Assembly (NCBI RefSeq): GCF_029211265.1
Contig: NZ_JARGEL010000008.1
Location: forward strand, 62,001 to 126,000
DNA length: 64,000 bases
Direction: 5' to 3'
Source: Extensimonas soli
Lineage (GTDB): Bacteria; Pseudomonadota; Gammaproteobacteria; Burkholderiales; Burkholderiaceae_C
The notes under the pieces are model-generated. The model searched no databases, was not told where the DNA came from, and worked only from the letters and a program-made list of their open reading frames with translations. Of the stretch, positions 1 to 64,000 are shown in pieces. Each line of letters opens with the position of its first letter. The stretch's first letter is position 1. A program made the translations under genes and the position numbers.

Positions 1-163
1 TGGCCTGGATCAGCGCCAAGTCCTGCACGATGCTTTGCAGCTTGCCCGCGGCAATGGCCTCGCCCGTGAGCCCGATCACGAAGGTCTGGTGGCGGAACTT
101 GTGGATGTAGGGCGCGACCGAGCGAAACCAGGGCACGAAGGTGAAGTTGAAGACGGCGGACAT
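1..163 (-). CDS. argA: N-acetylglutamate synthase ArgA, N-terminal part (cut by window edge)
   Basis: Only the first 54 codons are visible, read leftward from an ATG at 163, and the rest lies outside the window. The translation begins MSAVFNFTFVPWF and continues with RSVAPYIHKF and FVIGLTGEAIAAGKL. I recognise this as the start of betaproteobacterial amino-acid N-acetyltransferase (ArgA), which acetylates glutamate from acetyl-CoA as the first step of arginine synthesis. The family has an N-terminal amino-acid-kinase-like domain, of which this is the beginning, and a C-terminal GNAT domain that cannot be seen here. No clear Shine-Dalgarno sequence precedes the ATG. A PIN toxin gene ends 25 bp upstream on the same strand. 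Confidence 0.85.
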   Translation of the reverse strand, partial: MSAVFNFTFVPWFRSVAPYIHKFRHQTFVIGLTGEAIAAGKLQSIVQDLALIQA

Positions 164-187
164 GCGCGGTGGAAAAAGAGGGGTGGA

Positions 188-601
188 TCAGAGAAAGGGA
201 TTTTCCACCACGAGCTTGCCAAAGCGTTGCCCGTGCTGGCCGTCCTCGGTCAGCAGCAGGTCGGCGTTGGCGCGCAGCGCGGATTCGAGGATCAGCGCGT
301 CCCACCATTGCAGCTGGTAGCGCTCGGCGAGCTGCGCGGCCGCGAGCACGCTTTGCGCCGTGCTGCCCATGACGTAAAAAGCGCTCAGGCGCTCGAGCTG
401 TTGCAAGGCTTCGGCGGCGGGCAGGGGCGGGCGCAGCTTGCGCGTGGTGATCTGGTAGAACTCCTGCAGCACCTGCGTGCTGAGCACGACCGTGTCGCGT
501 GCGCAGGCCTGCGCGATGCGCGCAAGCGCAGCCTCCTGGCGCACGCGGTCGCTCGCGTCCACGGCATAGACGAGTACGTTGGTGTCTATGAAGCAGATCA
601 C
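188..601 (-). CDS. PIN-domain ribonuclease toxin (VapC-like)
   Basis: A 137-residue protein starting at GTG 601, whose start overlaps the stop of the upstream antitoxin gene (GTGA overlap), so translation is probably coupled. It opens with CFIDTNVLVYAVDA, the beta-strand plus first catalytic Asp of PIN domains. Further acidic positions appear in STQVLQEFY and near the end in WWDALILESA and LLTEDGQHG, in the order expected for the four-acid Mg2+ site. PIN toxins of type II modules cleave RNA, often initiator tRNA or rRNA, and are held inactive by the partner antitoxin. Length and order (antitoxin first) fit VapBC or FitAB modules. The target cannot be read from sequence. Confidence 0.85.
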   Translation of the reverse strand: MICFIDTNVLVYAVDASDRVRQEAALARIAQACARDTVVLSTQVLQEFYQITTRKLRPPLPAAEALQQLERLSAFYVMGSTAQSVLAAAQLAERYQLQWWDALILESALRANADLLLTEDGQHGQRFGKLVVENPFL

Positions 602-924
602 GGTGTCACCGCGTCGCCGGATGCGCTGGCGGTGTCGGATGTGACCAAAGATGTGGCCGAAGCTGTGTTGGCGGATGTGGCGGAATCGGGATAAGGCCGC
701 TCGTGCGCGTCTGCGCGCGTCCAGCGCACCCCTTCGCTGTTGGCTTGGCTGCGTCGTGCCGCTTCGATGAAGGCCGTCGCCGCAGCGCTTTGCCGGTCGT
801 TGCCCAGCGCGTACTCGGCGAGGAATTCGCGCACCTTGGCGCTCACCGAGGTGCCCTCTTGGATGGCACGCACGCGGGCCATTTTGATGATGGATTCTTC
901 CAAAGAGATGGTCAGATTGGCCAT
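598..924 (-). CDS. Ribbon-helix-helix-like antitoxin partner of the PIN toxin
   Basis: A 108-residue protein starting at ATG 924 and overlapping the toxin start by 4 bp. The first 40 residues (MANLTISLEESIIKMARVRA, then EGTSVSAKVREFLAEYALG) look like a short beta-strand followed by two helices, as in ribbon-helix-helix antitoxins that bind both operator DNA and toxin. The remaining 65 or so residues are rich in Ala, Ser, Thr and Arg and look disordered, as expected for a toxin-neutralising tail. The gene faces away from hrpA, and the spacer between them carries two CACGTGAA repeats that may be its operator. Assignment rests on fold-like pattern and the adjacent PIN gene. Confidence 0.75.
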   Translation of the reverse strand: MANLTISLEESIIKMARVRAIQEGTSVSAKVREFLAEYALGNDRQSAAATAFIEAARRSQANSEGVRWTRADAHERPYPDSATSANTASATSLVTSDTASASGDAVTP

Positions 925-953
925 GGTAGTCAACCCCGCACAAAACACACGAA

Positions 954-978
954 CACGTGAAGCAGTGTAGCACGTGAA
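954..978 (-). promoter_or_regulatory. Putative operator and promoter of the PIN toxin-antitoxin pair
   Basis: The octamer CACGTGAA occurs at 954-961 and 971-978, 17 bp apart. On the minus strand the intervening DNA reads TGCTACACT (complement of 964-972), an extended -10-like element placed about 40 bp upstream of the antitoxin ATG. Two repeats flanking a -10 suit autorepression by the antitoxin. No good -35 hexamer is seen, and the function is inferred. Confidence 0.45.
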
Positions 979-993
979 TTCGTATGCTTTTCG

Positions 994-999
994 TATAAT
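994..999 (+). promoter_or_regulatory. Perfect -10 hexamer TATAAT upstream of hrpA
   Basis: TATAAT lies seven bases before the GTG at 1007, so transcription would start at or next to that codon. The -35 region is poor and overlaps the CACGTGAA repeat of the divergent toxin-antitoxin pair, so antitoxin binding could also affect hrpA. Confidence 0.5.
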
Positions 1000-1006
1000 C
1001 GCGCCC

Positions 1007-4000
1007 GTGCACTCTCCATCCTCCCCCAGCGCCAGCCGGCCGGCGCTGCAGATCGAATTCCCCGAGTCCCTCCCCGTATCGGCGCGCCGCGACGAGATCA
1101 TGGCCGCCATGCAGGCGCACCAGGTCATCATCGTGTGCGGCGAGACGGGTTCGGGCAAAACCACGCAACTGCCCAAGATGGCGCTGGCACTGGGGCGCGG
1201 CAAGTGCAACGCCGCGCCGGGGCAGCGCGGGCGGCTCATAGGGCACACGCAGCCGCGCCGCATCGCCGCGAGCAGCGTGGCGCAGCGCATCGCCGAAGAG
1301 CTGCACACGCCGCTGGGCGAGGTCGTGGGCTACAAGGTGCGCTTTCACGACCGGCTCTCCAGGGACGCTTCGGTCAAGCTGATGACCGACGGCATTTTGC
1401 TGGCCGAGACGCAGTCCGACCCGCTCTTGCAGGCCTATGACACCATCATCATCGACGAGGCGCACGAGCGCAGCCTGAACATCGACTTTTTGCTTGGCTA
1501 CCTGCGCCAAATTTTGCCGCGCCGGCCCGACCTCAAGGTGGTGGTGACCTCGGCCACCATAGACGCCGAGCGCTTTGCACGGCACTTTGCCTCGGCCCAA
1601 GGGCCCGCGCCGGTGATCGAAGTGTCGGGGCGCACCTATCCGGTGGAACAGCGCTGGCGCCCGTTCGAGGACAGCCGCGACTATGGCTTCAACGACGCGA
1701 TTGCCGACGGTGTCGATGAGCTCTGGGCCGGCAACGCGCCCGGCGACATCCTTGTCTTTTTGCCGGGCGAGCGCGAAATCCGCGAGGCCGCAGACCACCT
1801 GCGCAAGCACCTCGCGCACCAGCCGCTGCTGCGCAACGCCGAGGTGCTGCCGCTGTTCGCGCGCCTGTCGCAGGCCGAGCAGCAAATGATTTTTGCCAGC
1901 CACAGCCAGCGGCGCATCGTGCTCGCGACCAACGTGGCCGAGACCTCGCTCACCGTTCCAGGCATCCGATACGTGATTGACGCAGGTACGGCGCGCGTGA
2001 AGCGCTACAGCTTCAGAAGCAAGGTGGAGCAACTGCTGATCGAGCCCATCAGCCAGGCCGCGGCCAACCAGCGCGCCGGGCGCTGCGGCCGCGTGGCCAA
2101 CGGCATTTGTCTGCGGCTCTATGACGAGGCCGATTTTCAGAGCCGCCCGCGCTTTACCGACCCTGAAATCCTGCGCAGCTCGCTCGCGGGCGTGATCTTG
2201 CGCATGGCCGCGCTGCACCTGGGCGAGGTGGCGCAGTTCCCCTTCATCGACGCACCCTCGGGCCGCGCGATCGCCGACGGCTATCAGTTGCTCGCCGAGC
2301 TCGGCGCGGTCGATGACTCGGGCGTGCTCACGCCCATGGGGGAGCAGCTTGCGCGCCTGCCGCTCGATCCGCGTGTGGGCCGCATGATCGTGGAGGCGCG
2401 CGCGCGCCTGGCGCTCGACGAGGTGCTCGTGATCGCCGCGGCGCTGTCCGTGCAGGACGTGCGCGACCGCCCGCTGGCCGCGCAGCAGCAGGCCGATCAG
2501 GCACACGCCAAGTTCGACGACGACAAGAGCGAGTTCAGCAGCTACCTCAAGCTCTGGCGCTGGATCCACGAGGCGCGCGGCGGCAGCGTGCCCACGCTGC
2601 CCTCGGCGCGCGCGCAAGCAAGCCAAAAGGCCGCCGCAGCGCGCCAGGGCAGGGGTGCGCACGCCGCGCTACCCGTGGCGCAGCGTTCGCTGACCGCTGC
2701 TGCTTCCACTGCGCCCGCGCCGGCAGAAGCCGCCCCGCACCCCACGCACAAACTCAGCCACCGCCAGTACGAGGCGCTGCTGCGCCAGAACTTCATCAGC
2801 GTGCGCCGCCTGCGCGAGTGGCGCGACATCCACAGCCAGCTGCTCACCGTGGTCACCGAGCACGGCTGGCACCTCAACACCCAGCCCGCGAGCTACGAGC
2901 AAATCCACTGCGCGTTGCTCAGCGGCTTGCTGGGCAACGTGGGCGTCAAGAGCGACGAGGACGACTGGTACCTGGGCGCGCGCGGCATCAAGTTCTACCG
3001 CCACCCGGGCGCGCACCTGTCGAAAAAACCGGGGCGCTGGATCGTTGCGGCCGAGCTGGTCGAAACCACGCGCCTGTATGGCCGCGGCATCGCGGCGATC
3101 GAGCCGCAGTGGCTCGAACAGCTCGGCAGCCACTTGCTCAAGAAGCAGCTGCTCGACCCGCACTGGGAGAAAAAGCGCGCCGAGGTCGTCGCCTTCGAGC
3201 GCGCCACGCTCTACGGCATCGTCGTCTACAGCGGCCGGCGCGTGAACTTCGGCAAGGCCGATCCGCACGCCGCGCGCGAGATTTTCATCCGCGAAGCGCT
3301 GGTCGCGGGCGAGTGGGATGCGCGCCTGCCTTTTCTGGCCGCGAACCGCAAGCTGATCGCCCAGGTGCAGGAGCTCGAACACAAGGCGCGCCGCCAGGAC
3401 GTGCTCGTCGATGAGGAGCTGATCTACGCCTTTTACGACCAGCACATCCCGCCCGACATCTGCAGCGGCGCCGACTTCGAAGCCTGGTGGCGCGCGGCGA
3501 GCCGCACGCAGCCCGATTTGCTCCAGCTCACGCGCGAGGAGCTCATGCGCCACGAGGCCGCGGGCATCACGGGCAATGCCTTTCCGCGCAGCGTGCGCCT
3601 GGGCGGCGTCGATTGCACGGCCAGCTACCTGCACGCGCCCGGCGATCCGCGCGACGGCGTCACCGTCACCGTGCCGCTGTTCGTGCTCAACCAGGTGAGC
3701 GAGGAGCGCTGCGAGTGGCTCGTGCCCGGCATGCTCAAGGACAAGATCCAGGCCCTGCTTAAAAGCCTGCCGCAGCGTCCGCGCTCGCGCTTCGTGCCGC
3801 TGCCCGAATCGGCCGCGCGCCTGGCGGCCTTGCTCGGCACGCCTGAGCGCTTCGGCCAGGGCAGCCTGATCGAAGCGCTGCTGCGCGAGGTGCGCGCCCA
3901 GACTTCGCTCGACGTGCAGCGTGCCGACTTCAAGCTCGACATGCTCGCGCCGCACCTGTTCATGAACTTTCGCGTGATCGACGAGCACGGGCGCCAGCTC

Positions 4001-5140
4001 GGCCAGGGGCGCAACCTCGGCGCGCTCAAGGCCGAGTGGGGCGCGCAGGCGCGCGGCGCGTTCCAGGCGCTCGCGGCGCTGCGGCGTGCGACGCCAGAGC
4101 CCGAGTCTGCGCCCGAGCCTGGAAATTCAGAGAAAAATCGGCCTCTAGCCAAGGTACATCAAGCACAAGCAGCTAGCAAAAAAGGAGTATCCGCCGCGCC
4201 GGCCGCTGCGCATCCATCCGCCGGTGCCCCAGACGATGCCGCGGCTTCCACCGCTGCGCCAAGCTCCGGCGCAAGCCCGCGCGCCGGCGAGCGCTACACC
4301 GCGTGGACTTTCGGCGCGCTGCCCGAGCTCATGGAAATCCGCCAGGGCGCGCAGACCCTGATCGGCTTTCCGGCGCTGATCGACGCGGGCGATGCCGTGA
4401 CCATAGAGGTCTTCGACGAGCCCGAACTCGCCGCAACCAAACACCGCGCGGGCCTGCGGCGCCTGTTTGCGCTGCAGCTGCGCGACGCGCTCAAGTACCT
4501 CGAGAAGAACATCCCCGAGCTGCAAAAAATGGCCGTCGCCTACATGCCGCTGGGCACGCAGGAAGAGTTGCGCGCGCAGATCATCGAGTTGGCGCTCGAG
4601 CGCGCCTTCCTGCTCGAACCGCTGCCCACCGATGCCGCGGCCTTCGCGCGCCGCCTCGAAGAAGGCCGCGCGCGCCTCACGCTGATCGCCAACGAAGTCG
4701 CGCGGCTCGCGGGCGCGATCCTGCTCGACTACGCGCACGCGCTGCGCAAGCTCAAGGACACGAAAAACGCCCCCGAGGCGGTGCAGGACGCGCAGCAGCA
4801 ATTGCAGCGCCTGCTGCCCAAAAACTTCCTCGCCGCCACGCCCTGGGCGCAGCTTGCGCACTTTCCGCGCTACCTCAAGGCCATCGTGCTGCGCCTGGAC
4901 AAGGTGCGCACCGACCCCGCGCGCGACACCGCCAAGCTCGCCGAGCTGCGCCCGCACGAGCAGCGCTACTGGCGCCTGCTCGCCGAGCGCAAGGGCCGCG
5001 CCGACGTGCGCATGCAGGAGCTGCGCTGGATGCTCGAGGAGCTGCGCGTGAGCTTTTTCGCGCAAGAGCTGCGCACCCCCCAGCCCGTGAGCCTCAAGCG
5101 GCTCGAAAAGCTCTGGGCGCAGGTGAGCGGGGCGGTGTAG
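1007..5140 (+). CDS. hrpA: ATP-dependent RNA helicase HrpA
   Basis: A 1377-residue DEAH-box helicase, slightly longer than the 1300 residues of E. coli HrpA. Motif I is CGETGSGKTTQ near residues 44-54, motif II is DEAHERS near 150, motif III is SATID, and motif VI is NQRAGRCGRV near 354. The long C-terminal half matches the HrpA-specific region (for example PLFVLNQVSEERCEWLVPGM). HrpA unwinds RNA and has been linked to mRNA processing and ribosome rescue. The start is uncertain: GTG 1007 fits the TATAAT at 994-999 and would make a nearly leaderless message, while GTG 974 would add 11 residues. Around residues 1042-1061 a copy of the dispersed C repeat is read in frame within a low-complexity Ala/Pro linker that is probably disordered. 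Confidence 0.95.
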   Translation: MHSPSSPSASRPALQIEFPESLPVSARRDEIMAAMQAHQVIIVCGETGSGKTTQLPKMALALGRGKCNAAPGQRGRLIGHTQPRRIAASSVAQRIAEELHTPLGEVVGYKVRFHDRLSRDASVKLMTDGILLAETQSDPLLQAYDTIIIDEAHERSLNIDFLLGYLRQILPRRPDLKVVVTSATIDAERFARHFASAQGPAPVIEVSGRTYPVEQRWRPFEDSRDYGFNDAIADGVDELWAGNAPGDILVFLPGEREIREAADHLRKHLAHQPLLRNAEVLPLFARLSQAEQQMIFASHSQRRIVLATNVAETSLTVPGIRYVIDAGTARVKRYSFRSKVEQLLIEPISQAAANQRAGRCGRVANGICLRLYDEADFQSRPRFTDPEILRSSLAGVILRMAALHLGEVAQFPFIDAPSGRAIADGYQLLAELGAVDDSGVLTPMGEQLARLPLDPRVGRMIVEARARLALDEVLVIAAALSVQDVRDRPLAAQQQADQAHAKFDDDKSEFSSYLKLWRWIHEARGGSVPTLPSARAQASQKAAAARQGRGAHAALPVAQRSLTAAASTAPAPAEAAPHPTHKLSHRQYEALLRQNFISVRRLREWRDIHSQLLTVVTEHGWHLNTQPASYEQIHCALLSGLLGNVGVKSDEDDWYLGARGIKFYRHPGAHLSKKPGRWIVAAELVETTRLYGRGIAAIEPQWLEQLGSHLLKKQLLDPHWEKKRAEVVAFERATLYGIVVYSGRRVNFGKADPHAAREIFIREALVAGEWDARLPFLAANRKLIAQVQELEHKARRQDVLVDEELIYAFYDQHIPPDICSGADFEAWWRAASRTQPDLLQLTREELMRHEAAGITGNAFPRSVRLGGVDCTASYLHAPGDPRDGVTVTVPLFVLNQVSEERCEWLVPGMLKDKIQALLKSLPQRPRSRFVPLPESAARLAALLGTPERFGQGSLIEALLREVRAQTSLDVQRADFKLDMLAPHLFMNFRVIDEHGRQLGQGRNLGALKAEWGAQARGAFQALAALRRATPEPESAPEPGNSEKNRPLAKVHQAQAASKKGVSAAPAAAHPSAGAPDDAAASTAAPSSGASPRAGERYTAWTFGALPELMEIRQGAQTLIGFPALIDAGDAVTIEVFDEPELAATKHRAGLRRLFALQLRDALKYLEKNIPELQKMAVAYMPLGTQEELRAQIIELALERAFLLEPLPTDAAAFARRLEEGRARLTLIANEVARLAGAILLDYAHALRKLKDTKNAPEAVQDAQQQLQRLLPKNFLAATPWAQLAHFPRYLKAIVLRLDKVRTDPARDTAKLAELRPHEQRYWRLLAERKGRADVRMQELRWMLEELRVSFFAQELRTPQPVSLKRLEKLWAQVSGAV
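4132..4190 (-). repeat. C repeat, copy inside hrpA
   Basis: On the minus strand the core reads GCTAGCTGCTTGTGCTTGAT followed by a spacer and CTTGGCTAGAGGCC, almost the same as the copy in waaA. It is read in frame in hrpA and gives the peptide PLAKVHQAQAAS, next to PLAKAHQAQAAI in WaaA. It keeps the CTAG tetramer that serves as the insertion site for an A element in waaA. Confidence 0.8.
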
Positions 5141-5175
5141 TCGGTGCTTTGCGTGCCGATTCCGGTGCGCACTAG

Positions 5176-5333
5176 TGCAGTGTTTGATGCTTGATGCAAC
5201 AAATAAAACCGATGGATTTTTGGTCTGGGTAAGGCGCAAACCGCAGCGATACCGGGCGGTATCGCGAGGATTTGCAACGCGGCCCAGGCCGAAAAGACGC
5301 GGTTTTATGTCGCAGATAGCGTCGAACACTGCA
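5176..5333 (+). repeat. B element, first copy of a tandem pair (158-bp palindromic element)
   Basis: A 158-bp element bounded by CTAG at 5172-5175 and 5334-5337. The two arms are nearly complementary: the left end TGCAGTGTTTGATGCTTGAT pairs imperfectly with the right end AGCGTCGAACACTGCA, and the centre is GCGATACCGGGCGGTATCGC. As RNA or single-stranded DNA it would form a long hairpin. It lies 35 bp after the hrpA stop codon. On the minus strand one frame has no stop and gives a peptide containing [19 protein letters not shown]. Confidence 0.9.
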
Positions 5334-5337
5334 CTAG

Positions 5338-5495
5338 TGTAGTGTTTGATGCTTGATGCGACAAATAAAACCGATGGATTTTGGGTCTGGGCAAGGCGCA
5401 AACCGCAGCGATACCGGGCGGTATCGCGAGGATTTGCAACGCGGCCCAGGCCGAAAAGACGCGGTTTTATGTCGCAGATAGCGTCGAACACTGCA
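5338..5495 (+). repeat. B element, second copy of the tandem pair
   Basis: A second 158-bp copy in the same orientation, sharing the CTAG at 5334-5337 with the first and ending at another CTAG at 5496-5499. The two copies are almost identical, differing at a few positions (for example GATGCGAC versus GATGCAAC). Three CTAG tetramers for two elements is what repeated insertion into the flanking tetramer, or unequal amplification, would leave. No transposase gene is nearby. Confidence 0.9.
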
Positions 5496-5586
5496 CTAGC
5501 AATGGAAAAGTTACTCGCGCAGTATCCGGCGCTCGTCCCGTCCCGGCTGGGCGCTGCAGCGGGGCCATGCATACTCGATCCCCTGG

Positions 5587-5747
5587 CAGCCTGTCGGACT
5601 TTGGAATCGTCGGCTGCGAATGTGCCGCAGCGGTCCATTTTTTACCGTCTTCTTGCCCCATAGTCCCGCTATGGGGCGGCGAATCCGGCAAAAACTGGCC
5701 TCGCTGGGGCACCTTCTCGCTTTCGACGCCCAAAGTCCGACAGGCTG
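5587..5747 (+). repeat. A element, intergenic copy before corA (161-bp palindromic element)
   Basis: A 161-bp element flanked by the direct repeat CTGG at 5583-5586 and 5748-5751. Its ends, CAGCCTGTCGGACTTTGG and CCAAAGTCCGACAGGCTG, are perfect inverted repeats, and the centre GCCCCATAGTCCCGCTATGGGGC forms the tip of the hairpin. Although outside any gene, its minus strand keeps the same stop-free frame as the copies within genes ([14 protein letters not shown], then [11 protein letters not shown]). It ends 22 bp before the corA ATG and may influence that gene's leader. Confidence 0.9.
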
Positions 5748-5769
5748 CTGGGTTGCATACGAACAAGGA

Positions 5770-6771
5770 ATGCCCGTGCTGATCAACTGCGTCGTCTATC
5801 AGGAAGGAAAGAAGCTCGCCGACATCCCGGTGCAGGAAATCCGGCACCATCTCGATCGCCCCGGCTGCTTCGTGTGGGTCGCCTTGCGCGACGCCACCGA
5901 GCAGGAATTGCGCCAGATGCAGCACGAGTTCGGCCTGCACGAGCTTGCCGTGGAGGATGCGCTGCACGGCCACCAGCGACCCAAAATAGAAGAATACGAC
6001 GCCATGGTGTTCGTCATCATGCATTTGCTTGAAATACAGCCTGGCGGCACCATGGCTGTCGATAAAGCTACGGAAGACATAGCGATCGGCGAGGTGGCGA
6101 TCTTCGTCGGTGCGAACTTCGTGCTCTCGGTGCGCAACCGCAGCAGCCAGAACTTTCTCGGGGTGCGCGCACGCTGCGAGCACGAGCCGCAGCTGCTGCG
6201 GCATGGCGCTGGCTTTGTGCTGTACGCGCTGATGGACGCGGTGGTGGACAGGTACTTTCCCATCCTGGAGCAAATCGAAACCGATCTCGAGGAAATCGAG
6301 TCGCAAATTTTCGAAGGCGGCGCGGCGCGCTCGAACGTCCAGCGGCTGTATGCGCTCAAGCGCCGCGCGAGTGTGCTGCGCCATGCCGTGGCGCCGCTGC
6401 TCGAAGCCGCGGGCAAACTGCACGGCGGGCGCGTGCCCGAGGTGTGCCTGAGCACCCAGGCGTATTTCCGCGACATCCACGACCACCTGGCGCGCATGAA
6501 CGGCGCGATCGACACGATCCGCGACACCATAGGCATGGCGATGCAGGTCAACCTTTCGCTGGTCACGATCGACGAATCCGAGGTGACCAAGCGCCTGGCC
6601 GCGTGGGCGGCGATTTTCGCCGTCTCGACGGCGCTGGCCGGCATCTGGGGCATGAATTTCGAGCACATGCCCGAGCTCAAGTGGGCCTGGGGCTATCCCT
6701 TCGCACTGGGCCTGATCGCCACCGCTGCGGGTGTCCTCTACTGGCGCTTCAAGCGCGCGGGCTGGTTATGA
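5770..6771 (+). CDS. corA: CorA-family Mg2+/Co2+ transporter
   Basis: A 333-residue protein of the CorA family, which forms pentameric inner-membrane channels for Mg2+ and related divalent ions. The N-terminal two thirds are soluble and rich in charged helices (for example PGCFVWVALRDATEQEL and VEDALHGHQRPKIEEYD). Two transmembrane helices lie at the C-terminus with the signature GMN between them (GIWGMNFEHMPEL, around residue 292), and a basic tail (WRFKRAGWL) follows. The start MPVLINC was chosen because it lies just after the A element. The frame is open upstream into the element, so a longer product cannot be excluded, but family alignment favours 5770. AAGGA directly abuts the ATG and is too close to act as a normal ribosome-binding site. 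Confidence 0.9.
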   Translation: MPVLINCVVYQEGKKLADIPVQEIRHHLDRPGCFVWVALRDATEQELRQMQHEFGLHELAVEDALHGHQRPKIEEYDAMVFVIMHLLEIQPGGTMAVDKATEDIAIGEVAIFVGANFVLSVRNRSSQNFLGVRARCEHEPQLLRHGAGFVLYALMDAVVDRYFPILEQIETDLEEIESQIFEGGAARSNVQRLYALKRRASVLRHAVAPLLEAAGKLHGGRVPEVCLSTQAYFRDIHDHLARMNGAIDTIRDTIGMAMQVNLSLVTIDESEVTKRLAAWAAIFAVSTALAGIWGMNFEHMPELKWAWGYPFALGLIATAAGVLYWRFKRAGWL

Positions 6772-6835
6772 AAATGTCAGTTCCGGGGGGTGTGCGCGTG
6801 GCATATGTCATGCAACTGCCATCACGCTGACACCG

Positions 6836-6865
6836 TTGCGTCATTCGCGGCAACCACACTAGAAT
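6836..6865 (+). promoter_or_regulatory. Putative sigma-70 promoter for the olsB-like gene
   Basis: TTGCGT at 6836-6841 and TAGAAT at 6860-6865 are separated by 18 bp and lie about 74 bp before the ATG at 6939. The match is reasonable for a housekeeping promoter, and no operator-like symmetry is seen. Confidence 0.5.
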
Positions 6866-6938
6866 GATCACGAAAACAACATCCCTGTTTCGAAGTTGGT
6901 TTTCGGTCCGATCACCGCCATCCCAAGGAGAGTTGTCC

Positions 6939-7775
6939 ATGAACGAGTTGCCCAGCCCCACGCTGCCCCTGTCACCGATTTCCTTGCCCAGGGGGTCACT
7001 TCACCGCCCGGGCCATGGGGATGGTGCGGCGCAGCCTGCGTCTGCGGGCAAAGGGATTGAAGTGGCGTGGGCGCGGCACCTCGATGAAGTCCGCGCGGCG
7101 CAGCGGCTGAGGTACGAGGTGTTCGTGCGTGAAATGGGTGCACGCCTGACCACGCCCGTGCCCGAGCACGACATCGACCTGTTCGACGACTATTGCGAAC
7201 ACCTGCTGGTGCGCGCGCAGGACTCGCAGGAAGTCATAGGCACCTACCGCGTTTTGACCCCGGCGCAGGCGCGTCGCGTGGGCAGCACCTACAGCGACAC
7301 CGAGTTCGACCTGACGCGCCTGCGCAGCCTGCGCGAGCGCATGGTGGAACTGGGCCGCAGCTGCGTACACCCCGATTTTCGCCAGGGCGGTGTGATCATG
7401 GCACTGTGGGGCGCGCTCGGCGACTTCATGGTGCGCAACCGGCTCGACACCATGATCGGTTGCGGCAGCATCCCCATGATGCACAACGGCGTGGCCGGCG
7501 GCGACGTGGCCGCGAGCATCTGGGCGCAATTGCGCCAAACGCATCTTGCGCCCATCGAATACCAGGTCCGCCCGCGGCTGCCGCTGCCCGTGGAGCAGCT
7601 CGACTCCAGCCTGCAGGTCGATCCGCCCGCACTCATCAAAGGCTACCTGCGCATGGGCACGCGCGTGCTCGGCGCGCCTGCATGGGACCCGGACTTCAAC
7701 ACCGCCGACCTGCCGCTGATGATGCGCCTGGCTGACTTGCCCCAGCGCTACCGCAAGCACTTCCTGGGCGCCTGA
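6939..7775 (+). CDS. GNAT-fold N-acyltransferase, OlsB-like (ornithine lipid synthesis)
   Basis: A 278-residue protein with an AAGGAG ribosome-binding site eight bases before its ATG. After a 45-residue variable N-terminus it has the GNAT-type acyltransferase core seen in OlsB and hemolysin-like acyltransferases: RLRYEVFVREMGA, DLFDDYCEHLLV, GTYRVL, and ELGRSCVHPDFRQGGVIMAL, where acyl-ACP or CoA would bind. OlsB transfers a 3-hydroxyacyl chain from ACP to ornithine, giving lyso-ornithine lipid at the inner membrane. The olsA acyltransferase that would complete that lipid is not next to it, so the substrate is inferred. The stop overlaps the next gene's start (TGATG), suggesting coupling with an LpxH-like phosphoesterase. 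Confidence 0.8.
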   Translation: MNELPSPTLPLSPISLPRGSLHRPGHGDGAAQPASAGKGIEVAWARHLDEVRAAQRLRYEVFVREMGARLTTPVPEHDIDLFDDYCEHLLVRAQDSQEVIGTYRVLTPAQARRVGSTYSDTEFDLTRLRSLRERMVELGRSCVHPDFRQGGVIMALWGALGDFMVRNRLDTMIGCGSIPMMHNGVAGGDVAASIWAQLRQTHLAPIEYQVRPRLPLPVEQLDSSLQVDPPALIKGYLRMGTRVLGAPAWDPDFNTADLPLMMRLADLPQRYRKHFLGA

Positions 7776-8668
7776 TGCGCGCTGCGTTCGACGCCCTCGA
7801 TGCCTGGAGCGCCGGCATGGCCTACTCGACGAACGAAGCCGCTGGCGCGCGAAGTGAGGACGATGCGCCCGCAGAGTCTGCGCCGCCGCAGCACTACCGC
7901 GCCGTGTTCATCTCCGACCTGCACCTGGGGACGCCGGGCTGCCAGGCGCATGCCTTGCTCGATTTTCTGCGCCACCATTCGAGCGATTACCTCTACCTCA
8001 TAGGCGACATCGTCGATGGCTGGCAATTGCGGCGCAGATGGTTTTGGCCGCAGGCGCACAACGATGTGGTGCAAAAGCTGTTGCGCCGCGCGCGCAAGGG
8101 CTGCCGCGTGGTCTTCGTGCCTGGCAACCATGACGAATTTGCGCGCGCCTTCGTCGAGCACTCATTTGGCGGCATCGAGGTGGTGGAAGACGCCGTGCAC
8201 CTGACGGCCGACGGCCGCCGGCTCTGGATCACGCATGGCGATTATTTCGACGGCGTCATCCAGTGCGCCAAGTGGCTCGCCTACTTGGGCGACAACCTCT
8301 ATGAATTCACCCTCAAACTCAACCGCCACCTGAACACGCTGCGCGCGCGTCTGGGGCTGCCATACTGGTCACTGTCGGCCTACCTCAAAGGCAAAGTCAA
8401 AAAAGCCCTGAATTACGTGACCGACTTCGAGGTCGCAGTGGCCACCGAGGCGCGCCGGCGTGGGCATCAGGGCGTGGTCTGCGGCCACATCCACCGCGCC
8501 GAAATGCGCGAGATCGACGGCATTCTGTATTGCAATGATGGCGACTGGGTGGAGAGCCACATGGCCTTGGTCGAGCATGTGGACGGGCGGCTCGAATTGC
8601 TGCAATGGCCGGTGCGGCGCCTCGTCACCGGCGCAGGCAAGGCCGTTGCGGCGCCTGTGCAGGCGTGA
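7775..8668 (+). CDS. LpxH-like metallophosphoesterase (UDP-2,3-diacylglucosamine diphosphatase family)
   Basis: A 297-residue calcineurin-type phosphoesterase. Metal-binding motifs are in order: FISDLHLG near residue 46, IGDIVDGW, FVPGNHDEF, WITHGDYFDG and VCGHIHRAE. The mixture resembles UDP-2,3-diacylglucosamine hydrolases of lipid A synthesis, but it has GNHD where canonical LpxH has GNRD, and a second, canonical LpxH lies at 25240-26061. It is therefore probably a paralogue with a related phospholipid or sugar-nucleotide substrate. The start overlaps the stop of the acyltransferase gene. An internal ATG at 7817 is an alternative. Confidence 0.8.
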   Translation: MRAAFDALDAWSAGMAYSTNEAAGARSEDDAPAESAPPQHYRAVFISDLHLGTPGCQAHALLDFLRHHSSDYLYLIGDIVDGWQLRRRWFWPQAHNDVVQKLLRRARKGCRVVFVPGNHDEFARAFVEHSFGGIEVVEDAVHLTADGRRLWITHGDYFDGVIQCAKWLAYLGDNLYEFTLKLNRHLNTLRARLGLPYWSLSAYLKGKVKKALNYVTDFEVAVATEARRRGHQGVVCGHIHRAEMREIDGILYCNDGDWVESHMALVEHVDGRLELLQWPVRRLVTGAGKAVAAPVQA

Positions 8669-8740
8669 TGCGCAGTGCACCGTCGCACAGCGGTGGGATA
8701 AAAAAGCAGCCCAAGTGACAGATTAATAAATCCTATGAAA

Positions 8741-8774
8741 TAGTCATATGAACGTCATGATGATGTTCGATAAT
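8741..8774 (+). promoter_or_regulatory. Possible Pho box and -10 element for ppk1
   Basis: TAGTCAT at 8741-8747 and ACGTCAT at 8752-8758 are 7-bp direct repeats with an 11-bp period, each sharing GTCAT with the PhoB half-site CTGTCAT. GATAAT at 8769-8774 follows after 10 bp, the usual distance between a Pho box and its -10. Transcription would start near 8781, which rules out the ATG at 8748 and supports the one at 8802. Confidence 0.5.
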
Positions 8775-8801
8775 GACCGGTTTGGGCTTTTCATCCTCGC
8801 T

Positions 8802-11000
8802 ATGACGCACCCGAAGGCAAATCCCGCTCTCGCGCAACCCATGGACGACGCACAGGGCGGTCGTTCTGCAGAGCTGGAGGATTCGCCCGCGCCCACTGCA
8901 AAGACCGCGAAAGCGCATGCGCCCCGCGCTACCGCGACCATGGCGGTGCAGCCCCTCACCTTGCTCGACCGCGACCACAGCATCCTCGCCTTCAACGAGC
9001 GCGTGCTCGATTGGGCCGTGCGCGACGACGTGCCTCTGCTCGAGCGTTTGCGTTATCTGTGCATCGTCTCATCCAACCTCGACGAATTTTTCGAGGTGCG
9101 CGCGGAGCCGCATGTCAACGCCGTCAAGCACGGTGAAACCGAGGGGCTCTACACCGTGGCCTCGTTCGAGGCGCTCGCGGCCAAGGTGCATGACCTAGTG
9201 GCGCGCCAGTATGCGCTCTACAACCAGGTGCTGGTGCCGGCGTTCGCGGCGCATGGCATCCGCCTCCTTGCGCACAGCGAGCGCAGCGTGGCGCACAAAC
9301 GCTGGGTGAGTGCGTATTTCCGGCGCGAGGTGCGCCCGCTGCTGGTGCCCGTGGGGCTCGATCCGGCGCACCCGTTTCCGCAGGTGGCCAACAAATCGTT
9401 GAACTTCATCGTGCGCCTCAAGGGGCGCGACGCTTTCGGGCGTGAAAACGAAGTCGCCATCGTCAAGGTTCCGCGCGCGCTGCCGCGCATCGTGCGCATC
9501 CCTGGTGACAACCCCAAGCAGCTGCTGTTCGCGAGCATCTCGAGCATCGTGCGCGCGCACTTGGCGGATCTTTTCCCGGGGCGCGAAGTGACGGAGTTTT
9601 CGCAGTTTCGCGTCACGCGCCACTCCGACCTTGCGCTCGACGAAGAAGACGTGCGCAACCTGCGCACGGCCCTGCGCCAGGGGCTGCAGCAGCGGCATTA
9701 CGGTGAGGCGGTGCGGCTCGAGGTGTCGGCGGGCTGCTCGAAGTTTCTTTCGGACTTTTTGCTGCGCCAGTTCGACCTGCCAGAGCCCGCGCTGTACCGC
9801 GTGCACGGGCCCGTGAACCTGGTGCGGCTCACGCAGCTTGTCGATCTGGTCAACGACCCGGCGCTGCTGTTTGCGCCATGGAACCCCGTGTGGCCGCGCC
9901 AGCTTGTCGCAGGCGCATCGATCTTCGAGCAATTGCGCGCGCGCGACGTGCTGATCCACCAGCCTTTCGAGAGCTTTGACGGCGTACTCGCCTTCCTGCG
10001 CGAGGCGGTCGAAGACCCGCAGGTGCTCGCGATCAAGCAGACCATTTACCGTACCGGCGGGCGCGACTCCGAACTCATGCGCCTGCTCGGCGAGGCCGTG
10101 CGCCGCGGCAAGGAGGTCATGGCGGTGGTGGAGCTCAAAGCGCGTTTCGACGAAGAGGCCAACATCAACTGGGCCGAGGCGCTCGAATCCATAGGTGCGC
10201 AGGTGGTGTATGGCGTGGTCGGGCTCAAGACGCACGCCAAGATGCTGCTCGTCACGCGCCGCGAGGGCCGCCAGCTGCGCCGCTATGGCCACCTGTCCTC
10301 GGGCAATTACAACGCCCGCACCGCGCGGCTTTATACCGACCTGGGCTACTTCACGGCCGACACGCAGCTGACCGCAGAGATGGACGGCGTGTTCAGCCAC
10401 CTGGCCAGCCAAAACCGGCCGCCGCGTCTGCGCAAGCTCATCCTGGCGCCTTTCCAGCTGCACCGGCGCCTGTTGGCTTTCATCGAGCGTGTAGGCCAGG
10501 CGGCGAGCCGGGGCGAGGACGCGCGCATCGTCGTCAAGACCAACGCGCTCACCGACGAGGCCTTGATCCATGCGCTGCTGCGCGCCGGCCAGCAGGGCGC
10601 ACGCATAGACCTGATCGTGCGCGGTGCCTGCATGCTGCCCGCGCAGGTGCCGGGCGTGAGCGACAACATCCGCGTGCGCTCCATCATCGGACGTTTTTTG
10701 GAGCACAGCCGCGTGTTCTATTTCCGCGCCGGCGCGCAGGAGGACTTGTACCTCTCGAGCGCCGACTGGATGAACCGCAACATGCTGCGCCGCGTGGAGC
10801 TTGCCTGGCCCGTAACCGACCCGGCGCTGCGCCAGCAGATCATCGACGAATGCCTGGTTGCGTACCTGTACGACGACCGCGACGCCTGGACGCTGCAGGC
10901 CGACGGCCACTACGCGCGTCCGCTGCTTCCGCGCACCGGCAAAGGTGCGCAAAATGCCCTCATGGCGCGTTACGGCGCTACAAAATCGGAAGAAGCATGA
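8802..11000 (+). CDS. ppk1: Polyphosphate kinase 1
   Basis: A 732-residue PPK1, which reversibly polymerises the gamma-phosphate of ATP into polyphosphate. The N-terminal domain is recognised by RDHSILAFNERVLDW and SSNLDEFFEVR. The catalytic core contains VGLKTHAKMLLV, with the His expected to be autophosphorylated, HLSSGNYNARTARLYTDLG and SIIGRFLEHSRVFYF. The start at ATG 8802 was chosen because a -10-like GATAAT lies at 8769-8774. The first 60 or so residues are poorly conserved and low in complexity. The stop overlaps the sixA start (ATGA), so the two are probably co-translated. The candidate Pho box upstream would place the gene under phosphate control. Confidence 0.95.
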   Translation: MTHPKANPALAQPMDDAQGGRSAELEDSPAPTAKTAKAHAPRATATMAVQPLTLLDRDHSILAFNERVLDWAVRDDVPLLERLRYLCIVSSNLDEFFEVRAEPHVNAVKHGETEGLYTVASFEALAAKVHDLVARQYALYNQVLVPAFAAHGIRLLAHSERSVAHKRWVSAYFRREVRPLLVPVGLDPAHPFPQVANKSLNFIVRLKGRDAFGRENEVAIVKVPRALPRIVRIPGDNPKQLLFASISSIVRAHLADLFPGREVTEFSQFRVTRHSDLALDEEDVRNLRTALRQGLQQRHYGEAVRLEVSAGCSKFLSDFLLRQFDLPEPALYRVHGPVNLVRLTQLVDLVNDPALLFAPWNPVWPRQLVAGASIFEQLRARDVLIHQPFESFDGVLAFLREAVEDPQVLAIKQTIYRTGGRDSELMRLLGEAVRRGKEVMAVVELKARFDEEANINWAEALESIGAQVVYGVVGLKTHAKMLLVTRREGRQLRRYGHLSSGNYNARTARLYTDLGYFTADTQLTAEMDGVFSHLASQNRPPRLRKLILAPFQLHRRLLAFIERVGQAASRGEDARIVVKTNALTDEALIHALLRAGQQGARIDLIVRGACMLPAQVPGVSDNIRVRSIIGRFLEHSRVFYFRAGAQEDLYLSSADWMNRNMLRRVELAWPVTDPALRQQIIDECLVAYLYDDRDAWTLQADGHYARPLLPRTGKGAQNALMARYGATKSEEA

Positions 11001-11461
11001 TGGACTTGATTCTCTGGCGGCACGCCGAGGCCGAAGATGCCGCCGACGGCATGGAAGACGTGGCACGCGCCCTCACGCCGCGCGGCGAGAAGCAGGCCGA
11101 GCGCATGGGCGCCTGGCTCGACCGGCAGCTGCCGCAGGGCTTGCGCGTGTTTGCAAGCCCCGCGCGGCGCACCGAGCAGACCGCGCAGGCGCTGGGGCGC
11201 AAGTTCAAGCTGCGCGCCGAGCTGCTGCCCGGTGCGAGCGCGCAAGACGTGCTCGAGCTCGCGCGCTGGCCCGAGGCGCGCGGCGCGGTGCTGATCGTCG
11301 GCCACCAACCCACATTGGGCGAGGTCATTGCTGAGGTCATGGGCCTGCGCGCGGGTGAATGTTCGGTGCGCAAGGGGGCCGTGTGGTGGCTGCGCCATCG
11401 GCAGCGGCAAGAGCGTGGCGAGACCGTATTGCTCACGGTGCAGTCGCCCGAATTCCTTTGA
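10997..11461 (+). CDS. sixA: Phosphohistidine phosphatase SixA
   Basis: A 154-residue histidine phosphatase of the SixA branch, close to the 161 residues of E. coli SixA. The RHG-type motif is LILWRHAEAED at the N-terminus, where the His is the transient phospho-acceptor. The second His lies in LIVGHQPTLGEV, and the phosphate-binding Arg in FASPARRTEQTAQAL. SixA removes phosphate from phosphohistidine in phosphorelay proteins and in the nitrogen phosphotransferase system. The ATG overlaps the ppk1 stop by 4 bp. A second ATG three bases further on is equally possible. Confidence 0.9.
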   Translation: MMDLILWRHAEAEDAADGMEDVARALTPRGEKQAERMGAWLDRQLPQGLRVFASPARRTEQTAQALGRKFKLRAELLPGASAQDVLELARWPEARGAVLIVGHQPTLGEVIAEVMGLRAGECSVRKGAVWWLRHRQRQERGETVLLTVQSPEFL

Positions 11462-11600
11462 TCTTGCCCCATGCGGCGTAGGAAGGTGGCGCTGGTGCCG
11501 CGCTGCGCCTGGGTACGGCGGTAGAGGGGCGCCGCCTACAATGCCGCTCAATCCTGCTCCCTCTGGTTTTCCTGACTTCATCGGAACGAAAGGCCCGCCC

Positions 11601-12989
11601 GTGCAAGTGAATCCCGCGATCTTCAAAGCCTACGACATCCGCGGCATCGTGCCCACCACCCTCGACGAAAACACCGCGCGCGGCCTCGGGCGCGCCTTCG
11701 GCATGGCGGTGCGCGCACAAGGAGAGGGCACGGTGGCCGTGGGGCGCGACGGGCGCCTGTCGGGGCCGGCGCTCGCGGCGGCGCTGATTGCGGGCCTGGT
11801 CGACGTGGGGCTGGAAGTGATAGACGTGGGCATGGTGACCACGCCCATGCTGTACTTTGCCGCGGCCACGCTGTGCACGAGTGGCATCCAGGTCACGGGC
11901 AGCCACAACCCGCGCGACCACAACGGCTTCAAGATGGTGCTCGGCGGCCGCGCGATCTACGGCGAGGACATCCAGGCGCTGCGCCGTGCCATGGAGTCCG
12001 AGACCTGGCAACTCGTGCCCGGCGGCGCGGTGCGGCAGGTTGACGTGCTGCCGGCCTACACCGCGCGCATCGTCGGCGACGTGCGCCTTGCACGGCGCAT
12101 GAAGATCGTCGTCGATTGCGGCAATGGCGTGGCGGGCGCCTCGGCGCCGGGGATTTTCCGCGCGCTGGGCTGCGACGTGGTGGAGCTCTTTTCCGAAGTC
12201 GATGGCAGCTTCCCGAACCACCACCCCGACCCGAGCAAGCCCGAAAACCTGCGCGACCTCATCGCCGCGCTCAAAACGAGCGACGCCGAACTGGGGCTGG
12301 CTTTCGACGGCGACGGCGACCGGCTGGGCATCGTCACCAAGGACGGCAACAATATCTTCCCCGACCGCCAGATCATGCTGTTTGCCAAGGACGTGCTGCA
12401 GCGTGTGCCGGGCGGCGCCATCGTGTTCGACGTCAAGTGCACGCAGCGCCTCGCCCCCGCGATCGCGGCCGCAGGCGGCGTGCCCGTGATGTTCAAGACC
12501 GGCCATTCGCTCATCAAGGCCAAGATGCGCGAGATCGGCTCACCCCTGGGCGGCGAGATGAGCGGCCACATTTTCTTCAAAGAGCGCTGGTACGGCTTCG
12601 ACGATGGCACCTACGCGGGCTGCCGCCTGCTCGAAATTTTGAGCCGCAGTGCCGACCCCAGTGCCGTGCTCGACGCGCTGCCCACAAGCCACTCCACCCC
12701 CGAGCTCAACGTCGCCTGCGCCGAGGGCGAGCCGCACCACGTCACGGCCGAGCTGCAGGCGCTGGCGCCGCAGTATTTCGGCCCGCCCGCGCAGATCAAC
12801 ACCATAGACGGCCTGCGTGTGGACTGGCCCGACGGCTTCGGCCTGATCCGCGCGAGCAACACCACGCCGGTGCTGGTGCTGCGCTTTGAAGGCCACACGC
12901 CCGAGGCGCTCGCGCGCATCGAGGCCGAGATGCTCGCGCTGCTGCGCCGCGTCAAGCCTGATGCGCAGATCGGCGCCGCGGCGCATTGA
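11601..12989 (+). CDS. Phosphomannomutase/phosphoglucomutase (AlgC-like)
   Basis: A 462-residue alpha-D-phosphohexomutase. It starts at GTG 11601 with QVNPAIFKAYDIRGIVP, the conserved N-terminus of the family. The active-site phosphoserine is in TGSHNPRDHNGFKM near residue 100, the Mg2+-binding loop is FDGDGDRLG near 236, the sugar-binding loop is GGEMSGHIFF, and the C-terminal phosphate-binding loop is RASNTTPVLVLRFEG. The enzyme interconverts 6- and 1-phosphates of mannose or glucose for sugar-nucleotide synthesis. A TACAAT at 11537-11542 is a likely -10 and lies across the alternative ATG at 11541, which argues against that start. It lies upstream of waaA on the same strand, which suits a role in envelope polysaccharide. 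Confidence 0.92.
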   Translation: MQVNPAIFKAYDIRGIVPTTLDENTARGLGRAFGMAVRAQGEGTVAVGRDGRLSGPALAAALIAGLVDVGLEVIDVGMVTTPMLYFAAATLCTSGIQVTGSHNPRDHNGFKMVLGGRAIYGEDIQALRRAMESETWQLVPGGAVRQVDVLPAYTARIVGDVRLARRMKIVVDCGNGVAGASAPGIFRALGCDVVELFSEVDGSFPNHHPDPSKPENLRDLIAALKTSDAELGLAFDGDGDRLGIVTKDGNNIFPDRQIMLFAKDVLQRVPGGAIVFDVKCTQRLAPAIAAAGGVPVMFKTGHSLIKAKMREIGSPLGGEMSGHIFFKERWYGFDDGTYAGCRLLEILSRSADPSAVLDALPTSHSTPELNVACAEGEPHHVTAELQALAPQYFGPPAQINTIDGLRVDWPDGFGLIRASNTTPVLVLRFEGHTPEALARIEAEMLALLRRVKPDAQIGAAAH

Positions 12990-13049
12990 GCGCAGCGCAC
13001 GCCTTGGGTTGAATCGTTGCAGCAGCGCAAGCGCGCAAGCGCGCAGGCG

Positions 13050-14675
13050 ATGGAAATCGTTCTCGCACACATGCCACCCCCCGTGATTGCCTGGCTCGCG
13101 CTGCGCCTTTATGGAGTGCTGACCTGGCTTGCCCAGCCGCTGCTGCGGCGCAAGCTGCGCCTGCGCGCACGCGCCGAGCCCGGCTACGCGCAGGCCGTGG
13201 GCGAGCGTTTCGGGCGCTATGCGCCAGAGATCGTGCGTCAGCTGCCACATGCCCATCACGCTGATCACGCGCAGGCCGACGCACCCTGGATTTGGGTGCA
13301 TGCCGTGTCGCTGGGCGAAACGCGCGCTGCGGCCATCCTGATCGCGGCCCTGCGTGCGCGCCTGCCGGGCATGCGACTGCTGCTCACGCACAGCACCGCG
13401 ACGGGCCGCGCCGAAGGCACCAAGCTGCTGCAGCCCGGCGACGTGCAGGTCTGGCAGCCTTGGGACACACGCGCTGCCGTGGAGCGCTTTTTGCGCACCT
13501 TTCGCCCCGCGCTCGGCATCCTCATGGAAACCGAGGTCTGGCCGAATCTGGTCGCAGGCTGCAAGGCGCAGGGCGTCCCGCTCGTGCTCGCGAACGCGCG
13601 GCTCAACGCCAAATCTTGGCGCAGTGCGCGGCGCGTCACGGCCCTGGCCGTGCCCGCCTACCGCAGCCTCACGGCCGTGTGGGCGCAGACCGAGGACGAC
13701 GCGCAGCGCCTGCGCAGCCTGGGCGCGCCCGTGCAGGCGGTGTTCGGCAACCTCAAGTTCGACGTGCGCCCCGACGCCGCGCAGCGCGCGCTCGGCCAAT
13801 CCTGGCGCGCGCACAGTCCGCGCCCGGTTGTCATGCTTGCGAGCAGCCGCGAGGGGGAGGAGGCGATGTGGCTGCAGGCCATCGCTCAGGTTTTAGAACG
13901 AAAAACGCCTCTAGCAGCCTGTCGGACTTTAGGCGTCGATAGCGAGAATGCGCCCCAGCGTGACCAGTTTTTGCCGGATTCGCCGCCCCATAGCGGGACT
14001 ATGGGGCAAGAAGACGGTAAAAAATGGGCCGCTGGGGCGCATTCGCAGCCGACGATTCCAAAGTCCGACAGGTTGCTAGCCAAGGCGCATCAAGCGCAAG
14101 CAGCTATCACTTCAGAAGTAACTGCGATGCCCTCAGACCCCGCTGCGCAGGTGCAATGGCTGATCGTGCCGCGCCACCCGCAGCGCTTCGACGAGGTGGC
14201 TGCGCTGCTCGAGGGTGCGGGCTTGCGCGTCGCGCGGCGCAGTTCCTGGGCGGAGGCGCCCGCGCCCGCAGACGTGTGGCTCGGCGATTCGCTGGGCGAG
14301 ATGCAGGCTTACTACGCGCTGGCGGACGTGGCGCTGCTCGGCGGCAGCTTTGCACCGCTCGGCGGCCAGAATCTGATCGAGGCCGCAGCCTGCGGCTGCC
14401 CCGTGGTGCTCGGGCCCCATACCTTCAACTTTGCCGAAGCCGCGCAACGCGCCTGCGAAACCGGTGCCGCGCTGCGCGTGGCGGACCTGCGCCAGGGCGT
14501 GCGGGCGGCCTGCGTACTCGCGCTCGACGGCGTGCGGCTGGCGCAGGCGCGTGCGCAGGCGCAGGCATTCGCGCAAACCCACCGCGGCGCGGCCGAGGCC
14601 ACGGCGCAGGCTGTGACCGCTTTGTTGGCGTGCAGCACACCAGCACAACGGAGCGTGGGCAGCAAGGTGGCGTGA
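13050..14675 (+). CDS. waaA: 3-deoxy-D-manno-octulosonic acid (Kdo) transferase WaaA with an in-frame A-element insertion
   Basis: Kdo transferase, which adds Kdo to lipid IVA at the inner membrane. It has 541 residues against roughly 425 in the family. The N-terminal membrane anchor is PVIAWLALRLYGVL, and conserved blocks are AVSLGETRAA, LLLTHSTATGR, MLASSREGEE, LIVPRHPQRF and GGQNLIEAAACGCPVVLGPHTFNF split over two motifs. The active-site Glu normally follows VSLGE. Residues 289-343 come from a complete A element, flanked by about 16 residues from a C repeat. This lies between MLASSREGEE and LIVPRHPQRF in the C-terminal domain, probably on a surface loop. The frame stays open and both sides keep family motifs, so the gene is likely functional. 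ATG 13071 is an alternative start. Confidence 0.92.
   Translation: MEIVLAHMPPPVIAWLALRLYGVLTWLAQPLLRRKLRLRARAEPGYAQAVGERFGRYAPEIVRQLPHAHHADHAQADAPWIWVHAVSLGETRAAAILIAALRARLPGMRLLLTHSTATGRAEGTKLLQPGDVQVWQPWDTRAAVERFLRTFRPALGILMETEVWPNLVAGCKAQGVPLVLANARLNAKSWRSARRVTALAVPAYRSLTAVWAQTEDDAQRLRSLGAPVQAVFGNLKFDVRPDAAQRALGQSWRAHSPRPVVMLASSREGEEAMWLQAIAQVLERKTPLAACRTLGVDSENAPQRDQFLPDSPPHSGTMGQEDGKKWAAGAHSQPTIPKSDRLLAKAHQAQAAITSEVTAMPSDPAAQVQWLIVPRHPQRFDEVAALLEGAGLRVARRSSWAEAPAPADVWLGDSLGEMQAYYALADVALLGGSFAPLGGQNLIEAAACGCPVVLGPHTFNFAEAAQRACETGAALRVADLRQGVRAACVLALDGVRLAQARAQAQAFAQTHRGAAEATAQAVTALLACSTPAQRSVGSKVA
13894..14120 (-). repeat. C repeat in waaA, split by an A element
   Basis: The two halves are 13894-13914 and 14076-14120. 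Joined on the minus strand they read GATAGCTGCTTGCGCTTGAT, a spacer CGC, then CTTGGCTAGAGGCG and a T-rich end, nearly the same as the hrpA copy. The A element has inserted at the CTAG and duplicated it (13911-13914 and 14076-14079). This gives a relative age: the C repeat was there first. Confidence 0.85.
13915..14075 (+). repeat. A element inserted in frame in waaA
   Basis: A 161-bp element with a perfect CTAG duplication on both sides, so 165 bp or exactly 55 codons were added to waaA. The encoded peptide begins ACRTLGVDSENAPQ, continues with [15 protein letters not shown] and ends with [12 protein letters not shown]. The same peptide occurs in HemD and in the membrane protein at 58431-59252. 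Confidence 0.95.
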
Positions 14676-14677
14676 CG

Positions 14678-15364
14678 TCAGCTGCCCACGCGCCTTTGCC
14701 GAGCGCGCTCCAGGGCCGCGGCAATGGCCGCCTGGCGTAATTGGGTAGGGGAGGGCGCGGAGGACGCATCTGCTTGCGCAGAATCCGCCGTTGGGTGGCC
14801 TGGCGTGCTGGCCGCAGGGCTGGTGGGCCGTGTAGGCGGCGCCGAGGACGCCGTTTCCTGCACCAGCCTGCGCTGGCGCCGGGCATAACGCGCGCGTGCA
14901 GCGTCTGCCTGCGCCGGCGACCATGCAGCCCATCCGGTGGCCGTGCCGCTGGCATTTTCGAGGTGCATGCAATCGACGGGGCATGCAGGCAGGCAGAGTT
15001 CGCAGCCCGTGCAATGCGCCTCGATCACGGTGTGCATGCGCTTGTTCGTGCCCACGATGGCGTCGGTGGGGCAGACCTTGAGGCACAGGGTGCAGCCTAT
15101 GCAGGCGCTCTCGTCGATGAAAACCACGCTGCGCGCCGTTTCCTGGCCACACTCCGGATCGAGCGGCAGCACCGGCTGCCCCGTTGCCGCCGCAAGCCGC
15201 ACCACGCCCTCGGCACCGCCGGGCGGGCAGCGGTTGATGGCCGCCTCGCCAACGGCAATGGCCTGCGCGTAGGCTGCGCAATCCGGGTAGCCGCAGCGTG
15301 TGCATTGCGTTTGCGGCAGCAGCGCGGCGATGCGTTGCGCAGCTTCGGCGGCCGCGGTATCCAT
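14678..15364 (-). CDS. RnfB-like electron-transport ferredoxin
   Basis: A 228-residue protein of the RnfB family. An N-terminal 4Fe-4S cluster site of the Fer4_7/DUF type is seen in QTQCTRCGYPDCAAYA, with a further Cys at NRCPP. Two typical 4Fe-4S motifs follow: ACIGCTLCLKVCPTDAI and HCTGCELCLPACPVDCM. The C-terminal 80 residues are an Ala/Pro/Ser-rich tail with a final basic helix. RnfB normally carries electrons in the membrane Rnf complex, but it lacks the usual N-terminal membrane anchor here and no other rnf genes are near. Lone copies of this type are common in betaproteobacteria. The start is ATG 15364, five bases after the phaZ stop. It converges on waaA with a 2-bp gap. Confidence 0.85.
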   Translation of the reverse strand: MDTAAAEAAQRIAALLPQTQCTRCGYPDCAAYAQAIAVGEAAINRCPPGGAEGVVRLAAATGQPVLPLDPECGQETARSVVFIDESACIGCTLCLKVCPTDAIVGTNKRMHTVIEAHCTGCELCLPACPVDCMHLENASGTATGWAAWSPAQADAARARYARRQRRLVQETASSAPPTRPTSPAASTPGHPTADSAQADASSAPSPTQLRQAAIAAALERARQRRVGS

Positions 15365-15369
15365 TCCAA

Positions 15370-17061
15370 TCAAGAGGAGGAAACGGACGATGGGGCGGTG
15401 GCAGGAGCGGAGGAGGGCGAGGGCGTTGTAGTCCCTCCGGCATCCGCTGCGCCTTCGGCCTGCGCCGGCGTGGGGGTGGCATCCACCCAGTGCGTGGCGA
15501 CGGCGGGTGTAGGCGCTTGTGCCGTGGCCAAAGAAGGCGCTGCGCTGCGAACAGTGGACTTCGCCGCCACCTTTTTGCTGCTGGCGGAGGCCCGTGGCGC
15601 TGCCGTGGCCTTGGTGTCGGCAGCCGTGGTGGGTGCGGAAGCAGGTTGCGTGGCGGTTGCCGCAGCTTTTGTCGCTACTTTTTGCGCAGCTTTTGCTGCA
15701 GCAGAGACGGTCTTTTCTTCCGTTTTCACGGTATTTTTTTCTGCTACCGCGACAGGCTGCGCACTGGGCAGTGGTATCGCCGTCGCCGTCTGGGGCGCTG
15801 GCTGGTGTGCGCGGATGAAGTCACGCACCCGGGGGTACACCATTTCGCGCCAGCGCCGGCCGCTGAAAATGCCGTAATGTCCGGCGCCCGGCACGTCGTA
15901 GTGGAATTGTTCTTTCTGCACGATGCCGGTGCACAAGTCGTGCGCGGCGCGCGTCTGGCCCGAGCCGGAAATGTCGTCGAGTTCGCCTTCTACGGTGAAC
16001 AGGGCCGTGCTCTTGATGTCTTGCGGGCGCACGGGCTCGAGTTCGTCCGAGGGCGAACGCACCTTCCAGGTGCCGCGCACCAGTTTGAACTCCTGGAACA
16101 CCGTGTGGATGGTGTCGAGGTAAAAGTCCGCATCCATGTCAAGCACGGCGTTGTATTCGTCGTAGAACTGGCGGTGCGACTCGGCGCTCGCATCGTCACC
16201 CTTGATGAGGTCGAGAAAGTAGTCGTAATGGCTGCTTGCGTGCCTGTCGGGGTTCATGGCCACAAAGCCCGCGTGCTGCAAAAAGCCCGGATACACGCGC
16301 CGCCCCGCGCCCGGAAAGGTCTCGGGCACACGGTAGATCACGTTGTTCTCGAACCAATCAAAGCTGCGCGTGGTGGCCAGGCTGTTGACTGCCGTGGGCG
16401 AGCGCCGCGCATCGATGGGGCCGCCCATCATGGTCATGCTCAGCGGCGTTTTTTCGCCGCGGCTCGCCATCAGCGACACGGCCGCGAGCACCGGCACGGT
16501 GGGCTGGCACACGCTCATCACGTGGCAGTTGCCGTAGATGCTCTGCAGGTGGCGGATGAACTCCTGCACGTAATTGACGTAATCGTCGAGGTGGAATTCG
16601 CCCTGCGACAAGGGCACGAGGCGCGCGTTCTTCCAGTCGGTGATATAGACCTTGTGGTCTTTGAGCATGGTGCGCACGGTGTCGCGCAGCAGCGTCGCGT
16701 AGTGGCCCGACAAGGGCGCGACGATCAGCACTGCGGGCTGGTTCTTGAGCTTGGCAAGCGTGGCCGGGTCATCGGAAAAGCGCTTGAAGCGACGCAGCTC
16801 GCAAAAAGGCTTGTCGATCTCCACGCGCTCGGCGATCGCCACGTTCACGCCATCGACATCGACCATGGGGATGCCGAACTCGGGCTTTTCATAGTCCTTG
16901 CCGAGACGGTAAAACAGATCAAAGCCCGCGGCCATGCGCTGCGCGAGGGGGTTCTCGCTCAGGGGCCACATGGGGTTGCTGAGCAGCTTGGAGGCTGCCA
17001 GCGAAAAGTCGGCAAAGGGCTCCATGAGAGAGCGTTGGGTTTCGTACAGGTGGTAGAGCAT
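15370..17061 (-). CDS. phaZ: Intracellular polyhydroxyalkanoate depolymerase (PhaZ) with Ala/Lys-rich tail
   Basis: A 563-residue protein. The first 415 residues match intracellular PHB depolymerases of the Ralstonia PhaZ1 type, which degrade native PHB granules. The nucleophile is a cysteine in HVMSVCQPTVPVLAAV near residue 184, in place of the lipase-box serine, and the catalytic His is expected in PGAGHYGIFSG. From about residue 418 to the end the protein is a low-complexity tail rich in Ala, Lys, Thr and Pro (for example VKTEEKTVSAAAKAAQKVAT), which resembles histone-like or PhaF-like tails. This tail is not part of the usual ~410-residue enzyme. The reading frame is continuous and no frameshift is apparent. 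The stop lies five bases before the rnfB-like start. Confidence 0.9.
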   Translation of the reverse strand: MLYHLYETQRSLMEPFADFSLAASKLLSNPMWPLSENPLAQRMAAGFDLFYRLGKDYEKPEFGIPMVDVDGVNVAIAERVEIDKPFCELRRFKRFSDDPATLAKLKNQPAVLIVAPLSGHYATLLRDTVRTMLKDHKVYITDWKNARLVPLSQGEFHLDDYVNYVQEFIRHLQSIYGNCHVMSVCQPTVPVLAAVSLMASRGEKTPLSMTMMGGPIDARRSPTAVNSLATTRSFDWFENNVIYRVPETFPGAGRRVYPGFLQHAGFVAMNPDRHASSHYDYFLDLIKGDDASAESHRQFYDEYNAVLDMDADFYLDTIHTVFQEFKLVRGTWKVRSPSDELEPVRPQDIKSTALFTVEGELDDISGSGQTRAAHDLCTGIVQKEQFHYDVPGAGHYGIFSGRRWREMVYPRVRDFIRAHQPAPQTATAIPLPSAQPVAVAEKNTVKTEEKTVSAAAKAAQKVATKAAATATQPASAPTTAADTKATAAPRASASSKKVAAKSTVRSAAPSLATAQAPTPAVATHWVDATPTPAQAEGAADAGGTTTPSPSSAPATAPSSVSSS

Positions 17062-17148
17062 GTCTGGGCCATCCAGTTATGTTGCAGTGCAGCAAAATAT
17101 ACCAGCACGCGGCTTGTTGTGCAGGGAAATTTTTGCAAGCCAGAAGCA

Positions 17149-17174
17149 AAAAACGCGCCCGAAGGCGCGTTTTT
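17149..17174 (-). terminator. Intrinsic terminator downstream of tRNA-Ser(GCT)
   Basis: An 11-bp perfect stem, AAAAACGCGCC and GGCGCGTTTTT, around the loop CGAA. Read on the minus strand it follows the tRNA by 15 bp and ends in a T-run. The symmetrical A and T runs would let it act in both directions. Confidence 0.8.
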
Positions 17175-17189
17175 GGGGTATTTTGGTTT

Positions 17190-17282
17190 TGGCGGAAACG
17201 GAGGGATTCGAACCCTCGATGGGGCTCTACACCCCATACTCCCTTAGCAGGGGAGCACCTTCGGCCACTCGGTCACGTTTCC
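17190..17282 (-). tRNA. tRNA-Ser (anticodon GCT)
   Basis: A 93-nt class II tRNA. The acceptor GGAAACG pairs with the 3' GTTTCC, followed by an encoded GCCA. The anticodon stem CTCCC/GGGAG encloses CTGCTAA, so the anticodon is GCT. The long variable arm (TATGGGGTGTAGAGCCCCA) is typical of tRNA-Ser, and the T loop is GGTTCGAATCC. It lies 67 bp beyond the lysC stop on the same strand. Confidence 0.97.
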
Positions 17283-17349
17283 AATGAGTCGGTGATTATG
17301 CCTTAGATCAGGCGCGGTGGCGGCATATTTTCGATGATTTTCAGCAGTT

Positions 17350-18624
17350 TCATGCCGCGGCCGGTTCCTGGTCGAGGTCGAAGGCGCGGTGCAGGGCGCG
17401 CACGGCGAGTTCCATGTATTTCTCGTCGATCACGACCGAGGTCTTGATCTCGGAGGTGGAGATCATCTGGATGTTGATGCCTTCTTCGCTCAGTGTGCGG
17501 AACATCTTGCTCGCCACGCCCACGTGGCTGCGCATGCCTATGCCGACGATGCTCACCTTGCAGATTTTGGTGTCGCCTGTGACGGCCTCTGCGCCCAGCT
17601 TGGGCAGCACCTTTTCCTTGAGCAGATCGACGGTGCGCGCATAGTCGTTGCGGTGCACGGTGAAGCTGAAGTCGGTTTTGCCGTCCTTGCTCACGTTCTG
17701 GATGATCATGTCCACTTCGATGTTTGCGTCCGCCACGGCGCCGAGGATCTGGTAGGCGATGCCGGGCTTGTCGGGCACGCCGATCACGGAGATCTTGGCC
17801 TCGTCGCGGTTGAAAGCGATGCCGGATACCAGGGCTTGTTCCATGTTTTCGTCTTCCTCAAAAGTGATCAGCGTGCCCGAGCGGGCTTCTTCTTCGATGG
17901 GGATGTCCCAGGGCGTGAAGCTTGAGAGCACGCGGATGGGCACCTTGTATTTGCCTGCGAACTCGACCGAACGGATTTGCAGCACCTTGGAGCCCAGGCT
18001 TGCCATTTCGAGCATTTCCTCGAAGCTGATGCTGCGCAGGCGCCGCGCCTCGGGCACCACGCGCGGGTCGGTGGTGTAGACGCCATCGACGTCGGTGTAG
18101 ATCAGGCATTCGTCGGCTTTGAGCGCCGCGGCCACGGCCACGGCCGAGGTGTCGGAGCCGCCGCGGCCCAGCGTGGTGATGTTGCCATCGTTGTCCATGC
18201 CCTGAAAGCCCGTGATGATGACCACCTTGCCCGCGGCCAGGTCGGCGCGCACGCGCTGGTCGTCGATCGATTCGATGCGTGCCTTGGTGAAGGCGCTGTC
18301 GGTGCGGATGGGCACCTGCCAGCCCGCGTAGCTGACGGCGTCCATGCCCTCGGCCTGCAGCGCGATTGCAAGCAGTGCGGACGAGGCCTGTTCGCCGGTG
18401 GCGGCGAGCATGTCGAGCTCGCGCTGGTAAGCCGGCATGACGCGCGCAGGCGCGAGTTCTTTGGCCAGGCCGAGCAGGCGGTTGGTTTCGCCGCTCATGG
18501 CGCTCGGGACGACCACCATCTGGTAGCCCGCGCGCGCCCATTTGGCCACGCGCTTGGCGACGTTGCGGATGCGCTCGGTCGAGCCCATCGAGGTGCCGCC
18601 GTATTTGTGAACGATCAATGCCAT
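17350..18624 (-). CDS. lysC: Aspartate kinase
   Basis: A 424-residue aspartokinase, phosphorylating aspartate at the head of the lysine, threonine, methionine and diaminopimelate pathways. The kinase domain starts with ALIVHKYGGTSMGSTERI (nucleotide and substrate loop). GFQGMDNDGNITTLGRGGSDTSAV is the conserved active-site region, cited here as two motifs: GFQGMDNDGN and TTLGRGGSDTSAV. The C-terminal half has two ACT regulatory domains (for example SVIGVPDKPGIAYQIL and VSIVGIGMRSHVGVASKMF), as in lysine/threonine-inhibited single-function enzymes. An internal start near GTG/ATG before the ACT region could give a beta subunit, as in Bacillus, but this cannot be judged here. It lies 55 bp downstream of tilS. 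Confidence 0.96.
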   Translation of the reverse strand: MALIVHKYGGTSMGSTERIRNVAKRVAKWARAGYQMVVVPSAMSGETNRLLGLAKELAPARVMPAYQRELDMLAATGEQASSALLAIALQAEGMDAVSYAGWQVPIRTDSAFTKARIESIDDQRVRADLAAGKVVIITGFQGMDNDGNITTLGRGGSDTSAVAVAAALKADECLIYTDVDGVYTTDPRVVPEARRLRSISFEEMLEMASLGSKVLQIRSVEFAGKYKVPIRVLSSFTPWDIPIEEEARSGTLITFEEDENMEQALVSGIAFNRDEAKISVIGVPDKPGIAYQILGAVADANIEVDMIIQNVSKDGKTDFSFTVHRNDYARTVDLLKEKVLPKLGAEAVTGDTKICKVSIVGIGMRSHVGVASKMFRTLSEEGINIQMISTSEIKTSVVIDEKYMELAVRALHRAFDLDQEPAAA

Positions 18625-18679
18625 GGGGATAAGAAAAAAAGCCCGAAAAACCGCCGCAAAAACTACTACCGCACGAGGC

Positions 18680-19660
18680 TCAGCTTGCGCCGGCGGGTGG
18701 CGGAAAAAGCGCAGGATTGTACCAATCGAGCCTGGCATCCGCGCGCACCACGAAGCCGCGCCCGACCTTGATGTGGATGCGCTGGCCGCGCGTTTGGCAC
18801 GCGGCGATCTGGCGCTGCAGCTCTTGCAGCTGGGCGGCGCTGGGCGTGGTGTGGTGTGCGCTGCGCAGCCAGTGGCGCAGCACGTTGGCCTGGCGTTCGG
18901 GCCCCAGCGTTTGCAGTGCGGCGATCTGCGGCGGCGTGCCCACGAGCGCAAGGTCTTGCCGGGCCAGCTCATGCAGCAAGGCGCTGGCCTGCGCGGCGTG
19001 CGCGGCCGAACGCGCGAAGATGTCGCGAAACGCCGGGAAGGCCGCCTCGAGCGCGGGCAGCACGCGCGCGCGGATGCGGTTGCGCGTGTAGCGCTCGTCG
19101 GCGTTGCTCGGGTCTTCGATCCAGCCCTCGCCCTGCGCGCGCAGCCAGGCGCGCAGGTCGGCGCCGGCCACGCGCAGCAGCGGTCGGTACCACTGAAGGC
19201 CGCCGCGCTGCCAGTGCGCGGGCATGGCCGCGAGCCCGGCGACGCCCGCGCCGCGCGAGAGCGCGAGCAGCAGGGTTTCGACCTGGTCGTCGGCATGCTG
19301 CGCCAATGCTATTGATTGAATAGCTGCATGCCGTTGAGTTTCCTTGGCTACAGCCTCAAAAGCCTGGTATCTTGCGCGGCGGGCGGCGTCTTCGGGGCTG
19401 GCGCCGGGCGCGGGCCGCGCGTCGATGCGCTGCAGGTGCAGCGGCACGGCGAGGCGCGCGCACAGCGCGATGCAGTGGTGCTCGAAGTCGTCCGCCGCCG
19501 CTTGCAGGCCGTGGTGCACGTGGATCGCCTGCACCTGCCCCGGCCAGCGGCGCGCGCAGGCCAGCAGCAGCGCGCTCGAATCGGCACCGCCGCTCAGGCC
19601 CACGGCCAGCGGCAGCGGCGGGGCAAAAGCCCGCATGGCGGCGTCGAAGGATTGCGTCAT
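18680..19660 (-). CDS. tilS: tRNA(Ile)-lysidine synthase TilS
   Basis: A 326-residue N-type ATP pyrophosphatase. The PP-loop is LAVGLSGGADSSALLL near residue 22, followed by QAIHVHHGLQ and ALAQHADDQVETLLLALSRG. TilS attaches lysine to the wobble cytidine of tRNA-Ile(CAU), letting it read AUA. The C-terminal part is shorter than the 430 residues of E. coli TilS. A degenerate C repeat is read in frame around residues 98-116 (EAVAKETQRHAAIQS), just before the conserved HADDQ. ATG 19660 was chosen because the family starts shortly before the PP-loop. Confidence 0.93.
   Translation of the reverse strand: MTQSFDAAMRAFAPPLPLAVGLSGGADSSALLLACARRWPGQVQAIHVHHGLQAAADDFEHHCIALCARLAVPLHLQRIDARPAPGASPEDAARRARYQAFEAVAKETQRHAAIQSIALAQHADDQVETLLLALSRGAGVAGLAAMPAHWQRGGLQWYRPLLRVAGADLRAWLRAQGEGWIEDPSNADERYTRNRIRARVLPALEAAFPAFRDIFARSAAHAAQASALLHELARQDLALVGTPPQIAALQTLGPERQANVLRHWLRSAHHTTPSAAQLQELQRQIAACQTRGQRIHIKVGRGFVVRADARLDWYNPALFPPPAGAS
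19313..19365 (+). repeat. C repeat, degenerate copy inside tilS
   Basis: On the plus strand it reads GAATAGCTGCATGCCGTTGA, a spacer, then CTTGGCTACAGCCTCAAAAG, clearly related to the waaA and hrpA copies but more diverged. The coding frame used by tilS is the same as in those two genes. Confidence 0.65.
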
Positions 19661-19831
19661 GGTGAAAAACAGGCCGCGAAACCCGGAGCACGCGCAAAGT
19701 CGCCGCGTGGCAGGTACATCAGTGAACGAGTGAGGGCGCCACTGGCCCGCGCAGCGCCCGGCGGTCTGCGCCTGCGCGTGCTGTGCGCCCATCGTCGGCA
19801 TGGGCATTGCACGGCGCAACACCCCCGCGGG

Positions 19832-20809
19832 TCATGCGCTTTCGGCCTTGGTGTCGTTGAAGCGGCCGTAGCTCTTGAGGCGCTCGTAGCGGCGCTCGAC
19901 CAGTTCCCTGGGCTTGAGGTCGGCCAATTGGCGGTAGGCGTCGCCGAGCGCGCGCTTGAGAAAGGCCGACATTTGCTTGGGGTCGCGGTGCGCGCCGCCC
20001 ACGGGTTCGCTGACGATCTTGTCGATGAGCCCGAGCGCCTTGAGGCGGTGCGCCGTGATGCCCAGGGCTTCGGCGGCTTCCTGGGCTTTTTCGTTGGTTT
20101 TCCAGAGGATGGAGGCGCAGCCCTCGGGGCTGATGACCGAGTAGATCGCGTATTGCAGCATCAGCACCTGGTCGCCCACGCCGATCGCGAGCGCGCCGCC
20201 CGAGCCGCCTTCACCGATGATGGTGCTGATGATGGGCACTTCGAGTTGCGCCATCTCGAAGATGTTGCGCCCTATGGCTTCGGACTGGCCGCGCTCTTCG
20301 GCGTCTATGCCGGGGTAGGCGCCGGGCGTGTCCACGAAGGTGAACACGGGCAGGTGGAATTTTTCCGCCGTTTTCATGAGGCGCAGCGCCTTGCGGTAGC
20401 CCTCGGGCTTGCTCATGCCAAAGTTGCGCAGCGTGCGTTCCTTGGTGTCGCGCCCTTTCTGGTGGCCCAGCACCACGCAGGCATGGCCGTTGAAGCGTGC
20501 CAGGCCGCCGACGATGGACTGGTCGTCAGCGTAGTGGCGATCGCCGTGCAGTTCGACGAAGTCGGTGAAGATGTCGCGCACGTAGTCCAGCGTGTAGGGG
20601 CGCTCGGGGTGGCGCGCGATCTTGGTGATCTGCCAGGGCGAGAGGTGGCTGTAGATGTCTTTGGTGAGCTGCTGGCTTTTTTTGCTGAGCTGTTCGATTT
20701 CTTCCGAGATATCGACGGCGCTCTCGTTTTGCACGTAGCGCAGCTCTTCGATTTTGGTTTCGAGTTCGGCAATGGGTTGCTCGAAGTCGAGAAAGGTTTT
20801 TTTGGCCAA
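19832..20809 (-). CDS. accA: Acetyl-CoA carboxylase carboxyltransferase subunit alpha
   Basis: A 325-residue AccA, close to the 319 of E. coli. The N-terminal coiled part ([18 protein letters not shown]) is followed by the carboxyltransferase fold with [36 protein letters not shown] and [20 protein letters not shown], where the oxyanion-hole glycines lie. It works with AccD (not in this window) to carboxylate acetyl-CoA using biotinylated AccB, giving malonyl-CoA for fatty acid synthesis. It lies downstream of alkA on the same strand with a 73-bp gap. Confidence 0.97.
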
Positions 20810-20882
20810 CGTCGTTCTCCTAGGGGCGCGTGCCGTCTTGGCATGCGAATGTCCCGCGCCGCCAGGCTGCGGGATGGACAGG

Positions 20883-21560
20883 TCAATACACCACGGGCAG
20901 CGGGTCGAGCGAGCGCCAAATATACCAAGTCGCCACGCTGCACCAGGGTTTCCAGGCCTCGGCCACCTCGCGCGCGTCGCTGCGGCTCACGGGCTCGCCG
21001 GAAAAGTAGCTGCGGCTGATGCCCTTGAGCAGGCCCACGTCGTCGAGCGGCAGCACGTTGGGGCGCATGAGGTGAAAGATCAGGAACATCTCGGCCGTCC
21101 AGCGGCCTATGCCGCGGATTGCCATGAGTTCGGCAATGATGGCGTCGTCCTCCATGGCCGCCCAGTCCTTGACGCGCAGCTGCCCTTGCTCGAAGTGCAG
21201 CGCCAGATCGACCAGGTAATCGACCTTGCGCGCCGACAGGCCCGCCGCGCGCATGTCGTCCACCTTGAGGCGGAGCACCTGCGCCGGCGCCATGCGCTCG
21301 GGCAGCGCGGCAAAGCGTTCCCACACCGACTGCGCGGCCTTGACCGAGATCTGCTGGCCGACGATGCTGCGCGCGAGCGTGCAAAAGGCGTCGCCGCGCG
21401 AGGCGAGCCGCGCGTCGCCGAATGGCGGGATCAGGCGCTTCATGACCCGGTCTTTGCGCATGAGGTGCTTGCACGCATCCGCCCAGTAATGGGGCGTGGT
21501 GGATGCGGGCGTGAATGGCATGGCGGCAGGCTCGTTTGCTGCGTTTTCAGAAGCTGTCAT
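20883..21560 (-). CDS. alkA: DNA-3-methyladenine glycosylase II-type (HhH-GPD) enzyme
   Basis: A helix-hairpin-helix GPD glycosylase of 225 residues from ATG 21560. The hairpin and catalytic region is [18 protein letters not shown] followed by [11 protein letters not shown], where the Asp is expected to be catalytic. [19 protein letters not shown] is the conserved early helix. Such enzymes remove alkylated purines such as 3-methyladenine in base excision repair. There is no Cys cluster, so it is not an iron-sulfur type such as Nth or MutY. The start is uncertain: ATG 21587 (234 residues) and ATG 21521 are alternatives and none has a strong ribosome-binding site. It lies between cysS and accA on the same strand. 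Confidence 0.88.
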
Positions 21561-21608
21561 GGCACATTCCACGGGCGCTGAGGGCATATTTCATATAAAA
21601 AGGCATTT

Positions 21609-21652
21609 GAGGCTGAAAGTTATTCGGCCGCGGCCGAAATGCTTGCAGCCTC
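21609..21652 (-). terminator. Branched palindrome directly after cysS, possible terminator
   Basis: An outer stem GAGGCTG/CAGCCTC (21609-21615 with 21646-21652) encloses a perfect 16-bp palindrome TTCGGCCGCGGCCGAA at 21623-21638. On the minus strand it starts right after the cysS stop and is followed seven bases later by TTTTT. Termination is plausible but the T-run is offset. Confidence 0.4.
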
Positions 21653-23050
21653 TCAGCGCACGGCCTCCCAGGTCGTGCCCGTGGGCGAGTCTTTGAGCGC
21701 GATGCCCTGGGCCAGCAGCTCGGCGCGGATGCGGTCGGCTTCGGCGAAGTTTTTGGCTTGTTTCGCGGCGGCGCGCGCGGCGATCTGCGCCGCGATGGCG
21801 GCCTCGTCGAGGCCCGCGCCAGCGCGCAAGAAGGCCTCGGGGTCGCCCTGCAGAAGCCCCAGGCAGCCGCCCAGCGCCCGCAGCAGCCCCGCGAGCGCGG
21901 CCGAGCGCGTCCGGTTCACTTCGCTCGCGAGCTCGAACAGCACGGCCACGGCCTCGGGCGTGCCGAAGTCCTCGTTCATTGCGGCCTTGAAGCGCGCCGC
22001 CCAGGGGTCGGCCCAGTCGATCTGCGCGGGCGCGGTGGGCTGGGCAAGCGCGTTGGGCGCCACCAAACTCAGCGCCGTATAAAGCCGCTTGAGCGCCTGG
22101 CGCGCGTCGTCCAGGTGCGCGTCGCTGTAGTTGAGCGCGCTGCGGTAGTGTGTGCGCACAAGGAAAAAGCGCACGGTTTCGGCGTCGTAGCGCTGCAGCA
22201 CCTCGCGGATGGTGAAGAAGTTGCCGAGCGATTTGCTCATTTTTTCGTTGTCCACGCGCACGAAGCCGTTGTGCACCCAAAAGCGCGCGGGCGGCTTGCC
22301 CGTGGCGCCTTCGCTCTGGGCGATTTCGTTTTCGTGGTGCGGAAACTGCAGGTCGGCGCCGCCGCCGTGGATGTCGAAGGTCTCGCCCAGCGTCGCGCAA
22401 CTCATGGCCGAGCACTCGATGTGCCAGCCTGGGCGTCCAGGCCCGAAGGGGCTGTCCCACCGGGCTTCGGGCGGTTCCTCGGGCTTGGCGGACTTCCAAA
22501 GCACGAAGTCCAGCGGGTCTTGCTTGTCGTCGCTCACGGCCACGCGCTCGCCGGCGCGCAATTCGTCGAGCGACTTGCCCGAGAGCTTGCCGTAGCCGGG
22601 GAATTTGCGCACGGCATAGTTCACGTCGCCGCTGCGCGCGCGGTAGGCCAGCCCCTTGTGCTCGAGCGTGCCTATCAGGGAGAGCATCTGCGGAATGTAG
22701 TCGGTGGCGCGCGGCTCCAGGGTGGGCGGCTCCATGCCCAGCGCGGCCGTGTCGGCGTGCATGGCGGAGGTCATCTCGTCGGTCAGCGCGCGGATGCTGA
22801 TGCCGCGCTCGAGCGCGCGGCGGATGATTTTGTCGTCGATGTCGGTGATGTTGCGCACGTAGCTCACGCGCCAGCCGCTCGCCTTGAGCCAGCGCTGCAC
22901 CACGTCGAAAGCCATCATCATGCGCGCGTGGCCGATGTGGCAGAGGTCGTAAATCGTCATGCCGCACACGTACATGCGCACATGGCCGGGCTCGAGCGGG
23001 GAAAACTCCTCCAAGGCACGCGAAAGCGTGTTGTAGATACGCAAGGTCAT
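21653..23050 (-). CDS. cysS: Cysteinyl-tRNA synthetase
   Basis: A 465-residue class I synthetase, against 461 in E. coli. The zinc and HIGH region is [20 protein letters not shown] (Cys about residue 29, HIGH about 37-40). Zn-binding continues in [10 protein letters not shown] and [16 protein letters not shown], and the KMSKS loop is [13 protein letters not shown] near residue 269. It charges tRNA-Cys with cysteine. The gene heads the minus-strand run cysS-alkA-accA-tilS-lysC-tRNA-Ser and diverges from a TPR protein gene. Confidence 0.97.
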
Positions 23051-23261
23051 GAAAATTCAGGAAAAAAGCCGCACAGGGGGCTATCTATGAGGGCTGGCCG
23101 TCGGGCGCTCGGCCACTGCGCTTCGCTGCGGGCAAAAAACCACCGAGAAGCAGGCCACGGCCAGGGCCAAAGAGCTGCCCGGCGCGACGATAGCGCAGCA
23201 TGGCCATGACAACCCCTTTCGCTACAATCCGCGGCAGTATAAGGCCCTATCTTCTTCGCTC

Positions 23262-23834
23262 ATGAAGCCTGCCCATCACACTTTCTCATGGCTGTTGCGC
23301 CTGCTGGCCCTGACGGCATTACTGGCTGGCGCAATGGCGCAGGCGCAGGTCGTCGGGGACTACGCCGCCATCACCCAATTGCTCAAGGCGGGCAAACCGA
23401 CTGAGGCGCTCACGCAGATCGAGCAACGCCTTGCCGCCAACCCTCGCGATCCGCAGCTGCGCTTTTTGCGCGGCGTGGCCCAGTCTGATGCGGGCAAAAC
23501 CGAAGAGGCGATCACCACCTTCACCCAACTCACGCAGGACTACCCCGAGCTGCCCGAGCCCTACAACAACCTGGCCGTGCTCTATGCGCAGCAAAACCAG
23601 TTCGACAAGGCGCGCGTCGCGCTCGAGATGGCGGTGCGCAACAACCCCTCCTACGCCACGGCGCACGAGAACCTGGGTGACATCTATGCACGCCTGGCCC
23701 AGCAGTCCTACGCCAAGGCTTTGCAGCTCGACCCGAACAACGCCACGGTCAAGCCCAAGCTGGCCTTGCTGCGCGAGCTGTTTCAGCGGCCGGCAACCAC
23801 CACCCGCACCCCAGCCTCGGCACCGCGCAAGTAA
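23262..23834 (+). CDS. Exported TPR-repeat protein
   Basis: A 190-residue protein with a Sec signal peptide (basic start MKPAHHTFSW, hydrophobic LLRLLALTALLAGAMA, cleavage likely at AQAQ). The mature part has TPR-like helices: PTEALTQIEQRLAANPRDPQ, EEAITTFTQLTQDYPELPEP, and DKARVALEMAVRNNPSYATA with the usual Asn-Pro turns. The C-terminus is a Thr/Pro/Arg tail. TPR proteins mediate protein contacts, and the partner is unknown. Divergent cysS and downstream peptidyl-prolyl isomerases suggest a periplasmic folding role at most. A TACAAT at 23223-23228 is a likely -10. Confidence 0.85.
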   Translation: MKPAHHTFSWLLRLLALTALLAGAMAQAQVVGDYAAITQLLKAGKPTEALTQIEQRLAANPRDPQLRFLRGVAQSDAGKTEEAITTFTQLTQDYPELPEPYNNLAVLYAQQNQFDKARVALEMAVRNNPSYATAHENLGDIYARLAQQSYAKALQLDPNNATVKPKLALLRELFQRPATTTRTPASAPRK

Positions 23835-23907
23835 GCCTTTTTGTGCATGTTGCATCGGTGTGCGATACCCAACGCGGTCTCTACTGAGGCGCCTGTGCGC
23901 AAACTAG

Positions 23908-24065
23908 TGTAGTGTTCGACGCTATATGCGACATAAAACCGCGTCTTTTCGGCCCGGGCCGCGTTGCAAATCCTCGCGATACCACCCGGTATCGCTGCGG
24001 TTTGCGCCTTGCCCAGACCAAAAAACCATCGGTTTTATTTGTCGCATCAAGCATCAAACACTACA
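23908..24065 (-). repeat. B element upstream of ppiA
   Basis: A 158-bp copy in the opposite orientation to the tandem pair at 5176-5495, flanked by CTAG (23904-23907) and CTGG (24066-24069). The plus strand has a stop-free frame ([19 protein letters not shown]) that runs on in frame into ppiA, so a longer fusion product is possible on paper. The secreted-protein start at 24101 makes that unlikely. Confidence 0.9.
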
Positions 24066-24100
24066 CTGGCAAGCTGCGGCATCTCCTTCACGAGTTTTCC

Positions 24101-24685
24101 ATGTTTTCCAAAAGAAAAACCCTTTCTACCCTTGCTGGCATTGCGCTAGCAGCTCTTGTTTCAGGAGTTCCTGCGGCGCTGGCGCAAACCGCGCCGCGCG
24201 TCCAGCTCACCACCAGCATGGGCGAGATCGTGCTCGAATTGAACCCCGCCAAAGCGCCGCGCACGGTGGAGAATTTTTTGCAATACGTGCGTGAGCGGCA
24301 CTACGACGGCACGATCTTCCACCGCGTGATCGACGGCTTCATGATCCAAGGTGGCGGCTTTACGCCCGACATGCAGCAAAAACCCACGCGCGCGCCCATC
24401 GTGCTGGAGGCCGGCAACGGCCTGAAAAATGAGGCTTACACCGTGGCCATGGCGCGCACCAGTGATCCTCATTCGGCGACCGCGCAGTTCTTTATCAACG
24501 TCAAGAACAACCCCATGCTCGACGCCCCGCAACCCGATGGTTACGGCTACGCCGTGTTCGGCAAGGTGGTGCGCGGCATGGACGTGGTGGACAAAATCAA
24601 GGCCGTGCCCACGGGCAACCGCGGTATGCACCAGAACGTGCCGCTCACGCCCGTGACCATTCTTTCCGCCACCGAAGTCAAGTAA
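24101..24685 (+). CDS. ppiA: Periplasmic peptidyl-prolyl cis-trans isomerase, cyclophilin type
   Basis: A 194-residue cyclophilin with an N-terminal signal peptide ([10 protein letters not shown], then [12 protein letters not shown], cleavage near AALAQT). The cyclophilin core has [15 protein letters not shown], where Arg and Phe are catalytic, [19 protein letters not shown] and [14 protein letters not shown]. It catalyses proline isomerisation in the periplasm. It is paired with a cytoplasmic homologue 35 bp downstream. The DNA for the signal peptide (24140-24180) resembles a degenerate C repeat in reverse orientation. Confidence 0.93.
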
Positions 24686-24720
24686 CTTCCCCTCCTGTTT
24701 TTTCAGAGAAAGCACCCACC

Positions 24721-25227
24721 ATGAGCAATCCCCGCGTCGAACTGCACATCGCCGGCTACGGCACCATCACGCTCGAACTCGACGCCGACAAGGCGCCCAA
24801 GTCCGTGGCCAACTTTTTGTCCTACGTGCAAAAAGGCCACTACGACAACACCATCTTCCACCGCGTGATCCCGGGCTTCATGATCCAGGGCGGCGGCTTC
24901 GAGCCCGGCATGCAGCAAAAGGGCACCGATGCGCCGATCGACAACGAGGCCAACAACGGCCTGAAGAACGACACCTACACCATCGCCATGGCGCGCACCA
25001 GCGACCCGCACTCGGCCACGGCGCAGTTTTTCATCAACGTGGCCGACAACGGTTTCCTGAACTTCACCGCGCCGACCGCGCAGGGCTGGGGCTATGCCGT
25101 GTTTGGCAAGGTGGTCGGCGGTAGCGAGGTGGTGGACAAGATCAAGGCCGTGTCCACGGGCCGCAAGGGCTTCCACGACGACGTGCCCAAGACCGACGTG
25201 GTGATCGAAAAGGCGGTCGCGCTCTGA
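24721..25227 (+). CDS. ppiB: Cytoplasmic peptidyl-prolyl cis-trans isomerase, cyclophilin type
   Basis: A 168-residue cyclophilin without a signal peptide, matching the 164-residue E. coli PpiB. Core motifs are [38 protein letters not shown] and [18 protein letters not shown]. It is closely similar to the preceding ppiA, so the pair is probably an old tandem duplication in which one copy gained an export signal. It lies in a likely operon with lpxH, whose ATG follows 12 bp after the stop. Confidence 0.95.
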
Positions 25228-25239
25228 TTCTTTGCTGCC

Positions 25240-26061
25240 ATGCAGCCTGCCTTGCCGCGTTTCGAGGAACTCGTCGCTCCTGCGGGCTGGCGCACGCTCG
25301 ACTTCATCTCCGACCTGCACCTGCAGGCGCAGGATCGCGCCACGTTTGCCGTCTGGCGCGACTACATGCAGCGCACGCAGGCGAGCGCGCTGTTTATCCT
25401 GGGTGACTTGTTCGAAGTCTGGGTCGGCGACGATGCGATCGAGGACGCCGCTGATCCGGCCCCGGCGCCCGGCGCCAGCAGTTTCGAGGCCGAGTGCTGC
25501 GCCATCTTGCGCGCAACGGCGCAGCGCCTGCCCGTGTACTTCATGGTGGGCAACCGCGACTTTCTGGCGGGCGCCGGGTTTGCGCGCGCCTGCGGCCTCG
25601 CGCTGCTGGCCGACCCCACGGTGCTGGTGTTCGCCGGGCAGCGCATCTTGCTGAGCCACGGCGACCAGCTCTGCATGGACGACGTGGACTACCAGCGCTT
25701 TCGCGCCCTGGCGCGTGCGCCCGAATGGCAGCAGCGCTTTCTGGCCCAGCCTTTGCCTGCGCGCCGGGCGCAGGCGCGCGGCATGCGCGCACAAAGCAGC
25801 GCGCGCAAACAATCAGGCGCCGCGTATGCCGACGTCGATGACGCCGCCGCGCGCGCCTGGCTGCACGCCGCGCAGGCGCAGTGGCTGCTGCACGGCCACA
25901 CGCACCGCCCGGGCGAACATGCGCTCGCGCCTGAGGGCCGGCGCGTGGTGCTCAGCGACTGGGACATGGCCGCATCGCCGCCGCGCGCCGAGGTGCTGCG
26001 CCTCGACGCCCAAGGCTTCGTGCGGCACGATCTGACACGCGAAGCATCGTCGCAAGGCTGA
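25240..26061 (+). CDS. lpxH: UDP-2,3-diacylglucosamine diphosphatase LpxH
   Basis: A 273-residue calcineurin-like phosphoesterase with the canonical LpxH motifs: DFISDLHLQAQ, FILGDLFEVWVGDDAIE, FMVGNRDFLAG, LLSHGDQLCMDD and LLHGHTHRPGEH. LpxH cleaves UDP-2,3-diacylglucosamine to lipid X and UMP at the inner membrane face, using Mn2+. It is somewhat longer than the 240 residues of E. coli LpxH owing to an Ala/Arg-rich stretch before the last motif. Together with waaA and the paralogue at 7775-8668 it supports a complete lipid A route. Confidence 0.95.
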   Translation: MQPALPRFEELVAPAGWRTLDFISDLHLQAQDRATFAVWRDYMQRTQASALFILGDLFEVWVGDDAIEDAADPAPAPGASSFEAECCAILRATAQRLPVYFMVGNRDFLAGAGFARACGLALLADPTVLVFAGQRILLSHGDQLCMDDVDYQRFRALARAPEWQQRFLAQPLPARRAQARGMRAQSSARKQSGAAYADVDDAAARAWLHAAQAQWLLHGHTHRPGEHALAPEGRRVVLSDWDMAASPPRAEVLRLDAQGFVRHDLTREASSQG

Positions 26062-26084
26062 ACAAAAAGCCCCGATCCGCAGCC

Positions 26085-26918
26085 ATGGCGACGTTCTGGC
26101 AGGCTTGGCGGCGCGGCGCGCAGGCGCTGCTTGCACGCTGGCGTGGTGTGCCGGAAATCGATCCGGCGCTGTGGCAGCAGACGCTGCGCACCTATCCTTT
26201 CCTGGCCGCCTTGGCGCCCGAGGATCAGGACAAGCTGCGCACCCTGAGCTCGCTGTTTTTGCAGCAAAAAGAGTTCCACGGCGCGCACGGCTTGCAGGTG
26301 ACCGACGCCATGGCACTGCACGTGGCCGCGCAAGCCTGTGTGCTTTTGCTGCATTGGGGGCCGCCCGCGCAGGCGCTGCGCTGGTGGAATGACTTCGTGG
26401 GCATCGTGCTGCACCCCGGCCCGGCCGTGGCGCGGCGCGAAGCGATGGATGAGGCGGGCGTGGTGCACCGCTACCGCGAAGTGCTGACCGGCGAGGCCAT
26501 GGAGCGCGGCCCCGTGATGCTGAGCTGGCCCGACGTGGCCGCCGGCGCGCACAGCGCGGCGCAGGGCACGAACGTGGTGATCCACGAATTCGCACACAAG
26601 CTCGACATGCGCGACGGCGCGGCCGACGGCTGCCCGCCGCTGCCCAAGGGCTTCATGGGCGCGCCCAGCACGAAGGCCGCACGCGCGTGCTGGCACTCAG
26701 CGTGGGCGCCAGCCTACGAGCATTTTCGTGAGCGCGTGATCCTGGCCGAACGCTTCGGCGCCGACCGGCCGTGGCTGGACGCCTACGCAGCCATCGGCCC
26801 TGCGGAATTCTTTGCCGTGGCCTGCGAGGCGTATTTCGTGAACCGCACGCGCTTCGCGCAGGAGTTTGCGACGCTCGTGCCTTTGCTGGCGGCGTTTTTT
26901 GAACCCGGTCGTCTTTGA
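26085..26918 (+). CDS. mtfA: MtfA-like zinc metallopeptidase (M90 family)
   Basis: A 277-residue protein with the zinc-binding helix VVIHEFAHKLDMRDG (HExxH near residue 168), and a third ligand expected in PAEFFAVACEAYFV. Upstream blocks such as FLAALAPEDQDKLRTLSSLF and SWPDVAAGA are typical of the MtfA family. In E. coli MtfA is a soluble aminopeptidase that binds the Mlc repressor and so influences glucose phosphotransferase expression. Whether that role holds here is unknown. The gene follows lpxH by 23 bp and converges on hemY. Confidence 0.9.
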   Translation: MATFWQAWRRGAQALLARWRGVPEIDPALWQQTLRTYPFLAALAPEDQDKLRTLSSLFLQQKEFHGAHGLQVTDAMALHVAAQACVLLLHWGPPAQALRWWNDFVGIVLHPGPAVARREAMDEAGVVHRYREVLTGEAMERGPVMLSWPDVAAGAHSAAQGTNVVIHEFAHKLDMRDGAADGCPPLPKGFMGAPSTKAARACWHSAWAPAYEHFRERVILAERFGADRPWLDAYAAIGPAEFFAVACEAYFVNRTRFAQEFATLVPLLAAFFEPGRL

Positions 26919-26970
26919 ACGACGGGAGATGAAAGCACCCAAAACAGGATGCGCAGCAGGCCTGCGCGGG

Positions 26971-28257
26971 CTATGCGGTGTCAGCTTGCAAGGCCGCGCT
27001 CTTCCAGGCCTGCGCCGCGGCCTCGGCGTCGCCGCGCTGCTCGGCCAGCGTGGCCAGATGGCACCAGGCGCTGGCGCGCAGGCTGGCGTCGTGCAGCTGC
27101 GTCACGGCCTGGGTGAGCAGTTGCTGGGCCTTGCCCCAGAGGCCGCGGCGCAGGCAGGCGACGCCGGCGAGGTACTGCAGGCGGCTGTCGCGCGGGTTGG
27201 CCTGCTGCGCGGCCTCGATGCGCGCGAGCCAGGCAGCGTCCAGGCTGTCCAGGCTGGCTTCGAGCGTGCGCACGAGCTTGAGGGCTTGGGCGTCGGGCAA
27301 GGCGTGCGGCAGCTCCACCAAACGCTCCCATGCCGGTAGCAGCCAGGCACGAACCTGCGCGGGCTCCCCGCCCAGGGCGGCCAGGCGCTGCGCGGCGTGG
27401 ATGGCAAGCTCGGGCATGCTGCGCTCGGCGGGCTCGAGCGAAGCCCAGAGCTGCTGCAGCTGGGCGGCGTCGTGGGCACCGTCGAGCAGATTGGTGGCCA
27501 GACTGCGCAGAATGCCTTGCGCCGCGGTGGCCGAGAACGCGCGGTGTTTGGCCAGCAGGCGCGCCGTCTCAAGCGCATCGGCGGCACGGCCCGCGAGGCG
27601 TGCCGCCTTGAGTTTGATGCGCAGCGCCAGTGTGCGCCGCGCCGCGCCGTGCGGCAGCGCCGCGAGCTGTTCCAGCGCACCGGCGGGGTCGCGGTCGTCC
27701 AGCGTCCAGCGCGTGGCGCGCAGTTGCACGCCTTCGCGCAGCTCCTGCACGCGCACGGGGCCTTGCGCGGGGGCGCTGGCGAGGGCGGCATGCAGATGCG
27801 TTTCGCGCGTGGCGCGGTCTTGCAGGGCGTGCGAACCCTCGGCTGCGACCACGTGCGCGAGCGTGCGCAGCGCGACGGCATGGGCCACGGCTTCACCGCC
27901 GGCTTGCAGCGCCTGCTCTTGCTGCAACGCTGCCTCGGCAGCGCGGCGCGCGCGCACGAAGCGCCCGGCCAGCAAATGGGCCAGCCCGTCGAGCAAGGCG
28001 CCGTGCATGGCGCGCTCTTTTTGGCGCAAGCGCCAGCGGCGCGCCTCGCGCGGCAGTTCCAGCAGGGCCGCGAGTGCGCGCAGTGCCGCATAGAGCAGAA
28101 CGAAGCCGAGCACGAGCAGCAGCAGCACGAGGTTCAGCGACAGGTCGATGCGGTACGGTGGCCAGAACAGCGTGACGCTGCCCTGGTTGTTGCCCGCAAA
28201 AAGGGCCGCAGCCGCGGCCATGCCGAAAAGAATCAGAAACCACAGTGCAGCGCGCAT
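26971..28257 (-). CDS. hemY: HemY-like heme biosynthesis-associated membrane protein
   Basis: A 428-residue protein with two N-terminal transmembrane helices (LWFLILFGMAAAAALFAG and LVLLLLVLGFVLLYAAL), followed by a basic stretch and a TPR-like helical domain (for example YLAGVACLRRGLWGKAQQLL). It matches the proteobacterial HemY family at the end of hemCDX operons, which is distinct from the HemY protoporphyrinogen oxidase of Bacillus. The molecular role is unsettled. The first transmembrane helix is followed by GNNQGSVTLFWPPYRIDLSL, a conserved periplasmic segment. It lies 28 bp downstream of hemX. Confidence 0.92.
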   Translation of the reverse strand: MRAALWFLILFGMAAAAALFAGNNQGSVTLFWPPYRIDLSLNLVLLLLVLGFVLLYAALRALAALLELPREARRWRLRQKERAMHGALLDGLAHLLAGRFVRARRAAEAALQQEQALQAGGEAVAHAVALRTLAHVVAAEGSHALQDRATRETHLHAALASAPAQGPVRVQELREGVQLRATRWTLDDRDPAGALEQLAALPHGAARRTLALRIKLKAARLAGRAADALETARLLAKHRAFSATAAQGILRSLATNLLDGAHDAAQLQQLWASLEPAERSMPELAIHAAQRLAALGGEPAQVRAWLLPAWERLVELPHALPDAQALKLVRTLEASLDSLDAAWLARIEAAQQANPRDSRLQYLAGVACLRRGLWGKAQQLLTQAVTQLHDASLRASAWCHLATLAEQRGDAEAAAQAWKSAALQADTA

Positions 28258-28285
28258 GGGCTAGCCCTTCATCGTTCTCAGCCTC

Positions 28286-29545
28286 TCAGCGCCCGGCTGC
28301 GGCCGTGGCCAGCGCGGCCAGCGTGTCATCCACGCGCGGCAGCTCGGCAGCCTTGATGCTCGCCTGTGCCTGCTGCAGCAGCGTGGCGGCGTTTTGCGTG
28401 CGGCGTGACGTGGGGTTGAAGTATTTGTTGAGTGCCGCGCTTGCTGCCGCGAGGTCGGCGCGCGCGGCGTCGTACTGGCGCGCGAACAGGCCCAGGCGCG
28501 CATTGAGCAGCTTGAGCTTGAGGTTTTCGCGCAGGAAAAACGCCTGGTCGGGCGCGAGCAGCATGGCCTCGGGCTGGTCTATGCGGCGCACACGCACGAG
28601 CTGGCGGGTTTCGTCGCGCACGGTTTGCCACAGGTTTTGCACGCCCGCGTGCCACCAGGATGGCGCGTCCGCATCCGCGGGCTTTGCGGTTTGCCCCGTG
28701 TGGGCCAGGCGGCGCGTGTTCTCAGCCAGCGCGACTTCGTTGTGCACGGGCAGGTCGTCCACCAGACGCACGAGTTCGTCAAGGCGGGCGAACAGGCCGG
28801 CGGTGTCGGTGACGTTCGCGCGCGCGAGCCGGTCCAGATCGCGTGTGATGGCGCGCTGGATCGGCGCCAGCCGCGGTTGGGCGGCGCGCTCTATGCGCTG
28901 CTGGGCGCTTTTGAGCGCGGCCACAAGCGGCTCCAGACTGCCGGTGAGCTGCGCTTGCTGCTGCGCGAGGCGGAGGGCGGCGTCTATATCGACCACCAGG
29001 TTTTCGTCGCGCGAACGCGACAGGCTTTGCATGAGTTCTTCGAGCTGGCTGCGCTGCAGCGCCGATTCGTTCACGCGGGCTTCGACCACGCTCAGGCGCG
29101 TGCTGGCATCGCGCGCCAGTTCTTCGGCCTGGCGCGCAAGGGTACGGGCTTCGACCGCCTGGGTGCTCGAATCGGCCGACTGGCGCGCCAGCTGCTCCTG
29201 GATGCCGCCGAGCTTTTGCCACAGCAGCACACTGCTGACCAGGGCGGCGACCGCCAGGGCCGCAGCCGCAACCAGCAGATAGACCTGTAGCCCAGAGCGC
29301 GGGGCGGCCGGGGCCGGCGCGTGCACGGGCTGGGCCGTCCACGGAGATTGCGGCGCGGGCGCAGGGGAGGGCGGCACGGGCGGTGTGGGTGGAGGAAGAG
29401 GGGAGGGCGGGGACTGGAAGGGTTGCTGCGCAGGCGCTGCGGCGGCGGGTGCGGCGGCGGGTGGCGTGGCGGCGCCGAGATCGGCAGGCGCGGCGGCCAC
29501 GGCAGGGTTGCCGCTGGATTGACCGGAGTTGGGCACGGAGCTCAT
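28286..29545 (-). CDS. hemX: HemX-like membrane protein (putative uroporphyrinogen-III C-methyltransferase family)
   Basis: A 419-residue protein starting at ATG 29545 (MSSVPNSGQSSG). The first 80 residues are a Pro/Ala-rich cytoplasmic stretch, then one transmembrane helix (LVAAAALAVAALVSSVLLW), a coiled-coil segment (QLARQSADSSTQAVEARTLA onward) and the HemX-specific C-terminal domain. The family is often labelled as a methyltransferase, but this sequence has no SAM-binding tetrapyrrole methylase motif, so that activity is doubtful. It lies 11 bp after hemD, within the hemCDXY transcription unit. Confidence 0.9.
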   Translation of the reverse strand: MSSVPNSGQSSGNPAVAAAPADLGAATPPAAAPAAAAPAQQPFQSPPSPLPPPTPPVPPSPAPAPQSPWTAQPVHAPAPAAPRSGLQVYLLVAAAALAVAALVSSVLLWQKLGGIQEQLARQSADSSTQAVEARTLARQAEELARDASTRLSVVEARVNESALQRSQLEELMQSLSRSRDENLVVDIDAALRLAQQQAQLTGSLEPLVAALKSAQQRIERAAQPRLAPIQRAITRDLDRLARANVTDTAGLFARLDELVRLVDDLPVHNEVALAENTRRLAHTGQTAKPADADAPSWWHAGVQNLWQTVRDETRQLVRVRRIDQPEAMLLAPDQAFFLRENLKLKLLNARLGLFARQYDAARADLAAASAALNKYFNPTSRRTQNAATLLQQAQASIKAAELPRVDDTLAALATAAAGR

Positions 29546-29555
29546 GAAGCCGATT

Positions 29556-30635
29556 CTATCGAGGCCCGTCGGGCTTGGGAGTCGTCGGCTGTGACACGTT
29601 TTCGCCATCGCTGCCCAAAGTCCGACAGGCTCCGAGCGCGGCCGCCACGTCTTCCACCGTAGGGCGGCAGTCGCACACCAGCCCGAAGCCTGCGGCGCGC
29701 GCGGCGGCGGCGATGCGCGGGTGCGTGGCGAGTGCGCGCGCCTGCGCGAGCGGCAGGTCGGGGAGGGCCTGCCGCAGATGGCGCACGGCCAAGGAACTGC
29801 TGAGCAGCCACCAGCTGCGCGCCGCTACGGCCGCGTGGGCGAGGCGCCGCTGTTCGGGGCCCCAAAGGGGCGCGGCGCGCTCGTAGGCGACCACGGTTTC
29901 GACCATGCCACCCTCCGCTTCGACTTGCTGCGCGAGCCAGTCCCGGCCCTGGCCTTTGCGCCCCGCGGCTGCGTCGGCACTGCCTGCATCCGTATCCATA
30001 GCGCGTCCGCGCACGACGAGCACGCGCGCGCCCGGCTGCACCTGGGGCGCCACGCGCTGCCATAGCGCCTCGGAGTCGAACTGCGCGGCCTCGGCGGGTG
30101 GGGCGTCCAGCCGCGCCGCGGGCCAGCCCGCCTGCTGCAGCGCGCGCGCCGTACCCGGGCCGGGCGCCCATGCTCTTGTAGATATAGCTATCAGCGCAGG
30201 CAGATAGGGCGCTAAAGCCTCTTTTTGCATCAAAAAATGGCGCACGGCGGGCACGCTCACGAACATCACCGCCTGGTAGTGCGCGAGTTGCGCGCGCGCC
30301 TGCTGCAATGCGGCCTGGCTCGCGGCATCCGCGCAGGGGGCAATGTCGATCAGGGGCAGGGCGGCGGCGCTGATGCCCCGCGCGCCAAGCTGCTGCACCC
30401 AGCGTGCGGCCTCGAGAGCAGGGCGGGTGACGATGACTTGCACGCCTAGCAGCCTGTCGGACTTTGGAATCGTCGGCTGCGAATGCGCCGCAGCGGCCCA
30501 TTTTTTACCGTCTTCTTGCCCCATAGTCCCGCTATGGGGCGGCGAATCCGGCAAAAACTGGTCACGCTGGGGCGCATTCTCGCTTTCGACGCCCAAAGTC
30601 CGACAGGCTGCCAGGCCCTGCGCTTGTGCCGTCAT
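29556..30635 (-). CDS. hemD: Uroporphyrinogen-III synthase HemD with element-derived insertions at both ends
   Basis: HemD closes and inverts ring D of hydroxymethylbilane to give uroporphyrinogen III. The HemD body runs from [18 protein letters not shown] to [16 protein letters not shown] 30635 overlaps the hemC stop (ATGA), the usual arrangement for these two genes. From there the first eight codons run into a complete A element (residues 9-63) and then, in frame, into HemD, giving 359 residues against about 260 in the family. The last 24 residues come from a 69-bp deleted A element. A degenerate C repeat lies around residues 135-153. If translation instead begins at GTG 30443, the A element would lie in the leader and the protein would have 295 residues. 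Confidence 0.9.
29564..29632 (-). repeat. Internally deleted A element at the 3' end of hemD (69 bp)
   Basis: The left 31 bp and right 35 bp match the two arms of the full A element, with about 92 bp of the centre missing. The tetramer CGAG occurs on both sides (29560-29563 and 29633-29636). It encodes [14 protein letters not shown] and the rest of the HemD C-terminus. Confidence 0.75.
30176..30232 (+). repeat. C repeat, degenerate copy inside hemD
   Basis: The plus strand reads GATATAGCTATCAGCGCAGG, then GGGCGCTAAAGCCTCTTTTT, a diverged member of the C family. hemD reads it as [13 protein letters not shown], in the same frame as the hrpA and waaA copies. Confidence 0.55.
30450..30610 (-). 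repeat. A element between hemC and the HemD core
   Basis: A full 161-bp copy flanked by CTAG (30446-30449) and CCAG (30611-30614). With the tetramer it adds exactly 55 codons to the reading frame that starts at the hemC/hemD ATGA overlap. Removing it leaves hemD starting [17 protein letters not shown], a normal HemD N-terminus. Confidence 0.93.
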
Positions 30636-31603
30636 GCCGCGTTGCCCGGCAGGCCGGCCACATCGAACCCTGCCACGCCCCCCACCGCCCCGCGAGCGCG
30701 CAGGCTCGCGGCGACCTGCGTGCCCAGCACCTCGGCTTCGGCATGGCTCTGCACCGCGGCGCAGGCGCTCGCGCGCACCAGCGGCGTGCGGCCTTCGGGG
30801 TCACCCCAGGCGGCGTCGAGCTGCAGGCGGCCTTCCGTCCAGCGCGCATGCGCGGCCAGCGGCATGGAGCAGCTGCCGCCGAGCGCACGGCTCACTGCGC
30901 GCTCGGCGCTCACGGCGAGCCAGGTGGGCGTGTGCGCGAGCGGTGCGAGCGCGGCGATCAGGTCGGCGCGATCGCTGCGCACTTCGATGCCCAGCGCGCC
31001 CTGTCCCGCGGCGGGCAGCATCGCCTCGGGCGCAAAGGTGCTGCGTAGGCGCGCGCCCAGGCCCAGGCGCTTGAGGCCCGCGGCCGCGAGCACGATGGCG
31101 TCGTACTGCCCTTCGTCGAGCTTGCGCAGCCGCGTGTCGAGGTTGCCGCGCAGCGGCGTGATGCGCAGGTCGGGTCGCAGCGCCTGCAGCAGCACCTGGC
31201 GGCGCAGGCTCGAGGTGCCGAGCACCGCGCCCGCGGGCAGTTCGTCCAGGTTCGCGTAGCGCGGCGAGACGAAGGCGTCGCGTGGGTCTTCGCGCTCGAG
31301 CACGCAGGCCAGCGCAAAGCCCTCGGGCAAGTCCATGGGCACGTCCTTGAGCGAATGCACGGCGATCTGCGCGCGGCCCTGTTCGAGCGCCACCTCGAGC
31401 TCTTTGACAAACAGCCCCTTGCCGCCGACCTTGCTCAGGCTGCGGTCGAGGATCTGGTCGCCCTGCGTGGTCATGCCCAGCAGGTGCACGCGGTGCCCGC
31501 GCGCCTGCAAGAGCGCCTGCACGTGCTCGGCCTGCCACAGCGCGAGGCGGCTTTCGCGCGTGGCGATCACAAGAGAGGAGGAGGGGGATTCGGTCGGGGT
31601 CAT
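30632..31603 (-). CDS. hemC: Hydroxymethylbilane synthase (porphobilinogen deaminase)
   Basis: A 323-residue HemC, close to the 313 of E. coli. ATG 31603 ([10 protein letters not shown]) precedes [17 protein letters not shown]. Active-site motifs are [28 protein letters not shown], the Arg-rich [11 protein letters not shown] and [13 protein letters not shown]. The dipyrromethane cofactor Cys is in [14 protein letters not shown] near residue 242. It joins four porphobilinogen units into hydroxymethylbilane for HemD. The gene heads the hemCDXY unit and diverges from ppc. Confidence 0.96.
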
Positions 31604-31734
31604 CGTGCGCGCGAAGGCAAAAGTGAAGACGGTCTTGCCGCAAGCAAAAAAAGAGCGGCGGATGCTAGCATGCGCCACCGTGGCAACAGGGTGCGCAAAG
31701 CGCCATTTTGGCTACCGCTGCAAAGGCATTTTCC

Positions 31735-34533
31735 GTGAAAAAAACCGACAAAGACTTTCCACTGATCCAGGACATCCGCCTGCTCGGGCGCATTTTGGGC
31801 GACGTAATCCGCGAGCAAGAGGGCGTGGCCGCGTTCGAGCTCGTCGAGCAGGTGCGCAAGCTCTCCGTGGCCTTTCGGCGCGATGCCGACCAGGCGGCCG
31901 ACCAGGCGCTCAAAACCCTGCTCAAATCGCTCACCGGCGACCAGACCGTGAGCGTGATCCGCGCCTTCACTTACTTCAGCCATTTGGCGAACCTCGCCGA
32001 AGACCGCCACCATATCCGCCGCCGCGCCGTGCACGAGCGCGCGGGCGAGACGCAGGAGGGCAGCGTCGAAGTGGCGCTCGCGCGCCTGCGCTGGGCCGGC
32101 ATCGCGCCGCAGACCATCGTTGAAACGCTGGCGCACAGCTATGTCTCACCGGTGCTCACGGCGCACCCGACCGAGGTGCAGCGCAAGAGCATCCTCGACG
32201 CCGAGCGCAGCATTGCCCAGCTGCTGAACCAGCGCGACGACATCCTCGCGCGCGCCCAGCTCTACAACAGCGCCAAGGACGCGCTCACGCCGCGCGAACT
32301 CGCAGCCAACGAGGCCCAGCTGCGCGCGCGCGTGGCGCAGCTGTGGCAGACGCGCCTGCTGCGCTTCAGCCACCTTACCGTGGCCGACGAGATCGAAAAC
32401 GCGCTTTCGTACTATGAATCGACCTTTCTGCGCGAAATCCCCAAGATCTACGCCATGCTCGAGGACGCGCTGGGCGAGCTGCCGGTGCACAGCTTTTTGC
32501 GCATGGGTCAGTGGATAGGCGGCGACCGCGACGGCAACCCCAACGTCAACGCCGACACCCTGCAGCATGCGCTGCGCCGCCAGGCCGACATGGCGCTGCG
32601 CCACTATCTGCGCGAAGTGCACTTTCTGGGCGCCGAGCTGTCCATGTCGGCGCGCCTGGTGCACATCACGCCCGAAATGGCCGCGCTGGCCGCGCGCTCG
32701 CCCGACACCAGCGAGCACCGCCAGGACGAGCCCTACCGGCGCGCGCTCACCGGCATCTATGCGCGCCTTGCCGCCACGCTCAAGGAGCTGACCGGCGGCG
32801 AGGCCGCGCGCCACGCCGTCGCGCCGCAAAACCCCTACGCGAGCGCCGAGGAACTGCTGGCTGACCTGCGTGTGCTGGAAGCCTCGCTGCGCGCGCACCA
32901 TGGCGCCGACCTCGCGCGCGAGCGTCTGCACCCTCTGATGCGCGCCGTGCAGGTGTTCGGCTTTCACCTAGCCACGGTCGATTTGCGCCAAAGCTCCGAC
33001 CAGCACGAGGCCGTGGTGGCCGAGCTGCTTGCCGTGGCGCGCCTGGAGCCGGCCTACGCCGCGCTGGCCGAGGACGCCAAACGTGCGCTGCTGATGCGCC
33101 TGCTGAACGACGCGCGCCCGCTGCGCGTGCCCGATGCTGCGTATTCGGCCAGCACGCGCAGCGAACTCGCGATCTTCGAGACCGCGCGCCAGCTGCGCGC
33201 CCGCCACGGCCCCGAGGCCATACGCCACTACATCATCAGCCACACCGAAGCGGTGAGCGACCTGCTCGAAGTGCTGCTGCTCGAAAAAGAGGTCGGCCTG
33301 CTGCACGGCACCCTGGACGACGCGGCGCGCAATGAGCTCATCGTCGTGCCCTTGTTCGAGACCATTGCCGACCTGCGCAACGCCGTGCCCATCATGCGCG
33401 AGTTTTACGCCCTGCCCGGCATCGCCGCCATGGTGCAGCGCAGCGGCGGCGCGCAGGGCGAGCAGGACGTCATGCTCGGCTACTCCGACAGCAACAAGGA
33501 CGGTGGCATCTTCACGAGCAATTGGGAGCTGTACCGCGCCGAAACCGCGCTCGTGGAGCTGTTCGACCAGCTTGCGCAGTCCTACCGCATCCGCCTGCGC
33601 ATGTTCCACGGGCGCGGTGGTACCGTGGGGCGCGGCGGCGGGCCGAGCTACGAGGCCATCCTTGCGCAGCCGCCGGGCACGGTGCGCGGGCAGATCCGCC
33701 TGACCGAGCAGGGCGAGGTGATCGCCTCCAAATATTCCAACCCCGAAATCGGGCGCCGCAACCTCGAAACCCTGGTCGCCGCCACGCTCGAAGCCACGCT
33801 GCTGCAACCCACCAAGCCCGCGACGCCCGCCTTCCATGCCGCGGCAGAGCAGCTCTCGGCGGCCAGTTTTGCCGCGTACCGCGCGCTGGTCTATGAGACG
33901 CCGGGCTTTGCCGAGTATTTTTTCCACGCCACGCCGATCCGCGAGATTGCCGAGCTCAACATCGGCTCGCGCCCGGCCTCGCGCAAGCCCTCGCAGCGCA
34001 TCGAAGACCTGCGCGCGATCCCCTGGACCTTCAGCTGGGGCCAGTGCCGCATCACGCTGCCGGGCTGGTACGGCTTTGGTTCGGGCGTGCAGGCCTTCAT
34101 CGAGCAAGAAGGCAAAGACCCGAAAACGCAGCTTGCGCTGCTGCGCAAAATGGTCCGCCACTGGCCCTTTTTCCGCACCCTGCTGTCGAACATGGACATG
34201 GTGCTGGCCAAGAGCGACCTCGCGCTGGGCGCGCTCTACAGCGAGCTCGTCGCCGACCCGGCACTGCGCGCGCGCGTGTTCAGCGCCATCGAGGCCGAAT
34301 GGCAGCGCACCACCGACGCGCTGTACCGCATCACGGGCGACAGGCAGCGCCTCGCGCACAACAGCGCGCTCGCGCGTTCGATCCGCTACCGCTTCCCCTA
34401 CATCGACCCGTTGAACCACCTGCAGGCCGAGCTGCTGCGCCGCTGGCGCGCCGAGCCCGGCGACGAGCGCGTGCACACCGGCATTCATTTGTCCATCAAC
34501 GGCATTGCGGCGGGCTTGCGCAATACGGGTTGA
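31735..34533 (+). CDS. ppc: Phosphoenolpyruvate carboxylase
   Basis: A 932-residue PEP carboxylase, which adds bicarbonate to PEP to give oxaloacetate and refill the TCA cycle. The catalytic His is in [13 protein letters not shown] near residue 145. Other signatures are [32 protein letters not shown] and [19 protein letters not shown], the glycine-rich loop. The C-terminus [11 protein letters not shown] is the usual RNTG end. GTG 31735 was chosen because AAAGG lies eight bases upstream. A TTG at 31708 in the same frame is an alternative. It diverges from hemC and converges on the ETF-QO gene. Confidence 0.97.
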
Positions 34534-34550
34534 GCCCAGCTTTTTCCAAT

Positions 34551-34605
34551 AAAAAGGGCCTGCAGTGCAGGCCCAGCAAGCGTAAGCAGCTATCCTTTTT
34601 ACATG
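34551..34605 (-). terminator. Terminator formed by a C repeat between ppc and ETF-QO
   Basis: On the minus strand the C core GGATAGCTGCTTACGCTTGC is followed by the hairpin GGGCCTGCACTGCAGGCCC and TTTTT (34551-34574). It sits directly after the ETF-QO stop, with its first bases inside the final codons, and suits a terminator. For ppc, on the other strand, no T-run follows the stem. Confidence 0.65.
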
Positions 34606-36305
34606 TCTGTGTAGTTCGGCCCGCCGCCGCCTTCGGGCGTGACCCAGACGATGTTCTGCGTCGGGTCCTTGATGTCGCAGGTCTTGCAGTGCACGCAGTT
34701 TTGCGCGTTGATCTGCAGGCGCTGGGCGTTGGCGCCCTTGGACTCGTCGGGCACAAATTCGTACACGCCGGCCGGGCAGTAGCGGCTCTCGGGGCCGGCA
34801 TATTTGGTCAGGTTGATGTCCACGGGCACGCTCGGGTCTTTGAGCGTGAGGTGCGAGGGCTGGTTCTCCGCGTGGTTGGTGTTGCTCAGGAACACGCTGG
34901 AGAGTCGGTCGAAGGTGAGCTTGCCGTCCGGCTTGGGGTACTCGATGGGAGTGCACTCGGCCGCGGGCTTGAGGTAGGCGTGGTCGGGCTTTTCACGGTG
35001 CAGCGTCCAGGGAATGTGGCCGCGCAGCACGAACTGCTCGAAGCCGTTCATCAGCGTGGCCGTGGTCAGGCCGTGCTTGAACCAGTTCTTGAAGTTGCGG
35101 TCTTTGTTGAGCTCGGTGTGCAGCCAGCTTTCGTCGAAGGCCTTGGGGTAGGCCGTGAGTTCGTCGTGCTGGCGGCCGGCCACGAGGGCGTCGTAGGCTG
35201 CTTCGGCCGCGAGCATGCCGGTCTTGATTGCGGCGTGGCTGCCCTTGATGCGGCTGACGTTGAGGTAGCCCGCGTCGCAACCCACCAGCGCGCCACCCGG
35301 GAAGACCGTCTTGGGCAGCGAATTGATGCCGCTTGCGTTGATGGCGCGCGCGCCGTAGCTCAGGCGCTTGCCGGGCTGGATGCCTTTGGATTCGTCGCCT
35401 TCGAGGTACCAGCGGATGTTGGGGTGCGTCTTCCAGCGCTGGAATTCCTCGAACGGGCTCAGGTAAGGGTTGGTGTAGCCCAGGCCCGTGACGAAGCCCA
35501 GCGCGACCTTGTTGTCCTCCATGTGGTAGAGGAAAGCGCCGCCGTATGTTTTGCTGTCCATGGGCCAGCCCGCGGTGTGCATGACGAAGCCCGGCTTGTG
35601 GCGGGCGGGGTCGATTTCCCACAGCTCCTTGATGCCTATGCCGAAGCTCTGCGGGTCGCAGCCCGCGTCGAGCGCATAGCGTGCGATCAGCTGTTTGCCC
35701 AGGTGGCCGCGCGCGCCTTCGGCGAAGATGGTGTATTTGGCGTGCAGTTCCATGCCGAGCTGGAAGTCGGGCGTGGGCTCGCCGTCCTTGCCTATGCCCA
35801 TGTTGCCCGTGGCCACGCCTTTGACTTTGCCGTCTTCGGTATAGAGCACTTCAGCTGCCGCAAAACCCGGGAAGATCTCCACGCCCAGCCCTTCGGCCTG
35901 CTGCGCGAGCCAGCGCGTGACGTTGCCCAGGCTGATGATGTAGTTGCCGTGGTTGTGCGCAAACGGCGGCAGGAACATGTTGGGCACGCGAAACGAGGAC
36001 TTTTCGCCCAGAAAGACGTAGGCGTCGTCGGTCACGGGCTGGTTCAGCGGTGCGCCCAGTTCTTTCCAGTTGGGGAACAGCTCGGTCAGGGCCCGCGGGT
36101 CCATGATCGCGCCCGAGAGGATGTGTGCGCCGGGCTCGGAGCCCTTTTCAAGCACGACCACCGAGACGTCGGTGCCTTTTTCGGCGGCCAGCTGCTTGAG
36201 GCGGATCGCTGTGGACAGGCCCGCCGGGCCACCGCCCACGATCACCACGTCGTATTCCATGGCTTCGCGCGGGCCATACTGGGCGAGGATTTCTTCGTTC
36301 GTCAT
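34599..36305 (-). CDS. Electron transfer flavoprotein-ubiquinone oxidoreductase
   Basis: A 568-residue ETF-QO, which moves electrons from reduced ETF (fatty acid and amino acid oxidation) to ubiquinone at the inner membrane. The FAD-binding loop is YDVVIVGGGPAGLSTAI near residue 18. FAEGARGHLGKQL and GCDAGYLNVSRIKGSHAAIK are the other FAD-contact regions. The C-terminal 4Fe-4S ligands are in RYCPAGVYE and NCVHCKTCDIKDPTQNI. The end GGGGPNYTDM is typical. The etfAB genes are not in the window. It converges on ppc and lies 150 bp downstream of ureG without any obvious link. Confidence 0.95.
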   Translation of the reverse strand: MTNEEILAQYGPREAMEYDVVIVGGGPAGLSTAIRLKQLAAEKGTDVSVVVLEKGSEPGAHILSGAIMDPRALTELFPNWKELGAPLNQPVTDDAYVFLGEKSSFRVPNMFLPPFAHNHGNYIISLGNVTRWLAQQAEGLGVEIFPGFAAAEVLYTEDGKVKGVATGNMGIGKDGEPTPDFQLGMELHAKYTIFAEGARGHLGKQLIARYALDAGCDPQSFGIGIKELWEIDPARHKPGFVMHTAGWPMDSKTYGGAFLYHMEDNKVALGFVTGLGYTNPYLSPFEEFQRWKTHPNIRWYLEGDESKGIQPGKRLSYGARAINASGINSLPKTVFPGGALVGCDAGYLNVSRIKGSHAAIKTGMLAAEAAYDALVAGRQHDELTAYPKAFDESWLHTELNKDRNFKNWFKHGLTTATLMNGFEQFVLRGHIPWTLHREKPDHAYLKPAAECTPIEYPKPDGKLTFDRLSSVFLSNTNHAENQPSHLTLKDPSVPVDINLTKYAGPESRYCPAGVYEFVPDESKGANAQRLQINAQNCVHCKTCDIKDPTQNIVWVTPEGGGGPNYTDM

Positions 36306-36454
36306 TTGTTTTGCGGGGCGTTGAAAGGGTTGCAAAACCAGGCGCGCAGGTGCGCCAAGGGAAAGGGGGGAGGCAGAAAAGGCCGCCATTGTATGCCCAG
36401 CGGCCATGTGCTGAACAAACGTTTGGTTAGTTTGCTGCGTGTGTGTGCCATCTT

Positions 36455-37132
36455 TTACGTCGCAAGGCCCGCAGCCTTGGGCAGCAGCAGCCCCTGGGTT
36501 TCGATGAAGGCCACCACCTCGGCCAGCCCCGCGAGGGTTTTGAGGTTGGTGAAGACGTAGGGCTTGAGCCCCTGCGCGCTGCGGCGCATGCGCTCGGTGT
36601 CGGCCTGCATCACGGCCAGGCTCGCGCCCACATGCGGGGCCAGGTCGGTTTTGTTGATCACGAGCAGGTCGCTCTTGGTGATGCCGGGGCCGCCTTTGCG
36701 CGGGATTTTCTCGCCCGCGGCGACGTCGATCACGTAGATCGTGAGGTCGGAGAGCTCGGGGCTGAAGGTGGCCGCGAGGTTGTCGCCGCCGCTTTCGACG
36801 AAGACCACGTCGGCATCGGGAAAGGTGCCGAGCATGCGGTCTATGGCTTCGAGGTTGATCGAGGCGTCTTCGCGGATCGCGGTGTGCGGGCAGCCGCCGG
36901 TTTCCACGCCCAGGATGCGCTCGGGCGGCAGCGCGCCGCTCGCGGTGAGCAGGCGCTGGTCTTCCTTGGTGTAGATGTCGTTGGTGATGGCCACGAGCTC
37001 GTAGCGCGTGCGCATGGCTTTGCACAGCATTTCGAGCAGCGTGGTCTTGCCCGAGCCCACGGGGCCGCCTATGCCGATGCGCAGCGGCGGGAGTTTTTTG
37101 GTGCGGCCGGGGATGTGGTGCAGTGCGGTCAT
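36455..37132 (-). CDS. ureG: Urease accessory GTPase UreG
   Basis: A 225-residue SIMIBI GTPase with the P-loop [17 protein letters not shown] near residue 20, [13 protein letters not shown], the metal motif [17 protein letters not shown] (Cys-Pro-His, nickel site), [16 protein letters not shown] and [11 protein letters not shown]. UreG hydrolyses GTP to drive nickel delivery to apo-urease in complex with UreF and UreD/H. It overlaps the 3' end of ureF by 4 bp. Confidence 0.97.
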
Positions 37133-37908
37133 GAGCGGAAAAGGCGTGAATACTGGGTTTCATGCTGCGCCGAGAGGATGGCGAGCATGGGTGTGAAGGC
37201 CTGGCGTGCGCCGTCGGGCAGCGCGGCGGCGTGGGCTGCGGCGTCGGGGATCGCGGCGGCCAGGCGCGCCAGGACGCGCTGGCCCGCGCTTTGCCCCAGC
37301 GGCATGGACTTGAGCGCGGCCTGCACCATGTTCTCGGCCCAGCCGAAGGCGTAGGCGCACAGAATCTCGCGCACCGGCGCCTGCGTGCGCGCCGCGGCCA
37401 GCGCAAAGGCCACGGGGTAGCTGGGCGGCAGCTGGGCCAGTGCGGCTATTTGTTCTGTAATGTGCGGCGGCGTGGTCTCGGTCGGGTGCTGGTTGCGCAG
37501 CCATTCGCTGAGCGAGCGGCCCATCTGCTCGGTTTGCAGGCGCAGCTCGCTGCTTTCCCGCGTGTGCAGCACCCAGTCGTTGAGGGCGCGCACCTGCGCC
37601 AGGTCGCCGCGCCGCCACGCGCCCACGGCGCGCGCGAGCACGGCCAGGTCGCCGCGCGCCTGGCCCAGGTGCAGCTGGTCGAGCAGCCAGTCGCCCACGG
37701 CGGCCTCGTCAGGCAGCAGGCCGTGCTCGACGGCGCTCTCGAGGCCCTCCGAATACGAAAAGCCGCCTACGGGCAGCCCGGGCGAGGCCAGCCAGATCAG
37801 CTGCAGCAGGCTCGCGGCCGGCAAAGGGGCGGGGCGCTGGCGCAGCCGGCGCGGGGTATGTGGCTGGAGGTGCGGCGGGGTGGGCGACGGGACAGGCTCA
37901 GTGTGCAT
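37129..37908 (-). CDS. ureF: Urease accessory protein UreF
   Basis: A 259-residue helical UreF. The core begins [20 protein letters not shown] near residue 34, with the conserved SEGLESAVE, and includes [18 protein letters not shown]. The end [18 protein letters not shown] is typical. UreF bridges UreG and the urease/UreD complex. The chosen ATG 37908 overlaps the end of ureE by 11 bp. The first 30 residues are Pro/His-rich and poorly conserved. Confidence 0.94.
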
Positions 37909-38476
37909 GGCCGTCGTTGGCGTGGGCTGCGCCGTGATTCTGGCCGTGGCCGTGGGAATGGGCGTGGTCATGGCCATGCGCGTGGTCGTGGGAATGGGCG
38001 TGCCCCGCAGCGTGCGCGGCGCCGTGGCCATAAGCGCCGGCTTCAGGCTCGAAGGCTTCGCTGCGCTCTTGCACGATCAGGTGCATGGCGCGCAGCATGT
38101 CGGCCAGCACCGGGTCGGGCTCGATCTGCAGGTAGTCGGGCCGCAGTTCGATGGGCACGTGGCGGTTGCCCAGGTGGTAGGCGGCGCGCAGCAGGTCGAA
38201 AGGTGTGCCGTGCGCAGGGCAGGGCGTGATGCGCAACACCGGCTGCGGCGCGGCCAGCACGCGCACGAGCGAGCCATCTTCGGCCACCAGCACGTCGCCG
38301 CCGCGCACCACGCTGCCGCGTGGCAAAAACACCGCGAGCGCGCGGCCCGCAGAGTCGGTCGCGGCAAAGCGGCTTTTCTGGCGCACGCCCCAGTCGAGCG
38401 CGACGCTCGCAGCGCGGCGCAGCAGCACGGGGGCCAGGCCTTGGCCTTGGGGGAGCAGGCGGGAGACGGTGAGCAT
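37898..38476 (-). CDS. ureE: Urease nickel metallochaperone UreE with His-rich tail
   Basis: A 192-residue UreE. The N-terminal peptide-binding-like domain contains [14 protein letters not shown], and the dimer metal site is in [13 protein letters not shown], with the conserved His, followed by [14 protein letters not shown]. The C-terminal 45 residues are an alternating His tail ([20 protein letters not shown]), able to bind several Ni2+ ions, as in Klebsiella UreE. UreE supplies nickel to UreG. It is separated from ureC by a yefM-yoeB pair on the opposite strand. Confidence 0.94.
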
Positions 38477-38565
38477 GGTGGGTGGAGCAGTGCAGTGAGT
38501 TGGGACGACGGCCCGTCGATGCGGCTGTGCAGCTTGGATCATAGTCCGCATACCATGCCAATTGC

Positions 38566-38582
38566 GTACAATGAAGCTGTAC
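38566..38582 (+). promoter_or_regulatory. Putative operator and -10 of yefM-yoeB
   Basis: An inverted repeat GTACA (38566-38570) and TGTAC (38578-38582) overlaps a -10-like TACAAT at 38567-38572. YefM operators in E. coli have TGTACA cores, so autorepression by YefM-YoeB at this site is plausible. The -35 is weak. Confidence 0.5.
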
Positions 38583-38596
38583 GTAAAAAAGGGGGC

Positions 38597-38881
38597 ATGA
38601 TGACCATAGAAACCACTTACAGCCAGGCCCGTGGGCAGTTCAAGGCGCTGATGGATCGCGCGCTGCAAGACCGCGAAATCGTGCTGGTGCGCCGCCGTTC
38701 GGGCGATGCCGTGGCGATGATTGCCGCAGACGAGTTGCAAAGCCTGATGGAGACGGCGCATCTGCTGCGTTCGCCCAAAAACGCGCAACGCCTGCTCGAT
38801 GCCCTCGCGCGGGCACGCGCGGGTGACGTGGCGCCGACGAGCGTGCAAGCCTTGGAGCAGCAGTTTGGCCTCCAAAACTGA
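38597..38881 (+). CDS. yefM: Antitoxin of the Phd/YefM family
   Basis: A 94-residue antitoxin. The N-terminal DNA-binding part (TIETTYSQARGQFKALMDRA, then VLVRRRSGDAVAMIAADELQSL) matches Phd/YefM proteins, and the C-terminal helix neutralises YoeB. Two ATGs lie in a row (38597 and 38600). The AGGGGG stretch at 38590-38595 is better spaced for the second. The gene overlaps the toxin gene by 17 bp. The pair lies inside the urease cluster on the opposite strand. Confidence 0.93.
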   Translation: MMTIETTYSQARGQFKALMDRALQDREIVLVRRRSGDAVAMIAADELQSLMETAHLLRSPKNAQRLLDALARARAGDVAPTSVQALEQQFGLQN

Positions 38882-39143
38882 GCCGGAGCGTGTCGCGGTA
38901 TTTCAGCCCGAGTTCCTCGAAGACCTCAGCTATTGGGTCACCACGGAGCGCCGCACCGCCAAGCGCTTGCTGGAGCTCGTCAAAGCCACGCTGCGCGATC
39001 CTTTCGCGGGCATAGGCAAGCCAGAACCTTTGAAGTACCTGGGTTCGGACGTCTGGTCGCGCCGCATCACGCAGGAGCACCGCTGCGTGTATCTGGTGAA
39101 GGCCGACAGGATCGAATTTCTGCAAGGGCGCTACCACTATTGA
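38865..39143 (+). CDS. yoeB: Ribosome-dependent mRNA endonuclease toxin YoeB
   Basis: A 92-residue RelE-fold toxin starting at TTG 38865, with GGAG seven bases upstream and overlapping yefM. The catalytic region is strongly YoeB-like: FLEDLSYWVTTERRTAKRLL, DPFAGIGKPEPLKYLG, WSRRITQEHRCVYLV and the end LQGRYHY, carrying the catalytic Glu, Arg and His expected of YoeB. It cleaves mRNA in the ribosomal A site. The final HY is typical of active YoeB. It ends 34 bp before the ureC stop codon on the other strand. Confidence 0.95.
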   Translation: MASKTEPERVAVFQPEFLEDLSYWVTTERRTAKRLLELVKATLRDPFAGIGKPEPLKYLGSDVWSRRITQEHRCVYLVKADRIEFLQGRYHY

Positions 39144-39177
39144 TGCTTGGCGTGCGCGTGCCTGGAGGCGCGGCAGC

Positions 39178-40947
<1,770 letters not shown>

Positions 40948-40974
40948 GGGGTTTGCTCCGTAATGTGCTTATGT

Positions 40975-41025
40975 TTTGATAGCTGCTTGTGCTTGTCTAT
41001 TCTTGGCAAAGTGCTGATTTGGCTT
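40975..41025 (+). repeat. C repeat between ureB and ureC
   Basis: The plus strand reads TGATAGCTGCTTGTGCTTGT, then TTCTTGGCAAAGTGCTGATTT. It is a moderately conserved copy in the 92-bp gap between ureB and ureC, and as RNA in the urease transcript it could form a small hairpin. Confidence 0.7.
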
Positions 41026-41039
41026 GAAATTGTGGGCGC

Positions 41040-41345
41040 TCACAGCGCCCCTTGCACCAGGCCGCGAAAGCCATACACCTGACGCGCGCCCGCGTATTCG
41101 ACGAGCTCCACGGTGCGCTGCTGGCCCGGCTCGAAGCGCACCGCCGTGCCGCTCGCGATGTTCAGCCGCATGCCGCGCGCGGCGGCGCGGTCGAACTGCA
41201 GCGCGGCGTTGGTTTCGGCAAAGTGGTAGTGCGAGCCCACCTGGATGGGCCGGTCGCCCGCGTTGCGCACCACCACGGTGCATGTGCGCCGGCCGGGGTT
41301 GAGCACGTGTTCGCCAGGGGCGGGGAGGATTTCGCCGGGGATCAT
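41040..41345 (-). CDS. ureB: Urease subunit beta
   Basis: A 101-residue UreB, the usual length. It begins [18 protein letters not shown] and contains [40 protein letters not shown] and [15 protein letters not shown], the conserved core that contacts alpha and gamma. AGGAG lies about six bases before ATG 41345. It forms the (alpha-beta-gamma)3 enzyme with UreC and UreA. Confidence 0.97.
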
Positions 41346-41377
41346 GTGCGCTCCTGCGTCCGGGTTCACTTGCGGGC

Positions 41378-41563
41378 TCACTTGCCCCCACGGTGCCACC
41401 ACAGCGCCGCACCGACCACGAGTGCCAGCGCCACGAAGCCCCACACGTCGGTGGCGTGCCAATGGGGGCCGAACAGGCCGTGGCCTTCATGGGCAAAAGC
41501 GGCCCCAGCGCTTGCCAGAGCAGCGCAAGCAGCTATCGATTTGGGAGTTTTGTGCAAAGACAT
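41378..41563 (-). CDS. Small exported membrane protein within the urease cluster
   Basis: A 61-residue protein I do not recognise beyond similar small ORFs in urease clusters of related bacteria. It has a signal-like N-terminus (MSLHKTPKS, then [15 protein letters not shown]), a short His-rich segment ([15 protein letters not shown]), one transmembrane helix ([17 protein letters not shown]) and a basic end (HRGGK). The His-Glu-Gly-His cluster after the cleavage site is reminiscent of the HxxH start of HupE/UreJ nickel permeases, so a role in nickel binding is possible but unproven. The signal sequence is encoded by a C repeat. It lies between ureA and ureB on the same strand. Confidence 0.7.
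41488..41545 (-). repeat. C repeat encoding the signal peptide of the small urease-cluster protein
   Basis: On the minus strand it reads TCGATAGCTGCTTGCGCTGC, then GGCAAGCGCTGGGGCCGCTTTT, a well-conserved C copy. It is read in frame as [15 protein letters not shown], the hydrophobic core of the signal peptide. Confidence 0.75.
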
Positions 41564-41593
41564 GGCGGTCTTTCGAGGTGGGCTGGCGAGGCT

Positions 41594-41896
41594 TCAGAGG
41601 ATGGGCTGGTGCACCGTGACGAGCTTGGTGCCGTCAGGGAAGGTGGCTTCGACCTGGATGTCGGGGATCATCTCGGCGATGCCGTCCATGACGTCCGCGC
41701 GCGTCAGCAGGCCGCGGCCCTCGCTCATGAGCTGGGCCACGGTCTTGCCGTCGCGCGCACCTTCCATCACGGCGGCGCTGATGTAGGCCACGGCCTCGGG
41801 GTAGTTGAGTTTGAGGCCACGCGCCTTGCGCCGCTCGGCCAGCAAGGCGGCGGTGAAGAGCAGCAGCTTGTCTTTTTCGCGCGGGGTGAGTTCCAT
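41594..41896 (-). CDS. ureA: Urease subunit gamma
   Basis: A 100-residue UreA, the usual length. It has [40 protein letters not shown] and [20 protein letters not shown] with the final HQPIL. It is the small structural subunit of urease and is the first urease gene in this cluster. No ureD (ureH) precedes it in the remaining 378 bp up to the tRNA gene. Confidence 0.97.
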
Positions 41897-42274
41897 GGTC
41901 GAGGTTCGCGGCCTGCGAGGCCAATACCGGTGGGGCAGGTGTCGTTCTGTTGCAATTCCAGCAAGCGGCGTGCCCGGCACAGTTGCGAAGGGTCGCCGGA
42001 GTGTGGGGCGAGCATGGTTTTGATGCCGCGGCCTTTTGCGTTGCTCGGAGCCGCAGACGCGACGATGCGGTTGCGCTTCATGCCGATGCGGGATACGCAG
42101 GCATTGCCCGGTGGATGCACTGCGGCGGTGATTTTTGGTGGGCAAGTGCTTGGATATGCCCAAATTTGGTGCAGAGTCCAGGGTGTTTGCGGGATGGAGA
42201 AACACGATCAAGTGTGCGGCGTCGTTCATCCGCCGTCCCTTGAACGCACGGGGCCAGATAGCGGAGTGCTTTTC
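41897..42274 (-). other. Gene-free stretch upstream of ureA
   Basis: This 378-bp gap is where ureD would be expected. Both strands were read in all frames: short open frames exist but none has UreD motifs or any recognisable family. No A, B or C repeat and no convincing promoter hexamers are seen. It probably holds the urease promoter. Confidence 0.5.
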
Positions 42275-42362
42275 TGGCGGAAGCGGTGAGATTCGAACTC
42301 ACGAACGGTTGCCCGTTGCCGGTTTTCAAGACCGGTGCAATCGACCACTCTGCCACGCTTCC
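42275..42362 (-). tRNA. tRNA-Ser (anticodon TGA)
   Basis: An 88-nt class II tRNA. The 5' GGAAGCG pairs with 3' CGCTTCC, followed by an encoded GCCA. The anticodon stem CCGGT/ACCGG encloses CTTGAAA, so the anticodon is TGA. A long variable arm is present and the T loop is AGTTCGAATCT. It is a candidate integration point next to the urease cluster. Confidence 0.97.
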
Positions 42363-42472
42363 TTGCTGTTCCATCGGCCACTCGCCCATGGAGTGAGTGA
42401 GGCGGCGATTCTACTGTGCCCGGGTGGGTGGGCAGGCCGCAGGGACAGCCGATCTGCCCGACAATCGGTGCC

Positions 42473-43399
42473 ATGAACAACACTGCCGTTTTGCAATTGC
42501 CCGTCTCCCCGGATGTGAACGATCCGCGGCCCTTGATCATCTACCACGGGCGGCGCTGCCCCGATGGCTTTGCGGCGGCGCTTGCGGCCTGGCGGTTTTA
42601 TGGCGCGCGGGCCGAGTTTCTGGGGCTCGATCATGGGGATGTGCGCTCGGTGCAGGACTTGCCGCCTCTCGAGGGGCGCGCCGTCTATGTGCTCGATTTT
42701 GCGTTTGCGCCTGAGCTGATCGCGGCGATCGAGGAGCGCGCGGCGCGGCTTGTCTTGCTCGACCACCACAAGAGCGCCGCCGAGCAGCTGCGCGGCTATG
42801 TGTGCCGCTGCGGCGTGCTGCATTTTGATCTGCACAAGTCCGGCGCACGCCTGGCGTGGGAGTTTTTCCAGCCACAGGTGCCCGTGCCGGCGCTGGTGCG
42901 CTACATCGAGGATCGCGACATCTGGAAGTGGGAGTTTCCCGAGAGCGCGGCCTTTCTTGCGGCGCTCGACCTCGAGCCGCAGGACTTTGCACGCTGGCAG
43001 GAGATTGCCGCGTTTACGCCCGAGCAGATCGCGGCCTTCACGGCGCGCGGTGCTGCCATGGACGAAAAATTCCGCAAGCTCGCAGCCGACCTGGCCGAGG
43101 GCGCGCAGCCGCTGGTGTTCAACGGCATCGCGGGGCTGATGGTGAACGCGCCCGGCATGTTCCACAGCCTCGTGGGCGACATGCTGTCGGCGCGCTCGCA
43201 GACTTTTGCGCTGCTGTGGAGCGCGGGCGACAAGGGCGTGAAGGTGGGCTTGCGTTCGCAGCGCAACTTCGACTGCATCCCGCTGGCCGAGAGCATGGGC
43301 GGCGGCGGCCACGCGCAGGCTTGCGGCTTTCGCATGGGCGTGGAGCGGCTGCCGGAGTTGCTCAGCGGGCGTTTCGAGGCCAAGTCCATTACGGGTTGA
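42473..43399 (+). CDS. DHH/DHHA1-family phosphoesterase
   Basis: A 308-residue protein starting at ATG 42473. The DHH domain is recognised from LIIYHGRRCPDGFAAALAAW, YVLDFAFAPELI and VLLDHHKSAAEQL (DHH near residue 98). The C-terminal DHHA1 domain has the glycine-rich GGGGHAQACGFRM. Relatives include exopolyphosphatase- and oligoribonuclease (NrnA)-like enzymes with Mn2+ in the active site, and the substrate cannot be chosen here. A GACAAT at 42460-42465, seven bases before the ATG, is a possible -10 and would make the message leaderless. Confidence 0.85.
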   Translation: MNNTAVLQLPVSPDVNDPRPLIIYHGRRCPDGFAAALAAWRFYGARAEFLGLDHGDVRSVQDLPPLEGRAVYVLDFAFAPELIAAIEERAARLVLLDHHKSAAEQLRGYVCRCGVLHFDLHKSGARLAWEFFQPQVPVPALVRYIEDRDIWKWEFPESAAFLAALDLEPQDFARWQEIAAFTPEQIAAFTARGAAMDEKFRKLAADLAEGAQPLVFNGIAGLMVNAPGMFHSLVGDMLSARSQTFALLWSAGDKGVKVGLRSQRNFDCIPLAESMGGGGHAQACGFRMGVERLPELLSGRFEAKSITG

Positions 43400-43558
43400 A
43401 ATCAGCGCTGCGTCACCGAAATGGGTTGGCGCAGCGCTTGGTGGGTTGCCTCGTCACGCGCCAGGGCGGAACCTCTGCGCTGGATACCGCTCTCATTAGC
43501 CTCAATGGTTTTTCGTTCGTCCAATCGCCTACCGAGGACACAAGAAAGAAGGTTCACG

Positions 43559-45028
43559 ATGTTCCCGACACTTTGGAAAAAGTTTTCCGCCCTGGCCCTG
43601 GTGGCCGTGTTCGCTGGCGCTGGCGCCGGTTTGTTCGTGCCGGTGAACGCGGCGCAGGCGCAGCCGGGGGCGGCAGTGCGCGCCTTGCCGGACTTCACCG
43701 ATCTGGTCGAGCAGGTAGGCCCGTCGGTGGTCAACATCCGCACCTTGGAGCGGGTGTCGCCGGGGTCGAACGTGGCCATGGAGGGCATGGACGAGGACAT
43801 GCTCGAATTTTTGCGCCGCTTCGGCTTTCCGGTCCCGAACGCGCCGCGCCAGCAAAAGCCGCAGCGCCCGCAGCCGCAGGAAGAACAGCCCGTGGGCCTG
43901 GGCTCGGGCTTCATCCTGACTTCGGACGGCTACGTGATGACGAACGCGCACGTGGTCGAGGGCGCGGACGAGGTCATCGTCACGCTGACCGACAAGCGCG
44001 AGTTCAAGGCCAGGATCATCGGCAGCGACAAGCGCACCGACGTCGCCCTGGTCAAGATCAACGCCACGGGCCTGCCGGCGGTGAAGATCGGTGACGTGGG
44101 CCGTATCAAGGTCGGCGAGTGGGTGATCGCGATCGGCTCGCCCTTCGGGCTCGAAAACTCGGTCACCGCCGGCATCGTGAGCGCCAAGCAGCGCGACACG
44201 GGCGACTATGTGCCCTTCATCCAGACCGACGTGGCCATCAATCCCGGCAATTCGGGCGGGCCGCTCATCAACATGCGCGGCGAGGTCGTGGGCATCAACA
44301 GCCAGATTTATTCGCGCTCGGGCGGCTACATGGGCATTTCGTTTGCCATCCCGATCGACGAGGCCATGCGCGTGAGCGAGCAGCTGCGCGCCACGGGGCG
44401 CGTGATCCGCGGACGCATTGGCGTGCAGATCGGGCCGGTGTCCAAGGACGTGGCCGAGTCGATAGGTTTGGGCAAGCCCATGGGTGCGCTGGTCACGGGT
44501 GTGGAAGCAGGCTCGCCCGCGGACAAGGCCGGTATGGAGCCGGGCGACATCATCACGCGCTTCGATGGCAAGGTGATCGATAAAGTCAGCGACCTGCCGC
44601 GCCTCGTGGGCAGCACCAAGCCGGGCACGCGCAGCACGATCACAGTGTTCCGCCGCGGCAAGACCAGGGACTTGTCCGTGCTCGTGGCCGAGGTCGAGCC
44701 CGACGAGCCCGTGGCCAAGGCGGGCGAGCGCGAAGACAAGCCTTCGTCCGCGGCGCAGCAACTGGGCCTTGCGGTACGACCGCTGACCGAGGCGCAGAAA
44801 AAGGAACTCAAGCTGCGTGGCGGCGTGCTCGTGACCCAGGCCGTGGGCCCGGCGGCGCGCGCGGGCTTGCGCGAGGGCGACATCATCCTGGCGCTCGCCA
44901 ACGTCGAGATTGCGAGCGTGAAGGACTTCGAGGCTGCGCTCGCGCGTGCCGACAAAGGCAAGCCGCTGAACGTGCTGTTCCGCCGCGGCGAGTGGGTGCA
45001 ATACACCTTGATCCGCCCGGCGAAGTGA
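43559..45028 (+). CDS. Periplasmic serine endoprotease DegP/MucD
   Basis: A 489-residue HtrA-family protease with a signal peptide (MFPTLWKKFSALALVAVFAG, cleavage near AQAQ). The catalytic triad is His in MTNAHVVEG, Asp in KRTDVALVKI and Ser in INPGNSGGPLIN. Two PDZ domains follow (RIGVQIGPVSKDVAESIGL and, near the end, LREGDIILALANVEI). It degrades or refolds damaged periplasmic proteins. A Gln/Pro-rich linker (QQKPQRPQPQEEQ) lies in the LA loop. AAGAAGG lies about seven bases before ATG 43559. The usual upstream rpoE-rseAB genes are absent; a DHH phosphoesterase is found instead. Confidence 0.94.
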   Translation: MFPTLWKKFSALALVAVFAGAGAGLFVPVNAAQAQPGAAVRALPDFTDLVEQVGPSVVNIRTLERVSPGSNVAMEGMDEDMLEFLRRFGFPVPNAPRQQKPQRPQPQEEQPVGLGSGFILTSDGYVMTNAHVVEGADEVIVTLTDKREFKARIIGSDKRTDVALVKINATGLPAVKIGDVGRIKVGEWVIAIGSPFGLENSVTAGIVSAKQRDTGDYVPFIQTDVAINPGNSGGPLINMRGEVVGINSQIYSRSGGYMGISFAIPIDEAMRVSEQLRATGRVIRGRIGVQIGPVSKDVAESIGLGKPMGALVTGVEAGSPADKAGMEPGDIITRFDGKVIDKVSDLPRLVGSTKPGTRSTITVFRRGKTRDLSVLVAEVEPDEPVAKAGEREDKPSSAAQQLGLAVRPLTEAQKKELKLRGGVLVTQAVGPAARAGLREGDIILALANVEIASVKDFEAALARADKGKPLNVLFRRGEWVQYTLIRPAK

Positions 45029-45139
45029 GTCAGGAGCACCGGGCCGGCGCCTTTGGGCCGTAGATTGCCGGGCTGGGGTGTCGGGCTGGGGCGCTGCTGG
45101 CCTAAAATGCGGCGCCTCTCATAAAAAGGGGCAGTTCAG

Positions 45140-45167
45140 GGCGCGCCGCACCGGACGCGCCTTTTTT
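45140..45167 (+). terminator. Intrinsic terminator between degP/mucD and lepA
   Basis: GGCGCG (45140-45145) and CGCGCC (45156-45161) form a stem around a 10-base loop, followed by six T residues (45162-45167). It ends only 13 bp before the lepA ATG. A TAAAAT at 45103-45108 could be a -10 placed before it, in which case the hairpin lies in the lepA leader. Confidence 0.65.
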
Positions 45168-45180
45168 CTTGCATTTCTCG

Positions 45181-46988
<1,808 letters not shown>

Positions 46989-46989
<1 letters not shown>

Positions 46990-47963
46990 TGCCGTTCATG
47001 CAAACACTCACCGCCCTCGTGCTCGCGGCCTTTGCCGGCTACATCGGCGCCTGGTACTTCGGCGCCCTGGAGGGCGACTTCGAGCTGCTGCTCTTCCTGG
47101 CCACGGTGCTCACGGCGGCGTACTGGCTGGCCGAGCGCTTTTACTTTCTGCCGCGCCGCCGCCGCGCCGCGCAGGCCGTCGCCGCTGCTGCCGCGCAGCG
47201 CCGTGCCGAGCTCGACCGCCTGGGCATCGAAAAGGTGGATATCGAGGTCGAGGAAACCCAGCGCAAGCTGCTGCGCCAGCCTTGGTGGCTCGACTGGACG
47301 GCGGGGCTGTTTCCGGTCATCGCGGTGGTGTTTTTGCTGCGCTCGTTTTTGTTCGAGCCCTTCAAGATTCCCTCGGGCTCGATGATCCCGACGCTGCTCG
47401 TGGGCGATCTGATTCTGGTCAACAAATACACCTACGGCGTGCGCCTGCCCGTGGCGCACACGCGCCTCACGCGGGGCACGGCGCCGCAGCGCGGCGACGT
47501 GATGGTGTTCCGCTACCCGCCCAAGCCCAGCCTGGCGTACATCAAGCGCGTGGTCGGTGTGCCGGGTGACGAGGTGGCGTACCTGAACAAGCGCCTGACC
47601 ATCAACGGTCAGCCCATCAAGACCGCGCCGCTGCCCGATTTTTTCGACGCGGATGCGATGCGCTACTTTCCGCAGTTCGAGGAACAGTTGGGCGCGCGCC
47701 CGCACCGCCTGCTCAACAACCCCGAGGTGCCGGCCTTCGTGCAGGGCGCGAGCCAGTTTGCCTACCGTGACAACTGCCGCTACAGCATCGAGGGCGTGGT
47801 CTGCAAGGTGCCCGCCGGGCATTACTTCATGATGGGTGACAACCGCGATAATTCGCTCGATTCGCGCTACTGGGGCTTCGTGCCCGAGGCGAACATCGTG
47901 GGCAAGGCCGTGCTCATCTGGATGAACTTCAGCAGCCCCAAGCGCATAGGCGCATTTGATTGA
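46989..47963 (+). CDS. lepB: Signal peptidase I
   Basis: A 324-residue LepB, like the E. coli enzyme. Two N-terminal transmembrane helices (LTALVLAAFAGYIGAWYFG and LLLFLATVLTAAYWLA) and a third hydrophobic segment (FPVIAVVFLLRSFLF) precede the catalytic Ser in FKIPSGSMIPTLLVGD. The general-base Lys is in LAYIKRVVGVPGDEVAYL. Box E is MMGDNRDNSLDSRYWGFV. It cleaves Sec and Tat signal peptides on the periplasmic face. It overlaps lepA by 3 bp. Confidence 0.97.
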
Positions 47964-47997
47964 CCGACTTGCACACATTGACATGAAGGGAAGGTGT

Positions 47998-48375
47998 ATG
48001 AAATTGCATAGCGCCCAGCGCCCGTACCGCCAGCGTGGAATCACTTTTTTTGGTTTGATCGTGCTGGTGCTGTTCATCGTCGTGGCGTTTGCCATCGGCA
48101 GCCAGTCGGTGCCCATCTTCCTCGAATACGTGGCGGCCAAGAAGGCGATCGAAAAAGCCAGGAACGAAGGCACGGTGGCGGGCGTGCGCGCGGCCTTCGA
48201 CCGGGCCGCTGCGATCGACGACATCAACGCCATCAAGGGCTCGGACCTCGAAATCACCAAGGTCGATGACAAGGTGAAGGTGTCGTTCAAGTATTCGCGT
48301 GAAATCCACATAGCTGGGCCGGCGTACCTGGTGTACCGCTTCGAAGCGCAAACCCGACCCTCGGCAGGGGAGTGA
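47998..48375 (+). CDS. DUF4845 small membrane protein
   Basis: A 125-residue protein with one N-terminal transmembrane helix that begins with a prepilin-like [19 protein letters not shown]. The remaining periplasmic part contains [20 protein letters not shown] and [20 protein letters not shown]. The family (DUF4845) is found between lepB and rnc in betaproteobacteria and its role is unknown. ATG 47998 was chosen because AAGGGAAGG lies just upstream. The ATG at 47983 is inside that site's distance and less likely. Confidence 0.85.
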
Positions 48376-48384
48376 CAGAGCGCA

Positions 48385-49068
48385 GTGCAAGCTTCTCTCG
48401 CCGAGTTGCAGCAGCGCCTGCAGCATGTGTTTGCCGACCCGCGCCTGCTGCAGCGCGCGGTCACGCACCGCAGTTTTTCGTCCGACCACAACGAGCGCCT
48501 CGAGTTCCTGGGCGATTCGGTGCTCAATCTGGCCGTCTCCAGCCTGCTGTACGAGCGCCTGGCGCGCCTGCCCGAGGGCGACCTCTCGCGCGTGCGCGCC
48601 AACCTCGTGCGCCAGGAGACGCTGCACCAGATCGCGCTGCGCCTGCGCCTGCCCGAGGTGCTGCGCCTGGGCGAGGGCGAGCTCAAGTCCGGCGGGCTGC
48701 GGCGCCCTTCGATCCTGGCCGATGCGCTCGAGGCGCTGATTGGCGCCGTGTACCTCGACGCCGGCTACGAGCGTGCGCAGGTGCTGGTGCGGCGCCTGTA
48801 CGAGGGCGTGGAGATCACGCCGCAGATGCAGGCGGCCGCCAAGGACGCCAAGACTGCCTTGCAGGAGTGGCTGCAGGGCCGCAAAATGAACGTGCCGCTC
48901 TACGAAGTGGTGGGCACGGCGGGCGCCGCGCACCGCCAGAGTTTCGAGGTGGAATGCCGCATTGCGGCGCTGGACCTGCGCGCGCGCGGCAGCGGCGCTT
49001 CGCGCCGCGCCGCAGAGCAGGCCGCGGCGGCGGCCATGCTGCAGACGCTGAAAGCGAAAAAACCATGA
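48385..49068 (+). CDS. rnc: Ribonuclease III
   Basis: A 227-residue RNase III, against 226 in E. coli, starting at GTG 48385, nine bases after the DUF4845 stop. The catalytic signature is [17 protein letters not shown] near residue 36, with the second acidic pair in [18 protein letters not shown]. The C-terminal double-stranded RNA-binding domain contains [21 protein letters not shown] and [15 protein letters not shown]. It processes rRNA and cleaves double-stranded RNA, so the long hairpins from the A and B elements are possible substrates. The stop overlaps the era start (ATGA). Confidence 0.97.
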
Positions 49069-50207
49069 AAGATGCTTCATCAAAGATAGCTGCTCACGCT
49101 GATGGTGCGGGCGCTAGAAGCCAAAAAGACCCTGAAAAACCGGCGCAAACGCAGGCTGAGCTCGACGCCATGCTCGCCGCTGCGCTGCACGGCAAGGCGC
49201 AGGATGCCGCCGAGCCCCCGCCCGCCACGCAGGAGCCGCCGGACGCAGCGCCGGGCGCGCCGTTGCATTTGGAAAGCGCCGCGGATGCCGCCCCAGGCCG
49301 CCAGCGCTGCGGCCTGATCGCCATCGTCGGCAAGCCCAACGTGGGTAAGTCCACGCTGCTCAACGCGCTCGTGGGCCAGAAGGTCAGCATCACCAGCCGC
49401 AAGGCGCAGACCACGCGCCACCGCATCACGGGCATACGCACGCTGGCCGACGGGCAGGGCGGCGGCACGCAGTTCGTGTTCGTGGATACGCCGGGCTTTC
49501 AGACGCGCCACGCCACGGCACTCAACAAGTCGCTCAACAAAACCGTGCTCGGCGCGATCGGCGACGTGGACCTGATTTTGTTCGTGGTCGAGGCGGGCAA
49601 CTTCACGCTGGCCGACGCCAAGGTGTTGTCGCTGCTGCAGCCCGGCATTCCCGTGCTGCTCGTGGCCAACAAGCTCGATTTGGTGCAGCGCCGCGCCGAG
49701 ATCGCGCCCTGGCTGCGCAGCATGCAGGAGCGCCACCCGTTCGCTGAATTCGTGCCCATGTCGGCCAAGAACAAGGGTGAAATCGAACGCCTGCTCGGCA
49801 TCTGCGCGCGCTACCTGCCAGAGCAGTCCTGGTGGTACGCCGAAGACGAACTCACCGACCGCAGCGAAAAGTTCCTCGCGGGCGAGATCGTGCGCGAAAA
49901 GCTGTTTCGCTTCACGGGCGACGAGCTGCCCTACACCTCCACGGTGCTCATCGACAAGTTCGACGAGGAGCAAAGCCGCCAGCACGCGCGCATGCTGCGC
50001 ATCGCCGCGACCATCGTCGTCGAGCGCGAGAGCCACAAGGCCATGGTCATTGGCGAAAAGGGCGAGCGCCTCAAGCGCATAGGCACCGAGGCGCGCCAGG
50101 AGCTCGAAAAGCTTCTCGGCGCCAAGGTGTTCCTCGAACTCTGGGTCAAGGTGCGTTCGGGCTGGGCCGACGACGAGGCGCGCGTGCGCTCGTTCGGCTA
50201 CGAATGA
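49065..50207 (+). CDS. era: GTPase Era with extended N-terminus
   Basis: A 380-residue Era, about 80 longer than E. coli Era (301). The GTPase core starts at [20 protein letters not shown] near residue 86, with [29 protein letters not shown] and [11 protein letters not shown]. The KH domain near the C-terminus has [20 protein letters not shown]. Era binds 16S rRNA and is needed for 30S maturation. The first 80 residues are Ala/Pro/Glu-rich and probably disordered. Residues 6-22 are encoded by a C repeat. ATG 49065 overlaps the rnc stop, so the extension is probably translated. A start nearer the G domain is possible. Confidence 0.95.
49078..49130 (+). repeat. C repeat at the start of era
   Basis: The plus strand reads AAGATAGCTGCTCACGCTGA, then GGGCGCTAGAAGCCAAAAAG. 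It is translated as [16 protein letters not shown], using the same ATA-GCT-GCT frame as the copy in the small urease-cluster gene. Confidence 0.75.
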
Positions 50208-50268
50208 ATGCTCCCGGGCGCTTTGTTTTTTCACGGCCTTTTCGTCGTTTCCCTGCGCTGAAGTCGTT

Positions 50269-51036
50269 GTGGTCACGCGCATCAGCCATGAACCGGCCTT
50301 CGTGCTGCACAGCTACGCCTGGAGCGAATCGAGCCTGATCGTCGAAGCCTTTTGCCGCCACCAGGGCCGCGTGGCGCTGGTGGCCAAGGGCGCCAAAAAG
50401 CCCAGCTCCAACTTTCGCCCCGTGCTGCTGCCGCTGCAGCCGCTGCAGCTCAGCTACACCCCCGCGGCAAACGCCGACGCCGACTTGCACACGCTCAAGG
50501 GCGCCGAATGGCAGGGCGGGCACGTGATGCCCACGGGCGACGCGCTGCTCGCGGGCCTGTACCTCAACGAGCTGCTGCTGCGCCTGCTCGCGCGCGCCGA
50601 CCCGCACCCGGTGCTGTTCGACGCCTACGCGGGCACCGTGGCCGTGCTTGCCACGGCGCAAGGCGAGGCGCTCGAACCGGTGCTGCGCAGCTTCGAGCTG
50701 CTGCTGCTGCGTGAAATCGGCCTGCTGCCCAGCCTGGACGTGCAGACACTCACGCTGCAGCCGCTGCAGCTGCAAGAGCGCTACGCTCTGGTGCCCGAAG
50801 GCGGCCTGCGTATGGCCGGCGCGCAGGAGCGCGCGAGCCTTGCGGGCGCGCAGTGGCTGGTGCTGCAGCGCGCGCTCGACGAACCTACGCCGCGCGCGCG
50901 CTTTGCCGCCACCTTGCGCGCCTGCGCCGACATGGCGGGCGAGCTCAAAGTCCAGCTGCGCACGCTGCTGCAATACCATTGCGGCCAGCCGCCCCTGCGC
51001 ACGCGCCAGCTGCTGCGCGACTTGCAGGCGCTGTGA
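50269..51036 (+). CDS. recO: DNA repair protein RecO
   Basis: A 255-residue RecO starting at GTG 50269. The N-terminal OB-fold has [39 protein letters not shown] and [10 protein letters not shown]. The C-terminal helical domain includes [20 protein letters not shown], the signature of the family. RecO loads RecA at gaps together with RecR. It lies 61 bp after era in the conserved order rnc-era-recO-pdxJ. Confidence 0.95.
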
Positions 51037-51111
51037 GCGCTTCGAGCGTAGTCACCCTTTCCGTCCTTCGCTGTTCCGTCCACCCGTTTTCGCTCCCTCG
51101 ACTTGCCTTCC

Positions 51112-51888
51112 ATGCCTTCTGCCGCCGCACTGCCGCACACCGCCTTGTCGGTCAACGTCAACAAAGTCGCCCTGCTGCGCAACACGCGCCATCTGGGCAT
51201 CCCGAGCGTCACGCGCGCGGCCCAGCTGTGCCTGCAGGCCGGCGCGCACGGCATCACCGTGCACCCGCGCCCCGACGGGCGCCACATCCGCGCGCACGAC
51301 GTGTACGAGCTTGCGGCGCTGCTGCGCGACTGGCCCGGGCGCGAGTTCAACATCGAGGGCAACCCCACGCAGAACCTGATGGACTTCATCCGCAGCGTGC
51401 GCCCCAGCCAGGCCACCTTCGTGCCCGACAGCGAAGACCAGTTCACGAGCGACCACGGCTGGAGCTTGCCGCAGGACGCCGCGCGGCTCGCGCCGCTCGT
51501 GGCCGAGTGCCGCGACCTGGGCGTGCGCGTGAGCCTGTTCATGGACCCGGTGCCGCAGGCCATGGCCGCGGCGCGTGCCGTGGGCGCCGACCGCGTCGAG
51601 CTCTACACCGAGCCCTACGCCGCCGCCTGGAACGACCCCGCCGCGCGCGCGCAGCAACTCGCGCGCTACCGCGCCGCCGCCGAGGCCGCGCACGCCGCCG
51701 GGCTGCAGGTGAACGCAGGCCACGACCTGAACCGCGACAACCTCGGCGACTTTCTGCGCGCAGTGCCCGGCGTGGCCGAAGTCTCCATAGGGCATGCGCT
51801 GATCGCCGACGCGCTCGAACTCGGCTACGGCGCCACGGTGCAGGCCTATCTGCGCTGCATGGACACGGCGCACGGCCGCAGCGCCTGA
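51112..51888 (+). CDS. pdxJ: Pyridoxine 5'-phosphate synthase
   Basis: A 258-residue PdxJ TIM barrel. SVNVNKVALLRNTRHLGIP has the conserved N-terminal Asn/Lys, followed by GAHGITVHPRPDGRHIRAHD, with the substrate-binding His and Arg, FNIEGNPTQNLMDF, and GLQVNAGHDLNRDNLGDFL, with the Gly-His-Asp signature. It condenses deoxyxylulose 5-phosphate with 3-amino-2-oxopropyl phosphate to pyridoxine phosphate. In many relatives acpS follows; here the next gene is a c-di-GMP protein. Confidence 0.97.
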   Translation: MPSAAALPHTALSVNVNKVALLRNTRHLGIPSVTRAAQLCLQAGAHGITVHPRPDGRHIRAHDVYELAALLRDWPGREFNIEGNPTQNLMDFIRSVRPSQATFVPDSEDQFTSDHGWSLPQDAARLAPLVAECRDLGVRVSLFMDPVPQAMAAARAVGADRVELYTEPYAAAWNDPAARAQQLARYRAAAEAAHAAGLQVNAGHDLNRDNLGDFLRAVPGVAEVSIGHALIADALELGYGATVQAYLRCMDTAHGRSA

Positions 51889-51951
51889 TCCTGCGGCAGA
51901 TTGCGTTGGGGCGTATTTTTTACGTAAATCTCGTGACGTTTTGCCGCTAAG

Positions 51952-54543
51952 ATGCGCCGTGCTCTGCTCCTGTTCTGGCAGCGCCCTTCAGAAATGCCTT
52001 TTCCCACCTGGAAACTTCACTCCCAACATCGCAAGGGCTTGCACCGCGCGCTGGTGGTTCTGGCTGCGCTGGCGTTGGTGTGGTTGCTGGCACTGTGGTA
52101 TTTGTCCGCGCCGACGCTGAGGCAGTTGCCGCAGCACCTGGTGCTGCACTCGCTGCTCGAAGGGCTGGCCATCGTGATCGCTGCGCTGGTGTTCGCGGTG
52201 GGCTGGAACGCCTGCCGCATGAACACCCAGCGCAATGTGCTGCTGCTCGCCAGTGGGTTCCTGGGTGTGGCGTTGCTGGACGCGGCGCACACGCTTTCGT
52301 ACCAGGGCATGCCCGATTTCGTCTCGCCCAATTCGGTGGCCAAAGGGATCTTGTTCTGGCTGCCGGCGCGCTACCTGGCGGCGTTGGTGTTGCTGTTGGC
52401 CATACTCGTTCCCTGGCGCACGCTGCAGCCGGGGGCCATGCCAAAAAGGGAGCGCTGGGGTTTGCTGGCCCTGGTGCTCACAGGCGTGGCCCTGGTGCAC
52501 GTGCTGGTGATTTTCTTCGCGGGCGCCTTACCACTGGTGTACGTGCCGCCGGCGGGGCTCACGGACTTCAAGATTGCGGCCGAGTATGGCGTCGTGGCGC
52601 TGCACCTGTTTACGCTGGGCATGTTGTTGTGGCGCATGCGCGGGCCCACGGCCTTCGATGCGCCCGCGCTCTTTACCGCCGTGGGCATCATGGCCCTGGG
52701 TGAGGTGTTTTTCACGCGCTACGTGCGCGCCACCGACCAGTTCAATCTGCTCGGGCATGTCTACAAGGTGCTGGGGTATTTGTATCTCTACCGCGCGATT
52801 TTCCAGGGCACCATAGAGGCGCCGTACCGGGCACTCGCGCAGTCGGAGAAAAGCCTTCAGGCCGTGCTCGATGCCGTGCCTGACATGCTGTTCGAGCTCA
52901 CCCGCGATGGACGCTATTTGCGCGTCCCGCGGCAGCGTGAGGAATTACTGGCTGCGCCCGCCAGCAAAATACTGGAACGCAAGGTGGGTGAGGTGCTGCC
53001 GCCACCGGCTGCGGCGGCAGTGCATGCCGCCTTGGACGAGGCCTATGCCAGTGGACGCAGCCAGGGGCAGCAGTTCACGCTCGAGCTGGCCGACGGCGAG
53101 CACTGGTTCGAACTTTCGGCAGCGCGGGCGCAGACGGATGAATTGGGGGAGCCGCGCTTCGTGGTGCTTTCACGCGACATCACGGCGCGCGTGCAGGCGC
53201 TGGAAGAGCGCCGGCGCAATGAAGATCGCATCCGGCAGCTGGCGAATTTCGATGCGCTTACGGGCCTGCCCAATCGCAAGATGTTTTCGTCGCGCCTCAT
53301 TCAGGCGTTGGCACTGTCGCAGCGCAGCCATGCACATCTGGCCCTGCTGCACGTGGACCTCGATCGGTTCAAGACCGTGAACGATTCGCTTGGCACTGAA
53401 GCGGGCGACGCCCTGCTGATAGACATCGCACGGCGCCTGCAGGCGCAGATGCGGCCCGAAGACACCGTGGCACGCTACGGCGGGGACGAATTTTTCGTGG
53501 CGCTGCCGCTGACGAATGCGCAGCAGGCCGCGCAACGGGCCGAAGCGCTGCTGGCCGAGCTGCGCAAACCCAGCCAGATTGCAGGGCAGGCGCTCGTGGT
53601 CACCTCGTCTATCGGCATTGCCGTGTATCCCGAAGATGGGCAGGACATGCAAGCCCTGATGCAGCATGCCGAGGCGGCCATGGACAAGGCCAAGGCGCTG
53701 GGGCGCGACCACTACTGTTTTTTCTCGCCCGAAATGCAGACCGCGTCGGCGCACGTGCTGCGCATCGAAAATGCCTTGCGCACGGCCATTGCGCAAGGGC
53801 AGCTGTCGCTGCACTTTCAGCCGCAGTGGCGCCTGCAGGACGGGCGCCTGGTGGGGGCCGAGGCGCTGCTGCGCTGGACGCACCCCGAACTGGGCCGGGT
53901 GAGCCCGGCCGAGTTCATCCCCGTGGCCGAGGCCAGCGGGCAGATCATCGCGATCGGGCAATGGGTGCTCGACACGGCGCTCGCGCAATTGCGCCGCTGG
54001 CGCGACGCGGGCCATGCGGAGCTGACGCTGGCGGTCAACCTCTCGCTCATGCAGTTCCGCCAGCCCGACCTGCTCGCCGTAGTGCAGCAGGCGCTCGCGC
54101 ACGCCGGGGTGCCGGCACAGGCGCTGGAGCTCGAGCTCACCGAGAGCATCGCCATGCAGGAGCCCGAGAAAGCCATTGCCATCGTGCAGCAACTGGCGGC
54201 CGCGGGGGTGCAGCTGTCGCTGGACGACTTTGGCACCGGCTATTCCTCGTTCAGCTACCTGCAGCGTTTGCAGGTGCACCGTCTCAAGATCGATTATTCC
54301 TTCGTGAGCCACCTCGAAGCGCCGCGCGGTCTTTCCGTGGTGCGCGCCATCATCGACGTGGCTGCGGGCCTGGGATTGCAAACCATTGCCGAAGGCGTGG
54401 AGACGCCCGCGCAGCTCGCGGCCTTGCGCAGGCTGGGCTGCGACATGGCGCAAGGCTATCTGCTTGCCCGCCCGCTGCCGCAGGCCGAGTTCGAGGCCTT
54501 GCTGGCGCGCCAGGCGAGCGGCCAGGTGCTGATCGACTTGTAA
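51952..54543 (+). CDS. MASE3-PAS-GGDEF-EAL cyclic-di-GMP signalling protein
   Basis: An 863-residue membrane protein. The first 290 residues form about seven transmembrane helices of the MASE3 type (RNVLLLASGFLGVALLDAAH, then HTLSYQGMPDF). A PAS-like domain follows (QAVLDAVPDMLFELTRDGRY). The GGDEF domain is intact (FDALTGLPNRKMF and VARYGGDEFFVAL). The EAL domain is intact too (VGAEALLRWTHPELG, LELTESIAM, DDFGTGYSSFSYL). Both cyclase and phosphodiesterase signatures are present, so either activity is possible. The signal is unknown. The start is uncertain: a TAAGAT at 51948-51953 overlaps the first ATG, so ATG 51994 could be the real one. Confidence 0.93.
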   Translation: MRRALLLFWQRPSEMPFPTWKLHSQHRKGLHRALVVLAALALVWLLALWYLSAPTLRQLPQHLVLHSLLEGLAIVIAALVFAVGWNACRMNTQRNVLLLASGFLGVALLDAAHTLSYQGMPDFVSPNSVAKGILFWLPARYLAALVLLLAILVPWRTLQPGAMPKRERWGLLALVLTGVALVHVLVIFFAGALPLVYVPPAGLTDFKIAAEYGVVALHLFTLGMLLWRMRGPTAFDAPALFTAVGIMALGEVFFTRYVRATDQFNLLGHVYKVLGYLYLYRAIFQGTIEAPYRALAQSEKSLQAVLDAVPDMLFELTRDGRYLRVPRQREELLAAPASKILERKVGEVLPPPAAAAVHAALDEAYASGRSQGQQFTLELADGEHWFELSAARAQTDELGEPRFVVLSRDITARVQALEERRRNEDRIRQLANFDALTGLPNRKMFSSRLIQALALSQRSHAHLALLHVDLDRFKTVNDSLGTEAGDALLIDIARRLQAQMRPEDTVARYGGDEFFVALPLTNAQQAAQRAEALLAELRKPSQIAGQALVVTSSIGIAVYPEDGQDMQALMQHAEAAMDKAKALGRDHYCFFSPEMQTASAHVLRIENALRTAIAQGQLSLHFQPQWRLQDGRLVGAEALLRWTHPELGRVSPAEFIPVAEASGQIIAIGQWVLDTALAQLRRWRDAGHAELTLAVNLSLMQFRQPDLLAVVQQALAHAGVPAQALELELTESIAMQEPEKAIAIVQQLAAAGVQLSLDDFGTGYSSFSYLQRLQVHRLKIDYSFVSHLEAPRGLSVVRAIIDVAAGLGLQTIAEGVETPAQLAALRRLGCDMAQGYLLARPLPQAEFEALLARQASGQVLIDL

Positions 54544-54545
54544 TA

Positions 54546-54600
54546 TTGAAAAGATAGCTGCTTACGCACGTGGATACTGCGTAAAGTGGCAAAAACGTCT
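54546..54600 (+). repeat. C repeat between the GGDEF-EAL gene and sbcB
   Basis: The plus strand reads AAGATAGCTGCTTACGCACG, then ACTGCGTAAAGTGGCAAAAACG. It begins three bases after the upstream stop and may act as a terminator-like hairpin, though the T-run is weak. Confidence 0.6.
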
Positions 54601-54645
54601 GATTTTTGTGCGCCCGCCGGCGCAGCTTTGCACGGGCCCTCTCGC

Positions 54646-56097
54646 ATGTCTCCCCACAGCTTCCTCTGGCACGACTACGAAACCTTCGGCGCCGACCCGC
54701 GGCGCGACCGGCCCGCGCAGTTCGCGGCGCTGCGTACCGACGCCGAGCTCAACGAAATCGGCGCCCCGCTGATGTGGTATTGCCAGCCCACGAATGACTA
54801 CCTGCCCGATCCGCAGGCCTGCCTGATCACCGGCATCACGCCGCAGCAGTGCCAGGAGCGCGGTCTGCGCGAGTACCAGTTTGCCGCGCGCATCGAGGGC
54901 GAGCTCGCGCAGCCCGGCACCATAGGCGTGGGCTACAACAGCATCCGCTTCGACGATGAGGTCACGCGCTTTTTGTTCTGGCGCAACCTCATCGACCCCT
55001 ATGCGCGCGAGTGGCAGAACCAGTGCGGGCGCTGGGACTTGCTCGACGTGGTGCGCATGGCCTACGCGCTGCGGCCCGAGGGCATAGTGTGGCCGCGCAA
55101 CGGCGAAGGGCAGGCGAGCTTTCGGCTCGAACACCTCACGCAGGCCAACGGCCTCGCGCACGAGGCCGCGCACGACGCGCTCTCGGACGTGCGCGCGACG
55201 ATCGCGCTCGCGCGCCTCGTGCGTGCGCACCAGCCGCGCCTGTTCGACTTCTGCCTGGGTCTGCACAAAAAAGAGCGCGTGCTGGCCGAGTTGGGTCTGC
55301 CGCTGAGTCCGGCCACGGCGCGGCCCTTTTTGCATGTCTCGGGCATGTTTCCGGCCGAGCGCGGCTGCCTGGCCGTCATGTGGCCGCTCGCGAGCCACCC
55401 CGTGAACAAAAACGAGCTCATCGCCTGGGACCTGGCGCACGATCCGCGCGAGCTGGCCGAACTGAACGCAGAGGCGATCCGCACGCGCCTTTTTACCCGC
55501 GCCGACGCGTTGCCTGAAGGCGTCGCGCGCCTGCCGATCAAGACCGTGCACCTGAACAAGTCGCCCATGGTGGTCGGCAACCTCAAAACGCTGCGGCCCG
55601 AACTCGCCGAGCGCTGGGGCATGGACCTGGCGCAGGCGCTGGCCCATGCGCAGCACGCACGCGCGCTGCCCGACATGAGCGCGATCTGGCCCGAAGTGTT
55701 CGCGCGCCCCGCCGAGCCCGCGCCCGATGTGGAGCAGGACTTGTACGGCGGTTTCGTCGGCACGGCCGACCGGCGCCGCCTGGAACAGCTGCGCCACATG
55801 GACGGCGCGCAACTGGCTGCGGCGCACCCGCGCTTCGACGATCCGCGCCTGCCCGAGCTCGTGTGGCGCTACCGTGCGCGCAACTTCCCCGAAACGCTCA
55901 CGCCCGCCGAGCTGCAGCGCTGGGATGCGCACCGCGCTGCGCGCCTGTTGGGAGGAATAGGCGGCGCCGGTGGTGCGCGCACCGTGGAGCAATTCTTCAG
56001 CGCGATCGACACTTTGTCGGAAACCGCCGACGCGCGCGGCGAGGAGATCCTTGGGGCTTTGTACGACTGGGCTGAGCAGATCGTGCCCGAGCAGTGA
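54646..56097 (+). CDS. sbcB: Exodeoxyribonuclease I (SbcB)
   Basis: A 483-residue exonuclease I, against 475 in E. coli. The DnaQ-like domain has FLWHDYETFGADPRRDRPAQ near residue 6, GYNSIRFDDEVTRFLFWRN and HEAAHDALSDVRATIALARL, giving the DEDDh acidic residues and His. The SH3-like and C-terminal helical parts follow, with HLNKSPMVVGNLKTL. It digests single-stranded DNA 3' to 5' and takes part in recombination and mismatch repair. ATG 54646 was chosen over GTG 54586, which would add 20 unconserved residues. Confidence 0.96.
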   Translation: MSPHSFLWHDYETFGADPRRDRPAQFAALRTDAELNEIGAPLMWYCQPTNDYLPDPQACLITGITPQQCQERGLREYQFAARIEGELAQPGTIGVGYNSIRFDDEVTRFLFWRNLIDPYAREWQNQCGRWDLLDVVRMAYALRPEGIVWPRNGEGQASFRLEHLTQANGLAHEAAHDALSDVRATIALARLVRAHQPRLFDFCLGLHKKERVLAELGLPLSPATARPFLHVSGMFPAERGCLAVMWPLASHPVNKNELIAWDLAHDPRELAELNAEAIRTRLFTRADALPEGVARLPIKTVHLNKSPMVVGNLKTLRPELAERWGMDLAQALAHAQHARALPDMSAIWPEVFARPAEPAPDVEQDLYGGFVGTADRRRLEQLRHMDGAQLAAAHPRFDDPRLPELVWRYRARNFPETLTPAELQRWDAHRAARLLGGIGGAGGARTVEQFFSAIDTLSETADARGEEILGALYDWAEQIVPEQ

Positions 56098-56126
56098 CTT
56101 TGTGTCGTCAACCCCCCATCGATAAA

Positions 56127-56146
56127 TTAACCAAAAAGGTTAAAAT
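56127..56146 (+). promoter_or_regulatory. MqsA operator-like palindrome and -10 of mqsRA
   Basis: TTAACC (56127-56132) and GGTTAA (56138-56143) form a palindrome around AAAAA, resembling the AACCT-N-AGGTT operator bound by E. coli MqsA. TAAAAT at 56141-56146 overlaps it and lies six bases before the mqsR GTG, so the message would be nearly leaderless. Confidence 0.6.
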
Positions 56147-56152
56147 CCGAAC

Positions 56153-56455
56153 GTGGAAAAACGTATTCCGCACTGCAAATTGTCCGTCGTCAAGGCCTTG
56201 ATAGAGGCTGGCAAGGTCAAGGCCACGGCCAGCGCCTACCAGGGAGCACGTGAGCTGGGTATCAATGATTTGACTGGGATGTGCGCCGTTGTCTTGGCAC
56301 TCACGCCCGCAGATTTCTACAAGAGCATGACGACCCATGCCGATCACACGGTGTGGCAGGACGTGTACCACGCCACGACGGCAAACAGCGATGAGGTGTA
56401 CCTGAAGCTGACGGTCATCGACGATGTGTTGATCGTTTCTTTCAAGGAGCTATGA
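56153..56455 (+). CDS. mqsR: mRNA interferase toxin MqsR
   Basis: A 100-residue RelE-fold toxin starting at GTG 56153. It is clearly MqsR: MEKRIPHCKLSVVKALIEAG, GINDLTGMCAVVLAL, DFYKSMTTHADHTVWQDVYH and the end VIDDVLIVSFKEL match the E. coli protein almost motif by motif. MqsR cuts mRNA at GC-containing sites and is neutralised by MqsA. The toxin gene comes first, as in E. coli. It overlaps or abuts mqsA. Confidence 0.97.
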   Translation: MEKRIPHCKLSVVKALIEAGKVKATASAYQGARELGINDLTGMCAVVLALTPADFYKSMTTHADHTVWQDVYHATTANSDEVYLKLTVIDDVLIVSFKEL

Positions 56456-56457
56456 CC

Positions 56458-56859
56458 ATGAAATGTCCATGCTGCGGCGCGGCGGAACTGATTCACGACA
56501 CGCGCGACATGCCCTACACCTACAAGGGCGAAACCACCGCGATTCCTGCGGTGACGGGCGATTTCTGCCCCGCTTGCGGTGAAGTTGTCTTGAGCCGTGA
56601 GCACGGTGATCGCTACAGCGAATTGCTGGGGCTGTTCCAACGGCAGGTGAATGCCGCTTACGTCGATCCAGACTACATCGCCAAGGTACGCCGCAAGCTC
56701 GATCTCGATCAGCGGCAGGCTGCCGAACTGTTCGGTGGTGGCGTGAATGCGTTTTCGCGCTACGAAAATGGGAGGACAAAGCCGCCTTTGGCCTTGGTTA
56801 AACTGCTCAAATTGCTCGATCTCCATCCCGAACTGCTCGATGAAGTCAGAGCCACCTGA
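56458..56859 (+). CDS. mqsA: Antitoxin and transcription regulator MqsA
   Basis: A 133-residue MqsA. The N-terminal zinc domain has MKCPCCGAAELIHD and FCPACGEVVL (two CxxC pairs). The C-terminal helix-turn-helix has LDLDQRQAAELFGGGVNAFS and RYENGRTKPPLALVKLL, where the FGGGVNAFSRYE motif is identical to E. coli. ATG 56458 is preferred to 56452 because AAGGAG lies eight bases before it, and it starts MKCP like the E. coli protein. It binds the palindrome upstream of mqsR to repress the operon. The metZ-like gene starts 10 bp after the stop. Confidence 0.96.
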   Translation: MKCPCCGAAELIHDTRDMPYTYKGETTAIPAVTGDFCPACGEVVLSREHGDRYSELLGLFQRQVNAAYVDPDYIAKVRRKLDLDQRQAAELFGGGVNAFSRYENGRTKPPLALVKLLKLLDLHPELLDEVRAT

Positions 56860-56869
56860 AAAACCTTTC

Positions 56870-58135
56870 ATGAATCATCCCATCCCAGACCCCACCCCAG
56901 CCCCCACACCCCATTTCACCACCCGCATCGTGCACGCCGACCGCTGGGGCGGTGCCGAGCATGGGGCGATCCACCAGCCGCTGCACACCTCGGTGCAGTA
57001 CGGTTTCGAGCGTGTGGAAGACCTGATCGCCGTGTTCCAGGGCACGGCGAAGGGTGGCTTCAACTACGCGCGCCAGGGCACGCCGACCACGGCGGCGCTT
57101 GAATCCATGCTCACGCAAATGGAGCAAGGGCAGGGCTGTGTGAGTTTTGCCACGGGCATGGCGGCGATTTGCGCGGTGTTTCTCACGCTGCTCAAGGCGG
57201 GCGACCACCTCGTGGCGAGCCAGTTCGTGTTCGGCAACACCAACAGTGTGCTCGGCACGCTCGCCGATCTGGGCGTGGAAGTCAGCGTGGTCGATGTGCG
57301 CGACGTGGCCCAGGTGGCCGCCGCGCTGCGCCCGAACACGCGCATGGTGTTCGTCGAAACCATCGCCAATCCCGGCACGCAAATCCCCGACCTCGAAGGC
57401 ATAGGCGCGTTGTGCGCCGAACGCGGGCTGCTCTACGTGGTGGACAACACCGTGGCCTCGCCCTACCTGTTTCGGCCCGCCACGGTGGGCGCCGGGCTGG
57501 TCGTCCATTCGTTATCGAAAAGCATAGCGGGGCAGGGCGATGCGCTGGGCGGTGCGGTCATAGACACGGGGCTGTTCGACTGGAGCCGCTACCCCAACAT
57601 CTTTGCCGCGTACCGCAAGGGCAACCCCAAGGGCTGGGGCCTGCAGCAGGTGCGCAAAAAGGGCTTGCGCGACATGGGCGCGGCGCTGTCGGCCTACGCC
57701 GCGCACCAGATCGCGCTCGGCGCCGAGACGCTCGCGCTGCGCATGGAGCGCAGCAGCGCGACGGCGCTCGCGCTCGCGCAGTGGCTGCAGCAGCACCCAG
57801 CCATCGCGCGCGTGCACTACCCGGGCCTGCCATCGCACCCGCAGCATGCGCGCGCGCAGCGGCATTTCAAGGCCGGCGCGTGGCTGCTTTCGTTCGAGCT
57901 GCGCGACGCTGCGCAGTGCCTGCCGCTGTGCAACCGCCTGCGCCTGCCCATCAAGGCCACGGGCCTGGGCGACACGCGCACGCTCATCATCCCCGTGGCG
58001 CACACCATTTTCTGGGAGGCTGGCACCGCAGTGCGCGCGGCCATGGGCATTGCGGACGGCATGATCCGCCTGTCGGTCGGGCTCGAAGAACTCGAAGACC
58101 TGCGCGCCGACTTCGAGCAGGCTCTGGCGCAGTGA
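56870..58135 (+). CDS. PLP-dependent Cys/Met metabolism enzyme (MetZ/MetB-like)
   Basis: A 421-residue trans-sulfuration family enzyme. It has FATGMAAICAVFLTLLKAG, ETIANPGTQIPDLEGI, YVVDNTVASPYLFRPA and the PLP lysine in VVHSLSKSIAGQGDALGGAV near residue 220. The family includes cystathionine gamma-synthase, cystathionine beta-lyase and O-succinyl- or O-acetylhomoserine sulfhydrylase. The sequence is most like the sulfhydrylases and synthases, but the specificity cannot be fixed. Its ATG lies 10 bp after mqsA, so it may be read through from the mqsRA promoter. Confidence 0.85.
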   Translation: MNHPIPDPTPAPTPHFTTRIVHADRWGGAEHGAIHQPLHTSVQYGFERVEDLIAVFQGTAKGGFNYARQGTPTTAALESMLTQMEQGQGCVSFATGMAAICAVFLTLLKAGDHLVASQFVFGNTNSVLGTLADLGVEVSVVDVRDVAQVAAALRPNTRMVFVETIANPGTQIPDLEGIGALCAERGLLYVVDNTVASPYLFRPATVGAGLVVHSLSKSIAGQGDALGGAVIDTGLFDWSRYPNIFAAYRKGNPKGWGLQQVRKKGLRDMGAALSAYAAHQIALGAETLALRMERSSATALALAQWLQQHPAIARVHYPGLPSHPQHARAQRHFKAGAWLLSFELRDAAQCLPLCNRLRLPIKATGLGDTRTLIIPVAHTIFWEAGTAVRAAMGIADGMIRLSVGLEELEDLRADFEQALAQ

Positions 58136-58165
58136 AAAGTTGAGCGAATACGGCGGGGAACGGAC

Positions 58166-58336
58166 TCAGTGCTGGTGTTTTATGGCCGAGCCTGAACCCT
58201 TCGCATTGCGTGCGCTTTCGTCCATTTTGCCGAGGAACAAGCGCACGAAGAAAACGCCCATGCCAATCATGAACAGGATGCCGATGATGCTCATCAGGCC
58301 ATAGTCGGTGGAAAAAAGGTCGTTCAGCAGTTTCAT
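58166..58336 (-). CDS. DUF3149 small membrane protein
   Basis: A 56-residue protein with GGAGG six bases before ATG 58336. It starts MKLLNDLFSTDYGLMSIIG, has one transmembrane helix (GILFMIGMGVFFVRLFL) and ends in a charged Lys/Ser/His tail. This matches the DUF3149 family, which is common in betaproteobacteria and has no known role. It lies between the metZ-like gene and the CbiM-like gene and converges on the former. Confidence 0.8.
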   Translation of the reverse strand: MKLLNDLFSTDYGLMSIIGILFMIGMGVFFVRLFLGKMDESARNAKGSGSAIKHQH

Positions 58337-58430
58337 GAAGCCCTCCTTGGAACACGGAAGTTTCACTATCGCGCGGCAGACCTTGGGGTGGGTTGACCTG
58401 CGTCAGAAACGAGCATGATTGGAGTGCGCT

Positions 58431-59252
58431 TCAGCGCGGTGGCGGATGCAGGTACAGCTTGTCTGACCAGGTGGCGAGCCATTCGGGCTTGAAGGCAACG
58501 AAAATCGCCGCGAACATGCCGGTGATGAAGCCGTCGCCCCAGGCCATGAGCCAGTGCCCGACGAGCGACAGGCCCTCATCGACACCGGGCAGCGTGTGGC
58601 CGCTCCATTGGGCGAGCATGGCCGAGACGAACACGCACAGCACCGTGCCGAGGAACGCGCGGCCGAGCACATAGACGAAGATCCATGCGCCCAGGAGCCT
58701 GTCGGACTTTGGAATCGTCGGCTGTGAATGCGCCGCAGCGACCCATTTTTTACCGTCTTCTTGCCCCATAGCACCACTATGGGGCGGCGAATCCGGCAAA
58801 AACTGGTCACGCTGGGGCGCATTCTCGCTTTCGACGCCCAAAGTCCGACAGGCTCCTAGGTAGCGCCGTATCAGCGCACCGAGCAGCAGCGCAAAGGTGG
58901 CCGGCACCACGCCGAGCCAGGCGATGGTGCCCAGCGCCTGCGCCCAGCCCATGGCGGGCGAAAACCAGCACGCGAGCACGCCCACCGCCACGAGCGTCAG
59001 CACGGCGAGCGGCCAGCCCAGCATCAGCACCACCAGGCAGGCGCCCGACCACTGCAGTTGCAGCGGCATGGCGTGCAAGGTGGGCAGCGCCCAGACCCAG
59101 GGCAGCAGCACGAGCGTCGCGAGCAGCGGCGAGATGAGCGGCGAGAGCGTGCGCTCACGCCCGGCGCCAGCGGGCCACACGAGCATGCGCCACGGCGCGA
59201 GCCACAGCGCTACGAGCACGGCAAGGGTCACGAGGGTGGCTTCGAGCAGCAT
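58431..59252 (-). CDS. CbiM-like integral membrane protein with an in-frame A element
   Basis: A 273-residue polytopic membrane protein I place near predicted CbiM-like or energy-coupling permeases (COG3235 type). Transmembrane segments include LLEATLVTLAVLVALWLA, LLATLVLLPWVWAL, LVVLMLGWPLAVLTLVAVG and GTIAWLGVVPATFALLLGAL before the insert, and WIFVYVLGRAFLGTVLCVFV and GDGFITGMFAAIFVAF after it. Residues 133-187 are derived from an A element and lie between two transmembrane segments, likely in a loop. The frame is kept. No ATPase partner is adjacent. ATG 59252 was chosen; a TTG at 59288 would add 12 residues. Confidence 0.75.
   Translation of the reverse strand: MLLEATLVTLAVLVALWLAPWRMLVWPAGAGRERTLSPLISPLLATLVLLPWVWALPTLHAMPLQLQWSGACLVVLMLGWPLAVLTLVAVGVLACWFSPAMGWAQALGTIAWLGVVPATFALLLGALIRRYLGACRTLGVESENAPQRDQFLPDSPPHSGAMGQEDGKKWVAAAHSQPTIPKSDRLLGAWIFVYVLGRAFLGTVLCVFVSAMLAQWSGHTLPGVDEGLSLVGHWLMAWGDGFITGMFAAIFVAFKPEWLATWSDKLYLHPPPR
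58695..58855 (-). repeat. A element inserted in frame in the CbiM-like gene
   Basis: A full 161-bp copy flanked by CCAG (58691-58694) and CTAG (58856-58859). Its outermost bases are G and C, whereas the other full copies have C and G, but the rest matches closely. It adds 55 codons in the same orientation and frame as in waaA and hemD. Confidence 0.94.
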
Positions 59253-59298
59253 GGAGTCGGAAAACAAACGCGGTGAGGTCAATGCCAAGAAAGCCGCG

Positions 59299-59709
59299 TC
59301 AAGCCAGCCAGTTGCTCACCTGCAAGCCCGGTACGCGCGCAAAAGCGGCGTCGGCGCTGACCACGGTGGCGCCGATGGCGAGCGCCTGCGCGGCGATCAG
59401 CAGGTCGTTCGCGCCCATGGGGGTGCCTTGGCCGTCGAGCGCGGTGCGCAGTTGCGCATAGACCGGGCTGATGCGGGCTTCTATGGGCAGCACCGTCAGT
59501 GTTTCCAGAATGTTTTCATAGGCGGCCTGCAGACGACGATTCGGTTTGCGCCGCAGGCCGTATTCCAGTTCGCATTGCACGATAACACTGATGCACAACG
59601 CCTCGGCACCATGGGCGTGGCTGTAGGCCATGGCGCGCATGGCCGCAGGGCCCTGCAGGTTGCGCATCATGTCGGAGAGGATGTTCGTATCGAGCAGCAG
59701 GGTACTCAT
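59299..59709 (-). CDS. vapC: PIN-domain toxin VapC
   Basis: A 136-residue PIN protein. It starts MSTLLLDTNILSDMM with the first Asp, has the second acidic residue in VIVQCELEYGLRRKPNR, then PMGANDLLIAAQALAIGAT with the third, and STDA-like VVSADAAFARVPGL near the end. All four acidic positions appear to be present. It cleaves RNA, often initiator tRNA in related enzymes. It overlaps vapB by 4 bp (ATGA). Confidence 0.93.
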   Translation of the reverse strand: MSTLLLDTNILSDMMRNLQGPAAMRAMAYSHAHGAEALCISVIVQCELEYGLRRKPNRRLQAAYENILETLTVLPIEARISPVYAQLRTALDGQGTPMGANDLLIAAQALAIGATVVSADAAFARVPGLQVSNWLA

Positions 59710-60104
59710 AGCTGGATGTCGTCTAGCGGCAGCAATCCCTCGTCCACATCGGGAAAGGGCTCTGCTACGGGCTCCCAGTCTTTCATGGCGGCCAGCGCCG
59801 CGGCCAGCGCTGCTACGGTGCCTTTTTGCGGCTGCTCGGGCGCAGCCTCGATGATGAGGCGGTTGCCCTCTCGGCGCATCAGCGCCGCTTTGCCGGGCAG
59901 CTCGAACTCCTTGGGAATGCGCACGGCCTGGTTCGCGCCGTTGCGAAACAGGCGCACACGGCGGACTTTTGCGGTGTCGGTATCGGCGCTGGCATCGGCA
60001 GCAGCGGCCGGCGCGGCAGGGGCCGCGGTGGGCGCAGCAGAGGGGGCTTGGGCCGCCTCGGGCTGCAGGCGGTAAACCGCGGTGGATTCGGCGACGTGGT
60101 GCAT
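59706..60104 (-). CDS. vapB: AbrB-type antitoxin VapB with an Ala/Pro-rich N-terminal extension
   Basis: A 132-residue antitoxin. The AbrB-like DNA-binding part is KVRRVRLFRNGANQAVRIP and KEFELPGKAALMRREGNRLI, starting near residue 47. The remaining C-terminal part carries the VapC-binding region (KDWEPVAEPFPDVDEGLLP). The first 46 residues (Ala, Pro and Asp rich) are unusual: standard VapB starts near VRLF. AAAGGAGG lies six bases before ATG 60104, so this extension is translated. An internal GTG at about residue 50 would give a canonical protein but has no ribosome-binding site. Confidence 0.9.
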   Translation of the reverse strand: MHHVAESTAVYRLQPEAAQAPSAAPTAAPAAPAAAADASADTDTAKVRRVRLFRNGANQAVRIPKEFELPGKAALMRREGNRLIIEAAPEQPQKGTVAALAAALAAMKDWEPVAEPFPDVDEGLLPLDDIQL

Positions 60105-60193
60105 GGGCGCCTCCTTTGGGTGAGGGGTCAGTGTAGCCTATGCCGCGGCATATGTCTTGGCCCATGGGCACGCCCTCGCGCCCCTCCACGCCC

Positions 60194-63100
60194 TCACGCC
60201 GCCACGGCTGCGAGCGGCTGGCCCAGGCTGCGCAGCACGTCGCGCACCAGCTGTGCACGCGCCTTGGGGTCGGGCAGGGCGCGTTCGATGCGCAGCTTTT
60301 CGTTGCCGGCGAGCTTGATGTGCTTGTTTTTCTGGATCAGCCCGATGATCGCCATAGGGTCTATGGGCGGCTGGGGCTTGAAGCTGATGTGAATCACGCC
60401 GGGCGCGGCATCGACCTTGGTGACGCCGTAGCGGCTGCCGAGCACGCGCAGGCGGTGCACGTCGATCAGGGTTTGCGTGGGCGGCGGCAGCTTGCCGAAG
60501 CGATCGACGATCTCTTCGAGCAGGCGGTCGATCTGCTCGTCGCTTTGCGCGGTGGCGAGTTTTTTGTAGAACGACAGGCGCAGGTGCACGTCGCCGCAGT
60601 AGTCGTCGGGCAGCAGGGCGGGGGCGTGCAGGTTGATGTCGGTGGTGGCCGACAGCGGTGCGAGCAGGTCGGGCTCCTTGCCGGCCTTGAGCGAGCGCAC
60701 GGCCTCGCTGAGCATTTCGTTGTAGAGCTGAAAGCCCACTTCGAGCATGTTGCCGCTCTGATTTTCGCCCAGCAGCTCGCCCGCGCCGCGGATTTCGAGG
60801 TCGTGCATGGCCAGGTAAAAGCCGCTGCCGAGTTCTTCCATCTGCTGGATGGCTTCGAGCCGCTGCTGTGCCTGTTTGGTCAGCCCTTCGAGGTCGGGCA
60901 CCATGAGGTAGGCGTAGGCCTGGTGGTGGCTGCGGCCCACGCGCCCGCGCAGCTGGTGCAGCTGCGCCAGACCGAACTTGTCGGCGCGGCTGATGAGAAT
61001 GGTGTTCGCCGTGGGCACGTCGATGCCGGTTTCGATGATGGTCGAGCACAGCAGCAGGTTGTAGCGCTGCGCCACGAAGTCGCGCATCACGCGCTCGAGC
61101 TCGCGCTCGGGCATCTGGCCGTGGGCCACGGCGATGCGCGCCTCGGGCAATATCTCCTGCAGCTTCTGGCGCCGGTTTTCGATGGTCTCGACCTCGTTGT
61201 GCAAAAAGTACACCTGCCCGCCGCGCTTCAATTCGCGCAGCACGGCCTCGCGGATCACGCCCGTGCTCTCGCTGCGCACGAAGGTCTTGATGGCCAGGCG
61301 CCGCTGCGGCGCGGTAGCAATCACCGAAAGGTCGCGCAGGCCCTCGAGCGCCATGCCCAGCGTGCGCGGGATGGGCGTGGCCGTGAGCGTGAGCACATCG
61401 ACTTCGGCGCGCAGCTGCTTCATGGCCTCTTTGTGGCGCACGCCAAAGCGGTGCTCCTCGTCGATGATGAGCAGGCCCAGGTCCTTGAAGTGCACCGATG
61501 CGCTGAGCAGCTTGTGCGTGCCCACGACGATGTCCACCGTGCCCTCGGCCAGCCCTTTGAGCGTGGCCGTCACCTCTTTGGTGGAGCGAAAGCGCGACAC
61601 CTCGGCCACCTTCACGGGCCACTTGGCAAAGCGGTCGACCAGCGTCTGGTAATGCTGCTCGGCCAGCAGCGTGGTGGGCGCGAGGAAGGCCACCTGCTTG
61701 CCACCCGTCACGGCCACGAAAGCCGCGCGCAGGGCGACTTCGGTCTTGCCAAAGCCCACGTCGCCGCACACCAGCCGGTCCATGGGGCGCGGGCTGATCA
61801 TGTCCTGGACCACGGCGTGGATCGCGGCCTTTTGGTCGGCGGTTTCTTCAAAGCCGAAGTCGTTGGCAAAAATCTCGTAGTCCTGCGCGTGGAAGCGAAA
61901 GGCGTAGCCCTGGCGCGCGGCGCGGCGTGCGTAGATGTTGAGCAGTTCGGCCGCGGCGTCGCGCACCTGTTCGGCGGCCTTGCGTTTGGCCTTGTCCCAC
62001 TGGCCGCTGCCCAGCTTATGCAGCGGGGCTTCGTCGGCACTCACACCGGTGTAGCGGCTGATGAGCTGCAGCTGGCTCACAGGCACGTAGAGCGCGGCCT
62101 TGTCGGCGTATTCGAGGTGCAAGAACTCCTGCGTCGCGGGGCTGCCGTCGGGGTTTTTCTCGCCCAGGTCCATGTGCACGAGCCCGCGGTAGCGGCCAAT
62201 GCCGTGCGCGCTGTGCACCACGGGGTCGCCCACGTTGAGCTCGGAGAGGTCTTTGATCAGCGCATCGACGTCGCTGGTCTGCTCCTGGCGTTTGCGCCGG
62301 CGCGTGGCGGCGCCGGTGGCAAAGAGCTCGGTTTCGGTGACGAAGTCGATGCCGCCTTCGGGCCACGAAAAGCCGTTGCCCAGCGCTGCCGTGGCGATGC
62401 CGATTTTTTCGTCCGCGGCCTGGAATTCGGCGAGCGAGTCGAACGCTGGCGGGCTGACGCCGCTTGCGCGCAGAAAGTCCAGCAGGCTCTCGCGCCGCCC
62501 TGCGCTTTCGGCCAGCAGCAGCACGCGCTGCGGCGTGCGCTGCACGTGCGCCTGCAGGCGTGTGAGCGGCTCGTCGGCGCCGCGCACCACGGTGAGGTCG
62601 GGCAGGGTGGCGAATTCGGCGTAGGCCGAGGCTGCGCTCTCGGCCGACACCATGCCTTCGGGCGTATCGCCGCCCGCTGCGCCAGCACCTGCGGCGGCCC
62701 GCAGCGCCAGTTGCGCATGGGCGTTGGCGCGGGTGTAGAACTGCTCGGCGCTCAAAAACAGCGCTTCGGGCGGCAGCACGGGGTGTTCGGGGTCGCCCTG
62801 CACCAGGCGGTGGCGCTCGCGCGTGTCCTGCCAGAACTGCGCGAACGCGGCCTGCACGTCGCCGTGCAGCACCACGGTGGCCTGCGCGCCCAGATAGTCG
62901 AACACCGTGGCCGTGTCGTCGAAAAACAGCGGCAGGTAATACTCTATGCCCGCCGTGGCCACGCCGTTGCCCATGTCCTTGTAGATGCGGCTCTTGGTCG
63001 GGTCGCCCTCGATCAGCTCGCGCCAGCGGCGTCGAAAGCGTGTGCGCGCTTCCTCGTCCATAGGGAATTCGCGCCCCGGCAGCAGGCGCACCTCGGGCAC

Positions 63101-63724
63101 GGGGTAGAGGCTGCGCTGGCTGTCGGGGTCGAAGGCGCGGATGCTGTCGATCTCGTCATCGAACAGGTCGATGCGGTAGGGCATGGGCGCGCCCATCGGA
63201 AACAGGTCGATCAAGCCGCCGCGCACCGCGTATTCGCCCGGGCTCACCACCTGCGTGACGTGGCTGTAGCCGGCCAGCGTGAGCTGTGCCTTGAGCCTGG
63301 CCTCGTCGAGTTTTTGCCCCGTCTTGAAATGAAAGGTGTAGGCCGCCAGAAACGACGGCGGCGCGAGCCGGTACAGCGCCGTCGTGGCCGGCACCAGCAC
63401 CACGTCGGCGCCCGTGTCCTGGTCTTTCTGGCTGATGCGCCACAGCGTCGCAAGGCGCTCGCTGATCAAGTCCTGGTGCGGCGAAAAGCTGTCGTAGGGC
63501 AGCGTCTCCCAGTCGGGAAACAGCGCAATGCGCAGGTCGGGCGCAAAAAACGCCACCTCGTCGATCAGGCGCTGTGCGTCGCTCGCGTCGGCCGTGACGA
63601 TGGCCGTGAGCCGCCGGCCAGATTTTTCGCGCGCCGCGAGCTGCGCGAGCAAGAGCGCATCGGCGCTGCCCACGGGGCGCGGCAGGGTGAAGCGTTTACC
63701 GGGGGTGAGTTTGGGCAAGTCCAT
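60194..63724 (-). CDS. mfd: Transcription-repair coupling factor Mfd
   Basis: A 1176-residue Mfd, against 1148 in E. coli. The N-terminal UvrB-like part has LFPDWETLPYDSFSPHQDLI and SPGEYAVRGGLIDLFPM. The RNA polymerase-interacting part contains DPVVHSAHGIGRYRGL. The translocase has Walker A in RLVCGDVGFGKTEVALRAA, DEEH in LLIIDEEHRFGVRHKEAM, TATPIPRTL and QLRGRVGRSHHQAYAYL. It removes RNA polymerase stalled at DNA damage and recruits UvrA. ATG 63724 (MDLPKLTPGK) was chosen. It faces away from the promoter at the right edge. Confidence 0.97.
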   Translation of the reverse strand: MDLPKLTPGKRFTLPRPVGSADALLLAQLAAREKSGRRLTAIVTADASDAQRLIDEVAFFAPDLRIALFPDWETLPYDSFSPHQDLISERLATLWRISQKDQDTGADVVLVPATTALYRLAPPSFLAAYTFHFKTGQKLDEARLKAQLTLAGYSHVTQVVSPGEYAVRGGLIDLFPMGAPMPYRIDLFDDEIDSIRAFDPDSQRSLYPVPEVRLLPGREFPMDEEARTRFRRRWRELIEGDPTKSRIYKDMGNGVATAGIEYYLPLFFDDTATVFDYLGAQATVVLHGDVQAAFAQFWQDTRERHRLVQGDPEHPVLPPEALFLSAEQFYTRANAHAQLALRAAAGAGAAGGDTPEGMVSAESAASAYAEFATLPDLTVVRGADEPLTRLQAHVQRTPQRVLLLAESAGRRESLLDFLRASGVSPPAFDSLAEFQAADEKIGIATAALGNGFSWPEGGIDFVTETELFATGAATRRRKRQEQTSDVDALIKDLSELNVGDPVVHSAHGIGRYRGLVHMDLGEKNPDGSPATQEFLHLEYADKAALYVPVSQLQLISRYTGVSADEAPLHKLGSGQWDKAKRKAAEQVRDAAAELLNIYARRAARQGYAFRFHAQDYEIFANDFGFEETADQKAAIHAVVQDMISPRPMDRLVCGDVGFGKTEVALRAAFVAVTGGKQVAFLAPTTLLAEQHYQTLVDRFAKWPVKVAEVSRFRSTKEVTATLKGLAEGTVDIVVGTHKLLSASVHFKDLGLLIIDEEHRFGVRHKEAMKQLRAEVDVLTLTATPIPRTLGMALEGLRDLSVIATAPQRRLAIKTFVRSESTGVIREAVLRELKRGGQVYFLHNEVETIENRRQKLQEILPEARIAVAHGQMPERELERVMRDFVAQRYNLLLCSTIIETGIDVPTANTILISRADKFGLAQLHQLRGRVGRSHHQAYAYLMVPDLEGLTKQAQQRLEAIQQMEELGSGFYLAMHDLEIRGAGELLGENQSGNMLEVGFQLYNEMLSEAVRSLKAGKEPDLLAPLSATTDINLHAPALLPDDYCGDVHLRLSFYKKLATAQSDEQIDRLLEEIVDRFGKLPPPTQTLIDVHRLRVLGSRYGVTKVDAAPGVIHISFKPQPPIDPMAIIGLIQKNKHIKLAGNEKLRIERALPDPKARAQLVRDVLRSLGQPLAAVAA

Positions 63725-63765
63725 GGGCGCTGGAAGCAAAAAGCAAAAGGCACAAACGACGAAAA

Positions 63766-63788
63766 CCCCCGACCGGAGAGGGCGGGGG
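63766..63788 (-). terminator. Terminator-like hairpin in the mfd leader
   Basis: CCCCCG (63766-63771) and CGGGGG (63783-63788) form a GC stem with an 11-base loop. On the minus strand TTTTC follows. It is 42 bp before the mfd ATG, so in an mfd message it would be a leader hairpin. Its role is unclear. Confidence 0.4.
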
Positions 63789-63894
63789 TGTGGGGAGTTG
63801 TGGGGTGCAATTTTAGAGCGGGGCCGTTTGCAGACCAGGTGGGAGATGCGATGCTGGCCGGACTGCCTGGGGCCAAAGAGTGCCGATTTGCTGC

Positions 63895-63945
63895 AGTATC
63901 AATAGCTGCTTGCGCTTGCTGGGCGCTCGCATCTGGGACGTTGGG
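63895..63945 (+). repeat. C repeat in the mfd upstream region
   Basis: The plus strand reads ATCAATAGCTGCTTGCGCTTGC, then TGGGCGCTCGCATCTGG, cited here in two parts to mark the conserved core GCTGCTTGCGCTTGC. It is one of the best-conserved left halves but lacks a clear right half. Confidence 0.65.
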
Positions 63946-63958
63946 CGTCGAGTAAGCG

Positions 63959-63987
63959 GTGACAATAGGCACACACCATCGTAAAAT
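63959..63987 (+). promoter_or_regulatory. Strong sigma-70-like promoter at the right edge
   Basis: GTGACA at 63959-63964 and TAAAAT at 63982-63987 match five of six bases each and are spaced by 17 bp. The transcript would start near 63994, the first base of an ATG. Confidence 0.65.
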
Positions 63988-63993
63988 GGCCCC

Positions 63994-64000
63994 ATGAAAC
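63994..64000 (+). CDS. First codons of an unidentified gene at the right edge
   Basis: Only ATGAAAC is in the window. The start is six bases after a good -10, so the message would be leaderless or nearly so. In related bacteria ispD often diverges from mfd, but with two codons this is only a guess. Confidence 0.3.

Follow-up and report, generated by a model that had tools for sequence, protein, structure and literature searches.

A CTAG-flanked palindromic element found in frame in genes of Extensimonas soli, probably a MITE of a resident IS1182-family insertion sequence

The gene for a predicted membrane protein in a 64-kb stretch of the Extensimonas soli genome (the window) contains a palindromic sequence, here denoted A, that does not interrupt its reading frame, and the question is whether this arrangement is an accident, a sign that the inserted peptide is useful to the host, or a property of the element itself. 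The first-pass annotation had claimed that residues 133-187 of this protein derive from an A element at 58691-58859, that the insert lies between hydrophobic segments, and that it has the same orientation and frame as the copies in WaaA and HemD, both of which are indeed in frame. The 169 bp in question consist of CCAG, 161 bp and CTAG, that is, one repeat copy that is near-identical to its own reverse complement (predicted hairpin folding energy -117.5 kcal/mol, z = -15), and belong to a minus-strand ORF whose orthologs in two genomes of the same genus, E. vulgaris (G001) and E. perlucida (G002), show ~92-94% DNA identity and lack exactly 165 bp. By our computation the element-derived stretch is residues 132-186; it is the same insert, the one-residue difference arising because the CTAG duplication blurs the edge, and it is flanked by the hydrophobic segments 106-129 and 186-217 as claimed. 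The description of the host as a membrane protein with an insert thus stands, whereas the name CbiM is weakly supported: the Pfam CbiM profile scores 17.1 bits with this protein and 20.4 bits with the element-free ortholog, both below the cut-off of 23.1. The features of the window are collected in Table 1.

Table 1. A and B elements and their host genes in the window
Feature	Positions	Strand	Evidence or remark
A element (CCAG-161 bp-CTAG) in CbiM-like gene	58691..58859	+	read by minus-strand gene as 55 codons; sites empty in G001 and G002
CbiM-like membrane protein gene with insertion	58431..59252	-	ORF; Pfam CbiM below cut-off
A element in frame in waaA	13911..14079	-	net 165 bp; CTAG target intact in E. 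vulgaris
waaA (KDO transferase) ORF, stop to stop	12990..14672	+	ORF, family matches
In-frame A element at hemD codon 8	30446..30614	+	inspection, comparison with relatives
hemD (uroporphyrinogen-III synthase)	29556..30635	-	HEM4, 85.4 bits
A element upstream of plus-strand gene, excluded from intragenic count	5583..5751	+	
Remnant of one A end	29588..29636	+	
Two tandem B copies (second CTAG-flanked palindrome; control)	5169..5496	+	
Third B copy in window	23903..24083	-	

The A core pattern has 87 matches in the genome of E. soli (G000; 3.44 Mb in 50 contigs) compared to 0 for the control, and a 16-base pattern of the A end, with up to two mismatches allowed, has 106 + 107 matches compared to 7 + 2 for the reversed control. 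At least 93 unique copies, at least 87 of them near full length, were recovered; these counts are lower bounds, the DNA search having scored the best 40 of 142 candidates, and the six copies left out of the near-full set had fewer than 140 matched query bases. Exactly 169 bp with both tetranucleotides is the form of 81 of the 87 near-full copies, and the other six were omitted from the substitution count. Shortened forms, with A ends and less sequence inside, are present at G000:C3:102314, C3:143371, C8:112711 and C15:33996. The element proper is a 161-bp near-palindrome located at CTAG and, together with one duplicated CTAG, adds 165 bp, or 55 codons, so that an insertion leaves the reading frame unshifted. 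The frame that is used by the host genes is open in 81 of the 87 copies and a second frame in 77, compared to 0 to 9 copies for the other four. The A element had no match in the plasmid collection, and none in Rfam at gathering thresholds within the window, where the same scan yielded two tRNAs and one 5_ureB_sRNA match (40473-40786, 77.1 bits).

In-frame copies were identified with a codon score trained on the long ORFs of the window, an element being considered intragenic when the score exceeded 0.1 on both sides. Twenty-one copies were found in ORFs that are coding on both flanks, with identical orientation and frame in all of them. A second test, in which the element and one CTAG were removed by script and the emptied sites checked for coding sequence, returned the same 21 copies and two weak ones; the coding scores of the two tests use different windows, and waaA was the weakest case in the emptied-site test (0.07). 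Two copies that had not passed the automatic test were included after inspection, bringing the set to 23: one in hemD, where the element follows the seventh codon and the ATG overlaps the hemC stop, and one of the two weak ones, in a small gene at C34:50499. The other weak one, C34:91373, is ambiguous, as the start of the downstream gene probably lies beyond the element, and was left out. Hence 23 of the 87 near-full copies are placed inside genes and all 23 are open, in a single orientation and frame. No broken gene was seen among the 87 copies in this test, which is blind to old decayed broken genes and to insertions that have fewer than 25 codons on one side unless spotted by eye. The genome-wide count that the first-pass annotation had proposed therefore came out in its favor, the reverse outcome being that most intragenic copies disrupt frames. 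Eight further copies appear intergenic by eye, most of them with coding-like flanks on one strand and in different phases. Among the A copies of E. soli there is no convincing insertion in the second open frame; a candidate on the other strand, C3:120596, overlaps a confirmed in-frame gene.

If orientation were random, half of the insertions would be closed, and the probability of finding 23 out of 23 open is ~1e-7 (one-sided; 2.4e-7 two-sided) under the assumption of independence. Free CTAG sites in coding ORFs are found 18 times in the phase CTA/G and 5 times in the phase NCT/AGN (these loci partly overlap and may hold duplicates), and the occurrence of all 23 insertions in the commoner frame has, again assuming independence, p = 0.004. 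The peptide encoded in the used frame is more hydrophilic than that of the other frame (mean hydropathy -0.78 vs -0.07), which may account for the remaining frame bias.

A second CTAG-flanked palindrome, B, with 103 candidates genome-wide that often share a CTAG with an A copy, served as the control; no donor of B was found. Of the 66 A copies that do not belong to the automatic in-frame set, 23 have B as a neighbor, mostly with a shared CTAG, compared to none of the 21 that do (p = 0.001). Among 42 B copies, none is in frame and one is located in a gene, which it breaks: a gene for a PLP-dependent enzyme at L308 is interrupted by a B copy (around 730-895) that carries an in-frame stop, and the piece after it matches PF00291, a family of such enzymes. 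This case indicates that the method is able to detect a broken gene. At the threshold of >0.1 the comparison is 20 of 87 for A vs 1 of 42 for B (p = 0.002), or 23 of 87 with the full set (p = 0.0005); B is, however, an imperfect control since the frame that is widely open in B matches the rarer CTAG phase alone, and fewer in-frame B insertions are to be expected for this reason.

The host genes are diverse. Family scans, which covered 20 ORFs, identified DapF, a DUF2944/2946 protein, GlmS, TauE, a PfkB-type kinase, a cystathionine-lyase-type enzyme, an EnvZ-like kinase, PMT_2, Mpl, a LysE-type protein, an acyl-CoA dehydrogenase-type enzyme, AAA_33, an SSF symporter, Sua5/TsaC, PdxA (two copies, the second of which sits in the same gene), a curcumin-reductase-type enzyme, MltB, a class-III aminotransferase (HemL-like) and WaaA, with HemD identified separately. 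Several NCBIfam scores of the host genes fall short of the curated cut-off, which is to be anticipated for a match split by an insert; the Pfam scores quoted, except for the CbiM-like protein, exceed their own.

Junction peptides were searched in the two same-genus genomes and in G005, followed by DNA alignment; G005 yielded no A match among the best 8 of 15 candidates. Exactly 165 bp are extra in E. soli relative to a same-genus relative at 14 of the 23 sites: dapF, glmS, tauE, pfkB, metC, PMT_2, acd, AAA_33, SSF, pdxA-1, pdxA-2, mltB, waaA and the CbiM-like gene; at the waaA site the element is absent from both relatives. Other net lengths were found for sua5 (186), curA (162) and hemD (147 and 153), the length varying among relatives, and no ortholog of the EnvZ-like gene was found in either same-genus genome. 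In E. vulgaris, the empty sites in waaA and dapF each have a single intact CTAG; the other empty sites deviate from this sequence. Eight sites are filled in a relative, namely, mpl, pdxA-1 and DUF2946 in E. perlucida, lysE, sua5, the small gene and pdxA-2 (102 bp) in E. vulgaris, and the HemL-like gene in both; DUF2946 has an additional 90-bp version in E. vulgaris. The net length of these two short forms is still a multiple of three.

Comparison of the shared filled sites (10 comparisons at 8 sites, in which two pairs align part of the element and two share the same E. soli copy twice) gives 51 nonsynonymous and 13 synonymous changes in the element codons (dN/dS 1.21), compared to 66 and 171 in the neighboring host codons (dN/dS 0.13; Fisher p = 7e-14 for the contrast). 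On this sequence comparison, the host gene is conserved and the inserted peptide is tolerated without being conserved. Within E. soli, rare changes amount to 33 nonsynonymous and 11 synonymous in 22 in-frame copies vs 59 nonsynonymous, 36 synonymous and 3 stop in 59 others (p = 0.18). The first-pass annotation had invoked selection for the open frame; this holds with respect to the readability of the host gene and fails with respect to the peptide sequence itself. At synonymous positions the element has diverged less (13/326) than the flanks (171/1050). In four of seven comparisons the copy in the relative is the closest or almost the closest one to the copy at the same position, and in the other three it ranks 18, 32 and 57 of 81, which argues that the history of the shared filled sites is not simple descent. 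Some of these sites have probably undergone gene conversion or received more than one insertion at the same CTAG, and the dN/dS of the element accordingly does not date purely from the species split.

The resident insertion sequence (IS) that shares its ends with A is represented by two copies that are 98.4% identical over 1538 bp. Both have CTAG-CAGCCTGTCGGACTT at each end, and the transposase that they encode, 452 residues long, belongs to the IS1182 family (383.8 bits; cut-off, 270). The same CTAG-CAGCCTGTCGGACTT is found at the ends of A, so that the terminal repeats are common to A and an autonomous element of the same genome, and CTAG flanks both IS copies as it does A, the same target duplication; one IS copy abuts an A copy, with the CTAG in common. 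The A element itself has no transposase gene, only 161 bp and the 55-residue peptide, and its similarity to the IS is limited to ~15 bp plus CTAG at each end. Because its ends and CTAG duplication match those of a complete IS1182-family element, A is read, on sequence grounds, as a MITE of this element that is very probably moved by the resident transposase. A transposase with a 97% identical protein sequence is encoded in E. vulgaris, and 63% identical ones in E. perlucida, G050 and G067; the E. perlucida relative has similar ends on both sides and those of G050 and G067 on one side only by exact search. The genomes G006 and G015 contain A-like matches yet no close transposase match. Another E. 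soli IS with CTAG ends, at L225 (G000:C48), encodes an IS5-type transposase and has different terminal repeats.

Among 100 relatives searched, 14 (12 of 98 genera) contain a match to A. In the loci listed, 7 of 19 copies are in frame and none broken in E. perlucida, three of these being genes already counted (mpl, pdxA and HemL-like), and 3 of 31 are in frame and none broken in E. vulgaris. Other in-frame hosts in Extensimonas include UvrA-like, P-type ATPase, aminopeptidase, glucokinase, AMP-binding and Na/H-exchanger genes. An insertion between the YjeF_N and Carb_kinase domains in E. vulgaris (L101 2403) uses the second open frame and is the only such case seen. In two sets of other proteobacterial MAGs, 2 of 9 and 3 of 13 copies among the loci listed are in frame, with Pfam support in three of the five cases (abhydrolase, HemD and CheA-like), none for L070 and a doubtful one for L081. 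Among the Hydrogenophilales loci listed, none of 7 copies is in frame and one is apparently broken; the remaining 22 copies include no in-frame insertion among the loci listed, and the frame is usually closed in the most remote of them.

Several explanations of the in-frame copies can be weighed against these observations. It is improbable that the peptide or the hairpin performs a host function, for example as a shared regulatory or interaction tag on core enzymes, and is kept by positive selection: the used frame is open outside genes as well (in the 81 of 87 copies noted above) and in the consensus of five other MAG groups, as such a function might have it, but the dN/dS of ~1.2 at the shared sites, the lack of depletion of nonsynonymous changes in the in-frame copies, the emptiness of most sites in relatives and the unrelatedness of the host genes argue against it. 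Still less probable is removal or skipping of the insert through RNA processing, protein splicing or a ribosomal bypass from one CTA codon to the other; it would be compatible with the strong hairpin and with the identical CTA codons that the CTAG duplication leaves at both edges of each in-frame copy, yet it would require neither an open frame nor one orientation, which all 23 insertions display. Hardly any weight can be given to the possibility that the ORFs around the insertions arose by chance in GC-rich DNA, the insertions then being intergenic. Long ORFs are common, the window by itself having 190 of 120 aa or more, but the codon scores on both flanks, the family matches on both sides of many sites, the contiguous coding orthologs at the empty sites and the low dN/dS of the neighboring codons (0.13) all speak for genuine genes.

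We therefore favor, with a probability of roughly 0.85, the reading that A is a non-autonomous MITE with the ends of the resident IS1182-family element, the open in-gene insertions of which survive as tolerated peptides. Under this reading, the A ends (GSAGCCTGTCGGACTT) are those of the resident 1.53-kb element, the transposase of which would insert A at CTAG and duplicate these 4 bp. Given that the element plus one CTAG is 165 bp long, the frame remains unshifted, and one frame per orientation is usually free of stops; the commoner target phase (CTA/G) combined with one orientation yields a hydrophilic 55-residue insert. Insertions that introduce a stop would be lost by selection on the host, and the open ones would be kept as tolerated peptide inserts. 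We infer that the inserted peptide is translated and the host proteins are functional. A more speculative proposal, to which we give somewhat less than even odds, is that the A lineage has been shaped to be compatible with genes, through a net length that is a multiple of three and a stop-free hydrophilic frame matching the commonest target phase, with living genes acting as a reservoir that keeps copies intact and the strategy being carried between unrelated bacteria that share the element.

We know of no identified mover of the Rickettsia palindromic elements, the known system that A most resembles by description. These are palindromes of ~150 bp, with many copies per genome, that encode peptides and are located in frame in unrelated genes; in-frame insertion has been described (Ogata et al., 2000, 2002; as reviewed in PMC10969869), and this review considers a similar mechanism in other prokaryotes conceivable. 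In contrast, the host of A is a betaproteobacterium of the Comamonadaceae, the CTAG target and its duplication are shown, and a likely donor IS is identified; because the host is Extensimonas and not Rickettsia, A works like such an element but is not filed as one. We take Extensimonas to be a free-living genus of this family. PMC11936349 lists Extensimonas soli among Comamonadaceae, Micrococcaceae and Roseiarcaceae strains from soil. Compared to IS1182-family insertion sequences (e.g., ISAzo1, an annotated plasmid match), A shares the terminal sequence and CTAG flanks with the resident IS but lacks the transposase gene and is a near-palindrome over its whole length. The QMITE1 and QMITE2 elements of Coxiella are likewise MITEs that overlap annotated genes, some of them in frame in hypothetical ORFs, with effects on genes of known function mostly at the gene ends (PMC5896051); the A insertions differ in being fully internal, in well-known genes, in one frame and with a fixed 165-bp step. 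The literature excerpts searched contained nothing on an A element in Extensimonas or Comamonadaceae.

Most descriptions of coding palindromic elements come from Rickettsia. For A, the target is known, a donor transposase is probable, and comparison is possible with empty sites in sister species and with a second palindrome of the same genome. Together, these make the question whether such inserts are junk or useful, as well as their spread through core genes, directly testable, and the A insertions amount to a natural set of 55-residue inserts in many core enzymes.
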